Source: Candidatus Falkowbacteria bacterium CG10_big_fil_rev_8_21_14_0_10_39_11 (GTDB taxonomy: Bacteria; Patescibacteriota; Patescibacteriia; UBA11705). Taken from it: a DNA stretch of 54,594 nt. Position numbers and translations under genes: made by a program. The notes beneath the pieces are model-generated. The model was not told the DNA's origin. It worked only from the letters and a program-made list of their open reading frames with translations, and did not search any database. Each line of letters opens with the position of its first letter. The first letter of the stretch is position 1. The stretch lies in NCBI GenBank assembly GCA_002773615.1, contig PFAP01000002.1, positions 1-54,594 on the forward strand, written 5' to 3'. Shown here piece after piece: positions 1 through 54,594 of this stretch.

Positions 1-89
1 ATTGTTTTTGCCATAGATATTGCCATATACCAAGATTATACAGTCTTGGGCAAAAACCGCCATATGTGTCGGCACATTACACACAAATA

Positions 90-118
90 TTGACAATGTT
101 TGGTTCGCGTGATATAAT
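90..118 (+). promoter_or_regulatory. sigma70-type promoter TTGACA-17-TATAAT
   Basis: TTGACA 90-95, 17-nt spacer, TATAAT 113-118, ahead of the 152 ORF with SD GAGGTG. Confidence 0.85.
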
Positions 119-151
119 TTATGGTTCAAAACCCCAAAATTGAGGTGAAAC

Positions 152-562
152 ATGAGTAAGAAAATCAGAAAGTACTGGTTGGTATGGTTCCATCAAGATC
201 ATTATGGTACTTTTCAGCGAGTCTATCCTGCTTGGATTCTCGGAGAAGAAGACTGCAAGAAGAAATATGGCGCTGCGGTCAAAGCTACTAGCATGGATGA
301 AGCAAAGGCTCTCTTGTGTGCGGCATATGATAACAAGCCAGCACCGTCTGTTCACAGTTGGAAGTGTTGCTTTGAGAAATCAGATGATTGGTCTCCCTTT
401 GATTGGGATTGGTTGAAAAGAGCAGATTGGATGGAGTGGACTAGCAATGAGGACGAGATGCCCAGAAGACAAATTCGATTGAGTAAGTTTCATTCCTTGG
501 TATTTGATGATAAACCGGTTTCTGTCAGGGCGGTTGAAAAACGGATGCATTTTTATGTCTGA
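152..562 (+). CDS. hypothetical protein (Trp-rich, 136 aa)
   Basis: ORF with SD and consensus promoter; no recognised domain. Confidence 0.75.
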   Translation: MSKKIRKYWLVWFHQDHYGTFQRVYPAWILGEEDCKKKYGAAVKATSMDEAKALLCAAYDNKPAPSVHSWKCCFEKSDDWSPFDWDWLKRADWMEWTSNEDEMPRRQIRLSKFHSLVFDDKPVSVRAVEKRMHFYV

Positions 563-762
563 TTGCTGGCTTGTTTTCCGGATGGAATTTTTGATCTGAC
601 TACAAACAAACTTCGACAATTTCCAATCATTATTGACAATCAGAATTTGGTTTTGATCGAACTGATCATGAACCTGTGTTTTGACATCTGATGATAAGAT
701 TCTTGATATGGTGATGGATCTGCTTTATCGTACACTGGGCCGCTAAGCCACAGAAGGAACGT

Positions 763-1032
763 ATGTCGAATCTGGCAGTTACACATGGTGGGATGGGCGA
801 GGTGTTTGTCGTTGACAAGCGTGGCAACCGAATTCGGATCGAGGAAAATGAAGACGAGATTGTTGTCGTCAATCAGACCACTGATAGGTGTGCTTACAAG
901 GACAATAAAGATCGACGGAAGTATCTTTTCAAGGGTGCGCGACCGCTGATGCAGTGGCAGCGTTGGGATCAGGTTCTACATGGATCGGTAGCTTTAATCA
1001 GAGCTACTTTTTGTTTGACGGAAATAGTGTAA
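763..1032 (+). CDS. hypothetical protein
   Basis: ORF with SD-like AGAAGGA; upstream TTGACA-17-TGATAT. Confidence 0.55.
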   Translation: MSNLAVTHGGMGEVFVVDKRGNRIRIEENEDEIVVVNQTTDRCAYKDNKDRRKYLFKGARPLMQWQRWDQVLHGSVALIRATFCLTEIV

Positions 1033-1072
1033 TTTGGTAAGTTAATTTCACTACAACTGGGAGGAGGACAGT

Positions 1073-1315
1073 ATGGGTAATTTTGATTCATATTCTTCCA
1101 AATTTTTAGTCCAAGCAAGATATCGATTACAGGTGTTATATCGAAGATGGTGTAGTGCTGATGATATTGAACGAGCACTTGATTGGTCAGATGATGACAG
1201 AGAACAAGCTAAAAATGCTTTGCTCGATATAAAGAAAATTGAAGCAGTCTTGGCACACCGAAGAAGACTGGAAGAACAGGAGCCAATTCATGAATGTATC
1301 TCGGCTCAAGGTTAA
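1073..1315 (+). CDS. hypothetical protein
   Basis: ORF preceded by strong SD GGGAGGAGG. Confidence 0.65.
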   Translation: MGNFDSYSSKFLVQARYRLQVLYRRWCSADDIERALDWSDDDREQAKNALLDIKKIEAVLAHRRRLEEQEPIHECISAQG

Positions 1316-1360
1316 GGCGTTTGGGATGAAGTTTGCCATTCAGGATAAGGAAGTCGTGAC

Positions 1361-1690
1361 ATGAAGATGGTCCAAACAGAATTCACTTGTCAGGCATTCA
1401 AACTGACGGTAGAAGTCGATGGTCGTGTCGTTGGGAGAGCTACTCTGGTTGTCATGCCAAATGAGCTTCATGATCGTCCGGCGGGTTTTTTGGAGGACGT
1501 TGAAGTTGACGATGCTTTTAAGGGACAGGGGATTGGCACAAAGTTAGTTCAGGAGATAATTGGTTTGGCTCGGGGGAAGTGCTATAAATTGGTAGATACC
1601 AGTCGTTTTTCTAGACCCAAGGTCCATGCTTGGTATGAAAGGCTGGGATTTAAGCGACATGGTTATGAGTTTAGATTGGATTTTGATTGA
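1361..1690 (+). CDS. GNAT-family N-acetyltransferase
   Basis: VEVDDAFKGQGIGTKLVQEIIGLAR acetyl-CoA loop and WYERLGFKRHGYEFRLDF ending. Confidence 0.85.
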   Translation: MKMVQTEFTCQAFKLTVEVDGRVVGRATLVVMPNELHDRPAGFLEDVEVDDAFKGQGIGTKLVQEIIGLARGKCYKLVDTSRFSRPKVHAWYERLGFKRHGYEFRLDFD

Positions 1691-1719
1691 GAACGAATTA
1701 GCGAATATACGAATTATTG

Positions 1720-1748
1720 GCAGCTGGTAATACTGGCTGTTTTTTTGT
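1720..1748 (+). terminator. intrinsic terminator
   Basis: CAGC...GCTG hairpin followed by T-run. Confidence 0.6.
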
Positions 1749-1798
1749 TTTTATGTTTTAATGTGTTAGGATATAATCATTGAATTAATTTTAAGTCT

Positions 1799-2644
1799 AT
1801 GGAATTTTATGGATTGATTGAACATGATCGTTTTGCCAGTAATCGTGCAACTATTGATGCAATAAAAGATGCCTGTAAAAAAGGAAAAATTGCTTTTAAT
1901 GAAGTTAATGTTGAAAAGTTTGATTTTCTTTCATTCCCAGAATTATCAGAAGAGGATATTGTTTTTCGGATTACATCAGGTGTGAAGTCACGAAAGTTGG
2001 AAAAGTTGTTAATAAATGAAAAATGTAAAACTATTTATCATGATAATCAATTAGCTTATTTTAATCGAGGATCGTGTTATTATCACAATCTAAAAGTTGG
2101 GTTGCCTGTGATCCCGACAATAGTACAGATGCCACAAAGGTTTGAAGATTTGAAAAAGGCTGTGGAACTACTAGATGGTTATCCGGTAATTTTCAAGAAA
2201 GAGGGATTGAGTCACGGTCGAGGTGTGTCAAAGATTGAAAATGAAAAAGAGCTAGAATCCAGATTTGAAGCGGAAGATGGTAGTACAAATCTGATGATTC
2301 GTAAATTTATCAAACATGAAAAACAATATCGATTGGCGGTGTTGGGTGATGAAGTATTGGCTTGTCATCAAAATTGGCTGGCACCAAATGACTTTCGTTC
2401 AAATTCCGGTGATTCTCGCCTAAGAAAGTCAGAAGCTTGTGATTGTGAACCTGACTTGAAAGCAATAGCGATTGAAGCGGTGGCCTCAATGGGGATTGAT
2501 TTTGGTGGTGTTGATATTTTGATTGATGATCAAGGTGATGCTTATATTGCCGAAGTAAATGCTCCATTTTACTTTGCCAGTACAGCCAAGTTGTGCCAGG
2601 TTGACATTGCTGGGGCCTTGGTTGATCATTTGATGAAAAAATAG
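1799..2644 (+). CDS. ATP-grasp (RimK-like) ligase family protein
   Basis: GYPVIFKKEGLSHGRGV, IDFGGVDILIDDQGDAYIAEVNAPF ATP-grasp motifs. Confidence 0.8.
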   Translation: MEFYGLIEHDRFASNRATIDAIKDACKKGKIAFNEVNVEKFDFLSFPELSEEDIVFRITSGVKSRKLEKLLINEKCKTIYHDNQLAYFNRGSCYYHNLKVGLPVIPTIVQMPQRFEDLKKAVELLDGYPVIFKKEGLSHGRGVSKIENEKELESRFEAEDGSTNLMIRKFIKHEKQYRLAVLGDEVLACHQNWLAPNDFRSNSGDSRLRKSEACDCEPDLKAIAIEAVASMGIDFGGVDILIDDQGDAYIAEVNAPFYFASTAKLCQVDIAGALVDHLMKK

Positions 2645-2645
2645 G

Positions 2646-2674
2646 TTGACAAAAACTGAATTTATTGATATGAT
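2646..2674 (+). promoter_or_regulatory. sigma70-type promoter TTGACA-17-TATGAT
   Basis: TTGACA 2646-2651, TATGAT 2669-2674. Confidence 0.8.
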
Positions 2675-2707
2675 TGTTGGTTATCATATCACACCTGACT
2701 GGAGGCA

Positions 2708-2956
2708 TTGATGACTACACGCAAAGATAAGATGTTTTCTGTTTTTATGAGTCTTTTGTTGTTGGCATTGTGGACCAATTTTGTAGCTTTGGTGATTTTT
2801 ATGATTCAAGCTGGATGGCTATCGCATTTTATCCCTTGGATCATTTTGTTAGTAATGACTGCGCTTGTGTGGTTTGTCTCAGTGTTGTCTTTGCCGATCA
2901 TTGCAAATGTTTGGAAAATTAAATGGTTAATAAAATTGGTTGGTGATGGCTCGTAA
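2708..2956 (+). CDS. small membrane protein
   Basis: SD GGAGG, two hydrophobic helices, own promoter and terminator. Confidence 0.7.
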   Translation: MMTTRKDKMFSVFMSLLLLALWTNFVALVIFMIQAGWLSHFIPWIILLVMTALVWFVSVLSLPIIANVWKIKWLIKLVGDGS

Positions 2957-2971
2957 ATACGAGTCATTTTT
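2948..2971 (+). terminator. intrinsic terminator
   Basis: GGCTCGTAaaTACGAGTC hairpin then T-rich tract. Confidence 0.7.
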
Positions 2972-3101
2972 GTATTACGAATCTACCCTTCGACGCGTTG
3001 TAATTCTGCGACTTGCTCAGGGCAGGTTTAATGGTTATTTATACTACGAATAAAAAAGGCGGTTTTATCATTATACAAAAAAACCTACGTGTTAGTAGGT
3101 T

Positions 3102-3557
3102 TTACTTTTGGGAAATGAGTTTCCAGGTGGGATTGATGACAATCCTCGGAGTATAATCCGGCGGAATCGCTGGTTGTACGGCCAATCGTTCGGCACCACA
3201 ATTGATCAATTCAATGCGAGTTCGTGGCCACTGGACTTCAGTTCTACCATGAAGAACTTTGCAGGTCGCAAAGACGTCTGGGTAGAACTTTAGGCGAATG
3301 ATGTTACCGCAGTTTGAAGTCGAGCCATATTCCATAATGTATTCCTGGAACAGGAATGTGAGCTTGAGATCAAAATCTGGGGCCGAGTACCAGATACATT
3401 TTTCTGATTCTGACTGACCTGATTGCATGAACGGAATGTCCGAATAGGCCTGGACTGTTTCTGGGCCATACTTGTGGTCTTGAACTTGTGTCTTAACCGA
3501 TGAGCAACTTAAAAACACAAAGCTTAGAATGGCGATAGTAAGAAACTTGAGTCGCAT
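3102..3557 (-). CDS. putative lipoprotein
   Basis: MRLKFLTIAILSFVFLSCSS signal/lipobox; SD GGAGGAGG; promoter TTGACT-17-TATAAT on the minus strand. Confidence 0.75.
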   Translation of the reverse strand: MRLKFLTIAILSFVFLSCSSVKTQVQDHKYGPETVQAYSDIPFMQSGQSESEKCIWYSAPDFDLKLTFLFQEYIMEYGSTSNCGNIIRLKFYPDVFATCKVLHGRTEVQWPRTRIELINCGAERLAVQPAIPPDYTPRIVINPTWKLISQK

Positions 3558-3650
3558 CTTTTCCTCCTCCAGTGGTGGTCTGCGTCGACAGTCGACAATC
3601 ACAATTATATCAAATCTAAAAATTAAAGTCAATGGTGAGTTTGTGGATAC

Positions 3651-3679
3651 TTGACAACATATTAGTTATATGATAAAAT
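3651..3679 (+). promoter_or_regulatory. sigma70-type promoter TTGACA-17-TAAAAT
   Basis: TTGACA 3651-3656, TAAAAT 3674-3679. Confidence 0.8.
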
Positions 3680-3707
3680 ATGTAGTTAATCACCTAGGGA
3701 GGGCAAT

Positions 3708-4679
3708 ATGAAAACGTTCCGGCAGTGTTTCTTGCTGATTTGCGTGGCTTTGGTTGCTGCTTGTAATTTTGATGTACCGCCGATTGATGTGCCTAAAATT
3801 GAGATTGATCAGCCTGAATATCCGGATTTTAATCAGTTGATTGATTTTTGGACCAGTAGTCAGGGATCTGACAGCGATGGTGAGATTGACCATAATCAAT
3901 GTGATGATGGTGATCCGTGTACTGATGATTTCTTTGTCCCGGGATTTGGTTGTCACTGTGATGACAACGGGACATGTGTCGATGATCACGTTCTCAGTTC
4001 CGAGGCAGATGCTGTCGAGCCTTGTCAAAATGGAGTCTGTACATTTGGGTTGGAGTTGAATGCTCATACCGGCATTAGTTTTTTTAAACCGTATAAAGCC
4101 AATGCTTGGGCTTATGACGCCAATGGTATGTTGGTATTTGTTATGACTGATGATCATGTTGGTGTTCTGGGGGATACTGAAGTTCTCCCGAGTGTTATTA
4201 CTATGCTCAAAAAGTTTCGCTATCCCGCTGAAACATTTAACGTGTATTTGACTGGCGGAGCTGCTTGTAGTCCAGCACATAATGTTTTGAGATTTGAACA
4301 AATTCCGGAAAATGTTTTTCTGGGCTTTGACCGAACTTTTCGGCCAACATATCTTGGTTATTTTACTCAAGACTATACCTATGTTGATTATATGCTCGAT
4401 AATTATGATTTGATGGTGGTTTGTTGGTATGGTGATCAAGATTGGCTTAGTGATGAGGCCCGAGCAATTCATGATGATAGTATCCGTGAATTGATTAACG
4501 CTGGAATGGATGTGCTCTTTGTCACTGATGCTCTTCGCACGATTTCGACGACAGAGAGTAATGCTCCAACGCTGCTCCATATTCATCGTTTGAATGAATG
4601 GCTGGAGAGATATGGCGTGGATGTTATTCCTGGATATCTCGAAAGTGGAAACACCCAGGGAGAAATTATTGTAAATTAA
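3708..4679 (+). CDS. putative lipoprotein with one Cys-rich CDDGDPCTDD...GCHC motif
   Basis: lipobox LVAACN; CDDGDPCTDDFFVPGFGCHCDDNGTC; SD GGGAGGG; followed by AACACaaaGTGTT terminator. Confidence 0.8.
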   Translation: MKTFRQCFLLICVALVAACNFDVPPIDVPKIEIDQPEYPDFNQLIDFWTSSQGSDSDGEIDHNQCDDGDPCTDDFFVPGFGCHCDDNGTCVDDHVLSSEADAVEPCQNGVCTFGLELNAHTGISFFKPYKANAWAYDANGMLVFVMTDDHVGVLGDTEVLPSVITMLKKFRYPAETFNVYLTGGAACSPAHNVLRFEQIPENVFLGFDRTFRPTYLGYFTQDYTYVDYMLDNYDLMVVCWYGDQDWLSDEARAIHDDSIRELINAGMDVLFVTDALRTISTTESNAPTLLHIHRLNEWLERYGVDVIPGYLESGNTQGEIIVN

Positions 4680-4786
4680 GCAACACAAAGTGTTGTTTTT
4701 TTGCATCTTGTTTACATATGATACTATTTATGATATACTGTTATGTAGTATTGACAACAATCAAAATCAAGGATGGATGACCGGTG

Positions 4787-5065
4787 ATGAGAAATTTCTG
4801 GGGATACCTGTATGCCATGTTGGCGCAGCTGGTTGTAAATTCAGATCTTCATTCGCCGTTTCCGATTTTTTGGAATGGTGAGTTTGAATTCGTTGAAAAG
4901 GCGTTGAAGATCAATTGGACCAAGACTTCCTGGTGCCGGTGGAAGATAAGTCTATCTTATACCTGTGATGGGGAAATTTACGGCGGAGAGGCGATTCTCA
5001 TGGCTCCGGAAGGATATTATTGTGAAACACACAGCCTTGGCAGTTCAGTCGAGGTGGCAGTCTAA
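4787..5065 (+). CDS. hypothetical protein
   Basis: ORF with upstream TTTACA-17-TATACT and downstream CAGTC/GACTG-T7 terminator. Confidence 0.6.
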   Translation: MRNFWGYLYAMLAQLVVNSDLHSPFPIFWNGEFEFVEKALKINWTKTSWCRWKISLSYTCDGEIYGGEAILMAPEGYYCETHSLGSSVEVAV

Positions 5066-5114
5066 TAAGACTGTTTTTTTGTAACAAAAAACTCGCATGT
5101 TTACGAGTTGAACG

Positions 5115-5327
5115 TTAGGTTGATTTCAATTTATTTCGATTTGAGTAACAAGCAAAGATGACAAATCCTACACTTAGGAATCCGGTCAATACCAGTTTGT
5201 ACTTGTCTTCATCCGTGTTGTTGCTAAAGACTTCTGGATAGGCTTTGATTGCATAAAGGGTATAGACGCTGCTTGCAATATAGAGAACCAAAAATCCAAT
5301 TTGTGCGAGCGAGATTAACCATTCCAT
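5115..5327 (-). CDS. small membrane protein
   Basis: two hydrophobic segments; SD AAAGGAAA; minus-strand promoter TTGACA-16-TATAAT. Confidence 0.65.
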   Translation of the reverse strand: MEWLISLAQIGFLVLYIASSVYTLYAIKAYPEVFSNNTDEDKYKLVLTGFLSVGFVIFACYSNRNKLKST

Positions 5328-5504
5328 TTTGTTTCCTTTGAGTTTGGGGGCTCTTGTTTTTTAGCCCGCGTTTGTTTATAATGGACATAACTGTAATTAT
5401 AGGTTAATTTATGCAATTGTCAAATCGTAAAATCTCCCCTTTGGGGGTATATAATAGAGATTCAGTTAATTAGATAATTAGTGAATTAGTTTTTATATAA
5501 AAAT

Positions 5505-6776
5505 ATGTTAGATATAAAATTTATTAGAGAGAATTTAAATGATGTAATCACGGCGGCTGAAAATAAAAATATCAAAATTGATTTTGACAAACTTTTACAA
5601 TTGGATGATAAGCGGCGTGACCTCACTCAAAAATCAGAAGAATTTCGAATGAAAAAAAATGAGGCTTCAAAACAAATTCCCAAGTTGGAAGGCATTGACA
5701 AAGAATATCTTTTGGCTGAAATGAAGACTTTGACTGAGGATCAGAATAAGATTGAGGACCAATTGATTAAAATCAAGGCGGAGTTTGATAGTTTAATGTT
5801 GTTGGTGCCAATGGTTCCAAGCAAAGAGACTCCCGTTGGTAAGGATGAAGACTCAAATGAAGAAATTAAGCGCTGGGGTGAACTGAGGACATTTGAGTTC
5901 GACCTTAAAGATCATATGACTCTGGGACGTGATTTGGATATTATTGATAATGAACGAGCAGCAAAAATTGCCGGCAGTCGATCATATATTCTGAAAGGTG
6001 ATGGTGCCAGGCTTGAGTATGCGGTGTTAAAGTATGCAATGGATTTTATTGCACGCAAAAATTATATATTGATGAGCGTGCCGGTAATGGTCAACCGTTT
6101 TGCCCTTGAAGGGACCGGTTTTTTTCCTGGCAATGAAGACGATATCTATGAATTGGAGAAAGACAACAAGTTTTTAGTTGGAACTTCAGAAGTACCACTT
6201 GGAGCTTATTATTTTGATGAAGTGGTTGATATGAGTCAATTACCAATAAAATTTTCTGGGGTGTCAACTTGTTATCGTCGAGAATCTGGAACCTACGGCA
6301 AAGATACTCATGGACTATATAGAGTCCATCAGTTTAATAAGATTGAACAGTTTGTCATTTGTAAAGGAGAGGCGGAGGAAAGTCAGAAGGCATTTGACGA
6401 GCTGAAAGCTAATACTGAAGAGTTTTTGCAAAGTTTAAATCTGCCATATAGAGTATTGAATGTTTGTACCGGTGATATGGGTAAGGGAAAGTATTATATG
6501 AATGATCTGGAATGTTGGATGCCCAGTCGTGATGGCTATGGTGAGACTCACTCATGTTCAAACCTTCATGATTTTCAAGCACGGCGATTGAATTTGCGAT
6601 ACAAAGATGAGTCGGGTAAAATGCAATTTTGTCATACGTTGAACAACACAATGGTAGCAACTCCGAGAATATTGATACCGATTATTGAGAACAATCAAAA
6701 TGAAGATGGTTCTATAACCATTCCTGAAGTTTTGAGACCATATATGGCTAACCAAGAAAAAATCGAGAAAAAATAG
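5505..6776 (+). CDS. serS: seryl-tRNA synthetase
   Basis: N-terminal coiled-coil arm and class II motifs (GTSEVPLGAYY, CYRRESGTYGKDTHGLYRVHQFNKIEQF, NNTMVATPRILIPIIENNQNEDGSITIPEVLRPY). Confidence 0.97.
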   Translation: MLDIKFIRENLNDVITAAENKNIKIDFDKLLQLDDKRRDLTQKSEEFRMKKNEASKQIPKLEGIDKEYLLAEMKTLTEDQNKIEDQLIKIKAEFDSLMLLVPMVPSKETPVGKDEDSNEEIKRWGELRTFEFDLKDHMTLGRDLDIIDNERAAKIAGSRSYILKGDGARLEYAVLKYAMDFIARKNYILMSVPVMVNRFALEGTGFFPGNEDDIYELEKDNKFLVGTSEVPLGAYYFDEVVDMSQLPIKFSGVSTCYRRESGTYGKDTHGLYRVHQFNKIEQFVICKGEAEESQKAFDELKANTEEFLQSLNLPYRVLNVCTGDMGKGKYYMNDLECWMPSRDGYGETHSCSNLHDFQARRLNLRYKDESGKMQFCHTLNNTMVATPRILIPIIENNQNEDGSITIPEVLRPYMANQEKIEKK

Positions 6777-6903
6777 CCACGAATTTACAAATATTATTAA
6801 GATTGTGAATGATAAACGATTGGTTATTAAATTAAGTATTTGTTATAATAGATAGAGTCGAAAGGCTCTATTTTGTATTATAATTTAAGAATATAAGTTT
6901 TTG

Positions 6904-6988
6904 TGTCATGCTGAAGTTTTCGATTGAATATAACCCTTTCCGCCTACGTAAACACTTTGGCGGACAGGTGAGGGCTTCAGGGTGACAA
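6904..6988. repeat. dispersed imperfect-palindrome intergenic repeat
   Basis: TGTCATGCTGAA...CTTCAGGGTGACA flanks with inner CCGCC...GGCGGACAGG. Confidence 0.5.
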
Positions 6989-7000
6989 CACACAAAAAAT

Positions 7001-8074
7001 ATGAAAAAATTAAAAGCAAATTTTCAGGATCGATCATATGATATTTTTTATCAATTAGGCTTGATTGATAAAACTGGTACTTTAATTAAACCGCTCAAAA
7101 CTGATAAGAAAGTGGTGATTGTTTCTGAGGCAAATATTAAAAAATTGTTTGGATCCAAGTTGGAAAAGAGTTTGAAACAAAGCGGGTTTAAGTTTTCTTG
7201 GGTTTTGCTCAGGGGTGGCCAAGAAAAAACATTGGCTGAGATTGAGCGTCTTTATCATTTGTTTGCTAAACAAAACTTATCACGGCATTCAGTCGTAATT
7301 TCTTTGGGTGGGGGATCGGTGCAGGATTTGGCCTGTTTTGCCGCGGCTACTTTCAAGCGAGGACTGAAGTTGGTACAAATCCCAACCACGTTACTAATTT
7401 CATCAGATGTCAGTATTGGTGGTTGTGCAGTTGACTTGCCAGAAGGCAAGAGCTTGGTCGGGACTTTTTATCAGCCAGTTTTGGTGATTCAAGATGTGGC
7501 TTTGCTCAAAGGATTACCTGATATTATTTATAGAGATGGTTTGGCTGAAATTATTAAATACTCAATCAATGCTGGATTTTTTGATCAATTAGAAAAAGAT
7601 TTTGTCAAATTAATAAAGCGTGATTTAAAAGTGGTTGAAAAGTATGTTTATTTGTCAAACAAGATAAAGAAGGAATTGACTGAACAGGATGAAAGAGATT
7701 GTCATGACATCCGGATCCAGGTTGACTTGGGGCACACGATTTCTCATGCGCTTGAAGCGATTATGAATTATAAAATTTCTCATGGTCAGGCTTTGGGGAT
7801 TGGGCTAAGGGGAGCGGTTTTGTTGTCAGAGATGAGTGGTGGTTTGAGTAAAACAAAACGCGAGAGAGTGGAAAAATTAATTGTGGATTCAGGCTTGCCA
7901 TATACATTACCCAAGGGAGTGACGTATGCAGAGTTAATCAAGCATATAAAGAAAGATAAGAAGTGTTATGGCAATAAGTTGGTGTTTATTTTAATTAAGG
8001 ATTTTGGCCAACTGACAATTACGCATAAAGTGCATGAAAATATGGTAAAAAAAGTAATTGATTTGATAAAATAG
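7001..8074 (+). CDS. 3-dehydroquinate synthase-like sugar phosphate cyclase (divergent)
   Basis: GGGSVQDLACFAAATFKRGLKLVQIPTTLL, GLAEIIKYS, DLGHTISHALEA; DSSVGGKT motif altered to DVSIGGCA. Confidence 0.85.
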   Translation: MKKLKANFQDRSYDIFYQLGLIDKTGTLIKPLKTDKKVVIVSEANIKKLFGSKLEKSLKQSGFKFSWVLLRGGQEKTLAEIERLYHLFAKQNLSRHSVVISLGGGSVQDLACFAAATFKRGLKLVQIPTTLLISSDVSIGGCAVDLPEGKSLVGTFYQPVLVIQDVALLKGLPDIIYRDGLAEIIKYSINAGFFDQLEKDFVKLIKRDLKVVEKYVYLSNKIKKELTEQDERDCHDIRIQVDLGHTISHALEAIMNYKISHGQALGIGLRGAVLLSEMSGGLSKTKRERVEKLIVDSGLPYTLPKGVTYAELIKHIKKDKKCYGNKLVFILIKDFGQLTITHKVHENMVKKVIDLIK

Positions 8075-8377
8075 TGTATAGTTAATCATAAGGGGTAACA
8101 CTTTGATAAAATAAGGTAACAAAGGTTAACTCATAATATCAAAGTAAAATATGGCTGGTTCACCTCTTACAAATGGTACAATAGAGATCATGGACTGATA
8201 AAATCAAGTAAATACAGACCAAGAAAAATCCACCCGCATACGAAGCTAACATTTAAAATCAAAACGATTATTCAAGAAGTCAAACGCATGAAGGCAAGGG
8301 AATGAACGGTTTAACTCCACACGAAAAATACCTTATTTTAGCCTCTAAAGGTGTAACCCTTGAAGGTTAACTGTACA
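8075..8377. mobile_element. internally deleted IS481-like insertion sequence (MITE-like)
   Basis: terminal inverted repeats TGTATAGTTAATCATAAGGGGTAACAC / TGTACAGTTAACCTTCAAGGGTTACAC; 5-bp direct duplication AATAG at 8070-8074 and 8378-8382; internal transposase fragments. Confidence 0.85.
8143..8371 (+). pseudogene. IS481/IS3-type transposase remnant
   Basis: frame fragments KVKYGWFTSYKWYNRDHGLIKSSKYRPRKIHPHTKLTFKIKTIIQEVKRMK and MNGLTPHEKYLILASKGVTLEG* joined across a deletion. Confidence 0.7.
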
Positions 8378-8441
8378 AATAGTTGACAAATACAGATAAA
8401 TTTTGTAAAGTGTATTTTGGCCCAATTAACGGGAGGGAGCC

Positions 8442-8786
8442 ATGAATAAGTTCTGTTATCGTTGGGGATTTGTATCTTTACAGACTTCAAAGCCGTTGAC
8501 GAATCGGTTGGTGAAAGTTTTGGTCCATTTTGGTCAAAAGATTCTTTTTGATCCCGATCGACATTCTGGTGAGCCTGGTTATGTTGAGATTTCTCTGTCT
8601 AAAAATGATCCGTGGAATGATGTTGCTGGTGTGATCACAACCGAAGGTCGGCATGTAAATCTCGGTGGTTTGTCTGGATTACATTTGCTGGCAGAGTTGG
8701 AGTCTGACGAGGGTGATTTTAAGGTAAGTTTTATGCTTAGCGGACGAGAGGAAATGATCAATCCCCGTTCTAGCATGTCACATTAA
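8442..8786 (+). CDS. hypothetical protein
   Basis: SD GGGAGGG; promoter TTGACA-17-TAAAGT next to the IS edge. Confidence 0.7.
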   Translation: MNKFCYRWGFVSLQTSKPLTNRLVKVLVHFGQKILFDPDRHSGEPGYVEISLSKNDPWNDVAGVITTEGRHVNLGGLSGLHLLAELESDEGDFKVSFMLSGREEMINPRSSMSH

Positions 8787-8809
8787 TTGATCATAAAATG
8801 GAGGGGAAA

Positions 8810-9073
8810 ATGGAAGGCCTTCGCATCAGATTTCTAGAAATACAGAAGTTTTACGGCAGTTTCCCGGTCGATTCCGACCTGGGGAAAAGTTTGCAGTCTT
8901 CTGGTAAAGTGGCTGAGAGAGTTATTTCCACCGATGATGTAATGACGATTGTGTCAGTCTCTAATGTTGCTGGCGGCAAGACAATTTTTGTGGCCGTGCC
9001 TGAGCGTAGTAAACGACAGCGTAGAATCGTTTTTCGCAACATCGATAATATGGCTATTGAATTAGTAGCATAG
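8810..9073 (+). CDS. hypothetical protein
   Basis: SD GGAGGGG; downstream GTCAA/TTGAC-T7 terminator. Confidence 0.65.
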   Translation: MEGLRIRFLEIQKFYGSFPVDSDLGKSLQSSGKVAERVISTDDVMTIVSVSNVAGGKTIFVAVPERSKRQRRIVFRNIDNMAIELVA

Positions 9074-9100
9074 GGGTCAATAAGCTTGACTCTTTTTTTA

Positions 9101-9128
9101 TTGTCAAAAAAGAGAATTATGGTAAAAT
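9101..9128 (+). promoter_or_regulatory. promoter of alr, predicted leaderless
   Basis: TTGTCA 9101-9106, 16-nt spacer, TAAAAT 9123-9128, ATG at 9135. Confidence 0.7.
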
Positions 9129-9134
9129 AGATCT

Positions 9135-10277
9135 ATGGAAAATATAAAGCCAAAAACTTGGATTGAATTAAGTCAAGAAAATATTAATTTTAATTTGGAT
9201 AAATTTCGAAACAGAGTAGGGGAGCAGGTTAAAATTATGGGAGTGGTCAAGTCAAATGCTTATGGGCATGGGGCGATTCAGGTTGCCCGGATGATTGAGA
9301 AAAAGGTAGATTACTTTGCGGTTGATTCGATTGACGAGGCGTTAGAAATCAAAAATGAAGTAGGGGGGAAGCCGATCCTCATTTTGGGATATACTTTGCA
9401 TGACAATTTGAAAATAGTGATTGAAAATGAGTTTGAACAGGTATTAGCAAACATTGAGACTCTTGAAAGATTGAAAAAAGAATCTGAAATATTAAAAAAG
9501 GCGGCCAAGGTTCATTTGAAGATTGAAACTGGTACCTCACGTCAAGGAATTTTTCAAGCAGATATTGATCAGTATTTGGATTTAATCAAAGCATCTAATT
9601 TTTTGCAGTTAGCTGGAATCTCAACTCATTTTGCCAATATTGAGGATACTACAGATTTTTCTTTTGCGATGAAACAATTGGATGTATATAAAAAAGCGGT
9701 TGAATATATTGAGCAAAAAGGTTTCTTTGGATTTTTGAAACATACGGCCAGTAGTGCCGCAGCGATTATTTATCCTGAAACTCATTTTGATGCGGTCAGA
9801 GTTGGAATAAGTCTTTACGGTTTGTGGTCAGCGCCTCAAACTTTTGTTACTTCCGGGCAAATAAATAATGGTTTTGCTTTGAAGCCGGTATTAACGTGGA
9901 AGACCATTGTGGCTCATATAAAAACATTACCCGCGGGGACATATGTTAGTTATGGCTGTACGGAAAAAGTGGAAAAGGAAACACAAGTGGCTGTATTGCC
10001 AATTGGCTATCGTGATGGTTTTGATCGTAAACTGTCTTCAATTGGCGAAGTTTTGATTCATGGCAAGCGATGTCGAGTTTTGGGTCGCGTGTGTATGAAT
10101 ATGGTTGTGGTAGACATAGATCATCTTGATGATGTCCAATTGGAAGATGATGTGGTTTTGATTGGACCGCAATATGATGAAGTGGTCACAGCTGAAGAGA
10201 TTGCAGCCAAGATCAACACCATTAACTATGAGGTAGTAACAAGAATTAATTGGGAGATTGAGAGACGTAAAATATAA
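9135..10277 (+). CDS. alr: alanine racemase
   Basis: VVKSNAYGHGAIQVA PLP lysine motif; VRVGISLYG; VLGRVCMNMVVVDI. Confidence 0.95.
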   Translation: MENIKPKTWIELSQENINFNLDKFRNRVGEQVKIMGVVKSNAYGHGAIQVARMIEKKVDYFAVDSIDEALEIKNEVGGKPILILGYTLHDNLKIVIENEFEQVLANIETLERLKKESEILKKAAKVHLKIETGTSRQGIFQADIDQYLDLIKASNFLQLAGISTHFANIEDTTDFSFAMKQLDVYKKAVEYIEQKGFFGFLKHTASSAAAIIYPETHFDAVRVGISLYGLWSAPQTFVTSGQINNGFALKPVLTWKTIVAHIKTLPAGTYVSYGCTEKVEKETQVAVLPIGYRDGFDRKLSSIGEVLIHGKRCRVLGRVCMNMVVVDIDHLDDVQLEDDVVLIGPQYDEVVTAEEIAAKINTINYEVVTRINWEIERRKI

Positions 10278-10445
10278 TTTACCTAATTATACTAATTGCT
10301 CTAATTAACCCAAATAAATGCCAGGATCCAATTACTCTAAATTACTATTTTGGGATTTAGTAATTGGGCATTACTTATAATAATTAGATCAATTAGAGCT
10401 TATTCGCCATAAGACGAATCCGTCCTTCGGCGGAGAATAATTTTC

Positions 10446-11264
10446 ATGGTGTCATATCTAAAAAAAGATTACAAAGATTTGGAGTTAGCCAACCCACGGA
10501 AGCTAAAAGAAGCCGGCCAAAAGAAACGGAAAATGTTTCGATTTTTATTGATTGCCATTTCTGTCGGGATGGTATTCTTTATTTATTGGTTATTTTTTTC
10601 GCCACAATTTCAGATTAGGGAAATCAATATTGGCGGCATTAATAAAATCAGTCAGGAAAAATTTGATAATATTGTCAATGAATACCGTTATAGTCGAAAG
10701 TATTATATCTTTCCCAGAAATAACTTGTTGATCTTTTCCGGTGATGGTTTGAGGGGCAGAATCGGTGAAAGTTATCTGCTTCAAAAGATTGATATCTACA
10801 AAGATTATCCCGGCTATCTGGAAATATGGGTGGAAGAAAAAGATTCCAATATTGTCTGGTTGACTGATGATTACTGTTTTCATTTGGATCAAGAAGGAGT
10901 CGCAATTGAAACCTGCGACAGTGCATCGCGATCCAATATTATAAAAATTAAGGATGTTAGTAATAATGCCGTATTGATCAGTCGGGGAGTAGTGCAGGCG
11001 GAAACTTTGGACAAAATGATTCGAGCCAAGGAGGCTTTGAGTGAATTTGTCACTCCGGATGTTTTTCATTATCAAGATGATGGACCATTTTCTTTGCGAG
11101 TTACTACCGATCAAACGTTTGATATTTATTTGAATCTTGAAGAGGGGATTGAGGCTCAAGTTCAGAGATTAAAATTACTTTTAACTCAAGATAAAATACA
11201 GCAAGATTTACCGCAAATTAAGTATTTTGATTTGAGATTTGGAAAAAAAATATACTATCAGTAA
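10446..11264 (+). CDS. FtsQ/DivIB-like cell division protein (POTRA)
   Basis: N-terminal TM followed by FQIREINIGGINKISQEKF POTRA-like region and C-terminal YFDLRFGKKIYYQ. Confidence 0.75.
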   Translation: MVSYLKKDYKDLELANPRKLKEAGQKKRKMFRFLLIAISVGMVFFIYWLFFSPQFQIREINIGGINKISQEKFDNIVNEYRYSRKYYIFPRNNLLIFSGDGLRGRIGESYLLQKIDIYKDYPGYLEIWVEEKDSNIVWLTDDYCFHLDQEGVAIETCDSASRSNIIKIKDVSNNAVLISRGVVQAETLDKMIRAKEALSEFVTPDVFHYQDDGPFSLRVTTDQTFDIYLNLEEGIEAQVQRLKLLLTQDKIQQDLPQIKYFDLRFGKKIYYQ

Positions 11265-12045
11265 TGTTGGTAAAGGATAAGACGAGATAAGTAAGTACAG
11301 CGAGACAAATTGAGTTTGAGAAACTGACTAACAAGGTCAGTTTTTGTTATATTATTCTCTAACCCCCCCCTCCATTCGTGTTTTACGACACTCGGTTTTT
11401 TTTGACACATTTTTGGAGAAAAGGGTGTTCTGTTTTGATTGATTTATCACAATAAGTAGGAAAAGTGGAAATAGAGGCGTAATTTTTTTTATTTTTGCGA
11501 TTGTAAATTTAAAATTTAAAAAATGTTAAAAAACATATAGTTACATATATAACAAATTTTTCTGTTGATTGTGGCCCATTTGTTGTATATTTTAGGTCAA
11601 AAAACAAGGCTCAAAATGGCGTTTTAAGGCCTTTATTCTCTCTTTTAGGGCTAATATACCTATGAATGAATTTAATTAGCTAGTTTTAGTTAATAAAGAC
11701 TTGCTATTCGTTAATGTTTTTAACTGAATTGAGGTTGTTATAGGGGCAGAACGCCACTTTATTTTTCGCTAAAATAAGCTAAAAAACGAGACTTAAAATT
11801 GCGCTATATGCGACGTTTTTTGTTTATGTGACTGCTAGTATTCAGGATGTCGGCTAAAATAAGCGAATATATGGTTGTCGTGCAATGATAGTAGTTATGT
11901 GTCGTAAAAGGTATATTTGGCGACACTAACAATTGTCATCCAGTTTGATATTTCTTCTTCTCCGATTGGGTTCTCGTAATTATATCTAAATTAATGTTTT
12001 ACTATTTTATCATTTGTGTATCCCCCTTTGTGTTATGTAAATTGT

Positions 12046-12074
12046 CTTGTATCATTTAGTAAAAAATAGTATAA
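12046..12074 (+). promoter_or_regulatory. promoter TTGTAT-17-TATAAT upstream of surface protein
   Basis: boxes at about 12046-12051 and 12069-12074. Confidence 0.65.
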
Positions 12075-12103
12075 TATAAACAAACAAAATTATAGACTCC
12101 CCT

Positions 12104-14218
12104 ATGAAAAGTAATTTATTTGTTTTTTTAAGAAACAAGAGTGTTTTAACAATTTTTTTTGGTGTTCTTTTGATATTGGCCTTGGTCAATGTTTTTTTAC
12201 CCCAAGCAATGGCTACGGCAACTGATATGCTTTTAAGTGAAGTAAGAATATCCCCTGCTGTTACAAGTCCAAATTTACAGGATAACCCATCTTTTGAGAC
12301 TTGGACCTCAAGCACCCTTGATGAGCCTTGGTTTGATGCAAATGATGATAGTATAGTCGATGTTGGAGAATATTGTGACTATGACAGTAGTGGTACTCGA
12401 ACGACTTATTCTCAAGCACTTTTTTCTACCGGAAGTTTATCTATTCTCCCCCTGGGTTCAACTTGCGGTACTTTTACGGAAGAAACAACTGATCCATACG
12501 TTGATACGTCTGCAATCAAGATGGCAACTGGAGCCTCTGAGTTACAAACGATTACAAATGTGGTTGGAAGTCAAATGTCCGTTTCAACCAGTACGGAATA
12601 TACAGTTTCATTTTACGCGAAAGGTGAAAGTGGATCAGAAAAGATTTATTTAACCATATATCTAAAGGATGGTTCAGCTGTTGAGTATAATTGGAACTTT
12701 ACATCTGGTGCATTTGACGCATATTCTGAGATACCAAGCATTGATCAATCAAATCTATTCACATTAACTACATCTTGGGCTCGATATACGTATACCTTTA
12801 CTTCAGATAAGACAGGTTCAATGGCGTTGAGTTTCTCATCTGGAACTGATGGTGCTTTACTCGGACGTGCAGACACAACCAATATGACAATTTATCTAGA
12901 TGCGGCTCAGGTAGAAGCAGCAAGCGCAGCAACCACATTTATGTCAGCTGATACAGCGAGTGCGACTTTTCTTGAATTATATAATCCAACTGATAGTGCG
13001 ATTGATATAGATAATTATATGGTCCAGTATCGTAAAGCGTCTGATGCTTGGGCTGAGTTTGGTGCTGTTACAACTACAACAAATGTTCCCTCCGGTGGTT
13101 TTTACTTGATTAAAGCTTCTGGTGGTGATCAGACCCTTACTGATGAGACTGCCTTTGATGTTGCTTATAATGCTTCTTCCGGAAATATGGCTTTTAGGGT
13201 GTGTACGAATTCGGCGGATTGTGCCAGTACAGTAATTGATACTCTGGGTCTTGCGTCTTCGCCCAGTTATGAAGGAGTTGCTTTTGATTTGAGTTCTTGG
13301 GATACATCCATGAGTTTTGAACGTAAAGCATATTCGGCATCGACGGTTGTCACGATGAGTAGTGGTGGTGGAGATGTTATTGCGGGTAATGGATATGATT
13401 CTGATGTTAATACAGATGATTTTGTTTTGCGCACAACACCAGATCCTCAATCATTAGCCAGCTCAGTAGAGGTTTATGTTGCTCCTGTGAGCACCACAAC
13501 TAGCAGTGCGGGCAACCAAAAAGCTGCCCAAGATTATTATGATGAATTGATACGCCAGCAAGAAGAATTGTTACAGGAACCAGATTTACCGGAGGTTAAT
13601 GAAGTGCCAGCGATTGATGAAACACCAGGTGAAACTGAAATAGATCAAACGGTGCCGGAAACTGACATTGAGAAAATAGTGCCGGTGGTTGAGTCTACAG
13701 TTCCTATTTTGCCGACCGAGAAAAATATTATTTCTGAAGCCTTGTCATTAAAAAATGTTGTTTTATTGATTTCAAGACTTCCCTTTGGCTCTGATTGGGA
13801 TTCGGTCCATTTTTTGAGTTATGGACTCAATGGGTTGCAAGACGGTTATACTCAAAGAGATCGTGTTGGTTTGTTGAACGATTATTATAATACAAATCAT
13901 GATTTACCCAGAAATGAATCTGATTGGGTAAATATTGTTCGTATGGCTGATGGTTTGATACCGAATGAAAAGGTTGTTGAATCTGAGCGGCGAGCCATAG
14001 AACAATTTGTTAGAATCTATAAACGATCAGTTGATTTTTCTAATAAGTCAGATGAAAAATTTGTTCATATGTTGGCTTATGGGCTTCGGGTGCAAGATCG
14101 AGATTTGCAACAAGAACAAAAAACTTTAACGTTATACGTGTCTGTGTTTGAAAGATTGCCTGATTCATCGTATCATTGGTCTGTTTTGAGAGCGATGGCT
14201 TATTCTGATGTACAATAA
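12104..14218 (+). CDS. secreted surface protein with lamin-tail-like region and C-terminal LP-DW-AYG repeat domain
   Basis: signal peptide, FLELYNPTDSAIDIDNYMVQYR lamin-tail-like, C-terminal domain shared with the 14420 protein. Confidence 0.85.
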   Translation: MKSNLFVFLRNKSVLTIFFGVLLILALVNVFLPQAMATATDMLLSEVRISPAVTSPNLQDNPSFETWTSSTLDEPWFDANDDSIVDVGEYCDYDSSGTRTTYSQALFSTGSLSILPLGSTCGTFTEETTDPYVDTSAIKMATGASELQTITNVVGSQMSVSTSTEYTVSFYAKGESGSEKIYLTIYLKDGSAVEYNWNFTSGAFDAYSEIPSIDQSNLFTLTTSWARYTYTFTSDKTGSMALSFSSGTDGALLGRADTTNMTIYLDAAQVEAASAATTFMSADTASATFLELYNPTDSAIDIDNYMVQYRKASDAWAEFGAVTTTTNVPSGGFYLIKASGGDQTLTDETAFDVAYNASSGNMAFRVCTNSADCASTVIDTLGLASSPSYEGVAFDLSSWDTSMSFERKAYSASTVVTMSSGGGDVIAGNGYDSDVNTDDFVLRTTPDPQSLASSVEVYVAPVSTTTSSAGNQKAAQDYYDELIRQQEELLQEPDLPEVNEVPAIDETPGETEIDQTVPETDIEKIVPVVESTVPILPTEKNIISEALSLKNVVLLISRLPFGSDWDSVHFLSYGLNGLQDGYTQRDRVGLLNDYYNTNHDLPRNESDWVNIVRMADGLIPNEKVVESERRAIEQFVRIYKRSVDFSNKSDEKFVHMLAYGLRVQDRDLQQEQKTLTLYVSVFERLPDSSYHWSVLRAMAYSDVQ

Positions 14219-14229
14219 AATATTTAAAA

Positions 14230-14262
14230 AATAGCGGGATTGTTTATCCCCTATTTTTTTAT
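14230..14262 (+). terminator. intrinsic terminator
   Basis: AATAGcgGGATtgtttATCCccTATT-TTTT. Confidence 0.7.
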
Positions 14263-14419
14263 TTTATTATCCACAATAAAGATTAAAAATTGTTCAAAAA
14301 ATGGTATAATAATATTGATGAACATATTTGATGGTGAAGGAAATTTTAAATAAATTATTATATAATGGGAAGTGATTCTTCCCCCTATCTTTTAAGTAAA
14401 AAAAATTAAAAAAATAAAT

Positions 14420-17400
14420 ATGGTAAAGCAAAGCAAAAACCAGTTTAGGATTTTTACAACAGTTTTGATGCTGGCTACATTAATTTGGACGGCTGGTGTT
14501 GGTGGCTATTTATTGTTAAATCCATATAATGTCTCAGCTGGAGACTCCCCGATTGTTTTTAGTGAGGTTGAAGTCTCTCCAGGAATTTCTGGTACCAATT
14601 TGTTCACCTCTGATTCATCTTTTGAGTCTTGGGCCGATTCAACCATCCCTGAGCCGTTTGTTGATATGAATGGAAATTCAATACGTGACGAGGATGAGCC
14701 GTATTGTGATTTGGATTCCGGTGGTACACATACAACTTACTCGCAGGCATTACCTAATTCTGCTGATATTTTAGGCTTCTCTTTTGCCTGTGGCGGAAGT
14801 GTTACTCAAGAGACTACAGATGTTTATGATGGAAGTTCAGCTATCCGAATCAATACGGGTGATGGTGAAATGTGGACTGTTTATCCTAATGAAACAACGT
14901 CAATATCAAATTTAACTCAATATACGGTCTCATTTTATGCCAAGGGTTTGGTTGGCGGTGAAAAAATTTATTTGATGTTTGAGCCAACCGGTTTGGATGC
15001 TTCTGAGTACAGCTGGAATTTTGTCACTGAGTCTTCGGCCGTATATGAGGGGTTTATCACTGAAGAGACATCGAAAGTTTATGTGTTGACTGATAGTTGG
15101 GCTCGGTATACATACACCTTTACATCTGATCTTGATGGGACCGCATCGATTGGGTTTGTCGCTGGTGGTACGGGTGATGAGCCGGCTGTATTTATGGGCA
15201 GTGGTGCAAATCAAGTTATGTTGATAGATGCTGTTCAGTTTGAGGCAGATTCTACAGCCTCTTCTTATAACACCGGCGGGTCGGCTGGGTCAAATTTTGT
15301 TGAATTGTACAATCGGGGTGGTGGGGATATTGATGTTGATGGTTACACTGTTGAATATAAATTTGGGGCTGGTGACTGGGCTACTTTTGGAGCTGTTTCT
15401 GGTTCAAATACCTACTCAGGCGGTTACTTTTTCAATTTCAAAGCGTCCGGCGGAGATGCTGGGATCACTGATGAGTCAACATTTGACTCTGCTTTTTTAA
15501 CAAATTCAAATTCAATTGATGGATTGTCTTTACGATTATGCTCAAATGGTGCAGATTGCGCTAATACGATATTGGATACAGTTGGTTTTGGTTCTACTGC
15601 AACTGCATATGAGGGTGTGACGAAGGATGTGACCGGTTGGTCTCAGTCAAAGAGTTTTGAACGTAAGGCTTTATTTGATTCAACGGCTGCAACTATGGCT
15701 TCTGGTGGTAGTGATGAGCCGGCTGGAAACAGTTTTGATTCAGATAATAATAATTGGGATTTTGTGTTAAGAACCACACCTGAGCCTCAAGTCAAAAGCA
15801 GTACCCGTGAAGTTTTTGCAGACAATGTGGTTTTTGAGGATGTTAATCCGTATATTTATCATGAGCCGGTAGTCCAGGCTGATGACAATGGAGATTTGTA
15901 TTTATTCGCCGGTATTTTTGATGATAGTGATATTGCTACTACTGGTGTAAAAATATATTATCGAGTTGGAGACTCAGGATCTTTCACCGCAGCTAATTCA
16001 ACCAAAACAGTTACAGCTACTCCAGATATTACCAGTAGTGATTATTACGCCTTTATTATTCCTCAGGCTGATTTACAGGCAGCGGTTGCTGATGAGGGTG
16101 AGATTCAATATTATCTGGAGGCGAATGACGGCGTTTATACCACCACTATGCCTGATTATAATCCAACTTCATATCCTTTAAGTATTAATGTAACTGGTAC
16201 ATATACTGGAGCAAATGGTTTCTCCGGTACGGTCACGGATACGGCTAGTGCTGCTATTAATGGAGCTCTGGTTTTTATTAATGGGACTGGTTTTTTTACC
16301 TCGACCGATGCTAGTGGAAATTATAGCTTTGCATCACTCCCCTCTTCATATCAAGCCAGTGGATCATATCGAGTAACAGCGGTAATCTCTAATAGAATGG
16401 ATAGTGAATATATCGCTTATGATGGAGATACTACCGTTAATATCACTTTACCTACAGATTTTGGAAATTTTTCAGGTGGTGACAAAGAGGCTCCATTTGT
16501 TTCGTATACATCCCCTTTTGATGGTATGTACGGTATGCCGATTAATATTTGTGATCCAAATGATTCACTTCCTCCGGGAGTCGAGTTTTGTTCTCCGATT
16601 ATGGTTGGATTTTCAGAATCAATGAATTCCAGTACTGTAAATAACACTAATGTTACGGTTTATAATTGGGCAACTTCATCAAATCTCGATAATTTGACAA
16701 TTGAGGCAAATGGTAGTGACAGTGAATTTATTATTTATAGCACGACTCCCCTAGCTCCGAATACAACATATACAGTTTCTCTGGGTACGGGTGTTAAAGA
16801 TCATGCCAGCAATGCGTTGGGAGGAAATATGTCAGATGGAACGCATGAATTTACTTTTACAACAGAAGGGACTGAGTTTACCGGTGAGGGAGACCAGGAA
16901 TTTGGCAGCGGTGCTTTTCAGCCGCCATTTGTTCGAACAGTATCTCCAAATTTAGGTGGAAGTAATATTGCATTAAATGCGAAGTTGGTTGTTGATTTTG
17001 TTACTTCGGTAGACGTCTCGGAAACTAATTTAGCAAGAATTAAATTGTATGATGGCGACGATGAGATAAGTGTAACGCATACATATAGCACTGATAATCA
17101 ACGAGTATTTTTACAGCCATCGACTACATTAACGGCAAACACCGAATATGAAATTCAAGTTGCGGGTTCTTTTACTAGCAGTATGGGAGTTAGTCTTGGT
17201 GACCCTGGTCAATCTCAAAATTCCGATAATTATGTTTTCTTTGCATCGGAGTTTAAAACTGGAGCTACTTCTGATACCGTTGGACCTAAGGTGATGGGAC
17301 ATATTCCGGCATCTGGTGAAACAAGTGTAGCTGTTGGACTTTCTGCTGTTGAGATTGCGGTTAATGAATCATTGGATTCTTCTACAGTTAATACCACGAA

Positions 17401-20400
17401 TGTAAAATTAAAGAGAGGTAGTACTGTGGTGGGGGCTGAGGTGGTTTATAAGGAAACGGCAAAGGCAATCAGAATTTTGCCAAGTTCAGCTCTTCAAGCA
17501 AATACATCCTACACCGTTACTGTTGGTGTGGGTGTGACGGATATAGTCGGTAATGCATTTAATCAAGATGAAGACGCTTCAAATGGTGAGGCGTTGGAAG
17601 ATGTGTACGTATTTCAGTTTACGACAATGTCCACGATTGAATCTACCGCTCCTACAGTTATGGATGCCAGATGTGATGATTATCAATGTGTAATTACGTA
17701 CAGTGAATCCATGAATCATGTAAAGCAGATAAATACTGAAGATTGGACTGATGCTGTGGGTAAATGGGAAACAAGTGTGTTAAATAAAACTAATTATAAT
17801 ATTTCTGTCGATACCGGGGGCGGGCTGGCTTCGGCTGATCTTTCATCGGTTTTGTTATCTTATGACGGATATACAAACACTGTATCAATTAAAAATTTGA
17901 ATTTGTTAAGTGGTGTGGCCAATCCTGTCGGACAGCAAATGCCATATACCGTTACGGTTTATAGTTCGGTTGAGGCTGGGAAAGATGGTGTTCGGGATGT
18001 AGTTGGAAATGCTTTGGCTGCAAATGCTGTTTATGGTGGAAGTGTGGAGCTGAGTTCGGCAACTGGTGGTTTCTTTGGCCCTGATGCTGATGGTTTTGGG
18101 TCAGATGGTCCAGGAGATTTTGGTATGCATGATGCTGCAACCATGGGTGAAAAACCAATCGGTGTTTGGCCAATGAACGGTTTGGTCGGTTCAACGACTC
18201 ATTATTTTGTTGACCTTCCAGTTACTTCCGTTGTCCCAAATGGGGGGATTATCACGATGCTGTTTCCAAGTGGTTTCAACGTTGCCAATGCAGCAATAGA
18301 TTCAAATAGTCCAATGAATAAAGATGTTTCAGCCGGCTCGGGAAATGTTACCTTGAATTGTAGTGGTGATGCGGCTACTCGTTTGATAACGTGTACAGTT
18401 ACTGGAGCAACCAACACCAATGATTATTTGAGCTTTGAATTGAAAGGAATTGTAAATTCAAATATACCTAAAGATTTTAATACATCTGGTTATACGGTTG
18501 AGGTAAAAACAAAAAATGGTTCAACTTTACTGGAATCATTTACCACTATGCCATTTTTTATCACAGCTGGTGGAAATAATAGTATAACGTTGAATGTTTA
18601 TGCCGGAGCCAAGGTTGATGCGACAACCGGAAGTGTTGATGTTGATGGGACAACAATGAATTTGTTTGTTGGATCACCTATGACCGGTCCTTTGGATCAG
18701 ACTGTGACCTTTACGAACGGATATGCCACCGCAACTATCAATAATCTGCCTTCAGGTGAATATTTTGCATTTACCGAGCCGTCAGTTACATTGGGAGCCA
18801 GTGATTATTCCGGGATAATGCCAGAGCCTATTCACTTGAACTCATCAGTTAGCAAAGATTTGATTTTAAGTCGGATGGATGAATCATCGGCGGCAGCTTT
18901 GACGGTTTTGCTTACCGGAGATTTTGGAGCTGATGAAGATGTGGATATTTTTGCCGGTCATCCAAAGGGTTTTGTTGTCAAGACGATTGAAAATGTTGGT
19001 TCGGTTGTAAATCAACCTTATACAGTATATTTACCTTACAATGGTGACTGGTTCGTTGGAATGGGACCGTCTATGTCAAAGGGTGCAGTGGCGACGACTA
19101 TCGCTATGCCTGACTGGATGCCTCCAAAAGATAAAATGCTCAAAGTCACTGGGGTTGGAGAGTCGGTGCAAATAAAAAATATTGAAACACAAGGTGATGT
19201 AACCAGCAGTGGAGTTTCATTTGCCATATCTCAAGCGAATTATCAAATTAATGGAACTGTTGTTGATGGTTCAAATAATGTTATTGCCAATGCAGAGGTT
19301 TGGGCTTATCAACCGATGGGGTTTGGTGGAAGCGGTAATTTTACTCGGACTGGGTCAGATGGAACATTTACTCTAAAGATTGCCGAGTATGGAGTCTACA
19401 AAGTAGGTGCTTTTTTGCCAGGAATGCCAGAGTCACCTGAACTTTCAATCAATGTAAAGGCCAATTCAGCAGAAGTTGATGGAAATGCAACCTCAGATAT
19501 TTATCGTGGAGGTACTTTGGTCACTGCTGGTAATCCGTTTAAATTAAAATTATTAAAAGCTGATTATACGATTTCGGGTAAGGTTAAGGATGCAAATGCA
19601 AATGCTATTCAATATGCACCAGTTTGGGCTGAAGAAACAACGACTAAACAGCTAGTTCATGCTGGTACCGATTCCGGTGGTAGTTACGTGTTATATGTGG
19701 GGGCTGGAACTTGGTTGGTAAAATCAGAAGCACCATTTGGATCTGATGCCTGTGGTGGTATAAGTAAGACGGTGACGGTTGTAGATGGCTCGAAAACGGG
19801 ACAAAATTTGGAGCCAACAGCTGGGACGTGTTATACCCTGAGCGGTACGATTTCAATTGGTGGAACTCTTCAAACAAATGCGCCTGTATTTGTTGATGGT
19901 TGGACTGGTGATTTGAATACCGGCTATCCAAATGGAATCTTTAAGGATGCAAAGACAAATAGTGCCGGTCAGTTTTCAGTCAAGGTAGGAAATGGTACAT
20001 ATCGAGTCGGAACATGGACTTCTGATTTTGGTGAACGTGCGATTCTTGTCTCGATAAGTGGTGCAGATTCATCAGGAAATGACATTACGGTGACTAGTGA
20101 TAATTTGAAAACTTTAACGATTGATTTTACTGGGGGGCTATCTTCGATGACCGGTTTTCTGGAAGCAAAAAAAATAAACACTTCTGATCGACGCGGGAAA
20201 CCGGTAAGTAATTTGGCAGCCTCAGAAACAATGCAGTTAGAATCGGGTATGTATAAAGTTTTTTTACATGTTGATGGTGTTGGAGATTTCAATAATGCGA
20301 GTGTCGATTTGTCTTCTGATGCTTCAGTGGTTTTTGACATTTCATCTGTTTCATTAAATACTCTTACTGGAACGGTTGAGGATACCGATGGTACGGCGGT

Positions 20401-22063
20401 GCCAAATGCTTGGGTTTGGGTACATGATCCAAACACTGATTATCATAATGGTGTGGCAACGGGTTCGGATGGTACTTATTCAATGTCGGTTAAATCTGGT
20501 ACTGGGTTTAAGATTGGTGTTGATAAACCGAATTATGTATCCCCGGCCCCCCATAATATCAATATTTCCGGAACTGCAAGTTACGATTTTACGAATAATA
20601 TGGGATTGAGTGCGACTCAATATATAATTTCAGGTACGGCTACGGGAACAAATTTGGCTGATGGATTTATTTGGGCTGAAAGTGCGACTGAAGGCTGGTC
20701 TGGTAGCCCAATTGATATTGATGGTACTTTTTCGTTGCCGGTTTCAGATGGTACCTGGACATTGAAAGGTGTGGCGGCTTTGCATGCAGAGACCACCTAT
20801 GGCAGTCCAATTGTCATTGACGGTGCAAGTCAAACCGGAATTTCATTTGCATTGACTTCGGATGTAACCAAATCGGTAAAATCAGCAGTAAATTCAATTA
20901 CGCCATCTGTTGGTGGGGTGATTCAAGACAATGATGTCGGGGCCAAAGTGGTGGTTCCACCAAACGCTTTGGGTAGTGGTTCAAGTGCCGGTAATATGAC
21001 AATGGCAAAATCCTATACGGCTCCATCCACCAACGCATATGCTCCATTGGAAGGGCAATCAATTAATATAAGTGTTACAGACAATAATGGACAACCAATT
21101 ACAAATTTGAACGATCAAGTTGAGCTAACTTTGGATTATTCGGTTGACAATTTGCCTGCTGGGGTAGTAGAAGATGATTTGGTCCCAGCGTATTGGGATG
21201 GTACGACAAATCAATGGATTCCAATTACTGGAGTTCAAGATTCAGATGATAATTCTTTTACCGCACAAACAGATCACTTTACTATTTTTGGTGTGGTTTA
21301 TTCCCCATTGGTATCATCATCAAGTGCAGCTACAAACAGTAGTCGTTCGAGTCAGTTGGCTGAGGAAGGCCGGGTTGAATCAGATGTAACAGGAACAACA
21401 GATTCGATCGAAATTATTGATGAAGCTACTGATTCTGCTGATGAAGAAACCGTAAATGAGGCTACTGATGAAATTACTGATTCTGTTGATGAATTAGAAA
21501 CTGTGACGGAAGTTGTTGAAGAAGTAGTCGAGGATACAACTCGGTATGTCCCTATTTTGCCAACGACTAGAGATTTGGATGGTGAAAAGGATGCGATCTC
21601 AAAATATGTTGGTTTGGAAAACAGGTTGCCAGCTGGTGATGACTGGAAGGTGGTGCAATTTATTACTTATGGCGGTGCCAGTGAGACTCAAAATCTCACC
21701 GATCGTGAAAGAGTTGGGTTGTTGGTAGATTTTAAAGATATGTATGGTCGAGTACCAAGCTCTGATATAGATTGGAAAGATCTTAATCTAATTGCACAGG
21801 GTGAGCAACCAACTCGGATTATACCGCGAGAAGCAGACGCTATTAGAGATTTTATGGATGTTTACGGTCGTTTAGTTAATTTTAAGAGTCAAGTTGAAGA
21901 AAAATTTGTTCACATGGTTGCCTATCGATACCGAGTTGAGTCTAGAGATTTGAACAAGGAAAATACAGCTTTGGGTATATTCTCAAATGCATATGGTTAC
22001 TTGCCAAATAGTGCACATCTTTGGTCAGTGCTTCGTGCAATTGCCTATTCGGGGGTGAAATAA
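14420..22063 (+). CDS. giant multidomain surface protein (2547 aa): lamin-tail-like, SbsA-type Ig-like, carboxypeptidase-regulatory-like repeats, C-terminal LP-DW-AYG repeat domain
   Basis: signal peptide; NFVELYNRGGGDIDVDGYTVEYK; repeated PLAPNTTYTVSLGTGVKDHASNALGG; repeated GTVVDGSNNVIANAEVWAY-type units. Confidence 0.9.
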   Translation: MVKQSKNQFRIFTTVLMLATLIWTAGVGGYLLLNPYNVSAGDSPIVFSEVEVSPGISGTNLFTSDSSFESWADSTIPEPFVDMNGNSIRDEDEPYCDLDSGGTHTTYSQALPNSADILGFSFACGGSVTQETTDVYDGSSAIRINTGDGEMWTVYPNETTSISNLTQYTVSFYAKGLVGGEKIYLMFEPTGLDASEYSWNFVTESSAVYEGFITEETSKVYVLTDSWARYTYTFTSDLDGTASIGFVAGGTGDEPAVFMGSGANQVMLIDAVQFEADSTASSYNTGGSAGSNFVELYNRGGGDIDVDGYTVEYKFGAGDWATFGAVSGSNTYSGGYFFNFKASGGDAGITDESTFDSAFLTNSNSIDGLSLRLCSNGADCANTILDTVGFGSTATAYEGVTKDVTGWSQSKSFERKALFDSTAATMASGGSDEPAGNSFDSDNNNWDFVLRTTPEPQVKSSTREVFADNVVFEDVNPYIYHEPVVQADDNGDLYLFAGIFDDSDIATTGVKIYYRVGDSGSFTAANSTKTVTATPDITSSDYYAFIIPQADLQAAVADEGEIQYYLEANDGVYTTTMPDYNPTSYPLSINVTGTYTGANGFSGTVTDTASAAINGALVFINGTGFFTSTDASGNYSFASLPSSYQASGSYRVTAVISNRMDSEYIAYDGDTTVNITLPTDFGNFSGGDKEAPFVSYTSPFDGMYGMPINICDPNDSLPPGVEFCSPIMVGFSESMNSSTVNNTNVTVYNWATSSNLDNLTIEANGSDSEFIIYSTTPLAPNTTYTVSLGTGVKDHASNALGGNMSDGTHEFTFTTEGTEFTGEGDQEFGSGAFQPPFVRTVSPNLGGSNIALNAKLVVDFVTSVDVSETNLARIKLYDGDDEISVTHTYSTDNQRVFLQPSTTLTANTEYEIQVAGSFTSSMGVSLGDPGQSQNSDNYVFFASEFKTGATSDTVGPKVMGHIPASGETSVAVGLSAVEIAVNESLDSSTVNTTNVKLKRGSTVVGAEVVYKETAKAIRILPSSALQANTSYTVTVGVGVTDIVGNAFNQDEDASNGEALEDVYVFQFTTMSTIESTAPTVMDARCDDYQCVITYSESMNHVKQINTEDWTDAVGKWETSVLNKTNYNISVDTGGGLASADLSSVLLSYDGYTNTVSIKNLNLLSGVANPVGQQMPYTVTVYSSVEAGKDGVRDVVGNALAANAVYGGSVELSSATGGFFGPDADGFGSDGPGDFGMHDAATMGEKPIGVWPMNGLVGSTTHYFVDLPVTSVVPNGGIITMLFPSGFNVANAAIDSNSPMNKDVSAGSGNVTLNCSGDAATRLITCTVTGATNTNDYLSFELKGIVNSNIPKDFNTSGYTVEVKTKNGSTLLESFTTMPFFITAGGNNSITLNVYAGAKVDATTGSVDVDGTTMNLFVGSPMTGPLDQTVTFTNGYATATINNLPSGEYFAFTEPSVTLGASDYSGIMPEPIHLNSSVSKDLILSRMDESSAAALTVLLTGDFGADEDVDIFAGHPKGFVVKTIENVGSVVNQPYTVYLPYNGDWFVGMGPSMSKGAVATTIAMPDWMPPKDKMLKVTGVGESVQIKNIETQGDVTSSGVSFAISQANYQINGTVVDGSNNVIANAEVWAYQPMGFGGSGNFTRTGSDGTFTLKIAEYGVYKVGAFLPGMPESPELSINVKANSAEVDGNATSDIYRGGTLVTAGNPFKLKLLKADYTISGKVKDANANAIQYAPVWAEETTTKQLVHAGTDSGGSYVLYVGAGTWLVKSEAPFGSDACGGISKTVTVVDGSKTGQNLEPTAGTCYTLSGTISIGGTLQTNAPVFVDGWTGDLNTGYPNGIFKDAKTNSAGQFSVKVGNGTYRVGTWTSDFGERAILVSISGADSSGNDITVTSDNLKTLTIDFTGGLSSMTGFLEAKKINTSDRRGKPVSNLAASETMQLESGMYKVFLHVDGVGDFNNASVDLSSDASVVFDISSVSLNTLTGTVEDTDGTAVPNAWVWVHDPNTDYHNGVATGSDGTYSMSVKSGTGFKIGVDKPNYVSPAPHNINISGTASYDFTNNMGLSATQYIISGTATGTNLADGFIWAESATEGWSGSPIDIDGTFSLPVSDGTWTLKGVAALHAETTYGSPIVIDGASQTGISFALTSDVTKSVKSAVNSITPSVGGVIQDNDVGAKVVVPPNALGSGSSAGNMTMAKSYTAPSTNAYAPLEGQSINISVTDNNGQPITNLNDQVELTLDYSVDNLPAGVVEDDLVPAYWDGTTNQWIPITGVQDSDDNSFTAQTDHFTIFGVVYSPLVSSSSAATNSSRSSQLAEEGRVESDVTGTTDSIEIIDEATDSADEETVNEATDEITDSVDELETVTEVVEEVVEDTTRYVPILPTTRDLDGEKDAISKYVGLENRLPAGDDWKVVQFITYGGASETQNLTDRERVGLLVDFKDMYGRVPSSDIDWKDLNLIAQGEQPTRIIPREADAIRDFMDVYGRLVNFKSQVEEKFVHMVAYRYRVESRDLNKENTALGIFSNAYGYLPNSAHLWSVLRAIAYSGVK

Positions 22064-22068
22064 GATAT

Positions 22069-22100
22069 AAAAAAAGAGGGCTATTTGCCCTCTTTTTTGT
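22069..22100 (+). terminator. intrinsic terminator
   Basis: AAAAAAGAGGGCtatttGCCCTCTTTTTT. Confidence 0.8.
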
Positions 22101-22142
22101 TTGTGTTATACTTTCTATATAAAATTAACTTACTCCTCTTAT

Positions 22143-22376
22143 ATGTCCATTTTTGAACGAATTTTCAATAGTAAAAAGCTGTTTCGGAATTTTATTATTG
22201 TGGTGGTTGTCTTGTTTGTGTTAAATTTGATTCTGACTATTATATTGGTGGTCAAAGTGGTTACCGTACAAAAGTCCATTGATACTTATCAGGCCAAGGA
22301 GGCTCAAATTCTGAATCAGATTTATGGTAGAACCTGGACTATTCAAGGATCGCTCGAAGGAAAAAATACGCAATAA
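22143..22376 (+). CDS. small single-pass membrane protein
   Basis: ORF with one strong hydrophobic helix. Confidence 0.55.
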   Translation: MSIFERIFNSKKLFRNFIIVVVVLFVLNLILTIILVVKVVTVQKSIDTYQAKEAQILNQIYGRTWTIQGSLEGKNTQ

Positions 22377-22390
22377 ATTTATTTGACCCA

Positions 22391-22789
22391 TTACTGACGA
22401 AAATATTGTTTGAAGTATGGGTCTTTTTTGATTTTGACGATATTTTTATCCACTTGATTATAGAAGGCTGGAAAGTGTTGTCTGACAATGTTGCGGCCTT
22501 TGTATCTTTGGTAATACGGTGGTTTTTGAATATGGGCAATCTCGTGTGCCAAAGTTCGCAGTAGTGAATTGATACTTTTGGGTTTATGGGTCTTGGGGGT
22601 GAAAATATCAAGGGCGATAATTTTTTTCTTAAAATTAATATAACCCAAAGTCAGACTATCTGGATTGGCCGGTTTGCGGCGGTTAATAATGTGGAGTTTG
22701 TAATTTTTGTACCTGAATAATTTGTTAACAATTTGATGGAAAACCAGTTCAACAAATTCATGGTAGCGCTCGTTTTTATATAAGGTCAT
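22391..22789 (-). CDS. SprT/WLM-like zinc metallopeptidase-related protein
   Basis: LLRTLAHEIAHIQKPPYYQRYKGR contains HExxH. Confidence 0.65.
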   Translation of the reverse strand: MTLYKNERYHEFVELVFHQIVNKLFRYKNYKLHIINRRKPANPDSLTLGYINFKKKIIALDIFTPKTHKPKSINSLLRTLAHEIAHIQKPPYYQRYKGRNIVRQHFPAFYNQVDKNIVKIKKDPYFKQYFRQ

Positions 22790-22794
22790 AATAA

Positions 22795-23289
22795 TTATTC
22801 TCTGACAATTTTCCCTTTGACTATGTTCTTAATATTTGGTGGGAGTTGAATTGGACAATTCCTAATATATAGGTTCCTTTTTATATATTGAAAGTTTGGA
22901 GGCCATTTTTTTACTTTCGTGTTATCGAGAGTCAGGGCACCGCCGATGTATTGCAAGCTGCTGGGAAGAGTTTCGATGTCTTGTCCGTTAAGGTCAAGAA
23001 CTCCATTTATTCGAGTTAGCCCTTCCGGGAGTTCAGATATTTTGTTTGGCCAAAAATCAAGACTAAATTTTGTTTCGATTTTTCCGTTTGGGAAAACAAG
23101 GCTATTGTCGGCGTATGTCCAGGGTTCATAAATCCCGGCTTTGCTGGCCCACTCATTACATTGTTTTTTTGTCCATGGCTTTGATTTTTGTTCTTCGACT
23201 AAGTCTGATATGGCGTCGATCATTTCTTGAATTGATTGGATTAAGTTTATATCCTCCCAAATTTTATCTACTGAGTTTTGTTTAATCAA
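22795..23289 (-). CDS. leucine-rich-repeat-like protein
   Basis: LPEGLTRINGVLDLNGQDIETLPSSLQYIGGALTLDNTKV repeats. Confidence 0.65.
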   Translation of the reverse strand: MIKQNSVDKIWEDINLIQSIQEMIDAISDLVEEQKSKPWTKKQCNEWASKAGIYEPWTYADNSLVFPNGKIETKFSLDFWPNKISELPEGLTRINGVLDLNGQDIETLPSSLQYIGGALTLDNTKVKKWPPNFQYIKRNLYIRNCPIQLPPNIKNIVKGKIVRE

Positions 23290-23416
23290 AGAATCAATTT
23301 GACCAGTAGTCGTTTGTGCTGGTTTTGGCGGTCAGGGTTTTTTGAATTTAAAATTATAAACTGACGTGATTAGTTCATTTAATTTGTTTTCTTTTAGTGA
23401 TATATTAAGACGGTTA

Positions 23417-23446
23417 ATCCCCGCTCAAGAGTTGCTTGGCGGGGAT
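23417..23446. repeat. strong inverted repeat
   Basis: ATCCCCGC-tCAAGagttgCTTG-GCGGGGAT hairpin without T-run. Confidence 0.7.
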
Positions 23447-23466
23447 CTGTCTAGAACTGAAAAGGT

Positions 23467-24690
23467 TTATGGTAAATAAAGTAACGGATCAACCGGAATG
23501 CCATTGAGACGAACTTCAAAGTGAAGATGAGGTCCGGTGGTGAGGTTTCCCGCGCCCCTGGTTCCTGGTGTTCCACCGCTAAGACCAATAACCTCGCCCT
23601 TGGAGATATATTCGTCTGGTGAAACATATATGGCACTAACATGGCCATAGACGGTCGATAAGCCGTTGGCGTGAATCAGGGCAATGTAACTATACCCCAT
23701 TCCGGCGTCGCGAGCTTTGAGTACATAGCCGTCAGCCGCAGCTCGGATTGAGGTCCCCTGTCCGGCTCGGATATCTACGGCTGGGTGCTCGAAGATATTC
23801 CGGAATGGGTATGATTTGTCGTGAAAGTATGCGGTGATCTTGGTCTTTGGTACCGGCCAGATTAGTGTGCTGTCGGTTAGGGCCGGTTGTTCGTTGTTGG
23901 TGCCGGCGTCGATTTGGGCGCGTTTTTGTTTCTCCAAGTTGTAGATATCTGAGTTGGCAGCTTCTTGTTCTTGTTTGGCTTGCCAGAATAGATCGTAGAA
24001 TTTTTGTTCAGATTCTTTGGTGTCGAGTAACAAGTCGTCTTTGTAATTAATTTCGCCGGTGTATTCAGCTTGTTGGATTTTTAGTTCTTGACGAAGATTG
24101 GTGAGCTGTTCGTGTTTTTTGTTCAGTTCTGACTTTTGTTTTTCAAGTTCTTCTTTCAAGCGTTTGATTGAGTCAAGGGATTTTTGTAGGTTGTTTGATA
24201 ATATTTTGGTGTTTTCTAGGTGGATGAAAAAGTCTGATAGAGAATTGTTGAGAACGAATATTTCCAAAGCGTTGATGTTGTCTTGTTCATGAAGATGTTT
24301 TAACGTTCCGCCTAATTCTCGTTTCTTTTTGCTGATGTTGTTTTCATGTTCTAAAATGGTTAGTTCGGTTTGACGAATTTCCAGCTCATTTTTCTTTACT
24401 TCTTGTTCCGTGGTATCGATCTCCAGTTTTGTTTGGGCGATTTTATTGGTTAGAATGTCTATTTGGTTTTTGAGAGTGACGGCTTCTTCCTGTTTTTTTT
24501 GGATGTTTTTTTTGTAGATGTCTTGTTGTTTTTGTAGTTCTTCGATTTTTCCTTTGCTTTCAATGATCTGAGCGTCAATGTCGTCAACTGATGAAGCCAG
24601 TGCGGATAAAATCGGAGTAGCGCAAAATAAGCTTAATATTAATAAGCTGCTAAATAAGAGGTTGAGGAATTTATAATGCATTTTCATCAA
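23467..24690 (-). CDS. M23 family murein hydrolase activator (EnvC-like)
   Basis: long coiled coil plus HPAVDIRAGQGTSIRAAADG and GPHLHFEVRLNGIPVDP. Confidence 0.93.
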   Translation of the reverse strand: MMKMHYKFLNLLFSSLLILSLFCATPILSALASSVDDIDAQIIESKGKIEELQKQQDIYKKNIQKKQEEAVTLKNQIDILTNKIAQTKLEIDTTEQEVKKNELEIRQTELTILEHENNISKKKRELGGTLKHLHEQDNINALEIFVLNNSLSDFFIHLENTKILSNNLQKSLDSIKRLKEELEKQKSELNKKHEQLTNLRQELKIQQAEYTGEINYKDDLLLDTKESEQKFYDLFWQAKQEQEAANSDIYNLEKQKRAQIDAGTNNEQPALTDSTLIWPVPKTKITAYFHDKSYPFRNIFEHPAVDIRAGQGTSIRAAADGYVLKARDAGMGYSYIALIHANGLSTVYGHVSAIYVSPDEYISKGEVIGLSGGTPGTRGAGNLTTGPHLHFEVRLNGIPVDPLLYLP

Positions 24691-24756
24691 TAGGTATTAT
24701 AGCAAATTTATTGTGAATAATAAAATATGATTGTTGAAAAAAATAGTCCGTGTGGA

Positions 24757-26298
24757 CTACTTTTTGCTTAATTCCAGTATGGCCTCTTTTAGGCGTTGCG
24801 TTGTTCTGTCTTTGCCCAGGACGTGGGCGATTTCAAATGGACCCGGTGATTTCTCTTGTCCGGAGAGAGCGACTCGCATCGGCCATAAAACATCACCGTT
24901 TTGGAGGTTGTTATCTTCAATGATTTTTTTTATCTCTTTTTCAATGTTTTCAGCCGAGAAATCTTCATTTGGTACGCTGTGTATTGTTTCCAATATGTAT
25001 TGAAGGGCTTGGAGCGTAGTTTTGTGGTCTGATTTTTTGAATATGAGCGTTTGGGAGTCAAAATTTAATTTTGATGGAAAAACAAATTGGATTGCGTCAG
25101 AAATTTCATTGGTTTTTTTGATTCGGTTCTTTTCCAGTGAACAATAGTTTTTTATATCGTTGAATGAAATCTCTTTATTTGTCAGGTTGTTGATGTATTG
25201 ATTTTCACTCTTTGGTGAGATTAATTTTGCTTCAATTAGGAATGGCAAGCATTCGGTAGCGAAGTTTTCGTCAGATAGTTCTCTCAGATACATACCGTTG
25301 ATCCAATCTAATTTTTCTAAATCAAATATGGCGCCTTTTTTGTGGACATTATCGAGTGAAAATTGTTTGATCATTTCATCTACAGTGTATATCTCTTGTT
25401 CTGTACCGGCGTTCCATCCCAGTAAGGCAATAAAGTTGATCAAAGCATTTTTAATATATCCAGATTTGATAAAATCTTTGACTGAGACGTCGCCATCTCG
25501 TTTACTCATTTTCTTTTTACTTTGGTTTAGAATTTGCGGTAGATGGGCAAACCTCGGTGGCTGCCAATCAAAAGCATCATATAACATTACATGCTTGGGG
25601 GTGCTGGAGATCCATTCGTCACCACGCATGACATGAGTGATTTTCATCAAATGGTCGTCAACGATGTTGGCAAAGTGATAGGTCGGAAATTGATCAGCCT
25701 TGATCAGAACAAAGTCATCCAAATCTTTGGTATTGACCTTGATGGTGCCTCGAATCTCATCGTCAAAAACAACCTCTTTGTCTTCTGGCATTTTGAAGCG
25801 GATAACTCTGGATTCGTTATAAGTTAATTTTTTGTGTATTTCTTCTTTTGATAAGTGGCGGCATAAACCATCATACTTTGGTGGCAGTTTGTCTTTTTTT
25901 TGTTGTTCGCGAAGTTCGTTAATTCTTTCTTTGGAGCAAAAACAGTAATAGGCTTTATTTTTATCTAACAGAGTCTGAATATGTTTGGTGTATATGTCTA
26001 ATCTTTCAGATTGGATATAGGGACCGTAGTCCCCTTTTTGGATGATTTTCCCGTCAACGATAAATGGTCCTTCGTCATAGCTGAAATCGGCCCATTCAAG
26101 AGTCTTGAGTAAGTCTTCCAGTGCGCCGTCGACATATCTGGTGCGATCTGTGTCTTCAATGCGGACAATAAAAGTACCATCATTATGACGAGCAAAGAGA
26201 TAGTTGTATAAAATTGTTCTTAGGTTACCGACATGGACAAAACCGGTTGGACTGGGGGCGATACGGACGCGGACGTTAGTTGGGGTCTTTGAGGACAT
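24757..26298 (-). CDS. gltX: glutamyl-tRNA synthetase
   Basis: PSPTGFVHVGNLRT (HIGH-like), RIEDTDRTRYVDGA, KKMSKRDGD. Confidence 0.96.
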   Translation of the reverse strand: MSSKTPTNVRVRIAPSPTGFVHVGNLRTILYNYLFARHNDGTFIVRIEDTDRTRYVDGALEDLLKTLEWADFSYDEGPFIVDGKIIQKGDYGPYIQSERLDIYTKHIQTLLDKNKAYYCFCSKERINELREQQKKDKLPPKYDGLCRHLSKEEIHKKLTYNESRVIRFKMPEDKEVVFDDEIRGTIKVNTKDLDDFVLIKADQFPTYHFANIVDDHLMKITHVMRGDEWISSTPKHVMLYDAFDWQPPRFAHLPQILNQSKKKMSKRDGDVSVKDFIKSGYIKNALINFIALLGWNAGTEQEIYTVDEMIKQFSLDNVHKKGAIFDLEKLDWINGMYLRELSDENFATECLPFLIEAKLISPKSENQYINNLTNKEISFNDIKNYCSLEKNRIKKTNEISDAIQFVFPSKLNFDSQTLIFKKSDHKTTLQALQYILETIHSVPNEDFSAENIEKEIKKIIEDNNLQNGDVLWPMRVALSGQEKSPGPFEIAHVLGKDRTTQRLKEAILELSKK

Positions 26299-26417
26299 AT
26301 TTTTAAATTATAAATTGTAGGAAGGTTACTTAATAATAAAAACTATAATGTTTTGTTTCAATAATACGTTTTTTGAAGACAAAGTCAATGTTTCTTGTAT
26401 GAGAGTATACTCGTGAC

Positions 26418-26500
26418 AGTTACCCTTCCCGCCTTCACAATAGTTTCGGCGGACAGGCGAGTGCCCTGCCTGCCGGTAGGTAAGGCTCTCGAAGTATAGT
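26418..26500. repeat. GC-rich palindromic intergenic repeat
   Basis: CCCGCC...GGCGGACAGGCGAG and CCTGCCTGCCGGTAGG embedded in AT-rich DNA; similar GC-rich motifs at 6940, 47855 and 50595. Confidence 0.55.
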
Positions 26501-26624
26501 TACTTAGCACTTATTCATATACATATTTATATCACAACTATCAAGTTTAGTGAAGTATTTCTAAAATGGTGACGTCTTTAAGTGCCTTAAATTAGCTATT
26601 TTTGTAAAATTGTGTTAACTGGTA

Positions 26625-26653
26625 TTGACACTATTGAAAAACTATGCTATAAT
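26625..26653 (+). promoter_or_regulatory. perfect consensus promoter TTGACA-17-TATAAT (distal)
   Basis: TTGACA 26625-26630, TATAAT 26648-26653. Confidence 0.85.
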
Positions 26654-26769
26654 GGTTTATTAAGCTGAGAAATTTGTGAGTTCATTATAAGACATCTGGA
26701 TCATTTTGTTGAGGCAACGCCTCTCTATAGTATATAGCTTGTCGTTATATTATATAGATATTTTTAGCC

Positions 26770-26798
26770 TTGACAAAATAATTTAAGTGTGTTATAAT
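26770..26798 (+). promoter_or_regulatory. perfect consensus promoter TTGACA-17-TATAAT (proximal)
   Basis: TTGACA 26770-26775, TATAAT 26793-26798. Confidence 0.9.
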
Positions 26799-26804
26799 AT
26801 TCAC

Positions 26805-27095
26805 ATGATCATTAAAATGTGAGGTAATTTAAAGCAACAACTCTTATTGAATTTGCACATTGTCATTCACGGGTTTAACCCGGGAATTTACAAGGTCAAA
26901 TTCAATGAGGGTTGTGAGATAGTGTCTCCTACCCTGTAGCGTCGCGAAAGGTTCGGCTCGGATTCGTTGATTCACTCTGGTCCTAACATAAACAGGACCT
27001 TTGGGCTATTGCAGCCGACAAACGTGAAATCAACTTTTCCATGGCCGGACCGATCACCTTTCGAATGGGGTTAAATCCCCTTTATTGGAGGATCT
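26805..27095 (+). ncRNA. structured 5' leader RNA (candidate cis-regulatory RNA)
   Basis: 18-bp stem 26838-26855/26897-26914 enclosing CGGG/CCCG hairpin; stem GTTGATTCAC/GTGAAATCAAC (26966-26975/27024-27034) enclosing GGTCCT/AGGACC and GGCT/AGCC hairpins; GGGG/CCCC hairpin just upstream of the SD. Confidence 0.7.
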
Positions 27096-27097
27096 AC

Positions 27098-28219
27098 ATG
27101 TCCAACGTGAAGCAGGCCACCGAGATTCAGTTCTCCTACCCGACGTCGATTCAGGCTCTCGTGGCCGAAAACGGAAGCGCGTTCAATCCGAACGCGCTCG
27201 TCCAGTCGGAACTGTTCGTGACCGCGGGCCAGACGCAGGCGCCGCGACCGTTCCAAGCGCGCTATGCGCGCGTGCTGGTCGACAGCGGGCGTCTGTTCAA
27301 CGCGAACGACTCCGGAGTGGTGCTCCGGAGCGTTGGCGCGGTCAACATGAAACTGAGAGCGGCCGGGAAGCCCCTGGTCGACGGCAGTTTCATTCCGCTC
27401 GCCGAGGCGCTCGGCATTCGCCGGGCCCGTGACCAGTACGGTGACGACCTCGAGTCGCTGCTCATCAGCGACGACGAGAAGGTCATCCTGACCGGAGAGG
27501 AGGTCCGTGACCTGGACCTCGATCCCATCACGCTCCAGGAGCGTATGGGTTCCGGTGCCGGAGTGATGGATTTGGAGCGTGTCGCCCGCTGGGAACAGCG
27601 GATGCGCCTCTACGAGGCCGCGATCGAGGCGAACTCGGCGATCTTCGCCGAGCTCAAGGGCAACATCGAACAGGACACGCGGAACGGATGGAGTGAGGCG
27701 ATCTGCCAGACCACCGAGGCGTGGCTCAAGTTCGTGGAAGCCATGAACGCCTTCGCGGAGGAGATGGGCTTCAAGTGGGACGGTACGCCGGCCCCGCCGA
27801 CCCCCCCCGCCTTCCCGCTCGCCGTCCTTCGCATCTACGCGAGGGGCAAGGGCCTCCGGTTCGTCCTTCTCGTCCCGGACAATCGCCACAAGGCGGCGGC
27901 GATGATGAAGTGGAGCGAGCAGATGGAGCACGCTCGCGAGCCGGAGAACTATCGGGACTTCACCGACAAGGTTCTGGCTCCCCTGAACATCATGCAGGCT
28001 CGCCTGCGTGAGAACGGGGTTCCGCAGGACGCTCCCACCTTCCAGGACAAGGCGGAAGTGCTCACCACGAACTTCCTCAGCGTCGCTGGGGTGTCGCTGG
28101 AAGAGCTGGCCGATCAGTCCCGGGCGCCGCGCGAGGACCGGCCCCGTGGCAAGGGTAAGCGCGGTGACCGTCACTCGCGCAGGTCCCAGGGTCACCAGTG
28201 GGTGCCCAACGCCGACTGA
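27098..28219 (+). CDS. GC-rich orphan protein with basic Arg/Gly-rich C-terminal tail
   Basis: SD TTGGAGG; ORF about two-thirds GC by eye in an AT-rich window; tail RAPREDRPRGKGKRGDRHSRRSQGHQ; no recognised domain. Confidence 0.8.
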   Translation: MSNVKQATEIQFSYPTSIQALVAENGSAFNPNALVQSELFVTAGQTQAPRPFQARYARVLVDSGRLFNANDSGVVLRSVGAVNMKLRAAGKPLVDGSFIPLAEALGIRRARDQYGDDLESLLISDDEKVILTGEEVRDLDLDPITLQERMGSGAGVMDLERVARWEQRMRLYEAAIEANSAIFAELKGNIEQDTRNGWSEAICQTTEAWLKFVEAMNAFAEEMGFKWDGTPAPPTPPAFPLAVLRIYARGKGLRFVLLVPDNRHKAAAMMKWSEQMEHAREPENYRDFTDKVLAPLNIMQARLRENGVPQDAPTFQDKAEVLTTNFLSVAGVSLEELADQSRAPREDRPRGKGKRGDRHSRRSQGHQWVPNAD

Positions 28220-28289
28220 GACCGCTGAGTTTGAGACGACCTCACATTCCCCGTGATCCTTCCGCCTCTTCCGAGGCAAGAACGAAAAT

Positions 28290-28320
28290 AAGATCCAAGC
28301 AACCGCTTGGATCTTTTCCC
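28290..28320 (+). terminator. strong intrinsic terminator
   Basis: AAGATCCAAGC-aacc-GCTTGGATCTT then TTCCCTTTT. Confidence 0.85.
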
Positions 28321-28552
28321 TTTTAAATAATTCTAAGAAGTAAGGCATTATACTTAATGAATTGTCATTGAAGCTTTGCTGGGCTTATCTTATTGCTGAA
28401 TAATTTATCCTTTTATTTTTTTATGATGTTTATTGACTTTAGGCTATCTTGATTGTATGATAAAAATAGAGCTATTTCACTAACAGAGCAATCATCTGCT
28501 GGGAGGCGCAGATTGAGACTCTATCAATGCACGTACTTTCTCGGAGGTGACC

Positions 28553-29146
28553 ATGTCTAAAGAAAAATGTGAGCCTGGTCGTTTTTTTAGAGTCACCGAT
28601 GACTTCTGGCGGGATCTACTATCGAGACAAATGAAGTTCCACCAAGGTGTTGATGGCTTTGATATCGCCGAAATTTTTTCGGCTCGAGACAGACGCCTGG
28701 TGTTCATGGTTCCTAGATTGTCGAGCGACATTGGCGCCATTGATATGAAGCTGGTGCAAAGTATTGTGTCAAGTCCAAGTCAGTGTCAGGACTTTGATCG
28801 TATTCCTTTCTCTGTGCAAATTTTGAAAACGGTTGGGTTGGTTTATTTCGTGCAGATGACGGTTGATGATTTGAAGGTTGCGGTATTAATTGCAGTGCCC
28901 TATTCCAAATATAGCCAGGAATATGATGGATATATTGGTTTTATTAAATTGGATAAGGTCAAGTGGTCGGATGTAGGGAAAATTGAATTTGATTCTGATG
29001 ACCATTCTATGGTTTATCGAGATTATGTGTCTGGTGATATGGAAATATGTCTGATGGTCAAGAAAGAACACAAGGACACTAGAATCTCCTTGTCACCATC
29101 CATTAGCATGAGTACAGATGGCCGGAGATTTATTCGAGTATCATAA
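28553..29146 (+). CDS. hypothetical protein
   Basis: SD GGAGGTG; promoter TTGACT-17-TATGAT; terminator ACAGACT/AGTCTGT-T5. Confidence 0.75.
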   Translation: MSKEKCEPGRFFRVTDDFWRDLLSRQMKFHQGVDGFDIAEIFSARDRRLVFMVPRLSSDIGAIDMKLVQSIVSSPSQCQDFDRIPFSVQILKTVGLVYFVQMTVDDLKVAVLIAVPYSKYSQEYDGYIGFIKLDKVKWSDVGKIEFDSDDHSMVYRDYVSGDMEICLMVKKEHKDTRISLSPSISMSTDGRRFIRVS

Positions 29147-29271
29147 AACAGACTTTAATTAGAGTCTGTCTTTTTATTCTTAAAAAGGTATAAGTTTTAT
29201 TTACAAAGTTATAGTTGAAACGGTTGAGAAATTTTTGTAAATGATAATCAGTGTTGAGTTGTTTTGTAAGG

Positions 29272-29718
29272 TTAGATGTGTTTTAAAATAATATCTAGAG
29301 AACCATGGCGACGTGGGTGAATGACTTTTTTCAGTTCATCTTTGTTTACCCATTTTATCTGGTCGGCTTCGTGACTTTTTTCTAAATGAAAGTCAGAGTC
29401 TGTGCCGTTAAAGTTTAAGATGAATATGGTTTGCTCTTGGCCAATATAGCCTTCTTTTTTATAATAATCTTTTTTTAAGGTGTGGTCCGGCCAGTCATAG
29501 CGGTGAGTTTGTTCCAGTTGGTGTTTGATTGACAAAAATTTTGCATCAACACCCAGTTCTTCTGAAGCTTCGCGAATGACTGCTTGTTCGGCGGTTTCAC
29601 CGGCATCAATCCCCCCTTGAGGGAGTTGCCAATGATCGAATCGAGGATTGTGTTGAATTAAAATTTTGTCATCTTTGGTGACCACGGCGAGAACATTTGG
29701 GCGATATTTTTTTATCAT
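29272..29718 (-). CDS. NUDIX hydrolase, RppH/Ap4A-hydrolase-like
   Basis: GGIDAGETAEQAVIREASEELGV NUDIX box; FDHWQLPQGGID; start taken at MIKKYRPN. Confidence 0.9.
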   Translation of the reverse strand: MIKKYRPNVLAVVTKDDKILIQHNPRFDHWQLPQGGIDAGETAEQAVIREASEELGVDAKFLSIKHQLEQTHRYDWPDHTLKKDYYKKEGYIGQEQTIFILNFNGTDSDFHLEKSHEADQIKWVNKDELKKVIHPRRHGSLDIILKHI

Positions 29719-29765
29719 ACTATTATTTATATAATATTGTATGTTTATTGTTACAACAAATTGAC

Positions 29766-30509
29766 CTATGATGAGATGGTTCTGTCTTTTGAGTGTTTTA
29801 AACACGTTAATGGGAAGATGATTACCGCGTTGACAATGCGGTTGATTCGTTTGGGTTGTTTGATTAAGCGAAAGAGCCACTCCAGGCCAAGCGAGCGAAG
29901 TGCTTGCGGCGCTCGAGTTTGTTTGCCGGTCAAAAAATCAAAGCTGCCACCGACTCCGATACCGATTTTGGCTGGAATTTTTTGTATTCGTAGTTCATCA
30001 AGTAATTTTTCTTGAGTTGGAGCTCCGTGAGTGGTGAAGATTATGTCAGGTTTGGTGGTCTGTAGATGTTCAATTAACCCCTCTGTTATCTCCCCTATTT
30101 TGTATCCATGAAGTTTAAGGTTTGGGTATGTGCTTGACACTGAGTCTTTGATCTCTTTTAGTGTGGACAGTGAATTGGGGTGGTTGATCACAAAAATGGT
30201 CAATTTTTTATCATTGGCAACTTGCAACAAATGTTTGGTTATATCTGAACCGGTGTGTCGATGATTAATTTTTTCTCCTGATAGAAATGCGCCAATTTTG
30301 AGACCAAAGCCATCGGGCAAGTTCAAGTTTGATCGGTTTAAAATGTTTTGGTATTCATTATTTCTATGAGCTTGTAGGCAGATTTCCGGATTGGGGGTAA
30401 AGATTAATTTTAGTTCTTCTTGATGTAAGAAACCAGCAAGTGTTTCTAATAGTTCGATTCGAGACAGGTTGTGAATTTTGCTGCCCAGAATTGTGATTGC
30501 TTTTGTCAT
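29766..30509 (-). CDS. WecG/TagA/CpsF family glycosyltransferase
   Basis: FTPNPEICLQA, LPDGFGLKIGAFL, KPDIIFTTHGAPTQEKLL, GIGVGGSFDFLTGKQTRAPQALRSLGLEWLFRLIKQPKR. Confidence 0.93.
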   Translation of the reverse strand: MTKAITILGSKIHNLSRIELLETLAGFLHQEELKLIFTPNPEICLQAHRNNEYQNILNRSNLNLPDGFGLKIGAFLSGEKINHRHTGSDITKHLLQVANDKKLTIFVINHPNSLSTLKEIKDSVSSTYPNLKLHGYKIGEITEGLIEHLQTTKPDIIFTTHGAPTQEKLLDELRIQKIPAKIGIGVGGSFDFLTGKQTRAPQALRSLGLEWLFRLIKQPKRINRIVNAVIIFPLTCLKHSKDRTISS

Positions 30510-30653
30510 AGGTAATATTGTTGGTTATAGTATATATTAATTATTTGATAACTTCAACATTTATTGATTGTGATTTGAGGTGGACTTTAGTATAATGTAT
30601 ATATAAACAGGTGTCCATACTGTTTGCTAACCTGAGCCGGAAAGGAGTCTGTT

Positions 30654-30869
30654 ATGCTCAGGGGAGAATATTTGCCGTGTCTGAATTGCGTCCATTATGC
30701 TAGGTGCACATGGTCGCGAAATCAGAAACTCTGTCCTGGCTTCCGGAAGGTATTGTCTTCGGAACGCCTTGAGGAGAATCGTTGTGCCGCAGCAAAAAGG
30801 TTGCAACGTGATCCCAGGTCAGCATTGTCTCTGGCCAAATGGCTTCATTTGGCACAGGACATGCACTGA
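30654..30869 (+). CDS. small Cys-containing hypothetical protein
   Basis: SD AAGGAG; upstream TATAAT; CLNCVHYARCTW..KLCPGF. Confidence 0.55.
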   Translation: MLRGEYLPCLNCVHYARCTWSRNQKLCPGFRKVLSSERLEENRCAAAKRLQRDPRSALSLAKWLHLAQDMH

Positions 30870-31007
30870 CAACAACAAAAGAGCTGGCTTAATACGCGAG
30901 CTCTTTGACTTGGATGTAATTTCAGCGTTTAATTGAAACACTTGACAAAAAATAAAATAAATGATATATTTGTTAAAAATTAGGAACAACAACAATAGGA
31001 GGATGAT

Positions 31008-31394
31008 ATGTCGTGGGTTCATCCGAAGATTGAAAGAATTGGTCGGCCAGCTTTGATATTATTGCCAAAGTTCAAGGTTGATGATAATAACTTCGGGTGT
31101 AATGGTAAAACACCAGATCAAATGGTTCGGAAGTTTTTATCGAAAAATCATGGTGCGTTTACACTTATGGGCACGACCTTTCATGGTGAATGGAAGGATC
31201 ACGATGGTAAGCTTCATTCAGATGTTCATATCGGATATAGAGTGTCATTTATTTGTCCGGTGAAAAATGATGGCGGGCGTGATTTTTCTAATTTAGATTT
31301 GTTGATTGATTTTCTGTCGAAGTTGTGTGCAAATATGATGGAGCTTTGTTTGTATGCTGAGTTTGGCGAAGAAGCGGTTTTAATTTATCCCTGA
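31008..31394 (+). CDS. hypothetical protein
   Basis: SD AGGAGG; promoter TTGACA-17-TATATT; terminator ACTAGTG/CACTAGT-T7. Confidence 0.75.
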   Translation: MSWVHPKIERIGRPALILLPKFKVDDNNFGCNGKTPDQMVRKFLSKNHGAFTLMGTTFHGEWKDHDGKLHSDVHIGYRVSFICPVKNDGGRDFSNLDLLIDFLSKLCANMMELCLYAEFGEEAVLIYP

Positions 31395-31455
31395 AGAAAT
31401 GATGGTTACTTCATCTTTAGTACTACTAGTGTAATTCACTAGTTTTTTGTTTGAC

Positions 31456-31483
31456 TTGACATGGTCTGGTATTGGGTTATAAT
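31456..31483 (+). promoter_or_regulatory. clpB promoter TTGACA-16-TATAAT
   Basis: TTGACA 31456-31461, TATAAT 31478-31483. Confidence 0.85.
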
Positions 31484-31487
31484 TGAT

Positions 31488-31514
31488 TTAGCACTCACGT
31501 TGATTGACTGCTAA
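31488..31514 (+). promoter_or_regulatory. CIRCE element (HrcA operator)
   Basis: TTAGCACTC-N9-GACTGCTAA, one mismatch to the consensus TTAGCACTC-N9-GAGTGCTAA. Confidence 0.9.
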
Positions 31515-31535
31515 TAATATATAAATTTATACAAT

Positions 31536-34166
31536 ATGGATATCAATAAGTTTACCACCAAGTCACAAGAAGCGTTACAAGCTGCTCAAGCTTTGACTTT
31601 TGAATTGAAACACGCTCAAGTAGACGTGTCTCATTTACTTTATGCCCTACTTGATCAGGATCAAAGTATTGTAACTGTACTTTTAAAAAATCTTGAAATT
31701 GACATTCTCGGTTTAATGAATGAGGTTGATTTATTTTTGAAACAAATTCCAAAATCGGTGGTAGAAAATGTCACTAATGGACAAGTGATGGTAACCGCTG
31801 AAATGAATTTTGTTTTGGTTACTTCAGAAAAAATGGCTAAAAAGATGGGTGACGATTATGTCAGCACAGAGCATTTATTTTTGGCGTTACTCAGCATTGA
31901 ATCATCAATGAAAAAGATAATGGAATATTATGCGATTGATGAAAAGGTGGTACTGGATGAACTCAAAAAACTGCGGGGAGCTCAGAAGGTAGATTCGCGA
32001 GAACCTGAAGCGAAGTATCAGGCGCTTGAAAAGTATGCGGTTAATTTGACCGATATGGCCAGACAAGAAAAATTGGACCCGATCATTGGTCGAGATGAAG
32101 AGATTCGAAGGATTTTGCAGGTTTTGTCACGACGAACCAAAAATAATCCGGTATTGATTGGGGAACCAGGAACAGGTAAAACAGCGGTCGTAGAAGGTTT
32201 GGCACAACGAATTGTTTCTGGTGACGTGCCTGAAAATTTGAAAAATAAAGAAGTGTTGTCTATTGATATTGGATCTTTGATTGCAGGGGCAAAATTTCGA
32301 GGTGAATTCGAAGATCGATTAAAGTCGGTTCTGAAAGAAATTAAAGCCTCTGGTGATAAGTACATTATTTTTATTGATGAGCTGCATACAATTGTTGGAG
32401 CTGGTGCGACCGAAGGAGCGATTGATGCTTCAAATATGCTGAAACCGGCTTTGGCGCGAGGTGAACTTCGTTGTGTGGGTGCGACGACAATCAAAGAATA
32501 CCAAAAATATATTGAAAAAGATTCGGCTCTTGAACGTCGGTTTCAACCAGTTAAAATTGAAGAACCCAATGTTGAAGATACGATTGCAATTTTGAGAGGG
32601 ATTAAAGAAAAATATGAAATTCATCACGGTGTTAGAATTACAGATGATGCGATTGTTATGGCGGCCAAGTTGTCTGATCGGTATATTACCGAAAGATTTT
32701 TACCGGATAAAGCAATTGACCTCATTGACGAAGCCACATCCGCTCTTCGAATTGAATTGAATAGTATGCCAACAGAATTGGATCAAGCCAAGAGGTCTTT
32801 AATGAAACTTGAAATTGAAAAAAGTGCTTTGGAGAAGGAAAAAACAACCAAAGCAAAAAATAGATTACTTGATATTAAAAAAGAAATCGCTGAGATAAAA
32901 GAAAAAACTAAAGAGCTTGAATTGCATTGGAACAAAGAGAAGGAAATTATCACCTCAATGCAAGAAGGACAAAAAGAAGTTGATAAATTGAAACAAGAGG
33001 CAGAAATTCTTGAACGACAATCTGAATTTGATAAGGTGGCTGAGATTCGTTACGGTAAGATACCAGCTTTGGAGAAAAAAATAATTTCGAGCCGAGAAAA
33101 ATTACGTAAATTGCAAACCGGTCCGCGAGGAAAGCAAATTTTGAAGGAAGAAGTGGATGAGGAAGATATTGCTGACGTGTTGTCAAAATGGACTGGAATT
33201 CCAGTTGTCAAAATGCTTCAAACTGAATCTGAACGATTGGCTAAGGCAGAAGACGTGTTGGCTGGTAGAGTTATCGGTCAAAAACCGGCGATTGGTTCAG
33301 TCTCGAACGCTTTGAGACGATCTCGAGCCGGTTTGTCAGAAGAAAATAAGCCCATCGGATCATTTTTATTTATGGGGCCAACCGGTGTGGGTAAGACGGA
33401 ATTGGCTAAAGCCTTGGCTGAATTTATGTTTGATGACGAAGAAGCGATTATACGGGTTGACATGAGTGAATATATGGAAAAGCACGCTGTTTCGAAATTT
33501 ATTGGATCCCCTCCTGGATATGTTGGTTATGAAGAGGGTGGACAACTGACTGAACAAGTGAGGCGAAAGCCATATTCAGTGATTTTATTTGATGAAATCG
33601 AAAAGGCTCACCCAGAAGTGTTTAATTCATTGCTTCAAATGCTAGATGATGGCCAGTTGACCGACGCTAAAGGAAGAAAAGTTAATTTTAAAAATACCAT
33701 CATTATCATGACCAGTAATATTGGTAGTGATTTAATTCTCAGTTCATCAACCAAGTCTTCACTCGGATTCGGTGAAGAAAAAACAGAAATTCAGAAAGCG
33801 GATGATGTTCGTGAACGAATTATGAAATTGCTTCAAGAACAGTTGAAACCGGAGTTTTTGAATCGAATAGATGAGATTATTATGTTTGATGCCCTTAGTC
33901 GCGATGATATTCGTAAAATTGTTGATTTGCAACTGGCAAAAGTCGCTAAACGGTTAAAAGAAAAGGAATTGAATATTGAATTTACAGATCAACTCAAGGA
34001 TATGTTGGCGGTCGAAGGATATGACCCGGCCTATGGGGCTCGGCCATTGAAGCGATTGATTCAAAATAAAATACTTGATCCCCTAGCCCTTCAGATTATC
34101 GAGGGCAAGATTAAAAAGAAAGTAAAAGTTGATTTTACTGACAAGAAAGTGAAATTTGGGAAATAA
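31536..34166 (+). CDS. clpB: ATP-dependent chaperone ClpB
   Basis: two AAA+ domains ([31 protein letters not shown]), M-domain coiled coil, double Clp N-domain. Confidence 0.95.
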
Positions 34167-34270
34167 ATTTAATAATAAAAAATGTCATGATTTATGGCAT
34201 TTTTTATATTGACAAAAAATGTATTGTTGTTATACTTCATCGTTCTCCAGTCAACCACCCAGGAGGTAAT

Positions 34271-34894
34271 ATGAGATTGACACCATTGACCGAATGGCCA
34301 CAGACGTGGACTACGGTTGAAAAGTCAAAAAATGCTAAATTGGTGCAGTTTAATCCAGAGACAACGGTCACTTGGTTGGAGGTCTTTTTGATTGGCTTGC
34401 TGTTGCTGGGCTTATTATTTGGTGGTTTTGTGTTTCTTTTTGGTGAGCACAATAACTCACTGGTACCTGCATGGGAATATGTTACACTCGGTGTTTTAGT
34501 CATTTGTGGAGTTCTTGTTGGTGGGATTATGATGTTTCGAGCTATTTATGCTGATAAAAGAATGAAACGGCTTTATACCCAGTATGATGTGGATGAAGCT
34601 AAGTTTATTCAGCAGTTCATGAGATTTTCATATAGGATTAAGATTTTTAATCGGGTCTTTACTGAAACAGATTTAGATGAAGCAAAACTGTCAGTGATGA
34701 CGAATGTTTTTATGAATTTGACCCTTATGTTTTCAGAAACAGAAGACTTTTTGAGTGCGTTGACTATGTTACAACTTCGAAGATTAGAACCAGAATATGT
34801 GGTTGATTGGATTGGGTTGCTTCGGGGCACAATGCTGCAAGACATGAGACTTGTAAATGTAAAATTGGGTGAATTATTGGCGACGCAAGCTTAA
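34271..34894 (+). CDS. membrane protein of unknown function
   Basis: SD AGGAGG; two TM helices; promoter TTGACA-16-TATACT; terminator ATCGAT/ATCGAT-T7. Confidence 0.75.
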   Translation: MRLTPLTEWPQTWTTVEKSKNAKLVQFNPETTVTWLEVFLIGLLLLGLLFGGFVFLFGEHNNSLVPAWEYVTLGVLVICGVLVGGIMMFRAIYADKRMKRLYTQYDVDEAKFIQQFMRFSYRIKIFNRVFTETDLDEAKLSVMTNVFMNLTLMFSETEDFLSALTMLQLRRLEPEYVVDWIGLLRGTMLQDMRLVNVKLGELLATQA

Positions 34895-35001
34895 CTATCG
34901 ATAATATCGATGGTTTTTTTATTGATAGTAAAAGATTTTTTGTGTAGATTTAATTATTGAGGCTACCATTGTATTATCACTACACGGTAGGCGGAAGTTG
35001 A

Positions 35002-35705
35002 ATGAAATTTTCGACTTTAAAGCTGTTGGATTTTTCGATTTCTGATGTCGACAAGGAAAACTTGAAACTGATTCGATTGCGGCAAAATCAGAGTAATCAA
35101 CCATATATCTTGACGGTGATTTTTATGGTGCTGGTTGTGGCCGGTGCGGTTGGTTTTATTTCGGCGATAGTTGGTGGTGAATTTGTCATCGATCCGGAAC
35201 GTATTGTTGTGGTGATCATGATCAAGGATTATAAAAAACCATCTCTGTACGCCGCAATTCTTCTCTGCAAAAGGTGAATACAGCTATTCTTAGTCATCGA
35301 GTTGATCTTTTGAATGGCATGATCGGTGAATATAATGATCTGGTTGTTAGTTTGAATTTGCAAAGTGGAGATTACGACTTGTTCCGTGAATTGTCGGCTG
35401 CGATTTTGCAGGTAATTGCTCAGGTGGAAGTGGTAAAAAATATGATTACAGGTACAGTCTTTGATAATTTGGAAATAGGTGCAGTCAAGACTGCTGTTTC
35501 TTTGCTTATGGTTAATTCAGTCGAGATCTTTGACAAAATGTATAAGACTTTGAAGGGATTAAATGATGATAATGGTACAAATGATCAGAGTGGTGTAGAT
35601 GATCTGGCTGGTACAAATGATCAGACAGATAAATATTATCAGAATGATAGAAAAGAAAGGAAGGTTAAGAGGGTAAAGAAGGGTAAGCGGGTGAGAGGAA
35701 AATGA
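35002..35705 (+). CDS. membrane protein split over two frames (35002-35277 and 35274-35705); frameshifted or translationally coupled
   Basis: second frame is open back to 35235 (KTISVRRNSSLQKVNTAILSHR); A6 run at 35233-35238. Confidence 0.55.
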
Positions 35706-35815
35706 ACTATCAGTAAAACTGGTAGTTTTTTGTAATAGTAACTCTGGAAACGATGCCAAAATGTAATGATTTTTACGAAAATTCAGTAGTGTTACGCATT
35801 ACGAATGACATGTGG

Positions 35816-35821
35816 TATAAT
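35816..35821 (+). promoter_or_regulatory. -10 box TATAAT implying a leaderless mRNA
   Basis: TATAAT ends 5 nt before ATG 35826. Confidence 0.6.
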
Positions 35822-35825
35822 TTAA

Positions 35826-37220
35826 ATGAAATCAAATACATTTATGAGAAAAAGAATAGTAGCTGTGATTACTGGTATTTTTGTTGTAATGGGGTCGTTT
35901 ATCCCCTATTATACTACCAAAGCTGTTGAATTTAATCGTCATCTGATAATTTCTGATCAACAGATGTATGATTCATCGGCCATGACGCTAGCGGAGATCC
36001 AAAAATTTTTAGAATTAAAAAATTCATATTTGGCTACATTAAATTTGCCGGATGTTGATGGTGTGATTAAGTCATCAGCGGCGATTATCGAAGCGACGGC
36101 CAAGCGTCAGGGAGTGAATCCAAAAGTAATTTTGGTCATGTTGCAAAAAGAACAGAGTTTAGTCGAAGATCCCAACCCAACGCCAAAGCAAATCGATTGG
36201 GCCATGGGGTATGCTGTTTGTGACAGTTGTAGCATGAACGATCCGCTGTTATTGATTTATAAAGGTTTTGCAACTCAGGTTGACAAGTCCATGGCAAGAC
36301 TTAGGTGGTATAGTGAAAATCCTACTGCTTATAAAACGGTGGGGCAAAATTATCTAATTGATGGTCAAGACGTCACACCACTGTCACAGGCTACAGCCAA
36401 TTTGTACAGTTATACACCCCACATTCACGGTAATTATTTGTTCTGGAAAATTTGGCAGCGATGGTTTAAACAATATTATCCAGACGGTTCATTGTTAAAG
36501 TCATATGATTCATCAACCGTTTGGCTTATTCAGTTTGGTGAAAAGCGGGCTTTTGTCAGTATGTCGTCGTTGATTTCGAGATATGATCCAAAAAGAATTT
36601 TGACAGTGACTAATGAAGAATTGGAAAAGTATGAGGTTGGAGCGCCAATCAAATATCCCAATTATTCTTTGTTAAAAGAATCTAATGGAGCTATCTATTT
36701 GTTAGTAAACGATACGATCAAGCATATTGATTCAATGGAAACGTTTAGATCTTTGGGCTTTAATCCGTTAGAATTGATTGATGTTCAGAGTGGAGATCTT
36801 GATAGTTATGAGCTCGGGACAGAAATTACGATGAAAAGTGCTTATCCAATGGGGGCATTATTGCAAAATAATGAGTCAGGAGCGGTGTATTTCGTGCAAA
36901 ATGGAGAGAAACATCCATTGATTGCAATAGAAATTATGCGTATAAATTACGCGAATTATCGAGTTATTCCAGTGGATCCGATTGAGCTTGAAAAATTTGA
37001 TGATGGTGCTATGATAAAATATCAGGAAGGAACGTTACTAAAGAGTTTAGACGCGCCAATTGTGTATGTGGTATCGGCTGGAACCAAGAGACCGATTGTT
37101 TCCGGTGACGTTTTTGAGAAGTTGGGTTATGCCTGGGCTGATATCCATGAAGTATCTGCTGGGTCTCTCGACGTGTTGCCAATTGGTCAAAGTGTGGACT
37201 TATCATTTAAAGAGGATTAA
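35826..37220 (+). CDS. secreted protein: lytic/hemagglutinin-like N-domain plus four ~55-aa C-terminal repeats
   Basis: signal/TM; VNPKVILVMLQKEQSLVED...WAMGYAVCDSC; repeats LLKxxx.VYxVxxGxKRPI..F..LGY. Confidence 0.75.
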   Translation: MKSNTFMRKRIVAVITGIFVVMGSFIPYYTTKAVEFNRHLIISDQQMYDSSAMTLAEIQKFLELKNSYLATLNLPDVDGVIKSSAAIIEATAKRQGVNPKVILVMLQKEQSLVEDPNPTPKQIDWAMGYAVCDSCSMNDPLLLIYKGFATQVDKSMARLRWYSENPTAYKTVGQNYLIDGQDVTPLSQATANLYSYTPHIHGNYLFWKIWQRWFKQYYPDGSLLKSYDSSTVWLIQFGEKRAFVSMSSLISRYDPKRILTVTNEELEKYEVGAPIKYPNYSLLKESNGAIYLLVNDTIKHIDSMETFRSLGFNPLELIDVQSGDLDSYELGTEITMKSAYPMGALLQNNESGAVYFVQNGEKHPLIAIEIMRINYANYRVIPVDPIELEKFDDGAMIKYQEGTLLKSLDAPIVYVVSAGTKRPIVSGDVFEKLGYAWADIHEVSAGSLDVLPIGQSVDLSFKED

Positions 37221-37271
37221 GGTTGTAAGTTAAACGATTAGCCGTTTGATTACGTAATTCATGATTCATTA

Positions 37272-38069
37272 ATGTTATATATGGTTGTATTTGCTGCGGT
37301 TGTACCGCATCCCCCACTAATTATACCCAGTGTGGGAAAAGACAATGTAGAAAAATTACAAAAGACGCAAAAGGCTTTGGATATTTTGATGAGAGAATTT
37401 GAAGCACAAAAGCCGGATACGGTGATTGTCTTTTCACCTCACGGTGATGTGTATCCTGATGCTTTTACCATCAATACGTTGCCAGAGTATGATTTGAATT
37501 TTGAAGATTTTGGTGATTTTGAAACCAGAATGAAATTTTCTGGTGATATTGGTTTGATTAATAAATTTCGTGAACGAGTCGAAACCACACTTCCTTTGAT
37601 CTTAAAATCTGAACCGGTTTTGGATTATGGTATCGGCATCCCATTGTTTTTACTTGGACAAAATTATAAAGACTTCAAGATTATTCCGGTCAATTCATCA
37701 CTGTTAGATTTTGAACAACACATAGCTTTTGGCGAAGCGTTGAAAGAAGCGATTTTTTCTGACAATAAAAGAGTGGCAATAATTGCATCCGCTGACCTTA
37801 GTCACAAGTTGACAAAAAAAGCCCCGGCCGGTTTTTCTCCCAAGGCTCGCGAATTTGATAAAAAAGTGATTCAATATTTGAAACAACAAAAAGTTGATCA
37901 GATGCTACAGTTTGATAATGAAACCTTGAATGATGCGCAGGAGTGTGGATTGAGACCGATTTTGATGCTACTGGGAGTAATTAAAAATATGAATTATGAT
38001 TTTCAAGTGCTAAGTTACGAATCACCTTTTGGGGTTGGCTATTTGGTTGGTGAATGTAAGTTTAAATAA
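37272..38069 (+). CDS. MEMO1/LigB-type (AmmeMemoRadiSam system protein B-like) protein
   Basis: AAVVPHPPLIIPSVGKDN, DTVIVFSPHG, IIASADLSHKL. Confidence 0.8.
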   Translation: MLYMVVFAAVVPHPPLIIPSVGKDNVEKLQKTQKALDILMREFEAQKPDTVIVFSPHGDVYPDAFTINTLPEYDLNFEDFGDFETRMKFSGDIGLINKFRERVETTLPLILKSEPVLDYGIGIPLFLLGQNYKDFKIIPVNSSLLDFEQHIAFGEALKEAIFSDNKRVAIIASADLSHKLTKKAPAGFSPKAREFDKKVIQYLKQQKVDQMLQFDNETLNDAQECGLRPILMLLGVIKNMNYDFQVLSYESPFGVGYLVGECKFK

Positions 38070-38225
38070 TGAAAAATTTACAAAATATATTTTAGTTTTT
38101 TAACAAAGTTTAATGGTAGTATCTTTACAATTTTAAAATTAGATATCAAACCATGAAGTACATGCCTTCCAGTTGAATTTCTGGGATCCCGCATGACTTC
38201 GGGGCAAATAAGGCAGGAGGCTGTT

Positions 38226-39023
38226 ATGGATGATCTTGCAGGTGCACTATGTGGCTTGCTGGTTGTGGTGGCAATTGTCGGAGCAATTGTACAAGCCATT
38301 TTAAATATTATGAAGATGGTTTTGTTAATTGTGGCATTTGGAGCGGCGGCTGCAGTGGTTATTGGGTTGGTGTATCTGTTGGTCGTTTGGGTTATTAATG
38401 TCAGTCGTGAACGAAAATTGCATGAGGCTGAGAAAAAAGAAGCTGATCGTGAGCGAGCTGTCAGGCTGCAGGCCAGGCGTTTGGCTAATGAGCGGGCAGA
38501 AGCCAGATACCAAGCGGCGTCTATTCCCGTTGATACCAATCCGGTGGCATTGAACCCGACCAAGAAGACCGCTTTCCGTATTACAGCCAATGAGTACAAG
38601 CGGATTTTGAAGCAAGCCAAAGATAGAATGATAGATATCAAGAAGCAGGCTCAGAGATTGCCGGCGGCTTTCAATGATTTTCTTCTTAAAGGTGAGGAAA
38701 TGGTTGAAGGTTCTTTACCGAACCTGTACCGAATGAATGGAGAGTTTGCAGACCAATTGGACCAGATTACGCCGAATGATAGAGCCTTTCTGGATCGTAA
38801 TGCTGACAAGAAAGTGGCTGAGGATGAAATTGAGGGGTTGGCTCAGAAGTCTCAACAAGCAATCAGAGATGTGCCGGCTATTTTACAAGCTTGGTTGATG
38901 CATATGAGTACCTTTACTCCGGGGTGTGCCTGTGCAGACATTATTGATAGAATGCGTAATGATGATGAGATCGCCATCAAAGTTTCCAGATTGAAGGAAA
39001 TTTATGCTGGGATTCAGATGTAA
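38226..39023 (+). CDS. membrane protein, tandem family member 1
   Basis: SD GGAGG; N-terminal TMs; VPAILQAWLMHMSTFTPG. Confidence 0.8.
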   Translation: MDDLAGALCGLLVVVAIVGAIVQAILNIMKMVLLIVAFGAAAAVVIGLVYLLVVWVINVSRERKLHEAEKKEADRERAVRLQARRLANERAEARYQAASIPVDTNPVALNPTKKTAFRITANEYKRILKQAKDRMIDIKKQAQRLPAAFNDFLLKGEEMVEGSLPNLYRMNGEFADQLDQITPNDRAFLDRNADKKVAEDEIEGLAQKSQQAIRDVPAILQAWLMHMSTFTPGCACADIIDRMRNDDEIAIKVSRLKEIYAGIQM

Positions 39024-39047
39024 GCGAATAACATTCGCTTTTTTTGA
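39022..39047 (+). terminator. repeated intrinsic terminator, copy 1
   Basis: AAGCGAATaacATTCGCTTTTTTT. Confidence 0.85.
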
Positions 39048-39106
39048 TACTTGAAAAATTTTTGTTTTTGTGGTAAAAGAAAGATAGCAAACAAAAGGAG
39101 GACAAA

Positions 39107-40192
39107 ATGATATATTCGGCTGATGGTGAAGACATTGGCGGAGCCATTTTGGGTTCTTTGGTTGTTGGCTGGATTATAATGGCGATTGTAAATGCGGTTG
39201 TGGAAGCAGTCTCAGCTGTTTTGTCAGCCGTTGGTACGGTTTTGATGTATATCGGGATTGGTATTGGTGGCGTGTTTGCCTTTGCGGCGGCTGTCGGATT
39301 ACTATATAGTATTGGCTGTTTCGCTTGGTGGTTGTTGGGCAGTTGGCGTGACAAGTGGCAAGATGCATTTTGGGATGGCCATGATTGGGATGATTTTGAC
39401 GACGTGGGTGATGTGATTAAATTGGTTTTTGTTGGTCTTCTTTCGCCAGTGATTCTGGTGATTACCTTGATTACATTGTTGATTGTAGCAATTGCTAAAG
39501 TGTTTGAAAGTTTTAACGAGTCTGATCAAAAGAGCACGAAAAGAAGTGTTGGAAGTTATAAGCCCAGTCCCGTTACCGCTTCGGTAAAAGCCACTACGAC
39601 TCAGATTCGAAGTGCTCCAGTCAAAACTGTTTATCAAGTATCTGGTCGTAAGTCAGTTGTAACGCCAGCAGTAAAAAAATCTGTTGTGGCTCAGCCGGTA
39701 GTCGTGGCAACGGTTTTGCCAGATGTTCAGTTGGATTTGGTTCAATTTGAACCGCAACAAATGCCAATGAAGTATCGTTTGATGAAAGTTGAGATTGATA
39801 AGATTGCTCAATTGGCAAAAAAAAGAGCCAATGAAATTCAGAAGATTGTTGACAGGTATCCTGAGGCTTTTTCTGAGGTGGGAAACGATGCGTTTTTGTT
39901 GGTCAACTGCACTTTGGCGAAAACGTTGTATGGTATTACTCCAAGGGATCAGGAGTATATCAAGCAAACGCCAGAACATTTGGCTGTGTATGAACGATTG
40001 GAAGATATGATGCGACAGTCAAAACAGGCTGCCGCTGATATCCCATCGGTTTTGAAAGCTTGGATTTTGCATATGAAAACATTTGTGCCCGGTTGTCGTC
40101 TGCAAGAAATACTTGATAAGTTGCGATCAGAGAATAAAGTTTTTGACACAGTGTGCAGATTGCGCAAAGCCTATGAGTCACTTAGTTGGTAA
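39107..40192 (+). CDS. membrane protein, tandem family member 2
   Basis: SD GGAGG; N-terminal TMs; IPSVLKAWILHMKTFVPG. Confidence 0.85.
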   Translation: MIYSADGEDIGGAILGSLVVGWIIMAIVNAVVEAVSAVLSAVGTVLMYIGIGIGGVFAFAAAVGLLYSIGCFAWWLLGSWRDKWQDAFWDGHDWDDFDDVGDVIKLVFVGLLSPVILVITLITLLIVAIAKVFESFNESDQKSTKRSVGSYKPSPVTASVKATTTQIRSAPVKTVYQVSGRKSVVTPAVKKSVVAQPVVVATVLPDVQLDLVQFEPQQMPMKYRLMKVEIDKIAQLAKKRANEIQKIVDRYPEAFSEVGNDAFLLVNCTLAKTLYGITPRDQEYIKQTPEHLAVYERLEDMMRQSKQAAADIPSVLKAWILHMKTFVPGCRLQEILDKLRSENKVFDTVCRLRKAYESLSW

Positions 40193-40193
40193 A

Positions 40194-40218
40194 AAGCGAA
40201 TAATATTCGCTTTTTTTG
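40194..40218 (+). terminator. repeated intrinsic terminator, copy 2
   Basis: AAGCGAATaatATTCGCTTTTTTT. Confidence 0.85.
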
Positions 40219-40280
40219 ATACTTGTAAATTATTGTTGTTTGTGTTATAAAGAAACGTAACAAACACAAAGGGGGTGGGC

Positions 40281-40913
40281 ATGTATCACGCCAAAAGCGC
40301 CGATGATGGAGTCGAGGGTATTGTTGCGGTGCTCATTGGTTTGGCTGTGGCTGGGTTTATTATGCGACATTTGTTGGCCTTGTTGATTATTATTGCTGTT
40401 GCAGCTATTATTTGGGGTGGATATGTGGTTTGGGCTAATAGATATAATCGTCAGTGTCATCGGTTTCATTTGACTAGATACAAGGCATATTTTTTGAAAC
40501 GTCAAGTTAATAAAAAGTTGAAGCATCTCAAGGTTCACCTTAATCTCCATCATAATATTTTGGCTGAGTTTCATGCTAGAGGTGAAATCTTGGTTATTTT
40601 TACTTTACCAGAACTAATTAAAGTTAATCATGAATTGGCAGCGGTGTGGAAAAGTCTTAGTGAGGATGATAGAAGACGGTTAAGATACACCGAGCAGAGT
40701 AAAAAAGCGCTGGTTGAGTTTGATGGAATTTTTGAATTGTCTTATCGTGGAGCTTTAGAAGTCAAGGATATATTGGTAACATGGTTGATTCAGATGAAAG
40801 CATTTACTCCGGGTGAAAGAACCAATGATTTGGTTCAAGGATTGAAAGCGGCTGACGATTTGGCTGATAGGGTTGAGGAATTGAAGAAGATTTATCGCAA
40901 CCTTCCTTTCTAA
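40281..40913 (+). CDS. membrane protein, tandem family member 3
   Basis: SD AGGGGG; N-terminal TM; VKDILVTWLIQMKAFTPG. Confidence 0.8.
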   Translation: MYHAKSADDGVEGIVAVLIGLAVAGFIMRHLLALLIIIAVAAIIWGGYVVWANRYNRQCHRFHLTRYKAYFLKRQVNKKLKHLKVHLNLHHNILAEFHARGEILVIFTLPELIKVNHELAAVWKSLSEDDRRRLRYTEQSKKALVEFDGIFELSYRGALEVKDILVTWLIQMKAFTPGERTNDLVQGLKAADDLADRVEELKKIYRNLPF

Positions 40914-40939
40914 GCGAATAATATTCGCTTTTTTTATTT
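40912..40939 (+). terminator. repeated intrinsic terminator, copy 3
   Basis: AAGCGAATaatATTCGCTTTTTTT. Confidence 0.85.
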
Positions 40940-40965
40940 TTTTAAGGTAAAATAAGGGTGAAAAT

Positions 40966-42858
40966 ATGAATAAAATTGCCCAAATTACTCCTTTACGAAA
41001 ATTGCCGCGAGACATTGATTTTTTTGATTATGAAATTCCTGAAATTTTAGCGGCAGCGGTCAAAGTCGGTTCTTTGGTTGAGGTACCATTTAAAAGTAGT
41101 GTGGTTCAGGGAGTGGTTATGGCGATCGTAAATACCAGCAAATTCAAAAAGTTGAGAGCTGTTACCGGAGTGATCGATTCTCAAGTGACAGTATCAGATT
41201 GGCAGGTAAAATTGATCAAATGGTTTGCTGAATACTATATGTATTCACTTTCCTCGGCTGTTAGAATGTTTGTACCTGAAAAACCGACACGGAAATATAC
41301 AGAGAAACCAAGCGTTGATAATTTCGCTAAAGTAGACACGGATTTGATGGTTGGTGCGGATGTACTTAGATTAAGAAAACTCTTGGTTACCAAGGGAAAA
41401 GAGCAAAATTTGATTATCAATCATGATCCGAACAAGAATGATCAGTTAATTTTATCTTTGATTGAACAAGTAATTGATTCAGACAAGCAGATTATCATAA
41501 TGGTGCCTCACGTGGAAAAAATCAAAGATATTCTCCAATTGATTCCGGCGAGATATAATCGCAAATTAGTGGTGATAAAAAGCTCATTATTCCGAAAAAA
41601 AAATGCTTGGCATAAAACTTGGCGTGATATTTATACTAACAAAAAGAATATCATTGTAGGCACTAGATCGGCGATATTAGTTCCGACCAATAAATTGACT
41701 TACATTTATATCAATGAAGCTGAGTCAGTCGATTATAAAAATTGGGATCAAAATCCACGGTATGATGCGATCAATGTGGCTGCCAAGTTGGCGTCTTTGA
41801 CTAAAGCCAAGTTGATTATCAGCTCGGCAGCGCCCAATATTGAGACTTATCAGCCGATTGCGGTGAATAAACAACCGATAATTACTTTGGGGAAAAATTT
41901 GACACCACAAGAATTGCAAATTATTGATTTTAAAAGTGTCAGACGCAACGAATTTACCTATTACAGCCCGCAACTGATTGAGAATATAAAAAAAAGCTTG
42001 GCTGAAGACAAAAGAGTCATCTTGTTTTTGAATAAAAGGGGCTATTCCAGTCAAACTAGATGCAATAAGTGTGATTTTACTTTAAAATGTCCTAGTTGCT
42101 CATTGCCATTGGTTGGAATCCATCAACAGATGGTCTGTTATCATTGTAAACACAAGCAACCAATGACAAGCAAATGTCCAAAATGTAACAAGGGTGAATT
42201 GAAAGATTTGGGTATTGGGATTGATCAGGTGGCTGACAATTTGAAGCAAATTTTCCCAGATGTCAGTTTGGATGATCCAACAGCCAAGATTTATCTCGCT
42301 ACGACCCTGCCTGCCAAAAAAAGTGTCTTCAAACAAGTTGGATTTATTGGTGTGATCACGTGGGACAGTATGCTTTATATAGCGGATTTTCGGCTCGCCA
42401 CTCGGTTTTACCAGCAGTTGTGGACACTTTGTTATCTCAAACGAAAGTGGGCTCCCACAGCCAAAATATTGCTTCAGACAGCTCTACCGGAATCCCAAAC
42501 ATTTCATAATATTTATCAGGATTATTCTCGGTATTATTCTGAAGAATTAGGGAAACGAAAGCTGTTCTCTTATCCGCCATATTCAAAGTTAATGCTAATA
42601 TTTATTCAAAATAAGGTAAAAAATATCTGCCAACAAGAAGCAAATGAAATTTACCAGCAATTGATGTCACAATTTGGTTCAGTTCAAGCAATCAAGGCTT
42701 CAGCGCCATATTTTGCTCATCGACAGATGGTGAGAGGACAATATCGGTGCAATATTTTGCTAAAAATACAGGGTGATGATCAGATTATTCGTGCTTGGCT
42801 CAAGGATAAGTTGCCAGATTATTGGACCATTGACATTGACCCGATAAATGTAGTATAA
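40966..42858 (+). CDS. priA: PriA-like primosomal protein N' (helicase motifs degenerate)
   Basis: CNKCDFTLKCPSCSLPL...CYHCKHKQPMTSKCPKC zinc region; LFLNKRGYSSQTRC; adjacent def-fmt. Confidence 0.88.
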   Translation: MNKIAQITPLRKLPRDIDFFDYEIPEILAAAVKVGSLVEVPFKSSVVQGVVMAIVNTSKFKKLRAVTGVIDSQVTVSDWQVKLIKWFAEYYMYSLSSAVRMFVPEKPTRKYTEKPSVDNFAKVDTDLMVGADVLRLRKLLVTKGKEQNLIINHDPNKNDQLILSLIEQVIDSDKQIIIMVPHVEKIKDILQLIPARYNRKLVVIKSSLFRKKNAWHKTWRDIYTNKKNIIVGTRSAILVPTNKLTYIYINEAESVDYKNWDQNPRYDAINVAAKLASLTKAKLIISSAAPNIETYQPIAVNKQPIITLGKNLTPQELQIIDFKSVRRNEFTYYSPQLIENIKKSLAEDKRVILFLNKRGYSSQTRCNKCDFTLKCPSCSLPLVGIHQQMVCYHCKHKQPMTSKCPKCNKGELKDLGIGIDQVADNLKQIFPDVSLDDPTAKIYLATTLPAKKSVFKQVGFIGVITWDSMLYIADFRLATRFYQQLWTLCYLKRKWAPTAKILLQTALPESQTFHNIYQDYSRYYSEELGKRKLFSYPPYSKLMLIFIQNKVKNICQQEANEIYQQLMSQFGSVQAIKASAPYFAHRQMVRGQYRCNILLKIQGDDQIIRAWLKDKLPDYWTIDIDPINVV

Positions 42859-42917
42859 TAAGAGCGAAAAGCGCAAAGATTGTAACTTTTTTAATTTCGA
42901 AAAAACGATCCAAATAT

Positions 42918-43409
42918 ATGATATTACCGGTAATTACATATCCAAATAAAAATCTCAGAAAAAAGTCTGAAGAGCTTTCAGTTGAGAAAATTGCTTCACC
43001 GGAAGTCCAGTCTTTCATTACTGATTTGATTGAAACGATGCTGAAAGAAGACGGTTTAGGTTTGGCGGCGGTTCAAGTTGACAAGCATTGGCGTATATTT
43101 GCGGTCGCGACCGAAGATGGACCGATGGTCTTTATTAACCCCAAAATTTCTTTCAAGTCTTGGTTCAAGGAAATGGATGAAGAAGGTTGTCTATCAATTC
43201 CTGGTGTTTTTGGTACAGTCAAAAGACCCAAAGCAGTTATTATCAAATCGCTGGATCGAAATGGAGAAAAAGTTTCCATGAAAGCGACCGGTTTATTTGC
43301 TCGAGTTATTCAACATGAATTTGATCACGTCAATGGAGATTTGTTTATTGATAAAATTCAGACCGTAACTCGAGGGCAAGAAATCTTGGATGAAATGAAA
43401 GCGAAGTAA
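42918..43409 (+). CDS. def: peptide deformylase
   Basis: GLGLAAVQV, EEGCLSIPGV, QHEFDHVNG. Confidence 0.96.
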   Translation: MILPVITYPNKNLRKKSEELSVEKIASPEVQSFITDLIETMLKEDGLGLAAVQVDKHWRIFAVATEDGPMVFINPKISFKSWFKEMDEEGCLSIPGVFGTVKRPKAVIIKSLDRNGEKVSMKATGLFARVIQHEFDHVNGDLFIDKIQTVTRGQEILDEMKAK

Positions 43410-43444
43410 TTCATTACCGATAAACATAAGTTTATATTACATTT

Positions 43445-44422
43445 ATGCCAGAAACGAATAAAAGAAAAATAGTTTTTATGGGCACATCAGAATTTGCTGT
43501 ACCTATTTTGAAATCTTTGAATGATTGTTATGACGTAGTTTTGGTCGTCGTTTCACCAGATAAGCCGACCGGACGAAAACAAGCAATTACTCCCCCGCCG
43601 GTCAAGATCCTCGCGAACGAATTGGGCTTGAAAGTTGAACAACCAACTAAATTACGAGGCAATGAAGAGTTTTTTAATACATTGAAAAAAGTTAACCCGG
43701 AAGTAATTGTCGTGGTTGCTTATGGGAAGATTTTACCGGCGGAGATTATCAATTTACCTGAACATGGATGTATCAATGTTCATGGATCTATTTTGCCAAA
43801 ATATCGTGGACCCTCACCGATTCAGACAGCTCTTATCAATGGCGAGAAAGAAACCGGTATTTCATTTATTTTAATGGATTTGGGTATGGATACTGGTGAT
43901 GTTATTCGTAAGTATTCAATCAATATAGAATCGGAAGATGATTTTAACTCTTTGAGCGGAAAATTGTCAGCATTATCAGCGGAAAAGGTTTGTAAGGTTG
44001 TCGAGCAATATGTTAACGGTGATACAAATTTGGAGATGCAAGAAGATGATGAGGCGACATATTGCTACAAGATCACTGAAACAATGGGGCGGATTCAATG
44101 GTCGCTATCAGCTCGAGCGATTGCCAACAGAATCCGAGCGATTGGCGGGAAAGTCGGCGTTTATACATTTTTTGATGAAAAAAGATTGAGAATTATTGAA
44201 GCCGAAGGTGTTGATAGTCATTGTGTAAAAGATAATGCCAGTATTTCGGTCGGAACGGTGTTTCAAGGCGTTGATCCTGAGACAAATATAAAAATGGTCT
44301 GTGTCAAATGCGGGAAAGGCCGGTTGATATTGAAAAAAGTCCAGCTTGAAGGCAGGCAGCCGATGGCTATCAAAGATTTTGTCAATGGACAACAGAAATT
44401 TGTTGGTAGTGTGTTGTCATAA
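43445..44422 (+). CDS. fmt: methionyl-tRNA formyltransferase
   Basis: FMGTSEFAVPIL, CINVHGSILPKYRGPSPIQTALINGEKETGISF. Confidence 0.96.
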   Translation: MPETNKRKIVFMGTSEFAVPILKSLNDCYDVVLVVVSPDKPTGRKQAITPPPVKILANELGLKVEQPTKLRGNEEFFNTLKKVNPEVIVVVAYGKILPAEIINLPEHGCINVHGSILPKYRGPSPIQTALINGEKETGISFILMDLGMDTGDVIRKYSINIESEDDFNSLSGKLSALSAEKVCKVVEQYVNGDTNLEMQEDDEATYCYKITETMGRIQWSLSARAIANRIRAIGGKVGVYTFFDEKRLRIIEAEGVDSHCVKDNASISVGTVFQGVDPETNIKMVCVKCGKGRLILKKVQLEGRQPMAIKDFVNGQQKFVGSVLS

Positions 44423-44436
44423 AATATTAAACAAAT

Positions 44437-44619
44437 TATGAGAATTCAACTTTCAGGTTGTGCGATTGTTAATGAAAAAGGAGATTGGAACCCTATTCAA
44501 TACAGCAAGATGCAATGACAAAAGACCAAGGATCACTTATTGTAAGAATCCCACCCAAAGGACAAGCAACTTATAGAACTTGGTTTAGTCAAGGTAAGTT
44601 AGGACTGAACAGTAAATAA
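44437..44619 (+). pseudogene. possible decayed coding fragments
   Basis: short frames MRIQLSGCAIVNEKG (NUDIX-start-like) and MTKDQGSLIVRIPPKGQATYRTWFSQGKLGLNSK*. Confidence 0.3.
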
Positions 44620-44654
44620 TTTATAATTGTGAAACCTCAAATATTAATTATTTT

Positions 44655-45038
44655 ATGTCAAAAACAATATTAGTTGATGCGTGGCAGACTTTTGTGCTTG
44701 AAACGGGTGTTTTTACCGAAATGAAAGCTATTTTGGATGCTTTTGATAGTCGTAAAATTATTGTCACCAATGCCAATAAAGAGGAAAAGGCAAAGCTTGG
44801 TATTGTAAATATGCCGTATGAGGTATATTCCTTGAATCATGAGCCAGACAAGATTGATCCAGACTATTTTAAACAGTTGTTGGTACACTATTCCCTATCA
44901 CCAAACGAGGTGATTTATTTTGAGCGAAGTGAGGAATCAGTCAAGGCAGCTGAATCACTGGGAATCAAATCTTTTTGGTATAATGAAGATGAAAAAGATT
45001 TGAAAGCATTGAAGCAGTTTTTGACAGAGAACGTTTGA
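44655..45038 (+). CDS. HAD-like hydrolase
   Basis: ILVDAWQTF, IIVTNANKEE, LSPNEVIYFERSEESVKAAESLGIKSFWY. Confidence 0.7.
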   Translation: MSKTILVDAWQTFVLETGVFTEMKAILDAFDSRKIIVTNANKEEKAKLGIVNMPYEVYSLNHEPDKIDPDYFKQLLVHYSLSPNEVIYFERSEESVKAAESLGIKSFWYNEDEKDLKALKQFLTENV

Positions 45039-45113
45039 GTGCGTTGGCAGGCGAATGGAGATTCCTGATCAAGTCCGGAATGACAAAGTGTGTTTTTATA
45101 TTAATTTGAAAAT

Positions 45114-45548
45114 ATGAACTACAAACATACACAGATTGGCTACTTGATGATTTACGTCATGGTGGCGTTGGTTTCTTATTTTGCATTTATTTTGATACAA
45201 ATTGGTTTTGATGGATCGATTTTTTTTGCCTTGGCAATTATCTTGGCGCTGATTGCTTCTTTTGTGTCTTTGACGGTGACTATTGATTCTGATTCTCTCC
45301 GAATAAAGTTTGGTTATGGTCTTTATAAAAAGAGTTTTAAGCTCAAAAAAATAGCCTCGGTCAAAATCGTAAAAAATCATTGGTACTTTGGTTGGGGCAT
45401 TCGAGTGTGGTTCTGGCCATACATGAGAATTTTTAATATTTCTGGTTTTGATGCGGTGGAAATAATTATGAGCGACGGTAAAATTTTTAGAATTGGCACA
45501 GATGAACCAAAACAGCTGGAACAAGCTTTGATTCAGGTGATTAAATAA
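45114..45548 (+). CDS. membrane protein, PH-like domain
   Basis: two TM helices then DSDSLRIKFGYGLYKKSFKLKKIASVKI. Confidence 0.65.
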   Translation: MNYKHTQIGYLMIYVMVALVSYFAFILIQIGFDGSIFFALAIILALIASFVSLTVTIDSDSLRIKFGYGLYKKSFKLKKIASVKIVKNHWYFGWGIRVWFWPYMRIFNISGFDAVEIIMSDGKIFRIGTDEPKQLEQALIQVIK

Positions 45549-45571
45549 TTTGATTGAAAATATTAACCATT

Positions 45572-45886
45572 ATGAAAATCAAAAATGTCAAGGAATTGAC
45601 CCGAGCTCAGATGGTTTCAGAATTAAAACATGGAGGCAAACTGGTGATGTTTCAATATTGTGTGTCCGGGTTGGTTGTAACTTTTAAAAGAGGCAGCGCG
45701 GTTTATTTTATCAGACAGGGTGAATCTACAACTCGACATAGTTTGATTTATATTTTGATATCTTTTTTGTTTGGTTGGTGGGGCGTGCCATGGGGGCCGA
45801 TTCATACAGTGGCGGCTATTTTTACCAACTTACGAGGCGGTAAAGACGTTACGGCTAAATTACTTGAAGTTTTAGATGTAAACTAA
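45572..45886 (+). CDS. hypothetical membrane-associated protein
   Basis: ORF; FGWWGVPWGPIHTVAAIFTNLRGGKDVT. Confidence 0.65.
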   Translation: MKIKNVKELTRAQMVSELKHGGKLVMFQYCVSGLVVTFKRGSAVYFIRQGESTTRHSLIYILISFLFGWWGVPWGPIHTVAAIFTNLRGGKDVTAKLLEVLDVN

Positions 45887-45894
45887 ATTTTTAT

Positions 45895-46149
45895 ATGAAA
45901 AAAACTAAACGAAAATGGGATGTTCTGTCTAAAGACAGAAGACGAACCTGCATCAATGAAATTATTACTTTTTTTTATAAAAGTCGTGATGAAGAGATTG
46001 GCATGATTGCGGCAGAAGAGATTTTAGATTATTTCCTGGAACATATTAGTGGTCATGTTTACAATCGGGCTATTAGAGATTGTCAGGAATTATTAAAAAA
46101 ACGATTTGATGACTTTGAATTGGATTTAGATTTATTAATTAATAAGTAA
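45895..46149 (+). CDS. hypothetical protein
   Basis: compact ORF in collinear gene string. Confidence 0.6.
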   Translation: MKKTKRKWDVLSKDRRRTCINEIITFFYKSRDEEIGMIAAEEILDYFLEHISGHVYNRAIRDCQELLKKRFDDFELDLDLLINK

Positions 46150-46161
46150 TAAAAAGAATAT

Positions 46162-46670
46162 ATGAAAATGAGGTTTTTTTCTTGATTGTTTTTGTGTTGC
46201 TAATTGGTTTGACCGGTTGTGTTGTTTTGGATAATCAATCACAAGATAATAAAACCGGGATTGAAGTGAATGAAGTCGCAAATGGTAAAAAACTTGATTT
46301 AAGTGGATAGAATATTGAGAATATTCTAAAAGATACTTTTTCTCAAACAAGTTTAACAGAATTGAATGTTTCTAATAGTCGGCTGACCGGTTCGATACCG
46401 GCGGAAATTCGTCACTTGAACAATTTAATCATACTAAGAGCTAATAACAATCAAATGACCGGAGTGCCGGCCGAGATTGGTCAATTGAAAAACTTACAGG
46501 TATTGGATTTATCAAACAATCAATTGACGGGGTTGCCGCTTGAATTGGGAAATTTGAGTGATTTGAAAGCATTACATTTGAGTGGGAATAATTATTCCAC
46601 CTATGATTTAGACTTGATTAAAAAGCAATTGCCCAGTGATGTCCAACAATTTTGTAATAATCTGTTATGA
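46162..46670 (+). pseudogene. LRR lipoprotein pseudogene (frameshift plus internal TAG)
   Basis: lipobox LIGLTGC in the +46164 frame; TAG at 46308-46310 inside LDLSG*NIENI; LRRs continue in the same frame from 46362. Confidence 0.65.
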
Positions 46671-47023
46671 AACAAATATTTAAAATTCCTACTTGGTTTT
46701 ATGGTGGTTTGGTGAGTCTGTTAATCATTGGGCTACTGTATTATTTTAATTCCATTGTTCAAGATCGTGGGTTAGTCGGTTCTGTAGAACAAACATTGGC
46801 GGCGATTGTTCAGGGTATATTTTTGATCGTTACCATCCCGTTGTATATTGTTTTTTCTTATATTGGGTTTGCGCTTGATGCCATACTTCACACCGGCGTT
46901 GGGTATGAATCTTTGGGAGTATTTGCTTCTGGTATTCTTTTTATAAAAATCGTAAGTGTAATTTATTATTTTGCTTTTGGGGCGCTGAGTGTGGTAATTT
47001 ATAAAAAGATAAAGAATAGTTAA
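46667..47023 (+). CDS. membrane protein
   Basis: three hydrophobic helices; ATGA overlap with previous frame. Confidence 0.65.
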   Translation: MKQIFKIPTWFYGGLVSLLIIGLLYYFNSIVQDRGLVGSVEQTLAAIVQGIFLIVTIPLYIVFSYIGFALDAILHTGVGYESLGVFASGILFIKIVSVIYYFAFGALSVVIYKKIKNS

Positions 47024-47098
47024 TCAACGGGTTGACGATAATGTGGTTATTTGTTAAGCTCAATTATCAATAATGTTCCTTTCAAACAAGGAGGTCGT

Positions 47099-47389
47099 AT
47101 GAGAACCAGATGGTCGGCAATGACTATTCTAATTGCTGTGCTTGTTGTAATAATGATGATGTTCGTCGGTTGTACTCCGGGCGGATGTATTGGTGCTTTC
47201 CTTGGAGTATTGATTATGTCTTTGATCTTTGCGGCTATAGCTGGCGTGATACCTTTTGTTGGACCGACCATTGCTATCGTTGTTTTCTTTGGCTTTATGT
47301 GGCATGCATTTAGTGCCGGTGATTCGCCGGTCAAGAAATATTGCGGTTGTAGCAGCGTTTGTTCAGAAGTTTCTGACCCAGGGAGGTAA
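47099..47389 (+). CDS. small Cys-rich lipoprotein-like membrane protein, paralog A
   Basis: SD GGAGG; VGCTPGGCIG; IPFVGPTIAIV; CGCSSVCSE. Confidence 0.7.
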   Translation: MRTRWSAMTILIAVLVVIMMMFVGCTPGGCIGAFLGVLIMSLIFAAIAGVIPFVGPTIAIVVFFGFMWHAFSAGDSPVKKYCGCSSVCSEVSDPGR

Positions 47390-47392
47390 ATA

Positions 47393-47740
47393 ATGAAGTT
47401 AAAAACGTGGGGTAAATCTTCCTTGATGATAGCTATCTTATTGATGATGCTCAGCATGACTTCGTGTCAGATGGAACATTGTGCTGCTCATCTAATCGGA
47501 ATGATTATTGGAAGCCTCCTATTCTTTTGGCTTTGTTGTATTATTCCAATTGTGGGGCCGACAATTGGGATCGTGTTAATCATTGGTGTTTGGTCTGATG
47601 ATTGTAATAACGATCGATCTTTGACGCAAACTCAGTGTGGCTGTAGTGCGGCTTGTGATGAATATGATTATCCTCAAGAACAAAAGCTCTTGTACGAAGA
47701 TGAAGAAGGTCCGGATCCAGTTGATGGTACGGCCTTTTGA
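47393..47740 (+). CDS. small Cys-rich lipoprotein-like membrane protein, paralog B
   Basis: SD GGGAGG; TSCQMEHCAAHLIG; IPIVGPTIGIV; CGCSAACDE. Confidence 0.7.
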   Translation: MKLKTWGKSSLMIAILLMMLSMTSCQMEHCAAHLIGMIIGSLLFFWLCCIIPIVGPTIGIVLIIGVWSDDCNNDRSLTQTQCGCSAACDEYDYPQEQKLLYEDEEGPDPVDGTAF

Positions 47741-47847
47741 AAAGAATAAAAATACAATCGAAACATCGATTGTTTTATTTTAGGTAAAAATTTAGTATAA
47801 TGGTATTGAAACAGTGAACAGTTATCAGTTGATTGGTGATGTTAAAA

Positions 47848-47912
47848 TTAACCTGCCTGCCTACTCGCCTCGTATAGCTTCAGCGAAGCGGGCCGGCAGG
47901 CAGGCTCAGCAT
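47848..47912. repeat. GC-rich palindromic repeat
   Basis: CCTGCCTGCC...GGCCGGCAGGCAGG. Confidence 0.65.
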
Positions 47913-47936
47913 GATAAATATAAATATTACGAAACT

Positions 47937-48410
47937 ATGAATAAACAAATTAAAGCAATTCTGACTGACTTTTCTTGGGTGTTATTATTCCCAAAGGATG
48001 AAAAATTCACTGGCAAACTCAATGCTTTTTATGAAAAATTGAAAGAAGACAGCGAATTTGATTTTTGGGATTACTTTAAATTGAATGATGAACTTTTGAA
48101 TTTTTATAAAAATAGTCCTTTGGATGTTTATGTGTTTACTTCTGCTTATATTCAAGAACACCCCCCATTGGCTGCCAAGTTGGACGGATTTTTTAAGGAA
48201 ACTTTTAGCGCAGCGCGTTTGAATCTAAAAAAAACCGAGTCAGATAGTTATAAAACCCTGGCCGTTGAAATAAATTTGAAACCGGAAGAAATTTTATTCA
48301 TTGATGACCGACCAGAGCATAATGTGGCCGCCAAAGAAGCTGGAATGGTGGCGATTCAATATCAATCAAACGAACAGGTTATGCGAGAGGTTGATAAGAT
48401 TATTAATTGA
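47937..48410 (+). CDS. HAD-superfamily hydrolase
   Basis: AILTDFSWVLL, VYVFTSAY, LKPEEILFIDDRPEHNVAAKEAGM. Confidence 0.8.
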   Translation: MNKQIKAILTDFSWVLLFPKDEKFTGKLNAFYEKLKEDSEFDFWDYFKLNDELLNFYKNSPLDVYVFTSAYIQEHPPLAAKLDGFFKETFSAARLNLKKTESDSYKTLAVEINLKPEEILFIDDRPEHNVAAKEAGMVAIQYQSNEQVMREVDKIIN

Positions 48411-48418
48411 CATTAAAT

Positions 48419-48820
48419 ATGAAAAAAGCAATCCAAATTTTATTAATAACAATTCTGGTGATAATTGTTGCGATAATTGTGGTTTTTGCCTTTGATATTT
48501 TTGATTATAGAACCAAGTTTATCAGTAAGACGGTAAATACGTTTTTAAGTAAAAATATCGAGGATTATACTCCGCTAGATCAGCTTGAAAAATCAGACGG
48601 AACCATTCCCGAGTCTAATGATTTGCACCCATTGTTAAATTCAGAACAAGAAAAAACATTAACCGAACTGGGTGTGAATGTTAGCCAGCTGCCGACTGAA
48701 TTAACCGCAGATGATCAAGAATGTTTGGTTGAAGTTTTGGGACAAACTCGATTTCAAGAATTGTACAACGGTGCGACTCCCGGAGCAGTGGATCTGATTA
48801 AGGCAAAAAAATGTTTTTAA
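48419..48820 (+). CDS. hypothetical single-pass membrane protein
   Basis: N-terminal TM; no recognised domain. Confidence 0.6.
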   Translation: MKKAIQILLITILVIIVAIIVVFAFDIFDYRTKFISKTVNTFLSKNIEDYTPLDQLEKSDGTIPESNDLHPLLNSEQEKTLTELGVNVSQLPTELTADDQECLVEVLGQTRFQELYNGATPGAVDLIKAKKCF

Positions 48821-48862
48821 AAAAATAATTTGTGCCTTCACAGGTTAAATTTAATATTAAAT

Positions 48863-49333
48863 ATGAATAAAATAGTTTTGGCGATAATAATTATCTTTGT
48901 AATCATGTTAGTTGCTGCTGCCGGCTGGAAATTATATGATATTGCCGTTGATGATGTTGTAGTCCGGATCGAGCAACAAGTTTATGAGATTCCTGAAAAT
49001 GAAAAAGCCGCTACGGTTGGAATTGAAATTGTAAATAGAACTCAGAAGATAATTTATTTTCGCTCTCCTTTTTGTGACGATCCGTTTGATGTTTATCAAT
49101 TGTCAGCGGATGGTACTTGGGAAGTGAGATCTGATTTAATCAATATGTGTTTTGGCGTAGATGGTGGGGCACCGGCGATTGAGCCCTTGGATCCCGGTGA
49201 AACCAAAAAAGTGACAAAAGCAATAACGGGTTTGGGGAAATATAAGATTGGATTTTTGTATTATTTATCACCGGAAGATCTGACACAATCGGAAGAAATG
49301 ATTTTTACCCCAGAGTTTGAGGTTATTAATTGA
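48863..49333 (+). CDS. hypothetical secreted/membrane protein, Ig-like fold possible
   Basis: N-terminal TM; VGIEIVNRTQKIIYFRSPFCDDPFDVYQL. Confidence 0.6.
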   Translation: MNKIVLAIIIIFVIMLVAAAGWKLYDIAVDDVVVRIEQQVYEIPENEKAATVGIEIVNRTQKIIYFRSPFCDDPFDVYQLSADGTWEVRSDLINMCFGVDGGAPAIEPLDPGETKKVTKAITGLGKYKIGFLYYLSPEDLTQSEEMIFTPEFEVIN

Positions 49334-49445
49334 AAATAAATTAAAGGGGCCAGTCCCCTTTTTTGTTTGGCCAGTGGACAAAATTTTAATCATGTGGTAA
49401 CTTGATGAATCGGTTTTTTGACAAAATAAACATGGAGGCGAAAGG

Positions 49446-50453
49446 ATGCAACCAAACCAACGATATTATTATTATGATGAGATAGTTGCAATATTAAGAA
49501 ATTTAAAAATTAGAACACGAAGGGTTTATCACCAACTTTGTAAAAAAGATACACTGGTTCCATATTCACCGGATGTTGAGTATCATGATTGTTGGGAAGA
49601 GTATGGAGGTTGGCCAGGATTTTTTGGTGTGAAATCTTATAGAAGAAGCGGTGATGTTTATGAAACTTGGGAAGAAGCTTCGGCAGCAACAATAAAACTT
49701 GATATAAAGGGACAGGAAGACTACCAGGTTGATTATGAAGATGACCCGAGGTTGCCGTCAAATCCAGATGTGACCTATAATGATGTTTGGAAGAAAAATG
49801 GCGGTTGGGGTGGTTTTTGTGGTACAAATAGACGGCATAGAAGTCCGAAAGATATTTATCAGACTTATGCTGAAGCAAAAGCGGCAGTTCAGAAAATTGG
49901 TTTTAGATCAGCTCGCGATTATAACAAGCATCATCAACTGCAAGATCCCAGACTGCCTCCGAAACCACATGAAAAATACCCAAAAGAGTGGAAGAAAAAT
50001 GGTCGCTGGTCCGGTTATCTAGATTTGAAAATAAAGCCAAGACTGGCTAATGGTCGGTATTTTCTCTGGGAAGATGCTTCCAAGGCAGTACAAAGGTTAG
50101 GGATTAAAAGTGGGCCAGAGTATCGACGGCGCTACAAAGAAGATCCCAAGCTGCCAAGTTCGGTGATGAAAACTTATTTGAAAGATTGGAAACCCAAGGG
50201 TAAATGGTATGGCTTTTTGGGTAAAGTTCCCAAGTATAAATTTTGGGCAGAGGCAGCCCCTGCAGCTAGAAAGCTTGGGATTACCAGTCCAGGTGAGTAT
50301 AGTCGGTTGCGTCACAAAGATCCTCGTTTGCCCGTTGATCCCAGAAAAGCTTATAAGGGTGACTGGTATCTTCATGATACCTGGACGGGCTTTTTGGGCT
50401 TGATGGAAATTGAAAAGCCAGATGACGAGTGGGAAATTTGGGAGGAGGAATAA
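49446..50453 (+). CDS. protein of about five phage-integrase-repeat-like (PHINT_rpt-like) units
   Basis: recurrent unit A..A...LGI.S..EY...YK.DPRLPS.P...Y...W...G.W.GFLG; SD GGAGG; terminator follows. Confidence 0.7.
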   Translation: MQPNQRYYYYDEIVAILRNLKIRTRRVYHQLCKKDTLVPYSPDVEYHDCWEEYGGWPGFFGVKSYRRSGDVYETWEEASAATIKLDIKGQEDYQVDYEDDPRLPSNPDVTYNDVWKKNGGWGGFCGTNRRHRSPKDIYQTYAEAKAAVQKIGFRSARDYNKHHQLQDPRLPPKPHEKYPKEWKKNGRWSGYLDLKIKPRLANGRYFLWEDASKAVQRLGIKSGPEYRRRYKEDPKLPSSVMKTYLKDWKPKGKWYGFLGKVPKYKFWAEAAPAARKLGITSPGEYSRLRHKDPRLPVDPRKAYKGDWYLHDTWTGFLGLMEIEKPDDEWEIWEEE

Positions 50454-50506
50454 GCAACTCGCAAATAAAATTTGTGAGTTTTTTTGTACAAAAAAGTACT
50501 ATTATA

Positions 50507-50561
50507 AAACACCTAACTCCATCATCCTGAATTTAGTTCAGGATGATGGAGTTAGGTGTTT
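50507..50561. repeat. perfect 25-bp inverted repeat with 5-nt loop
   Basis: AAACACCTAACTCCATCATCCTGAA-TTTAG-TTCAGGATGATGGAGTTAGGTGTTT. Confidence 0.95.
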
Positions 50562-50635
50562 AGCCAGTTTGATTCTTATACCCCGAAACCTGCCGGCCGG
50601 CAGGCAGGTGAATTCAGAGTGACAATAAGGGTAGA

Positions 50636-51133
50636 TTAACGAGCGATCAGGAATTTGCGTTTATTCTCACTAAGATTGAGAAAGTCATCAGCGGCTTCGA
50701 TCAGTTTGGCGCTGGTTGATTCTTTGAAAGCAACGACTTCAACTCGACAACCGGTAGTGTTTTGTAAATATTCAATCAATGGAATATAGTCACCGTCGCC
50801 TGAAACCAGAACGATGACATCTAGGCTTTTGGCCATTTTGATGGCGTCAACAGCAATACCCACATCCCAATCGGCTTTTTTGGTGCCATCAGGGAAAATT
50901 TGTAGGTCTTTGGTTTTTACTTCATAGCCTGACTTGCCTAGAGCGTCAAAGAATTTGCCTTCAGCTCCTTCTAAAGTAGAAATACCATAGCCGATGGCCC
51001 GAATTAGTTTTCTATCCCCGACTGATTCTGTGAGGATGTTGCCAAAGTGAACTTTTTTTTGATATAGAGCTTTGGCGCTGTAATATAAGTTTTGAATGTC
51101 GACTAGGACGCCGACGCGTTGATCTTGGTACAT
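50636..51133 (-). CDS. NYN domain (LabA/DUF88-like) protein
   Basis: RVGVLVDIQNLYYSAKAL, DWDVGIAVDAIKMAKSLDVIVLVSGDGDYIPLIEYL; start at MYQDQR. Confidence 0.9.
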   Translation of the reverse strand: MYQDQRVGVLVDIQNLYYSAKALYQKKVHFGNILTESVGDRKLIRAIGYGISTLEGAEGKFFDALGKSGYEVKTKDLQIFPDGTKKADWDVGIAVDAIKMAKSLDVIVLVSGDGDYIPLIEYLQNTTGCRVEVVAFKESTSAKLIEAADDFLNLSENKRKFLIAR

Positions 51134-51215
51134 AGTATAAGTAATTAGTAAATGATAATTAATAAATAGTGAGTGGTGCAAGGAAGCAAGAAAGACAATG
51201 GACAAGGAATATGTT

Positions 51216-52715
51216 TTACTGATCACCGTCTCTTGAATGTGGATGTCGATATAATTGTAGCATAGCAGTACAAAATAGCACATAGCCAATGCCGAGCGGA
51301 TGGTTGAGATATGGACTGAATATGTGAACGAAAACGATGGAAATTAGACCCAATAATAGCCCATAAGCTAAGATTTGAGTTTGGCTGTCTGATGCTTTGG
51401 TTAGGTGCCATAAATTTTTTCCAATTGAAAGCAATAAACCAAGATAAATTATTAATCCAAATAATCCGATTTTTAATATCATGTCAAAATAACCCCATTC
51501 AAAGGCATAGGTGGTGTATTCCCCACTGGGATTGTGTTCCAAAATTCGTGGGTCGAGACTGTTGTATGTGACTGTGGTGCCAAAACCTGAGCCAATAATA
51601 GGATGATTGACCATTTTTTGTGACAAGTTGGGCAACTGACTCCAACGACTGGAAACGGCTGATTCATCAAGATTTATGCGATCTTTGAGCATTTGACTGG
51701 GATCGATGGCTGGTAAGTTTGGAAATGGAAAGTAAATGGTGCCAAGCAATAGTGTGATGCTGGCGATAAGAATTACAAATAAATTGGCAAATAGAGCCAG
51801 TAGTTTTTTCCATTTTAAGTTATGATATTTAAAAAATATTATCACAAATACCAATCCAGTCAAGAGAATTCCGACCCAATTGCTGCGTGACAAGTTTAGA
51901 ATAGAGACGGCTGAAAAACCAACGGCCAGAATGTAAAACCAATAATTTGATTTTGTCGGTGATAATTTGTCATTGGTTAAAAATAAAAGCGATAAAACCA
52001 GAAATAATCCAACAGCAATATAGATGTGGCTTTGAAAGAATATTCGATAAAAATCTCCAGATAAAAGAGTTATCTCCCCTATTCCGGTATCACGAACCCA
52101 ACGATAAATTGGTTTGATAGCGGAAAAATGATGAGAAAAATAATACAACAATGCCAAACTTTTGATCACGGTCCAGGAAATACCGGCTAGAAATACCGAC
52201 GTTGCTTGTTTGAAAATGGTCTTGGTTGTTAGGCTGTCAATGAACGGAGCTAGGTAAAGAAAAAATAACCAAGCGTTGCCATCGGAAAAGATATTTACCG
52301 GAATGTTTTGTTTTATAATACCAAAAGTGATTCCCCAGATAATAACAACGGCCAAAATTGCATACCATTTGGAATTGAAAAGTTGAAATAATTTAGTTTG
52401 GCGGTTGATTACTGTTTTAATTATCCACGCGAGCATGACAGCACTGAAAATTGCGAGTCGGATACCAATTTCTTGGGTGCCAATAGTAAAGTTGAATAAA
52501 TGTCCATGAGAACCGATGGCTAATTCAGTCAAAGCAATCATGACTCCGAGTGATAATTGATGTAATGACAAAATCAGGACTGCCAACGTAATGATAATAA
52601 AGATGATGTTGCCGATAAATGCAGATTGAGTGCCAAAGAAAGAAAATATTTCAATCATGAAAAATAACGGGAGTAACCATGACATTAGTTTTGAGGCAAA
52701 AAGGTCTTTGATCAT
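51216..52715 (-). CDS. O-antigen ligase/polymerase-like membrane protein
   Basis: polytopic; HPIIGSGFGTTVTYNSLDPR...AFEWGYFDMILKIGLFGL Wzy_C-like region. Confidence 0.85.
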   Translation of the reverse strand: MIKDLFASKLMSWLLPLFFMIEIFSFFGTQSAFIGNIIFIIITLAVLILSLHQLSLGVMIALTELAIGSHGHLFNFTIGTQEIGIRLAIFSAVMLAWIIKTVINRQTKLFQLFNSKWYAILAVVIIWGITFGIIKQNIPVNIFSDGNAWLFFLYLAPFIDSLTTKTIFKQATSVFLAGISWTVIKSLALLYYFSHHFSAIKPIYRWVRDTGIGEITLLSGDFYRIFFQSHIYIAVGLFLVLSLLFLTNDKLSPTKSNYWFYILAVGFSAVSILNLSRSNWVGILLTGLVFVIIFFKYHNLKWKKLLALFANLFVILIASITLLLGTIYFPFPNLPAIDPSQMLKDRINLDESAVSSRWSQLPNLSQKMVNHPIIGSGFGTTVTYNSLDPRILEHNPSGEYTTYAFEWGYFDMILKIGLFGLIIYLGLLLSIGKNLWHLTKASDSQTQILAYGLLLGLISIVFVHIFSPYLNHPLGIGYVLFCTAMLQLYRHPHSRDGDQ

Positions 52716-53143
52716 ACATTCTCAACAATATAAAATTGATACCAATGATGCTGTGGATCGTCAGAAATGAAGTATGAATAAGGTGAAATAGTGTTTCTTA
52801 AATTTTCTTCAAGTTCGGGGTGTGTTTTTACCCGTTCGAGACTGATATCAACGATTAATTGTTGATCTTGCAGCCAAGCATGATCAATATCGTGGTGAGA
52901 AAAGAATCCGGGAGTCACTTGGAATTTGTGTTCTGAATGGCGGTTGAGGTAGCTTTTTAATACTGGCAGTATTTGGTGTATGTGAGTGGAGATGTCCAAG
53001 GCATGAACAATGTCGCCTTGATAAAAATTGGGGGTGGCTGATTCATGAATATATTCTTCGATGAGCTGGCGTAAAAGCATAAAGTCAGTGGTTGGGGTGT
53101 TGACTTTAATAAATGGATTTAGTTTTTTATTTAATAAAATCAT
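52712..53143 (-). CDS. hypothetical protein
   Basis: ATG/stop overlap with 52715 ORF. Confidence 0.65.
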   Translation of the reverse strand: MILLNKKLNPFIKVNTPTTDFMLLRQLIEEYIHESATPNFYQGDIVHALDISTHIHQILPVLKSYLNRHSEHKFQVTPGFFSHHDIDHAWLQDQQLIVDISLERVKTHPELEENLRNTISPYSYFISDDPQHHWYQFYIVENV

Positions 53144-53152
53144 ATTTTTTCG

Positions 53153-53632
53153 TTAATTCAAAATTTTGATATTTTGAGGTAGGTCTATAAAGTTAACTTT
53201 GATAATTTTTTCCGGTTTAACTTGAGAGTGAGCGCGACATTCTGTACCCTCGAAATCACTAAAGTCATTCTTGTTAAAAACATAGATATATCCGGTTTTG
53301 TTTTTGGCCGCTTCCAGTAGATTGGTGGTCGCTTGGAGGTATACGTTATCGTTTTCGCTCATGCCAAAGCCACTGGTTGAGTCACCTGAGACTCCTTCGC
53401 CGTTGATTAATGAACGGAAAATTGCAATGTCTGCGTATGGAGTGGCGAAGACTGCAGGATCTCTATCAGGCTCCATTTTGCCGGTTTCTTCATTTTGATT
53501 AACGGCTTGGCGTGGTTCCAGGAATTCAAGTTCAGGTGTAAATGAACCATGAAAAACATAATGTCCGCTTTTTTCCATCTCTATAAGCTGCTCACGTGGT
53601 GATTTGATTGTTTCAAAATGTGGGGTCTCCAT
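53153..53632 (-). CDS. hypothetical protein, HGS...VFAT motif (possible ADP-ribosyltransferase-like fold)
   Basis: YVFHGSFTPELEFLEPRQAV...DPAVFATPYADIAIFRSL. Confidence 0.5.
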   Translation of the reverse strand: METPHFETIKSPREQLIEMEKSGHYVFHGSFTPELEFLEPRQAVNQNEETGKMEPDRDPAVFATPYADIAIFRSLINGEGVSGDSTSGFGMSENDNVYLQATTNLLEAAKNKTGYIYVFNKNDFSDFEGTECRAHSQVKPEKIIKVNFIDLPQNIKILN

Positions 53633-53636
53633 AAAC

Positions 53637-54533
53637 TTATATTTTTGATTGAGTTCGTGGTTTTATTTTGAAAATTTGAGTTAGGTAAGCTAGAAATAGA
53701 CTTAGTGGTGACAATGCCAGTAAAACAAGATATTGCCACTTTGGTTTATATTTCAGAAAAAATGTCAGCATGCCTTTGATAAAACGTTTTTGTTTTGGCA
53801 ACGAAGATTTTTGTTCAAAGCTTTTTCCTTCAAAATGTAGGACTTCTGAAATTGGAGTAAAAAATATTTTTTGGCCCTTTTTGTTAAGATTGAAACACAA
53901 ATCAACATCTTCCCACCAAATCGGATATTCTTCATTCCAGCCGCCAAGCAATCTGATCGTTTCGGCTCGCATAAATATGAAGGCTCCCATAATTTGTTCC
54001 ACTTGATTTTCGGTTGTGTAGTCAAAGTCTTTTTGCAGATATATCTTTAGGCATTTGGTGCGGAAAAAATGATGCAATTTTAATAAAATAAGCAGTTGAT
54101 CGCAGATCGTGGGATTTTTTTTGACGTTGGGTTGAATACTTTTGTCGCCGTAAAGCAATCTGGTGGTACAGGCGGCGGCGTCTTTATTGGTCTCCATATA
54201 CTGTTTCATTTTGAGGGGCGTATTGTCGAGCAATTCCATATCTGGATTCATAAAGAGAATATATTCCCCCTTTGCTTCTTTCAATCCTTGGTTGTTGGCT
54301 TTGGCAAATCCCAGATTGTGGCGATTTTCTATGATTAACAGTTTGCCTGATTGGATTTGAGGCTGAAATTGTCGTCTCATGTGTTCGATTGACCCATCAT
54401 TCGAAGCATTGTCGACAACAATTACCTCATAAGAAATATTTTTGGTATATTTAAAAATAGTCTCTAAGCATTTGAGTAGAAATTCTCTGACGTTCCAATT
54501 GACGATAATAATTGAGATATGTTTTAGGCACAC
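53637..54533 (-). CDS. glycosyltransferase family 2
   Basis: SIIIVNWNVREFLLKCLETI, VVDNASNDGSIEHMR, NLGFAKANNQGLKEAKGEYILFMNPDMEL. Confidence 0.95.
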   Translation of the reverse strand: MCLKHISIIIVNWNVREFLLKCLETIFKYTKNISYEVIVVDNASNDGSIEHMRRQFQPQIQSGKLLIIENRHNLGFAKANNQGLKEAKGEYILFMNPDMELLDNTPLKMKQYMETNKDAAACTTRLLYGDKSIQPNVKKNPTICDQLLILLKLHHFFRTKCLKIYLQKDFDYTTENQVEQIMGAFIFMRAETIRLLGGWNEEYPIWWEDVDLCFNLNKKGQKIFFTPISEVLHFEGKSFEQKSSLPKQKRFIKGMLTFFLKYKPKWQYLVLLALSPLSLFLAYLTQIFKIKPRTQSKI

Positions 54534-54594
54534 ACATTTGGCGGTTTTATTAATTGATAATCTGAAAGGAATTCATTGGGTGTTTTGCCATCTA

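Follow-up and report, generated by a model that had tools for sequence, protein, structure and literature searches.

A GC-rich orphan gene fixed in one order of Patescibacteria, with a coding RNA probably selected for strong folding

The window analysed here, a stretch of 54,594 nucleotides from a 1.1-Mb Patescibacteria genome (G000), contains a complete transcription unit around a GC-rich orphan gene. Two perfect sigma-70 promoters, a leader of ~300 nt, a Shine-Dalgarno (SD) sequence, the GC-rich ORF and a strong terminator were all identified (Table 1), as described in the initial annotation of this DNA, and with near certainty they form a real unit. There is equally little doubt that the gene occupies one chromosomal slot throughout its order. 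Furthermore, it was found to belong among genes whose mRNA is selected for strong coding-region folding; such selection, as judged from computed folding, is highly probable.

Table 1. Features of the unit and of its 3' flank in the window.
Feature	Positions	Strand	Basis
Promoter P1, TTGACA-17-TATAAT, TG ahead of the -10	26625-26653	+	Exact consensus match
Conserved box AAGCTGAGAAATT...TATAAGACATCTGGATCATTTTGTTGAGG, between P1 and P2	26661-26714	+	Alignment with G001
Conserved box TATAGTATATNGCTTGTCGTNATATTATATA, 5' of P2	26726-26758	+	Alignment with G001
Promoter P2, TTGACA-17-TATAAT	26770-26798	+	Exact consensus match
5' leader, strongly folded (predicted)	about 26805-27097	+	z -6.4 to -7.0 relative to dinucleotide-shuffled sequences; conserved in G001
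Long leader hairpin CAACAACTCTTATTGAATTTG / CAAATTCAATGAGGGTTGTG	26837-26915	+	Comparison with G001
Second large leader hairpin, inner GGTCC/GGACC stem	26947-27063	+	Conserved in G001
Shine-Dalgarno TTGGAGG	27086-27092	+	Read from sequence; comparable sites in relatives
GC-rich slot gene, 373 aa plus stop	27098-28219	+	GC3 0.853, CAI 0.30; homologue in G001
Stretch encoding basic C-terminal tail	28096-28216	+	Net charge of +3 across the final 40 aa
Intrinsic terminator, 11-bp stem	28290-28315	+	Sequence; equivalently placed in relatives (by eye)
Downstream gene, ~197 aa, normal GC	28553-29146	+	Own SD GGAGGTG, likely own promoter

The interval was located through gltX and clpB as anchors, with synteny read around them in one genome per species. 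The slot lies divergent from gltX and upstream of NUDIX, WecG and clpB genes. A GC-rich orphan ORF was observed there in 10 of the 10 readable genomes of the order (G000 to G004 and G006 to G010), while in G005 the locus is interrupted by contig ends. In most of these ten genomes, the ORF sits directly 3' of a strong promoter. The gltX and clpB genes are often neighbours in other orders as well, and every interval fully read there was without a GC-rich gene; the unit, present in the slot throughout one order and absent from it in those others, is thus an innovation of the order at this place. The gene is single copy, giving one match in its own genome. A horizontally acquired genomic-island gene was also considered and discarded, as the slot is fixed in all ten genomes rather than patchy.

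Assemblies break at the slot locus in G002 and G008, so the gene is easily overlooked or mistaken for contamination. In G008, two allele-like versions, about 75% identical but with some 135 bp in common without a mismatch, lie on two contig ends (L040 1-560 and L067 3432-4512), and in L067 a ~70-bp tandem duplication disrupts the frame. This double version could be a strain mixture, recombination or an assembly artefact. In G002, the slot gene starts at one end of contig C7; the end of contig C6 (L018 13000-14421; also L145) contains N runs and seems to have been wrongly scaffolded to DNA from a different organism.

The congener G001 (Ca. Falkowbacteria UBA11705, DOZJ01000003.1) carries both promoters, the two inter-promoter boxes, the leader, the ORF (GC3 about 0.95-0.97) and the terminator in the same place, and leader and ORF are both conserved. 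In the alignment, P1 is retained save for small changes. A promoter of the P2 type was found at the equivalent place in G004, G006, G008 and G010, with weaker versions in G003 and G007. The arrangement TTGACA-17-TATAAT occurs three times in the window (P1, P2 and a third copy at 90-118) versus 0.05 expected. A further pair of perfect hexamers, spaced by 16 bp, lies at 31456-31483; together with the copy at 90-118, which has the 17-bp spacing, it indicates that promoters matching the consensus also occur away from the slot gene.

Significant folding was predicted for the leaders of all seven genomes checked (z -2.5 to -7.0). In the long leader hairpin, the differences found in G001 preserve pairing, as judged by eye. 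Comparison of the leader with the Rfam 15 covariance models gave no match at the gathering score. A leader-regulated unit, as proposed initially, is possible given this conserved and strongly folded leader, and the sequence features as a whole support the view of a complete unit that is probably strongly expressed. Beyond the terminator, the downstream gene shows 52% identity to its counterpart in G001; it is also fast-evolving, its family was not recognised, and an open frame of about 200 aa occupies its position in 7 of 10 relatives. On the other side of the unit, the window encodes a 2547-aa protein (14420-22063) with an N-terminal signal-like segment and, by eye, many Ig-like or carboxypeptidase-regulatory-like stretches; its counterpart lies upstream in the congener.

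The slot ORF has a GC content of 0.655, and its GC3 (Table 1) stands far from that of 70 other ORFs in the genome (0.374 +/- 0.059, maximum 0.594). Windowed GC rose from 0.22-0.27 around the promoters to 0.42-0.53 across the leader and 0.55-0.75 within the ORF; it was still 0.58 immediately past the stop codon and fell to 0.33 beginning at the terminator. The GC-rich ORF between AT-rich promoters and terminator was therefore correctly described, but its left edge, first taken for a sharp step, is a ramp through the leader. As GC climbs from the leader and drops at the terminator, its rise matches the extent of the transcript better than that of the ORF by itself. The frame itself exists as reported, except that the original 374 aa counted the stop. 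Across the order, slot-gene GC3 ranges from 0.62 (G009) to 0.97 (G002), with genome backgrounds of about 0.25-0.57.

At 0.30, the slot gene has the poorest codon adaptation index seen, versus 0.61 +/- 0.05 for the highly expressed genes of the genome. GC3 among highly expressed genes of this genome is 0.23-0.45. The gene favours codons shunned by its own ribosomal proteins and EF-Tu; CTC, for instance, accounts for 0.52 of its leucine codons versus 0.00 in theirs. A translation-optimised, highly expressed gene was therefore rejected as a candidate, its codon usage being opposite to that of ribosomal proteins, and translation speed, on the evidence of these codons, is not the selected trait. 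The initial annotation had proposed foreign or specially selected codon usage. Special selection holds, while a foreign origin conflicts with a slot conserved in ten genomes and with the unit of the congener. The selection is not for translation, given the anti-ribosomal codons; the excess lies in RNA folding.

Folding was measured as the mean energy of 120-nt windows relative to shuffles that preserve the protein and the codon counts. Under this null, strong excess folding was computed for G003 (z -6.8), G000 (-6.7), G004 (-5.6), G002 (-5.4), G010 (-5.0) and G006 (-4.8), with weaker values for G001 (-2.8), G007 (-2.2) and G009 (-1.3); 13 control genes ranged from +0.9 to -2.2. A stricter null also preserved the codon-junction dinucleotides, beside protein and codon usage. 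Six of the nine genes again gave strong values (G003 -7.5, G002 -6.5, G010 -6.1, G006 -5.2, G000 -5.0 and G004 -4.5), the other three showed weak or no excess (G001 -3.0, G007 -1.8 and G009 -1.1), and 55 control genes lay at -0.29 +/- 0.98 with a minimum of -2.2. The weaker values of G001 and G007 can be attributed, we infer, to a nearly saturated GC3 that leaves little synonymous freedom. In the window, the slot gene contains nine perfect 7-bp hairpins versus 1.4 expected, and perfect short hairpins are roughly doubled in most slot genes. Hairpin positions mostly differ between G000 and G001, so no specific RNA architecture of the ORF is conserved. No recurrent loop sequence was found among the slot-gene hairpins, and a common protein-binding hairpin loop was rejected on this ground.

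An ordinary, very highly expressed protein gene could represent the extreme of general bacterial in-gene folding, where folding would serve translation pacing, accuracy or mRNA protection and the RNA would have no role of its own. The promoters, SD and terminator do resemble those of a high-output protein gene. However, little excess folding is seen in EF-Tu and ribosomal protein L2 of these genomes, GC3 in ribosomal genes reaches only 0.23-0.54, the adaptation index of the slot gene points the other way, and its fast protein change would be unusual for an abundant protein. We consider this explanation rather unlikely.

A mutational or recombinational hotspot would place the cause at the DNA level: very high transcription or frequent recombination at the site would raise GC through biased gene conversion, template switching would perfect short palindromes, and hypervariability would thereby be explained. 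Antisense and sense strands fold equally well in G000 and G003, and palindromes there exceed expectation on both strands, which leaves room for a DNA-level cause in these two genes. The allele-like copies of G008 around their identical stretch, as well as the assembly breaks in G002 and G008, also agree with a hotspot. In G002, G004, G006 and G010, in contrast, the sense-strand excess is clearly larger than the antisense; selection at the RNA level is accordingly well supported in part of the set and probable in the remaining genes. GC stays far lower in the promoters, the terminators and most of the leaders at this locus, and a strong GC3 bias that coexists with an uninterrupted frame in each of ten genomes speaks for selection on codons. 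A hotspot is unlikely as the explanation.

The codons might instead suit translation elsewhere, if the gene or its mRNA were destined for a high-GC partner cell such as the attachment host of an episymbiont. Codon usage like that of an ordinary high-GC bacterium, avoidance of the codons that the genome itself prefers, and a broad-host consensus in promoters and SD would be compatible with this idea. Folding beyond codon usage is not predicted by it, though, no export route was seen, and GC3 varies widely among relatives (0.62 to 0.97). Moreover, the tRNA set of G001 is able to read GC-ending codons. In this 1.3-Mb genome, 52 distinct tRNA sequences were counted, including tRNA-Arg(GCG) and many with C34 anticodons. 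A destination in a partner cell is highly improbable.

Recent horizontal acquisition from a GC-rich donor, or a chimeric assembly, would account for the contrast in composition, and for that alone. We regard it as very improbable indeed, since the slot is occupied in ten genomes, promoter and terminator are host-like, and no donor was found among phages or 389 phylum genomes; the independent assembly DOZJ01000003.1, with its equivalent unit and conserved leader, rules out a chimera. An overlapping antisense gene as the source of GC richness is barely credible and was rejected: an antisense ORF of 425 codons exists in the window (419 codons in G001), but synonymous shuffles yield equally long antisense frames in 8 of 9 genes, so that codon usage explains them in most cases, and conservation is far stronger in the sense frame (E 6e-69 vs 3e-19).

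The protein is constrained yet fast-changing, to judge from sequence comparison. Between G000 and G001 it retains 41% identity, versus 86% for ClpB and 75% for GltX, with a dN of 0.59 versus 0.09 for clpB and 0.17 for gltX, and the reading frames stay open. Between genera, it is often undetectable. In BLAST comparisons among slot proteins, those of G006, G008 and G010 were related (E 1e-4 to 4e-14), G004 and G007 were marginal, and the others gave no match. An apparent common pattern, tryptophan followed by P-F/Y and then a beta-hairpin plus helix, was observed in all of them, and the proteins may on this basis be homologous across all genera.

No recognisable domain had been noted at first, and database searches likewise found none: the window protein had no supported match to any known family in Pfam, NCBIfam, PHROGs, PADLOC or PDB sequences, nor did the slot proteins of relatives in Pfam, PHROGs or NCBIfam. 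The only PADLOC match was weak (E 0.001, covering 35 aa of the G007 protein). Phage records and IMG/VR contained no relative of the slot gene. Among GTDB r220 contigs, those of the congener alone yielded a further homologue of the window protein. A core profile searched against 389 class genomes recovered order members only, plus one match judged false because it overlaps another gene, apparently prfB; a profile of the window protein recovered only itself from 389 phylum genomes.

The basic tail described initially is real, and the last 40 residues are net positive in 8 of 10 slot proteins. No transmembrane segment was found in the slot proteins, which seem to be soluble, with beta-hairpin-plus-helix units in the core. 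AlphaFold models from 2 and 7 sequences were poor (pLDDT 40 and 42), so the suggestion that the protein probably binds nucleic acid draws on its charge and weakly predicted secondary structure.

The best explanation, in our assessment an evenly balanced proposition, is a strongly transcribed, order-specific unit: its RNA would be selected for folding over its entire length, would probably be long-lived and would encode a soluble, fast-evolving, usually basic-tailed protein. The unit is single-copy and lies between gltX and the NUDIX/WecG/clpB genes. Its near-perfect promoters would give a single RNA that is transcribed strongly and probably constitutively and that opens with a long protective hairpin. 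The coding region uses G- and C-ending codons, placed so that many local hairpins are predicted to form in the RNA, and the strong terminator would close the transcript. High GC would follow from selection on RNA folding, at the cost of codon adaptation. The likely effect would be an RNA that is unusually nuclease-resistant, long-lived or compact; a role as a stable transcript may well be correct, with about equal weight against it. That RNA and protein form an RNP is a tentative idea of low probability. In its fullest version, which is distinctly doubtful, the transcript itself would do the work: folded and abundant, it would be bound or packaged by its own fast-evolving, basic-tailed protein into a chromosomally encoded RNP particle.

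Structured 5' leaders of the ompA type stabilise mRNA, and the leader described here resembles them in its predicted large hairpin near the 5' end of what would be a strongly transcribed mRNA. It is much longer, however, and unrelated in sequence, folding runs on through the ORF, and stabilisation here is putative. Genome-scale ordered RNA structure, as in ssRNA phages, offers a second analogy. The slot gene shares with RNA viruses the pervasive hairpins of non-conserved position in a fast-evolving coding RNA, but it is chromosomal, has bacterial promoters, and no viral relative was found. The lgr genes of Protochlamydia amoebophila are large G+C-rich genes in an AT-rich, host-associated bacterium (PMC2216083). 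Like them, the slot gene is GC-rich and without whole-length homologues in such a bacterium; unlike that recent multi-copy family with leucine-rich repeats, it is present as one copy at a fixed site order-wide and contains no recognised repeats.

Widespread selection for strong local mRNA folding in the middle of genes is known (PMC7063772). In the slot gene, synonymous codons are similarly arranged so that mid-gene RNA folds beyond shuffles. What differs is that the selection falls on one gene per genome, with nearly none in 55 others, and goes with an extreme GC3 that opposes codon preference. To our knowledge, no case has been described in open papers of folding selection concentrated in one fast-evolving gene per genome and acting against codon adaptation.

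The protein is nearly unrecognisable between members of the order, while high GC and, mostly, excess folding persist. This makes the slot gene a rare case in which selection seems steadier on the coding RNA than on the protein sequence. With nearly unstructured neighbour genes as controls, it provides a clean natural test of the purpose of coding-region folding. An RNP particle, if real, would be peculiar to one order of Patescibacteria and possibly involved in anti-phage activity or partner-cell contact. The slot gene may also point to an abundant particle, or to a defence function, not yet described in Patescibacteria.

Follow-up and report, generated by a model that had tools for sequence, protein, structure and literature searches.

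A structured 5′ leader before a GC3-rich orphan gene divergent from gltX in a Falkowbacteria genome

In principle, a structured 5′ leader can act on its message in several ways. Leaders of the ompA type carry 5′ stem-loops that stabilise bacterial mRNAs, and the leaders of pnp, rnc and the T7 early mRNAs are processed by RNase III. The leader examined here comes from an uncultured, ultra-small bacterium. Like the ompA type, it places a strong 5′-proximal stem before a strongly promoted gene, but here the closing stem of about 19 bp encloses a further arm, a second domain with several hairpins comes after it, and the present leader and the ompA type are not homologous. It resembles the pnp, rnc and T7 leaders in its long, near-perfect stem of nearly two helical turns, and each of the order's ten genomes has a gene for RNase III (PF14622 above the cut-off); however, the gene that follows is an orphan rather than a ribonuclease or phage gene. 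Ribosomal-protein leaders, such as that of S15 (RF00114), also precede a gene for a protein with a basic tail, but the present gene is not ribosomal. T-boxes and amino-acid riboswitches share with it a structured leader near an aminoacyl-tRNA synthetase gene; here, the leader lies on the strand opposite gltX and has no Rfam match, and is thus not assigned to the T-boxes.

Promoters and fold of the leader

Among 93 genomes, a similar leader and protein occur in only one, G001, of the same genus (Falkowbacteria MAG UBA11705). Searches at the level of DNA, protein and covariance models gave no further homologue. The features of the locus in the window, as the whole stretch of 54,594 nucleotides is called below, are these:

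24757 to 26298, − strand: gltX, the divergent neighbour and marker of the locus across the order
26625 to 26653, + strand: promoter P1, TTGACA-17-TATAAT with TG, a perfect match, kept in G001
26684 to 26712, − strand: leftward promoter-like site, TCAACA-17-TATAAT, matching at 10 of 12 positions, in a block kept in G001
26725 to 26757, no strand: dyad TATAGTATATA-GCTTGTCGT-TATATTATATA between the divergent promoters, its centre identical in G001
26770 to 26798, + strand: main promoter P2, TTGACA-17-TATAAT with TG, a perfect match, kept in G001
26805 to 27097, + strand: structured 5′ leader, predicted to begin about 7 nt past the −10 hexamer and to reach the start codon
26837 to 26915, + strand: domain 1, a 19-bp closing stem (26837-26855/26897-26915) and an inner arm
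26860-26863/26890-26893, 26865-26868/26884-26887 and 26870-26873/26879-26882, + strand: inner arm of domain 1
26950 to 27051, + strand: domain 2, with an outer helix (26950-26957/27044-27051) and a stem (26966-26975/27024-27034)
26979 to 26999 and 27004 to 27016, + strand: hairpins of domain 2
27067 to 27080, + strand: GGGG/CCCC hairpin upstream of the Shine-Dalgarno sequence, present in the window and G001, without covariation
27087 to 27091, + strand: Shine-Dalgarno sequence GGAGG, kept in G001
27098 to 28219, + strand: GC3-rich orphan gene for a protein of 373 aa (P0001), GC3 0.85
28290 to 28315, + strand: intrinsic terminator, an 11-bp stem with a T-rich tail

P1 and P2 form a tandem pair of perfect sigma-70 promoters that the earlier note on this DNA had missed; the window has seven promoter sites with at most one mismatch, where 0.8 would be expected. 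A GTTA-like tetranucleotide a few bases past TATAAT seems to open many of the transcripts behind consensus promoters and is a possible initiation motif. The leftward site is an inverted copy of P2, with which it pairs over 32 positions, and has the dyad between itself and P2; gltX and the orphan gene may therefore have back-to-back promoters, the leftward site being possibly that of gltX and the dyad a possible operator. Promoter-like sites placed back to back make up an inverted repeat of 115 bp around a central dyad, both in the window (26684-26798) and at L006 (about 9205-9370). The 9-nt centre of the dyad, GCTTGTCGT, is unchanged in the congener, and the flanking pair changes symmetrically, from A..T to C..G.

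The leader, of about 290 nt, has a predicted minimum free energy of −105.2 kcal/mol (26805-27095), against −73.5 (sd 4.7) for 200 dinucleotide shuffles, none of which is as low (z −6.74). The fold of the G001 leader has a z of −5.65. The individual helices described in the earlier note are all present. Its 18-bp stem with two G-U pairs (26838-26855/26897-26914) gains a nineteenth pair from A26837-U26915, and encloses the TTGT/ACAA, ATTC/GAAT and CGGG/CCCG helices. Further downstream, GTTGATTCAC/GTGAAATCAAC corresponds to 26966-26975 with 27024-27034 and has one bulged A, GGTCCT/AGGACC to 26979-26984 with 26994-26999, GGCT/AGCC to 27004-27007 with 27013-27016, and GGGG/CCCC to 27067-27070 with 27077-27080. 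An 8-bp outer helix of domain 2, GGTTCGGC (26950-26957) with GCCGGACC (27044-27051), can be added to that list. The longest helix exceeds those of 30 of 30 shuffles, and helices as strong as the domain 1 stem with a loop of at least 20 number three in the whole 54.6-kb window and seven in 400 kb of G001. As a predicted fold, the structure is real.

Alignment of the window and G001 leaders keeps 38 of 38 core pairs; in four of these both partners have changed, and in two a single partner. The domain 1 stem retains all 19 pairs, with one compensatory and two one-sided changes, and the domain 2 hairpins all 10, with three compensatory changes. When the partners were slid by 1-3 columns as a control, 34-47% of cells paired and no double change appeared. 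Column shuffles, with two sequences only, reached the observed counts in 30 of 500 cases; covariation is thus support, not proof. The check for covariation proposed in the earlier note yields four compensatory changes, with every core pair intact, from just one alignable homologue. Column-by-column pairing with G001 is not found for the lower part of the domain 2 stem, the apical hairpin of domain 1 or the outer helix of domain 2. G001 has an apical hairpin of its own at the corresponding place, in a shifted register (AACCTGAA/TTTCAGGTT), keeps the inner arm of domain 1 in a shifted register, and builds its own outer helix, likewise in a shifted register, from other letters at the corresponding place (GGTC..GACC with GGTC..GACC). 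Unpaired letters of domain 2 are shared as well, namely ACTCTGG, ACATA and GACAAA.

At gathering thresholds, Rfam 15 gives no match anywhere in the window. Relaxed searches return only sub-threshold matches, which in the leader region are to microRNA, S15-leader and SR1 families; the G001 leader, too, has none but sub-threshold matches. The S15-leader match in the window (RF00114) scores 12.5 bits against a gathering threshold of 39.5, is at chance level, and overlaps the 5′ arm of domain 1 as well as the promoter. A phage search gave a single 44-nt match (E 0.04), located upstream of the leader. The proposal of a structured RNA outside the known families is borne out by these searches. That of a novel family holds as far as Rfam goes, but its reach is narrow: in 381 genomes of the class, a covariance model built on domain 1 retrieves just the window genome and its congener, and in the ten genomes of the order the model of domain 2 retrieves just the same two.

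The earlier note also envisaged a switch in which GGACC at 27047-27051 competes for GGTCC, and this finds no support. In the predicted fold, GGACC is paired with GGTTC (26950-26954); G001 reads AGACC at this place and uses other letters for its equivalent helix. The sole terminator-like site before the gene is a weak GGGG..CCC hairpin at chance level, whose T-run is missing in G001, and the predicted accessibility of the Shine-Dalgarno sequence varies between genomes. More generally, a lineage-specific riboswitch or other ligand-sensing leader that controls translation would agree with the branched junction fold, the conserved joining letters of domain 2 and the structure near the Shine-Dalgarno sequence. 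Against this, only two species have the junction, which the leaders of other genera lack, and the window and G001 share no expression platform, that is, no conserved terminator or helix sequestering the Shine-Dalgarno sequence. This explanation is very unlikely, and the orphan gene points to no metabolite.

An independent small RNA transcribed from P2, with the gene expressed separately or by read-through, would fit the strong promoter directly upstream and the compact fold. However, the interval from leader to gene contains no credible terminator and, in the promoter scan, no separate promoter for the gene, and the Shine-Dalgarno sequence and start codon follow directly; this is a most improbable account.

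The gltX locus across the order

Promoter, leader and orphan gene stand divergent from gltX in all nine checkable genomes of the order: the window genome (G000), G001 to G004 and G006 to G009. G005 was left out because its contig ends too early. Each locus combines a consensus-like promoter and a leader, 57-352 nt long, with a gene that is GC-rich in nearly every case (GC3 0.62-0.97, lowest in G009). In seven genomes from other orders of the class, no comparable rise in GC is seen at gltX, and one of the seven has a consensus promoter. No Rfam family reaches its gathering threshold at seven further gltX loci from the order.

Outside the genus, the leaders are unalignable. Nevertheless, six of them (G000, G001, G002, G004, G006 and G008) have a longest helix beyond that of any shuffle, spanning 19-28 positions, some with mismatches (20-28 in G002, G004, G006 and G008). 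The helix of G007 is marginal, being matched by two of 60 shuffles, and those of G003 and G009 are ordinary, with promoter and gene kept; the stem is therefore not indispensable. The folds have z values from −2.8 to −7.0 in eight genomes and +0.75 in G009. In 400 kb of G001, thirteen other leaders that follow consensus promoters are short and have weak helices, so that the long stem belongs to the gltX locus and not to strong promoters generally. Together with the rarity of such helices, this makes a long double-stranded leader a recurring property of the locus.

These comparisons bear on whether the inverted repeats act as DNA, or are neutral intergenic palindromes of a sort common in these genomes, the fold having no function as RNA. 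The 115-bp promoter dyad just upstream points in this direction, as do the two genomes of the order that lack the long helix and the fact that only two sequences can be aligned. Conversely, the genomes contain few helices of this kind, three helices carry compensatory changes, and the long helix recurs at the same place in leaders that cannot be aligned. A role in DNA, or none, is distinctly unlikely.

The proteins of the locus show no similarity between genera by phmmer, except for a weak match between G006 and G008, and hhalign does not support homology of the G002 protein to P0001 (probability 1.2%). They may be orthologues that have diverged to an extreme degree, or replacements. The G002 gene has its start on contig C7, beside gltX, and its body on C6, which we infer to be one gene. 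At the C6 end (L016, about 10970-12421), lexA-like and pgpA-like GC-rich pieces are separated by runs of N; this end looks like a scaffolding misjoin, because gltX is on C7. In G008 (contig C18; L077, about 5010-5130), a short tandem duplication breaks the frame of the GC-rich gene and is either an assembly error or a real mutation. The orphan proteins of G007 (L076, 2073-3587) and G003 (L073, 2422-3735) have Cys/His clusters resembling small zinc-binding motifs, and that of G007 has a weak PADLOC match (PDC-M01B, E 0.001).

The orphan gene and its codon usage

Searches of Pfam, NCBIfam, PHROGs, PADLOC and the PDB gave no match for P0001, which is 42% identical to its G001 counterpart, P0002. 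Its AlphaFold model (mean pLDDT 39.5) is unusable. P0001, P0002 and the G002 protein have basic tails, and the C-terminal tail of P0001 is probably disordered as well as basic.

These tails are one reason to consider that P0001 might bind domain 2 and repress its own translation, in the manner of ribosomal proteins. Leader and protein co-occur in both species, and the conserved unpaired letters of domain 2 would suit a binding site. On the other side, P0001 has no known RNA-binding domain, its structure model gives no help, and the proteins of the locus share little or no similarity between genera. Autoregulation is rather unlikely on balance. It and the lineage-specific ligand sensor are the main rivals of the favoured reading.

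The codon usage of the gene stands apart. GC3 is 0.85 for the P0001 gene and 0.97 for its G001 counterpart, against 0.29-0.50 for neighbouring genes; GC climbs past the start codon and drops past the stop codon. The GC3 statistics cover 400 kb of G001 and the window; in the former, the 95th percentile is 0.61. In this stretch of G001, GC3-rich genes are over-represented behind consensus extended −10 promoters (6 of 14 against 4 of 416; Fisher p 7e-8, with heuristic gene calls and a GC3 cut-off of 0.72 picked after the data had been seen). Ordinary translational selection was rejected as the cause, since EF-Tu (0.40), EF-G (0.43) and L14 (0.34) of G001 reach only 0.34-0.43. Recent transfer from a GC-rich donor is disfavoured, as the high GC persists despite a protein divergence of 58% and does not extend beyond the coding sequence. 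An antisense ORF (27071-28348), with a 36% match to an antisense ORF of G001, was judged a shadow of the GC-rich codons: the conserved sense frame would itself give 36%, and the high-GC position would be the first codon position.

In G001 and related genomes, about 2% of genes are GC3-rich orphans, several of them lipoprotein-like and most right behind consensus promoters. On contig C1 of G001 (L036-L055), they lie at about 128518, 143349, 145817, 228930, 263790, 345536, 347037 and 391200; others are found at L018, L022 and L025 in other genomes. The next gene in the window (28553-29146) has no Pfam family above threshold; its counterparts share 53% identity with it in G001 and 22% in G002, and it keeps its place after the GC-rich gene.

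A proposed stabilising or processed leader and its meaning

As the window and G001 share no terminator or Shine-Dalgarno switch, and as RNase III is present in all ten genomes, the reading favoured is that of a stabilising and/or RNase III-processed 5′ leader of a strongly transcribed mRNA; the 19-bp stem of the window supplies the long double-stranded element. This is put forward tentatively, with somewhat less than an even chance of being correct. Counting against it are the ordinary helices of G003 and G009 and the marginal one of G007, together with a domain 2 more elaborate than a 5′ clamp requires, whose conserved unpaired letters would suit a binding site as well. RNA polymerase would start at the perfect extended −10 promoter P2, and the leader would fold into domain 1, closed by its stem of about 19 bp, and the multi-hairpin domain 2, after which it would present the strong Shine-Dalgarno sequence. 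The long 5′ stem may then shield the message from 5′-end-dependent decay and/or be trimmed by RNase III. The outcome would be a message, long-lived or defined, that encodes a highly divergent protein of this lineage beside gltX. The helices, the covariation with one homologue, the promoter sequence, the synteny in the order and the recurring long helices of leaders that do not align are seen directly; transcription, its high level and either role of the stem are inferred.

A new lineage-specific structured leader would be modest news alone; the odd part is the locus. Position, promoter class and, in most genomes, a long leader helix are conserved without sequence, which we cannot explain, and the codon usage likewise has no ordinary explanation. 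A limited literature search, which is no proof of novelty, found no description of this pattern at gltX. One speculative interpretation, itself far from probable, is that in this order of Patescibacteria selection maintains the architecture at gltX, the sequences of leader and protein being replaced almost entirely, and that the message is adapted to another translation setting. Since the GC3 codon usage is opposite to that of EF-Tu, the message would suit a setting other than the ordinary one, for example a special growth state or a host cell. If true, what is kept would be a promoter of the strongest class, usually a long double-stranded leader, and a GC3 of up to 97% in AT-rich genomes. Should RNA-seq confirm the wider pattern of conserved architecture and codon usage, the locus would give a clue to which genes are most strongly expressed in these uncultured, probably episymbiotic bacteria, and to why GC-rich genes persist in AT-rich genomes.
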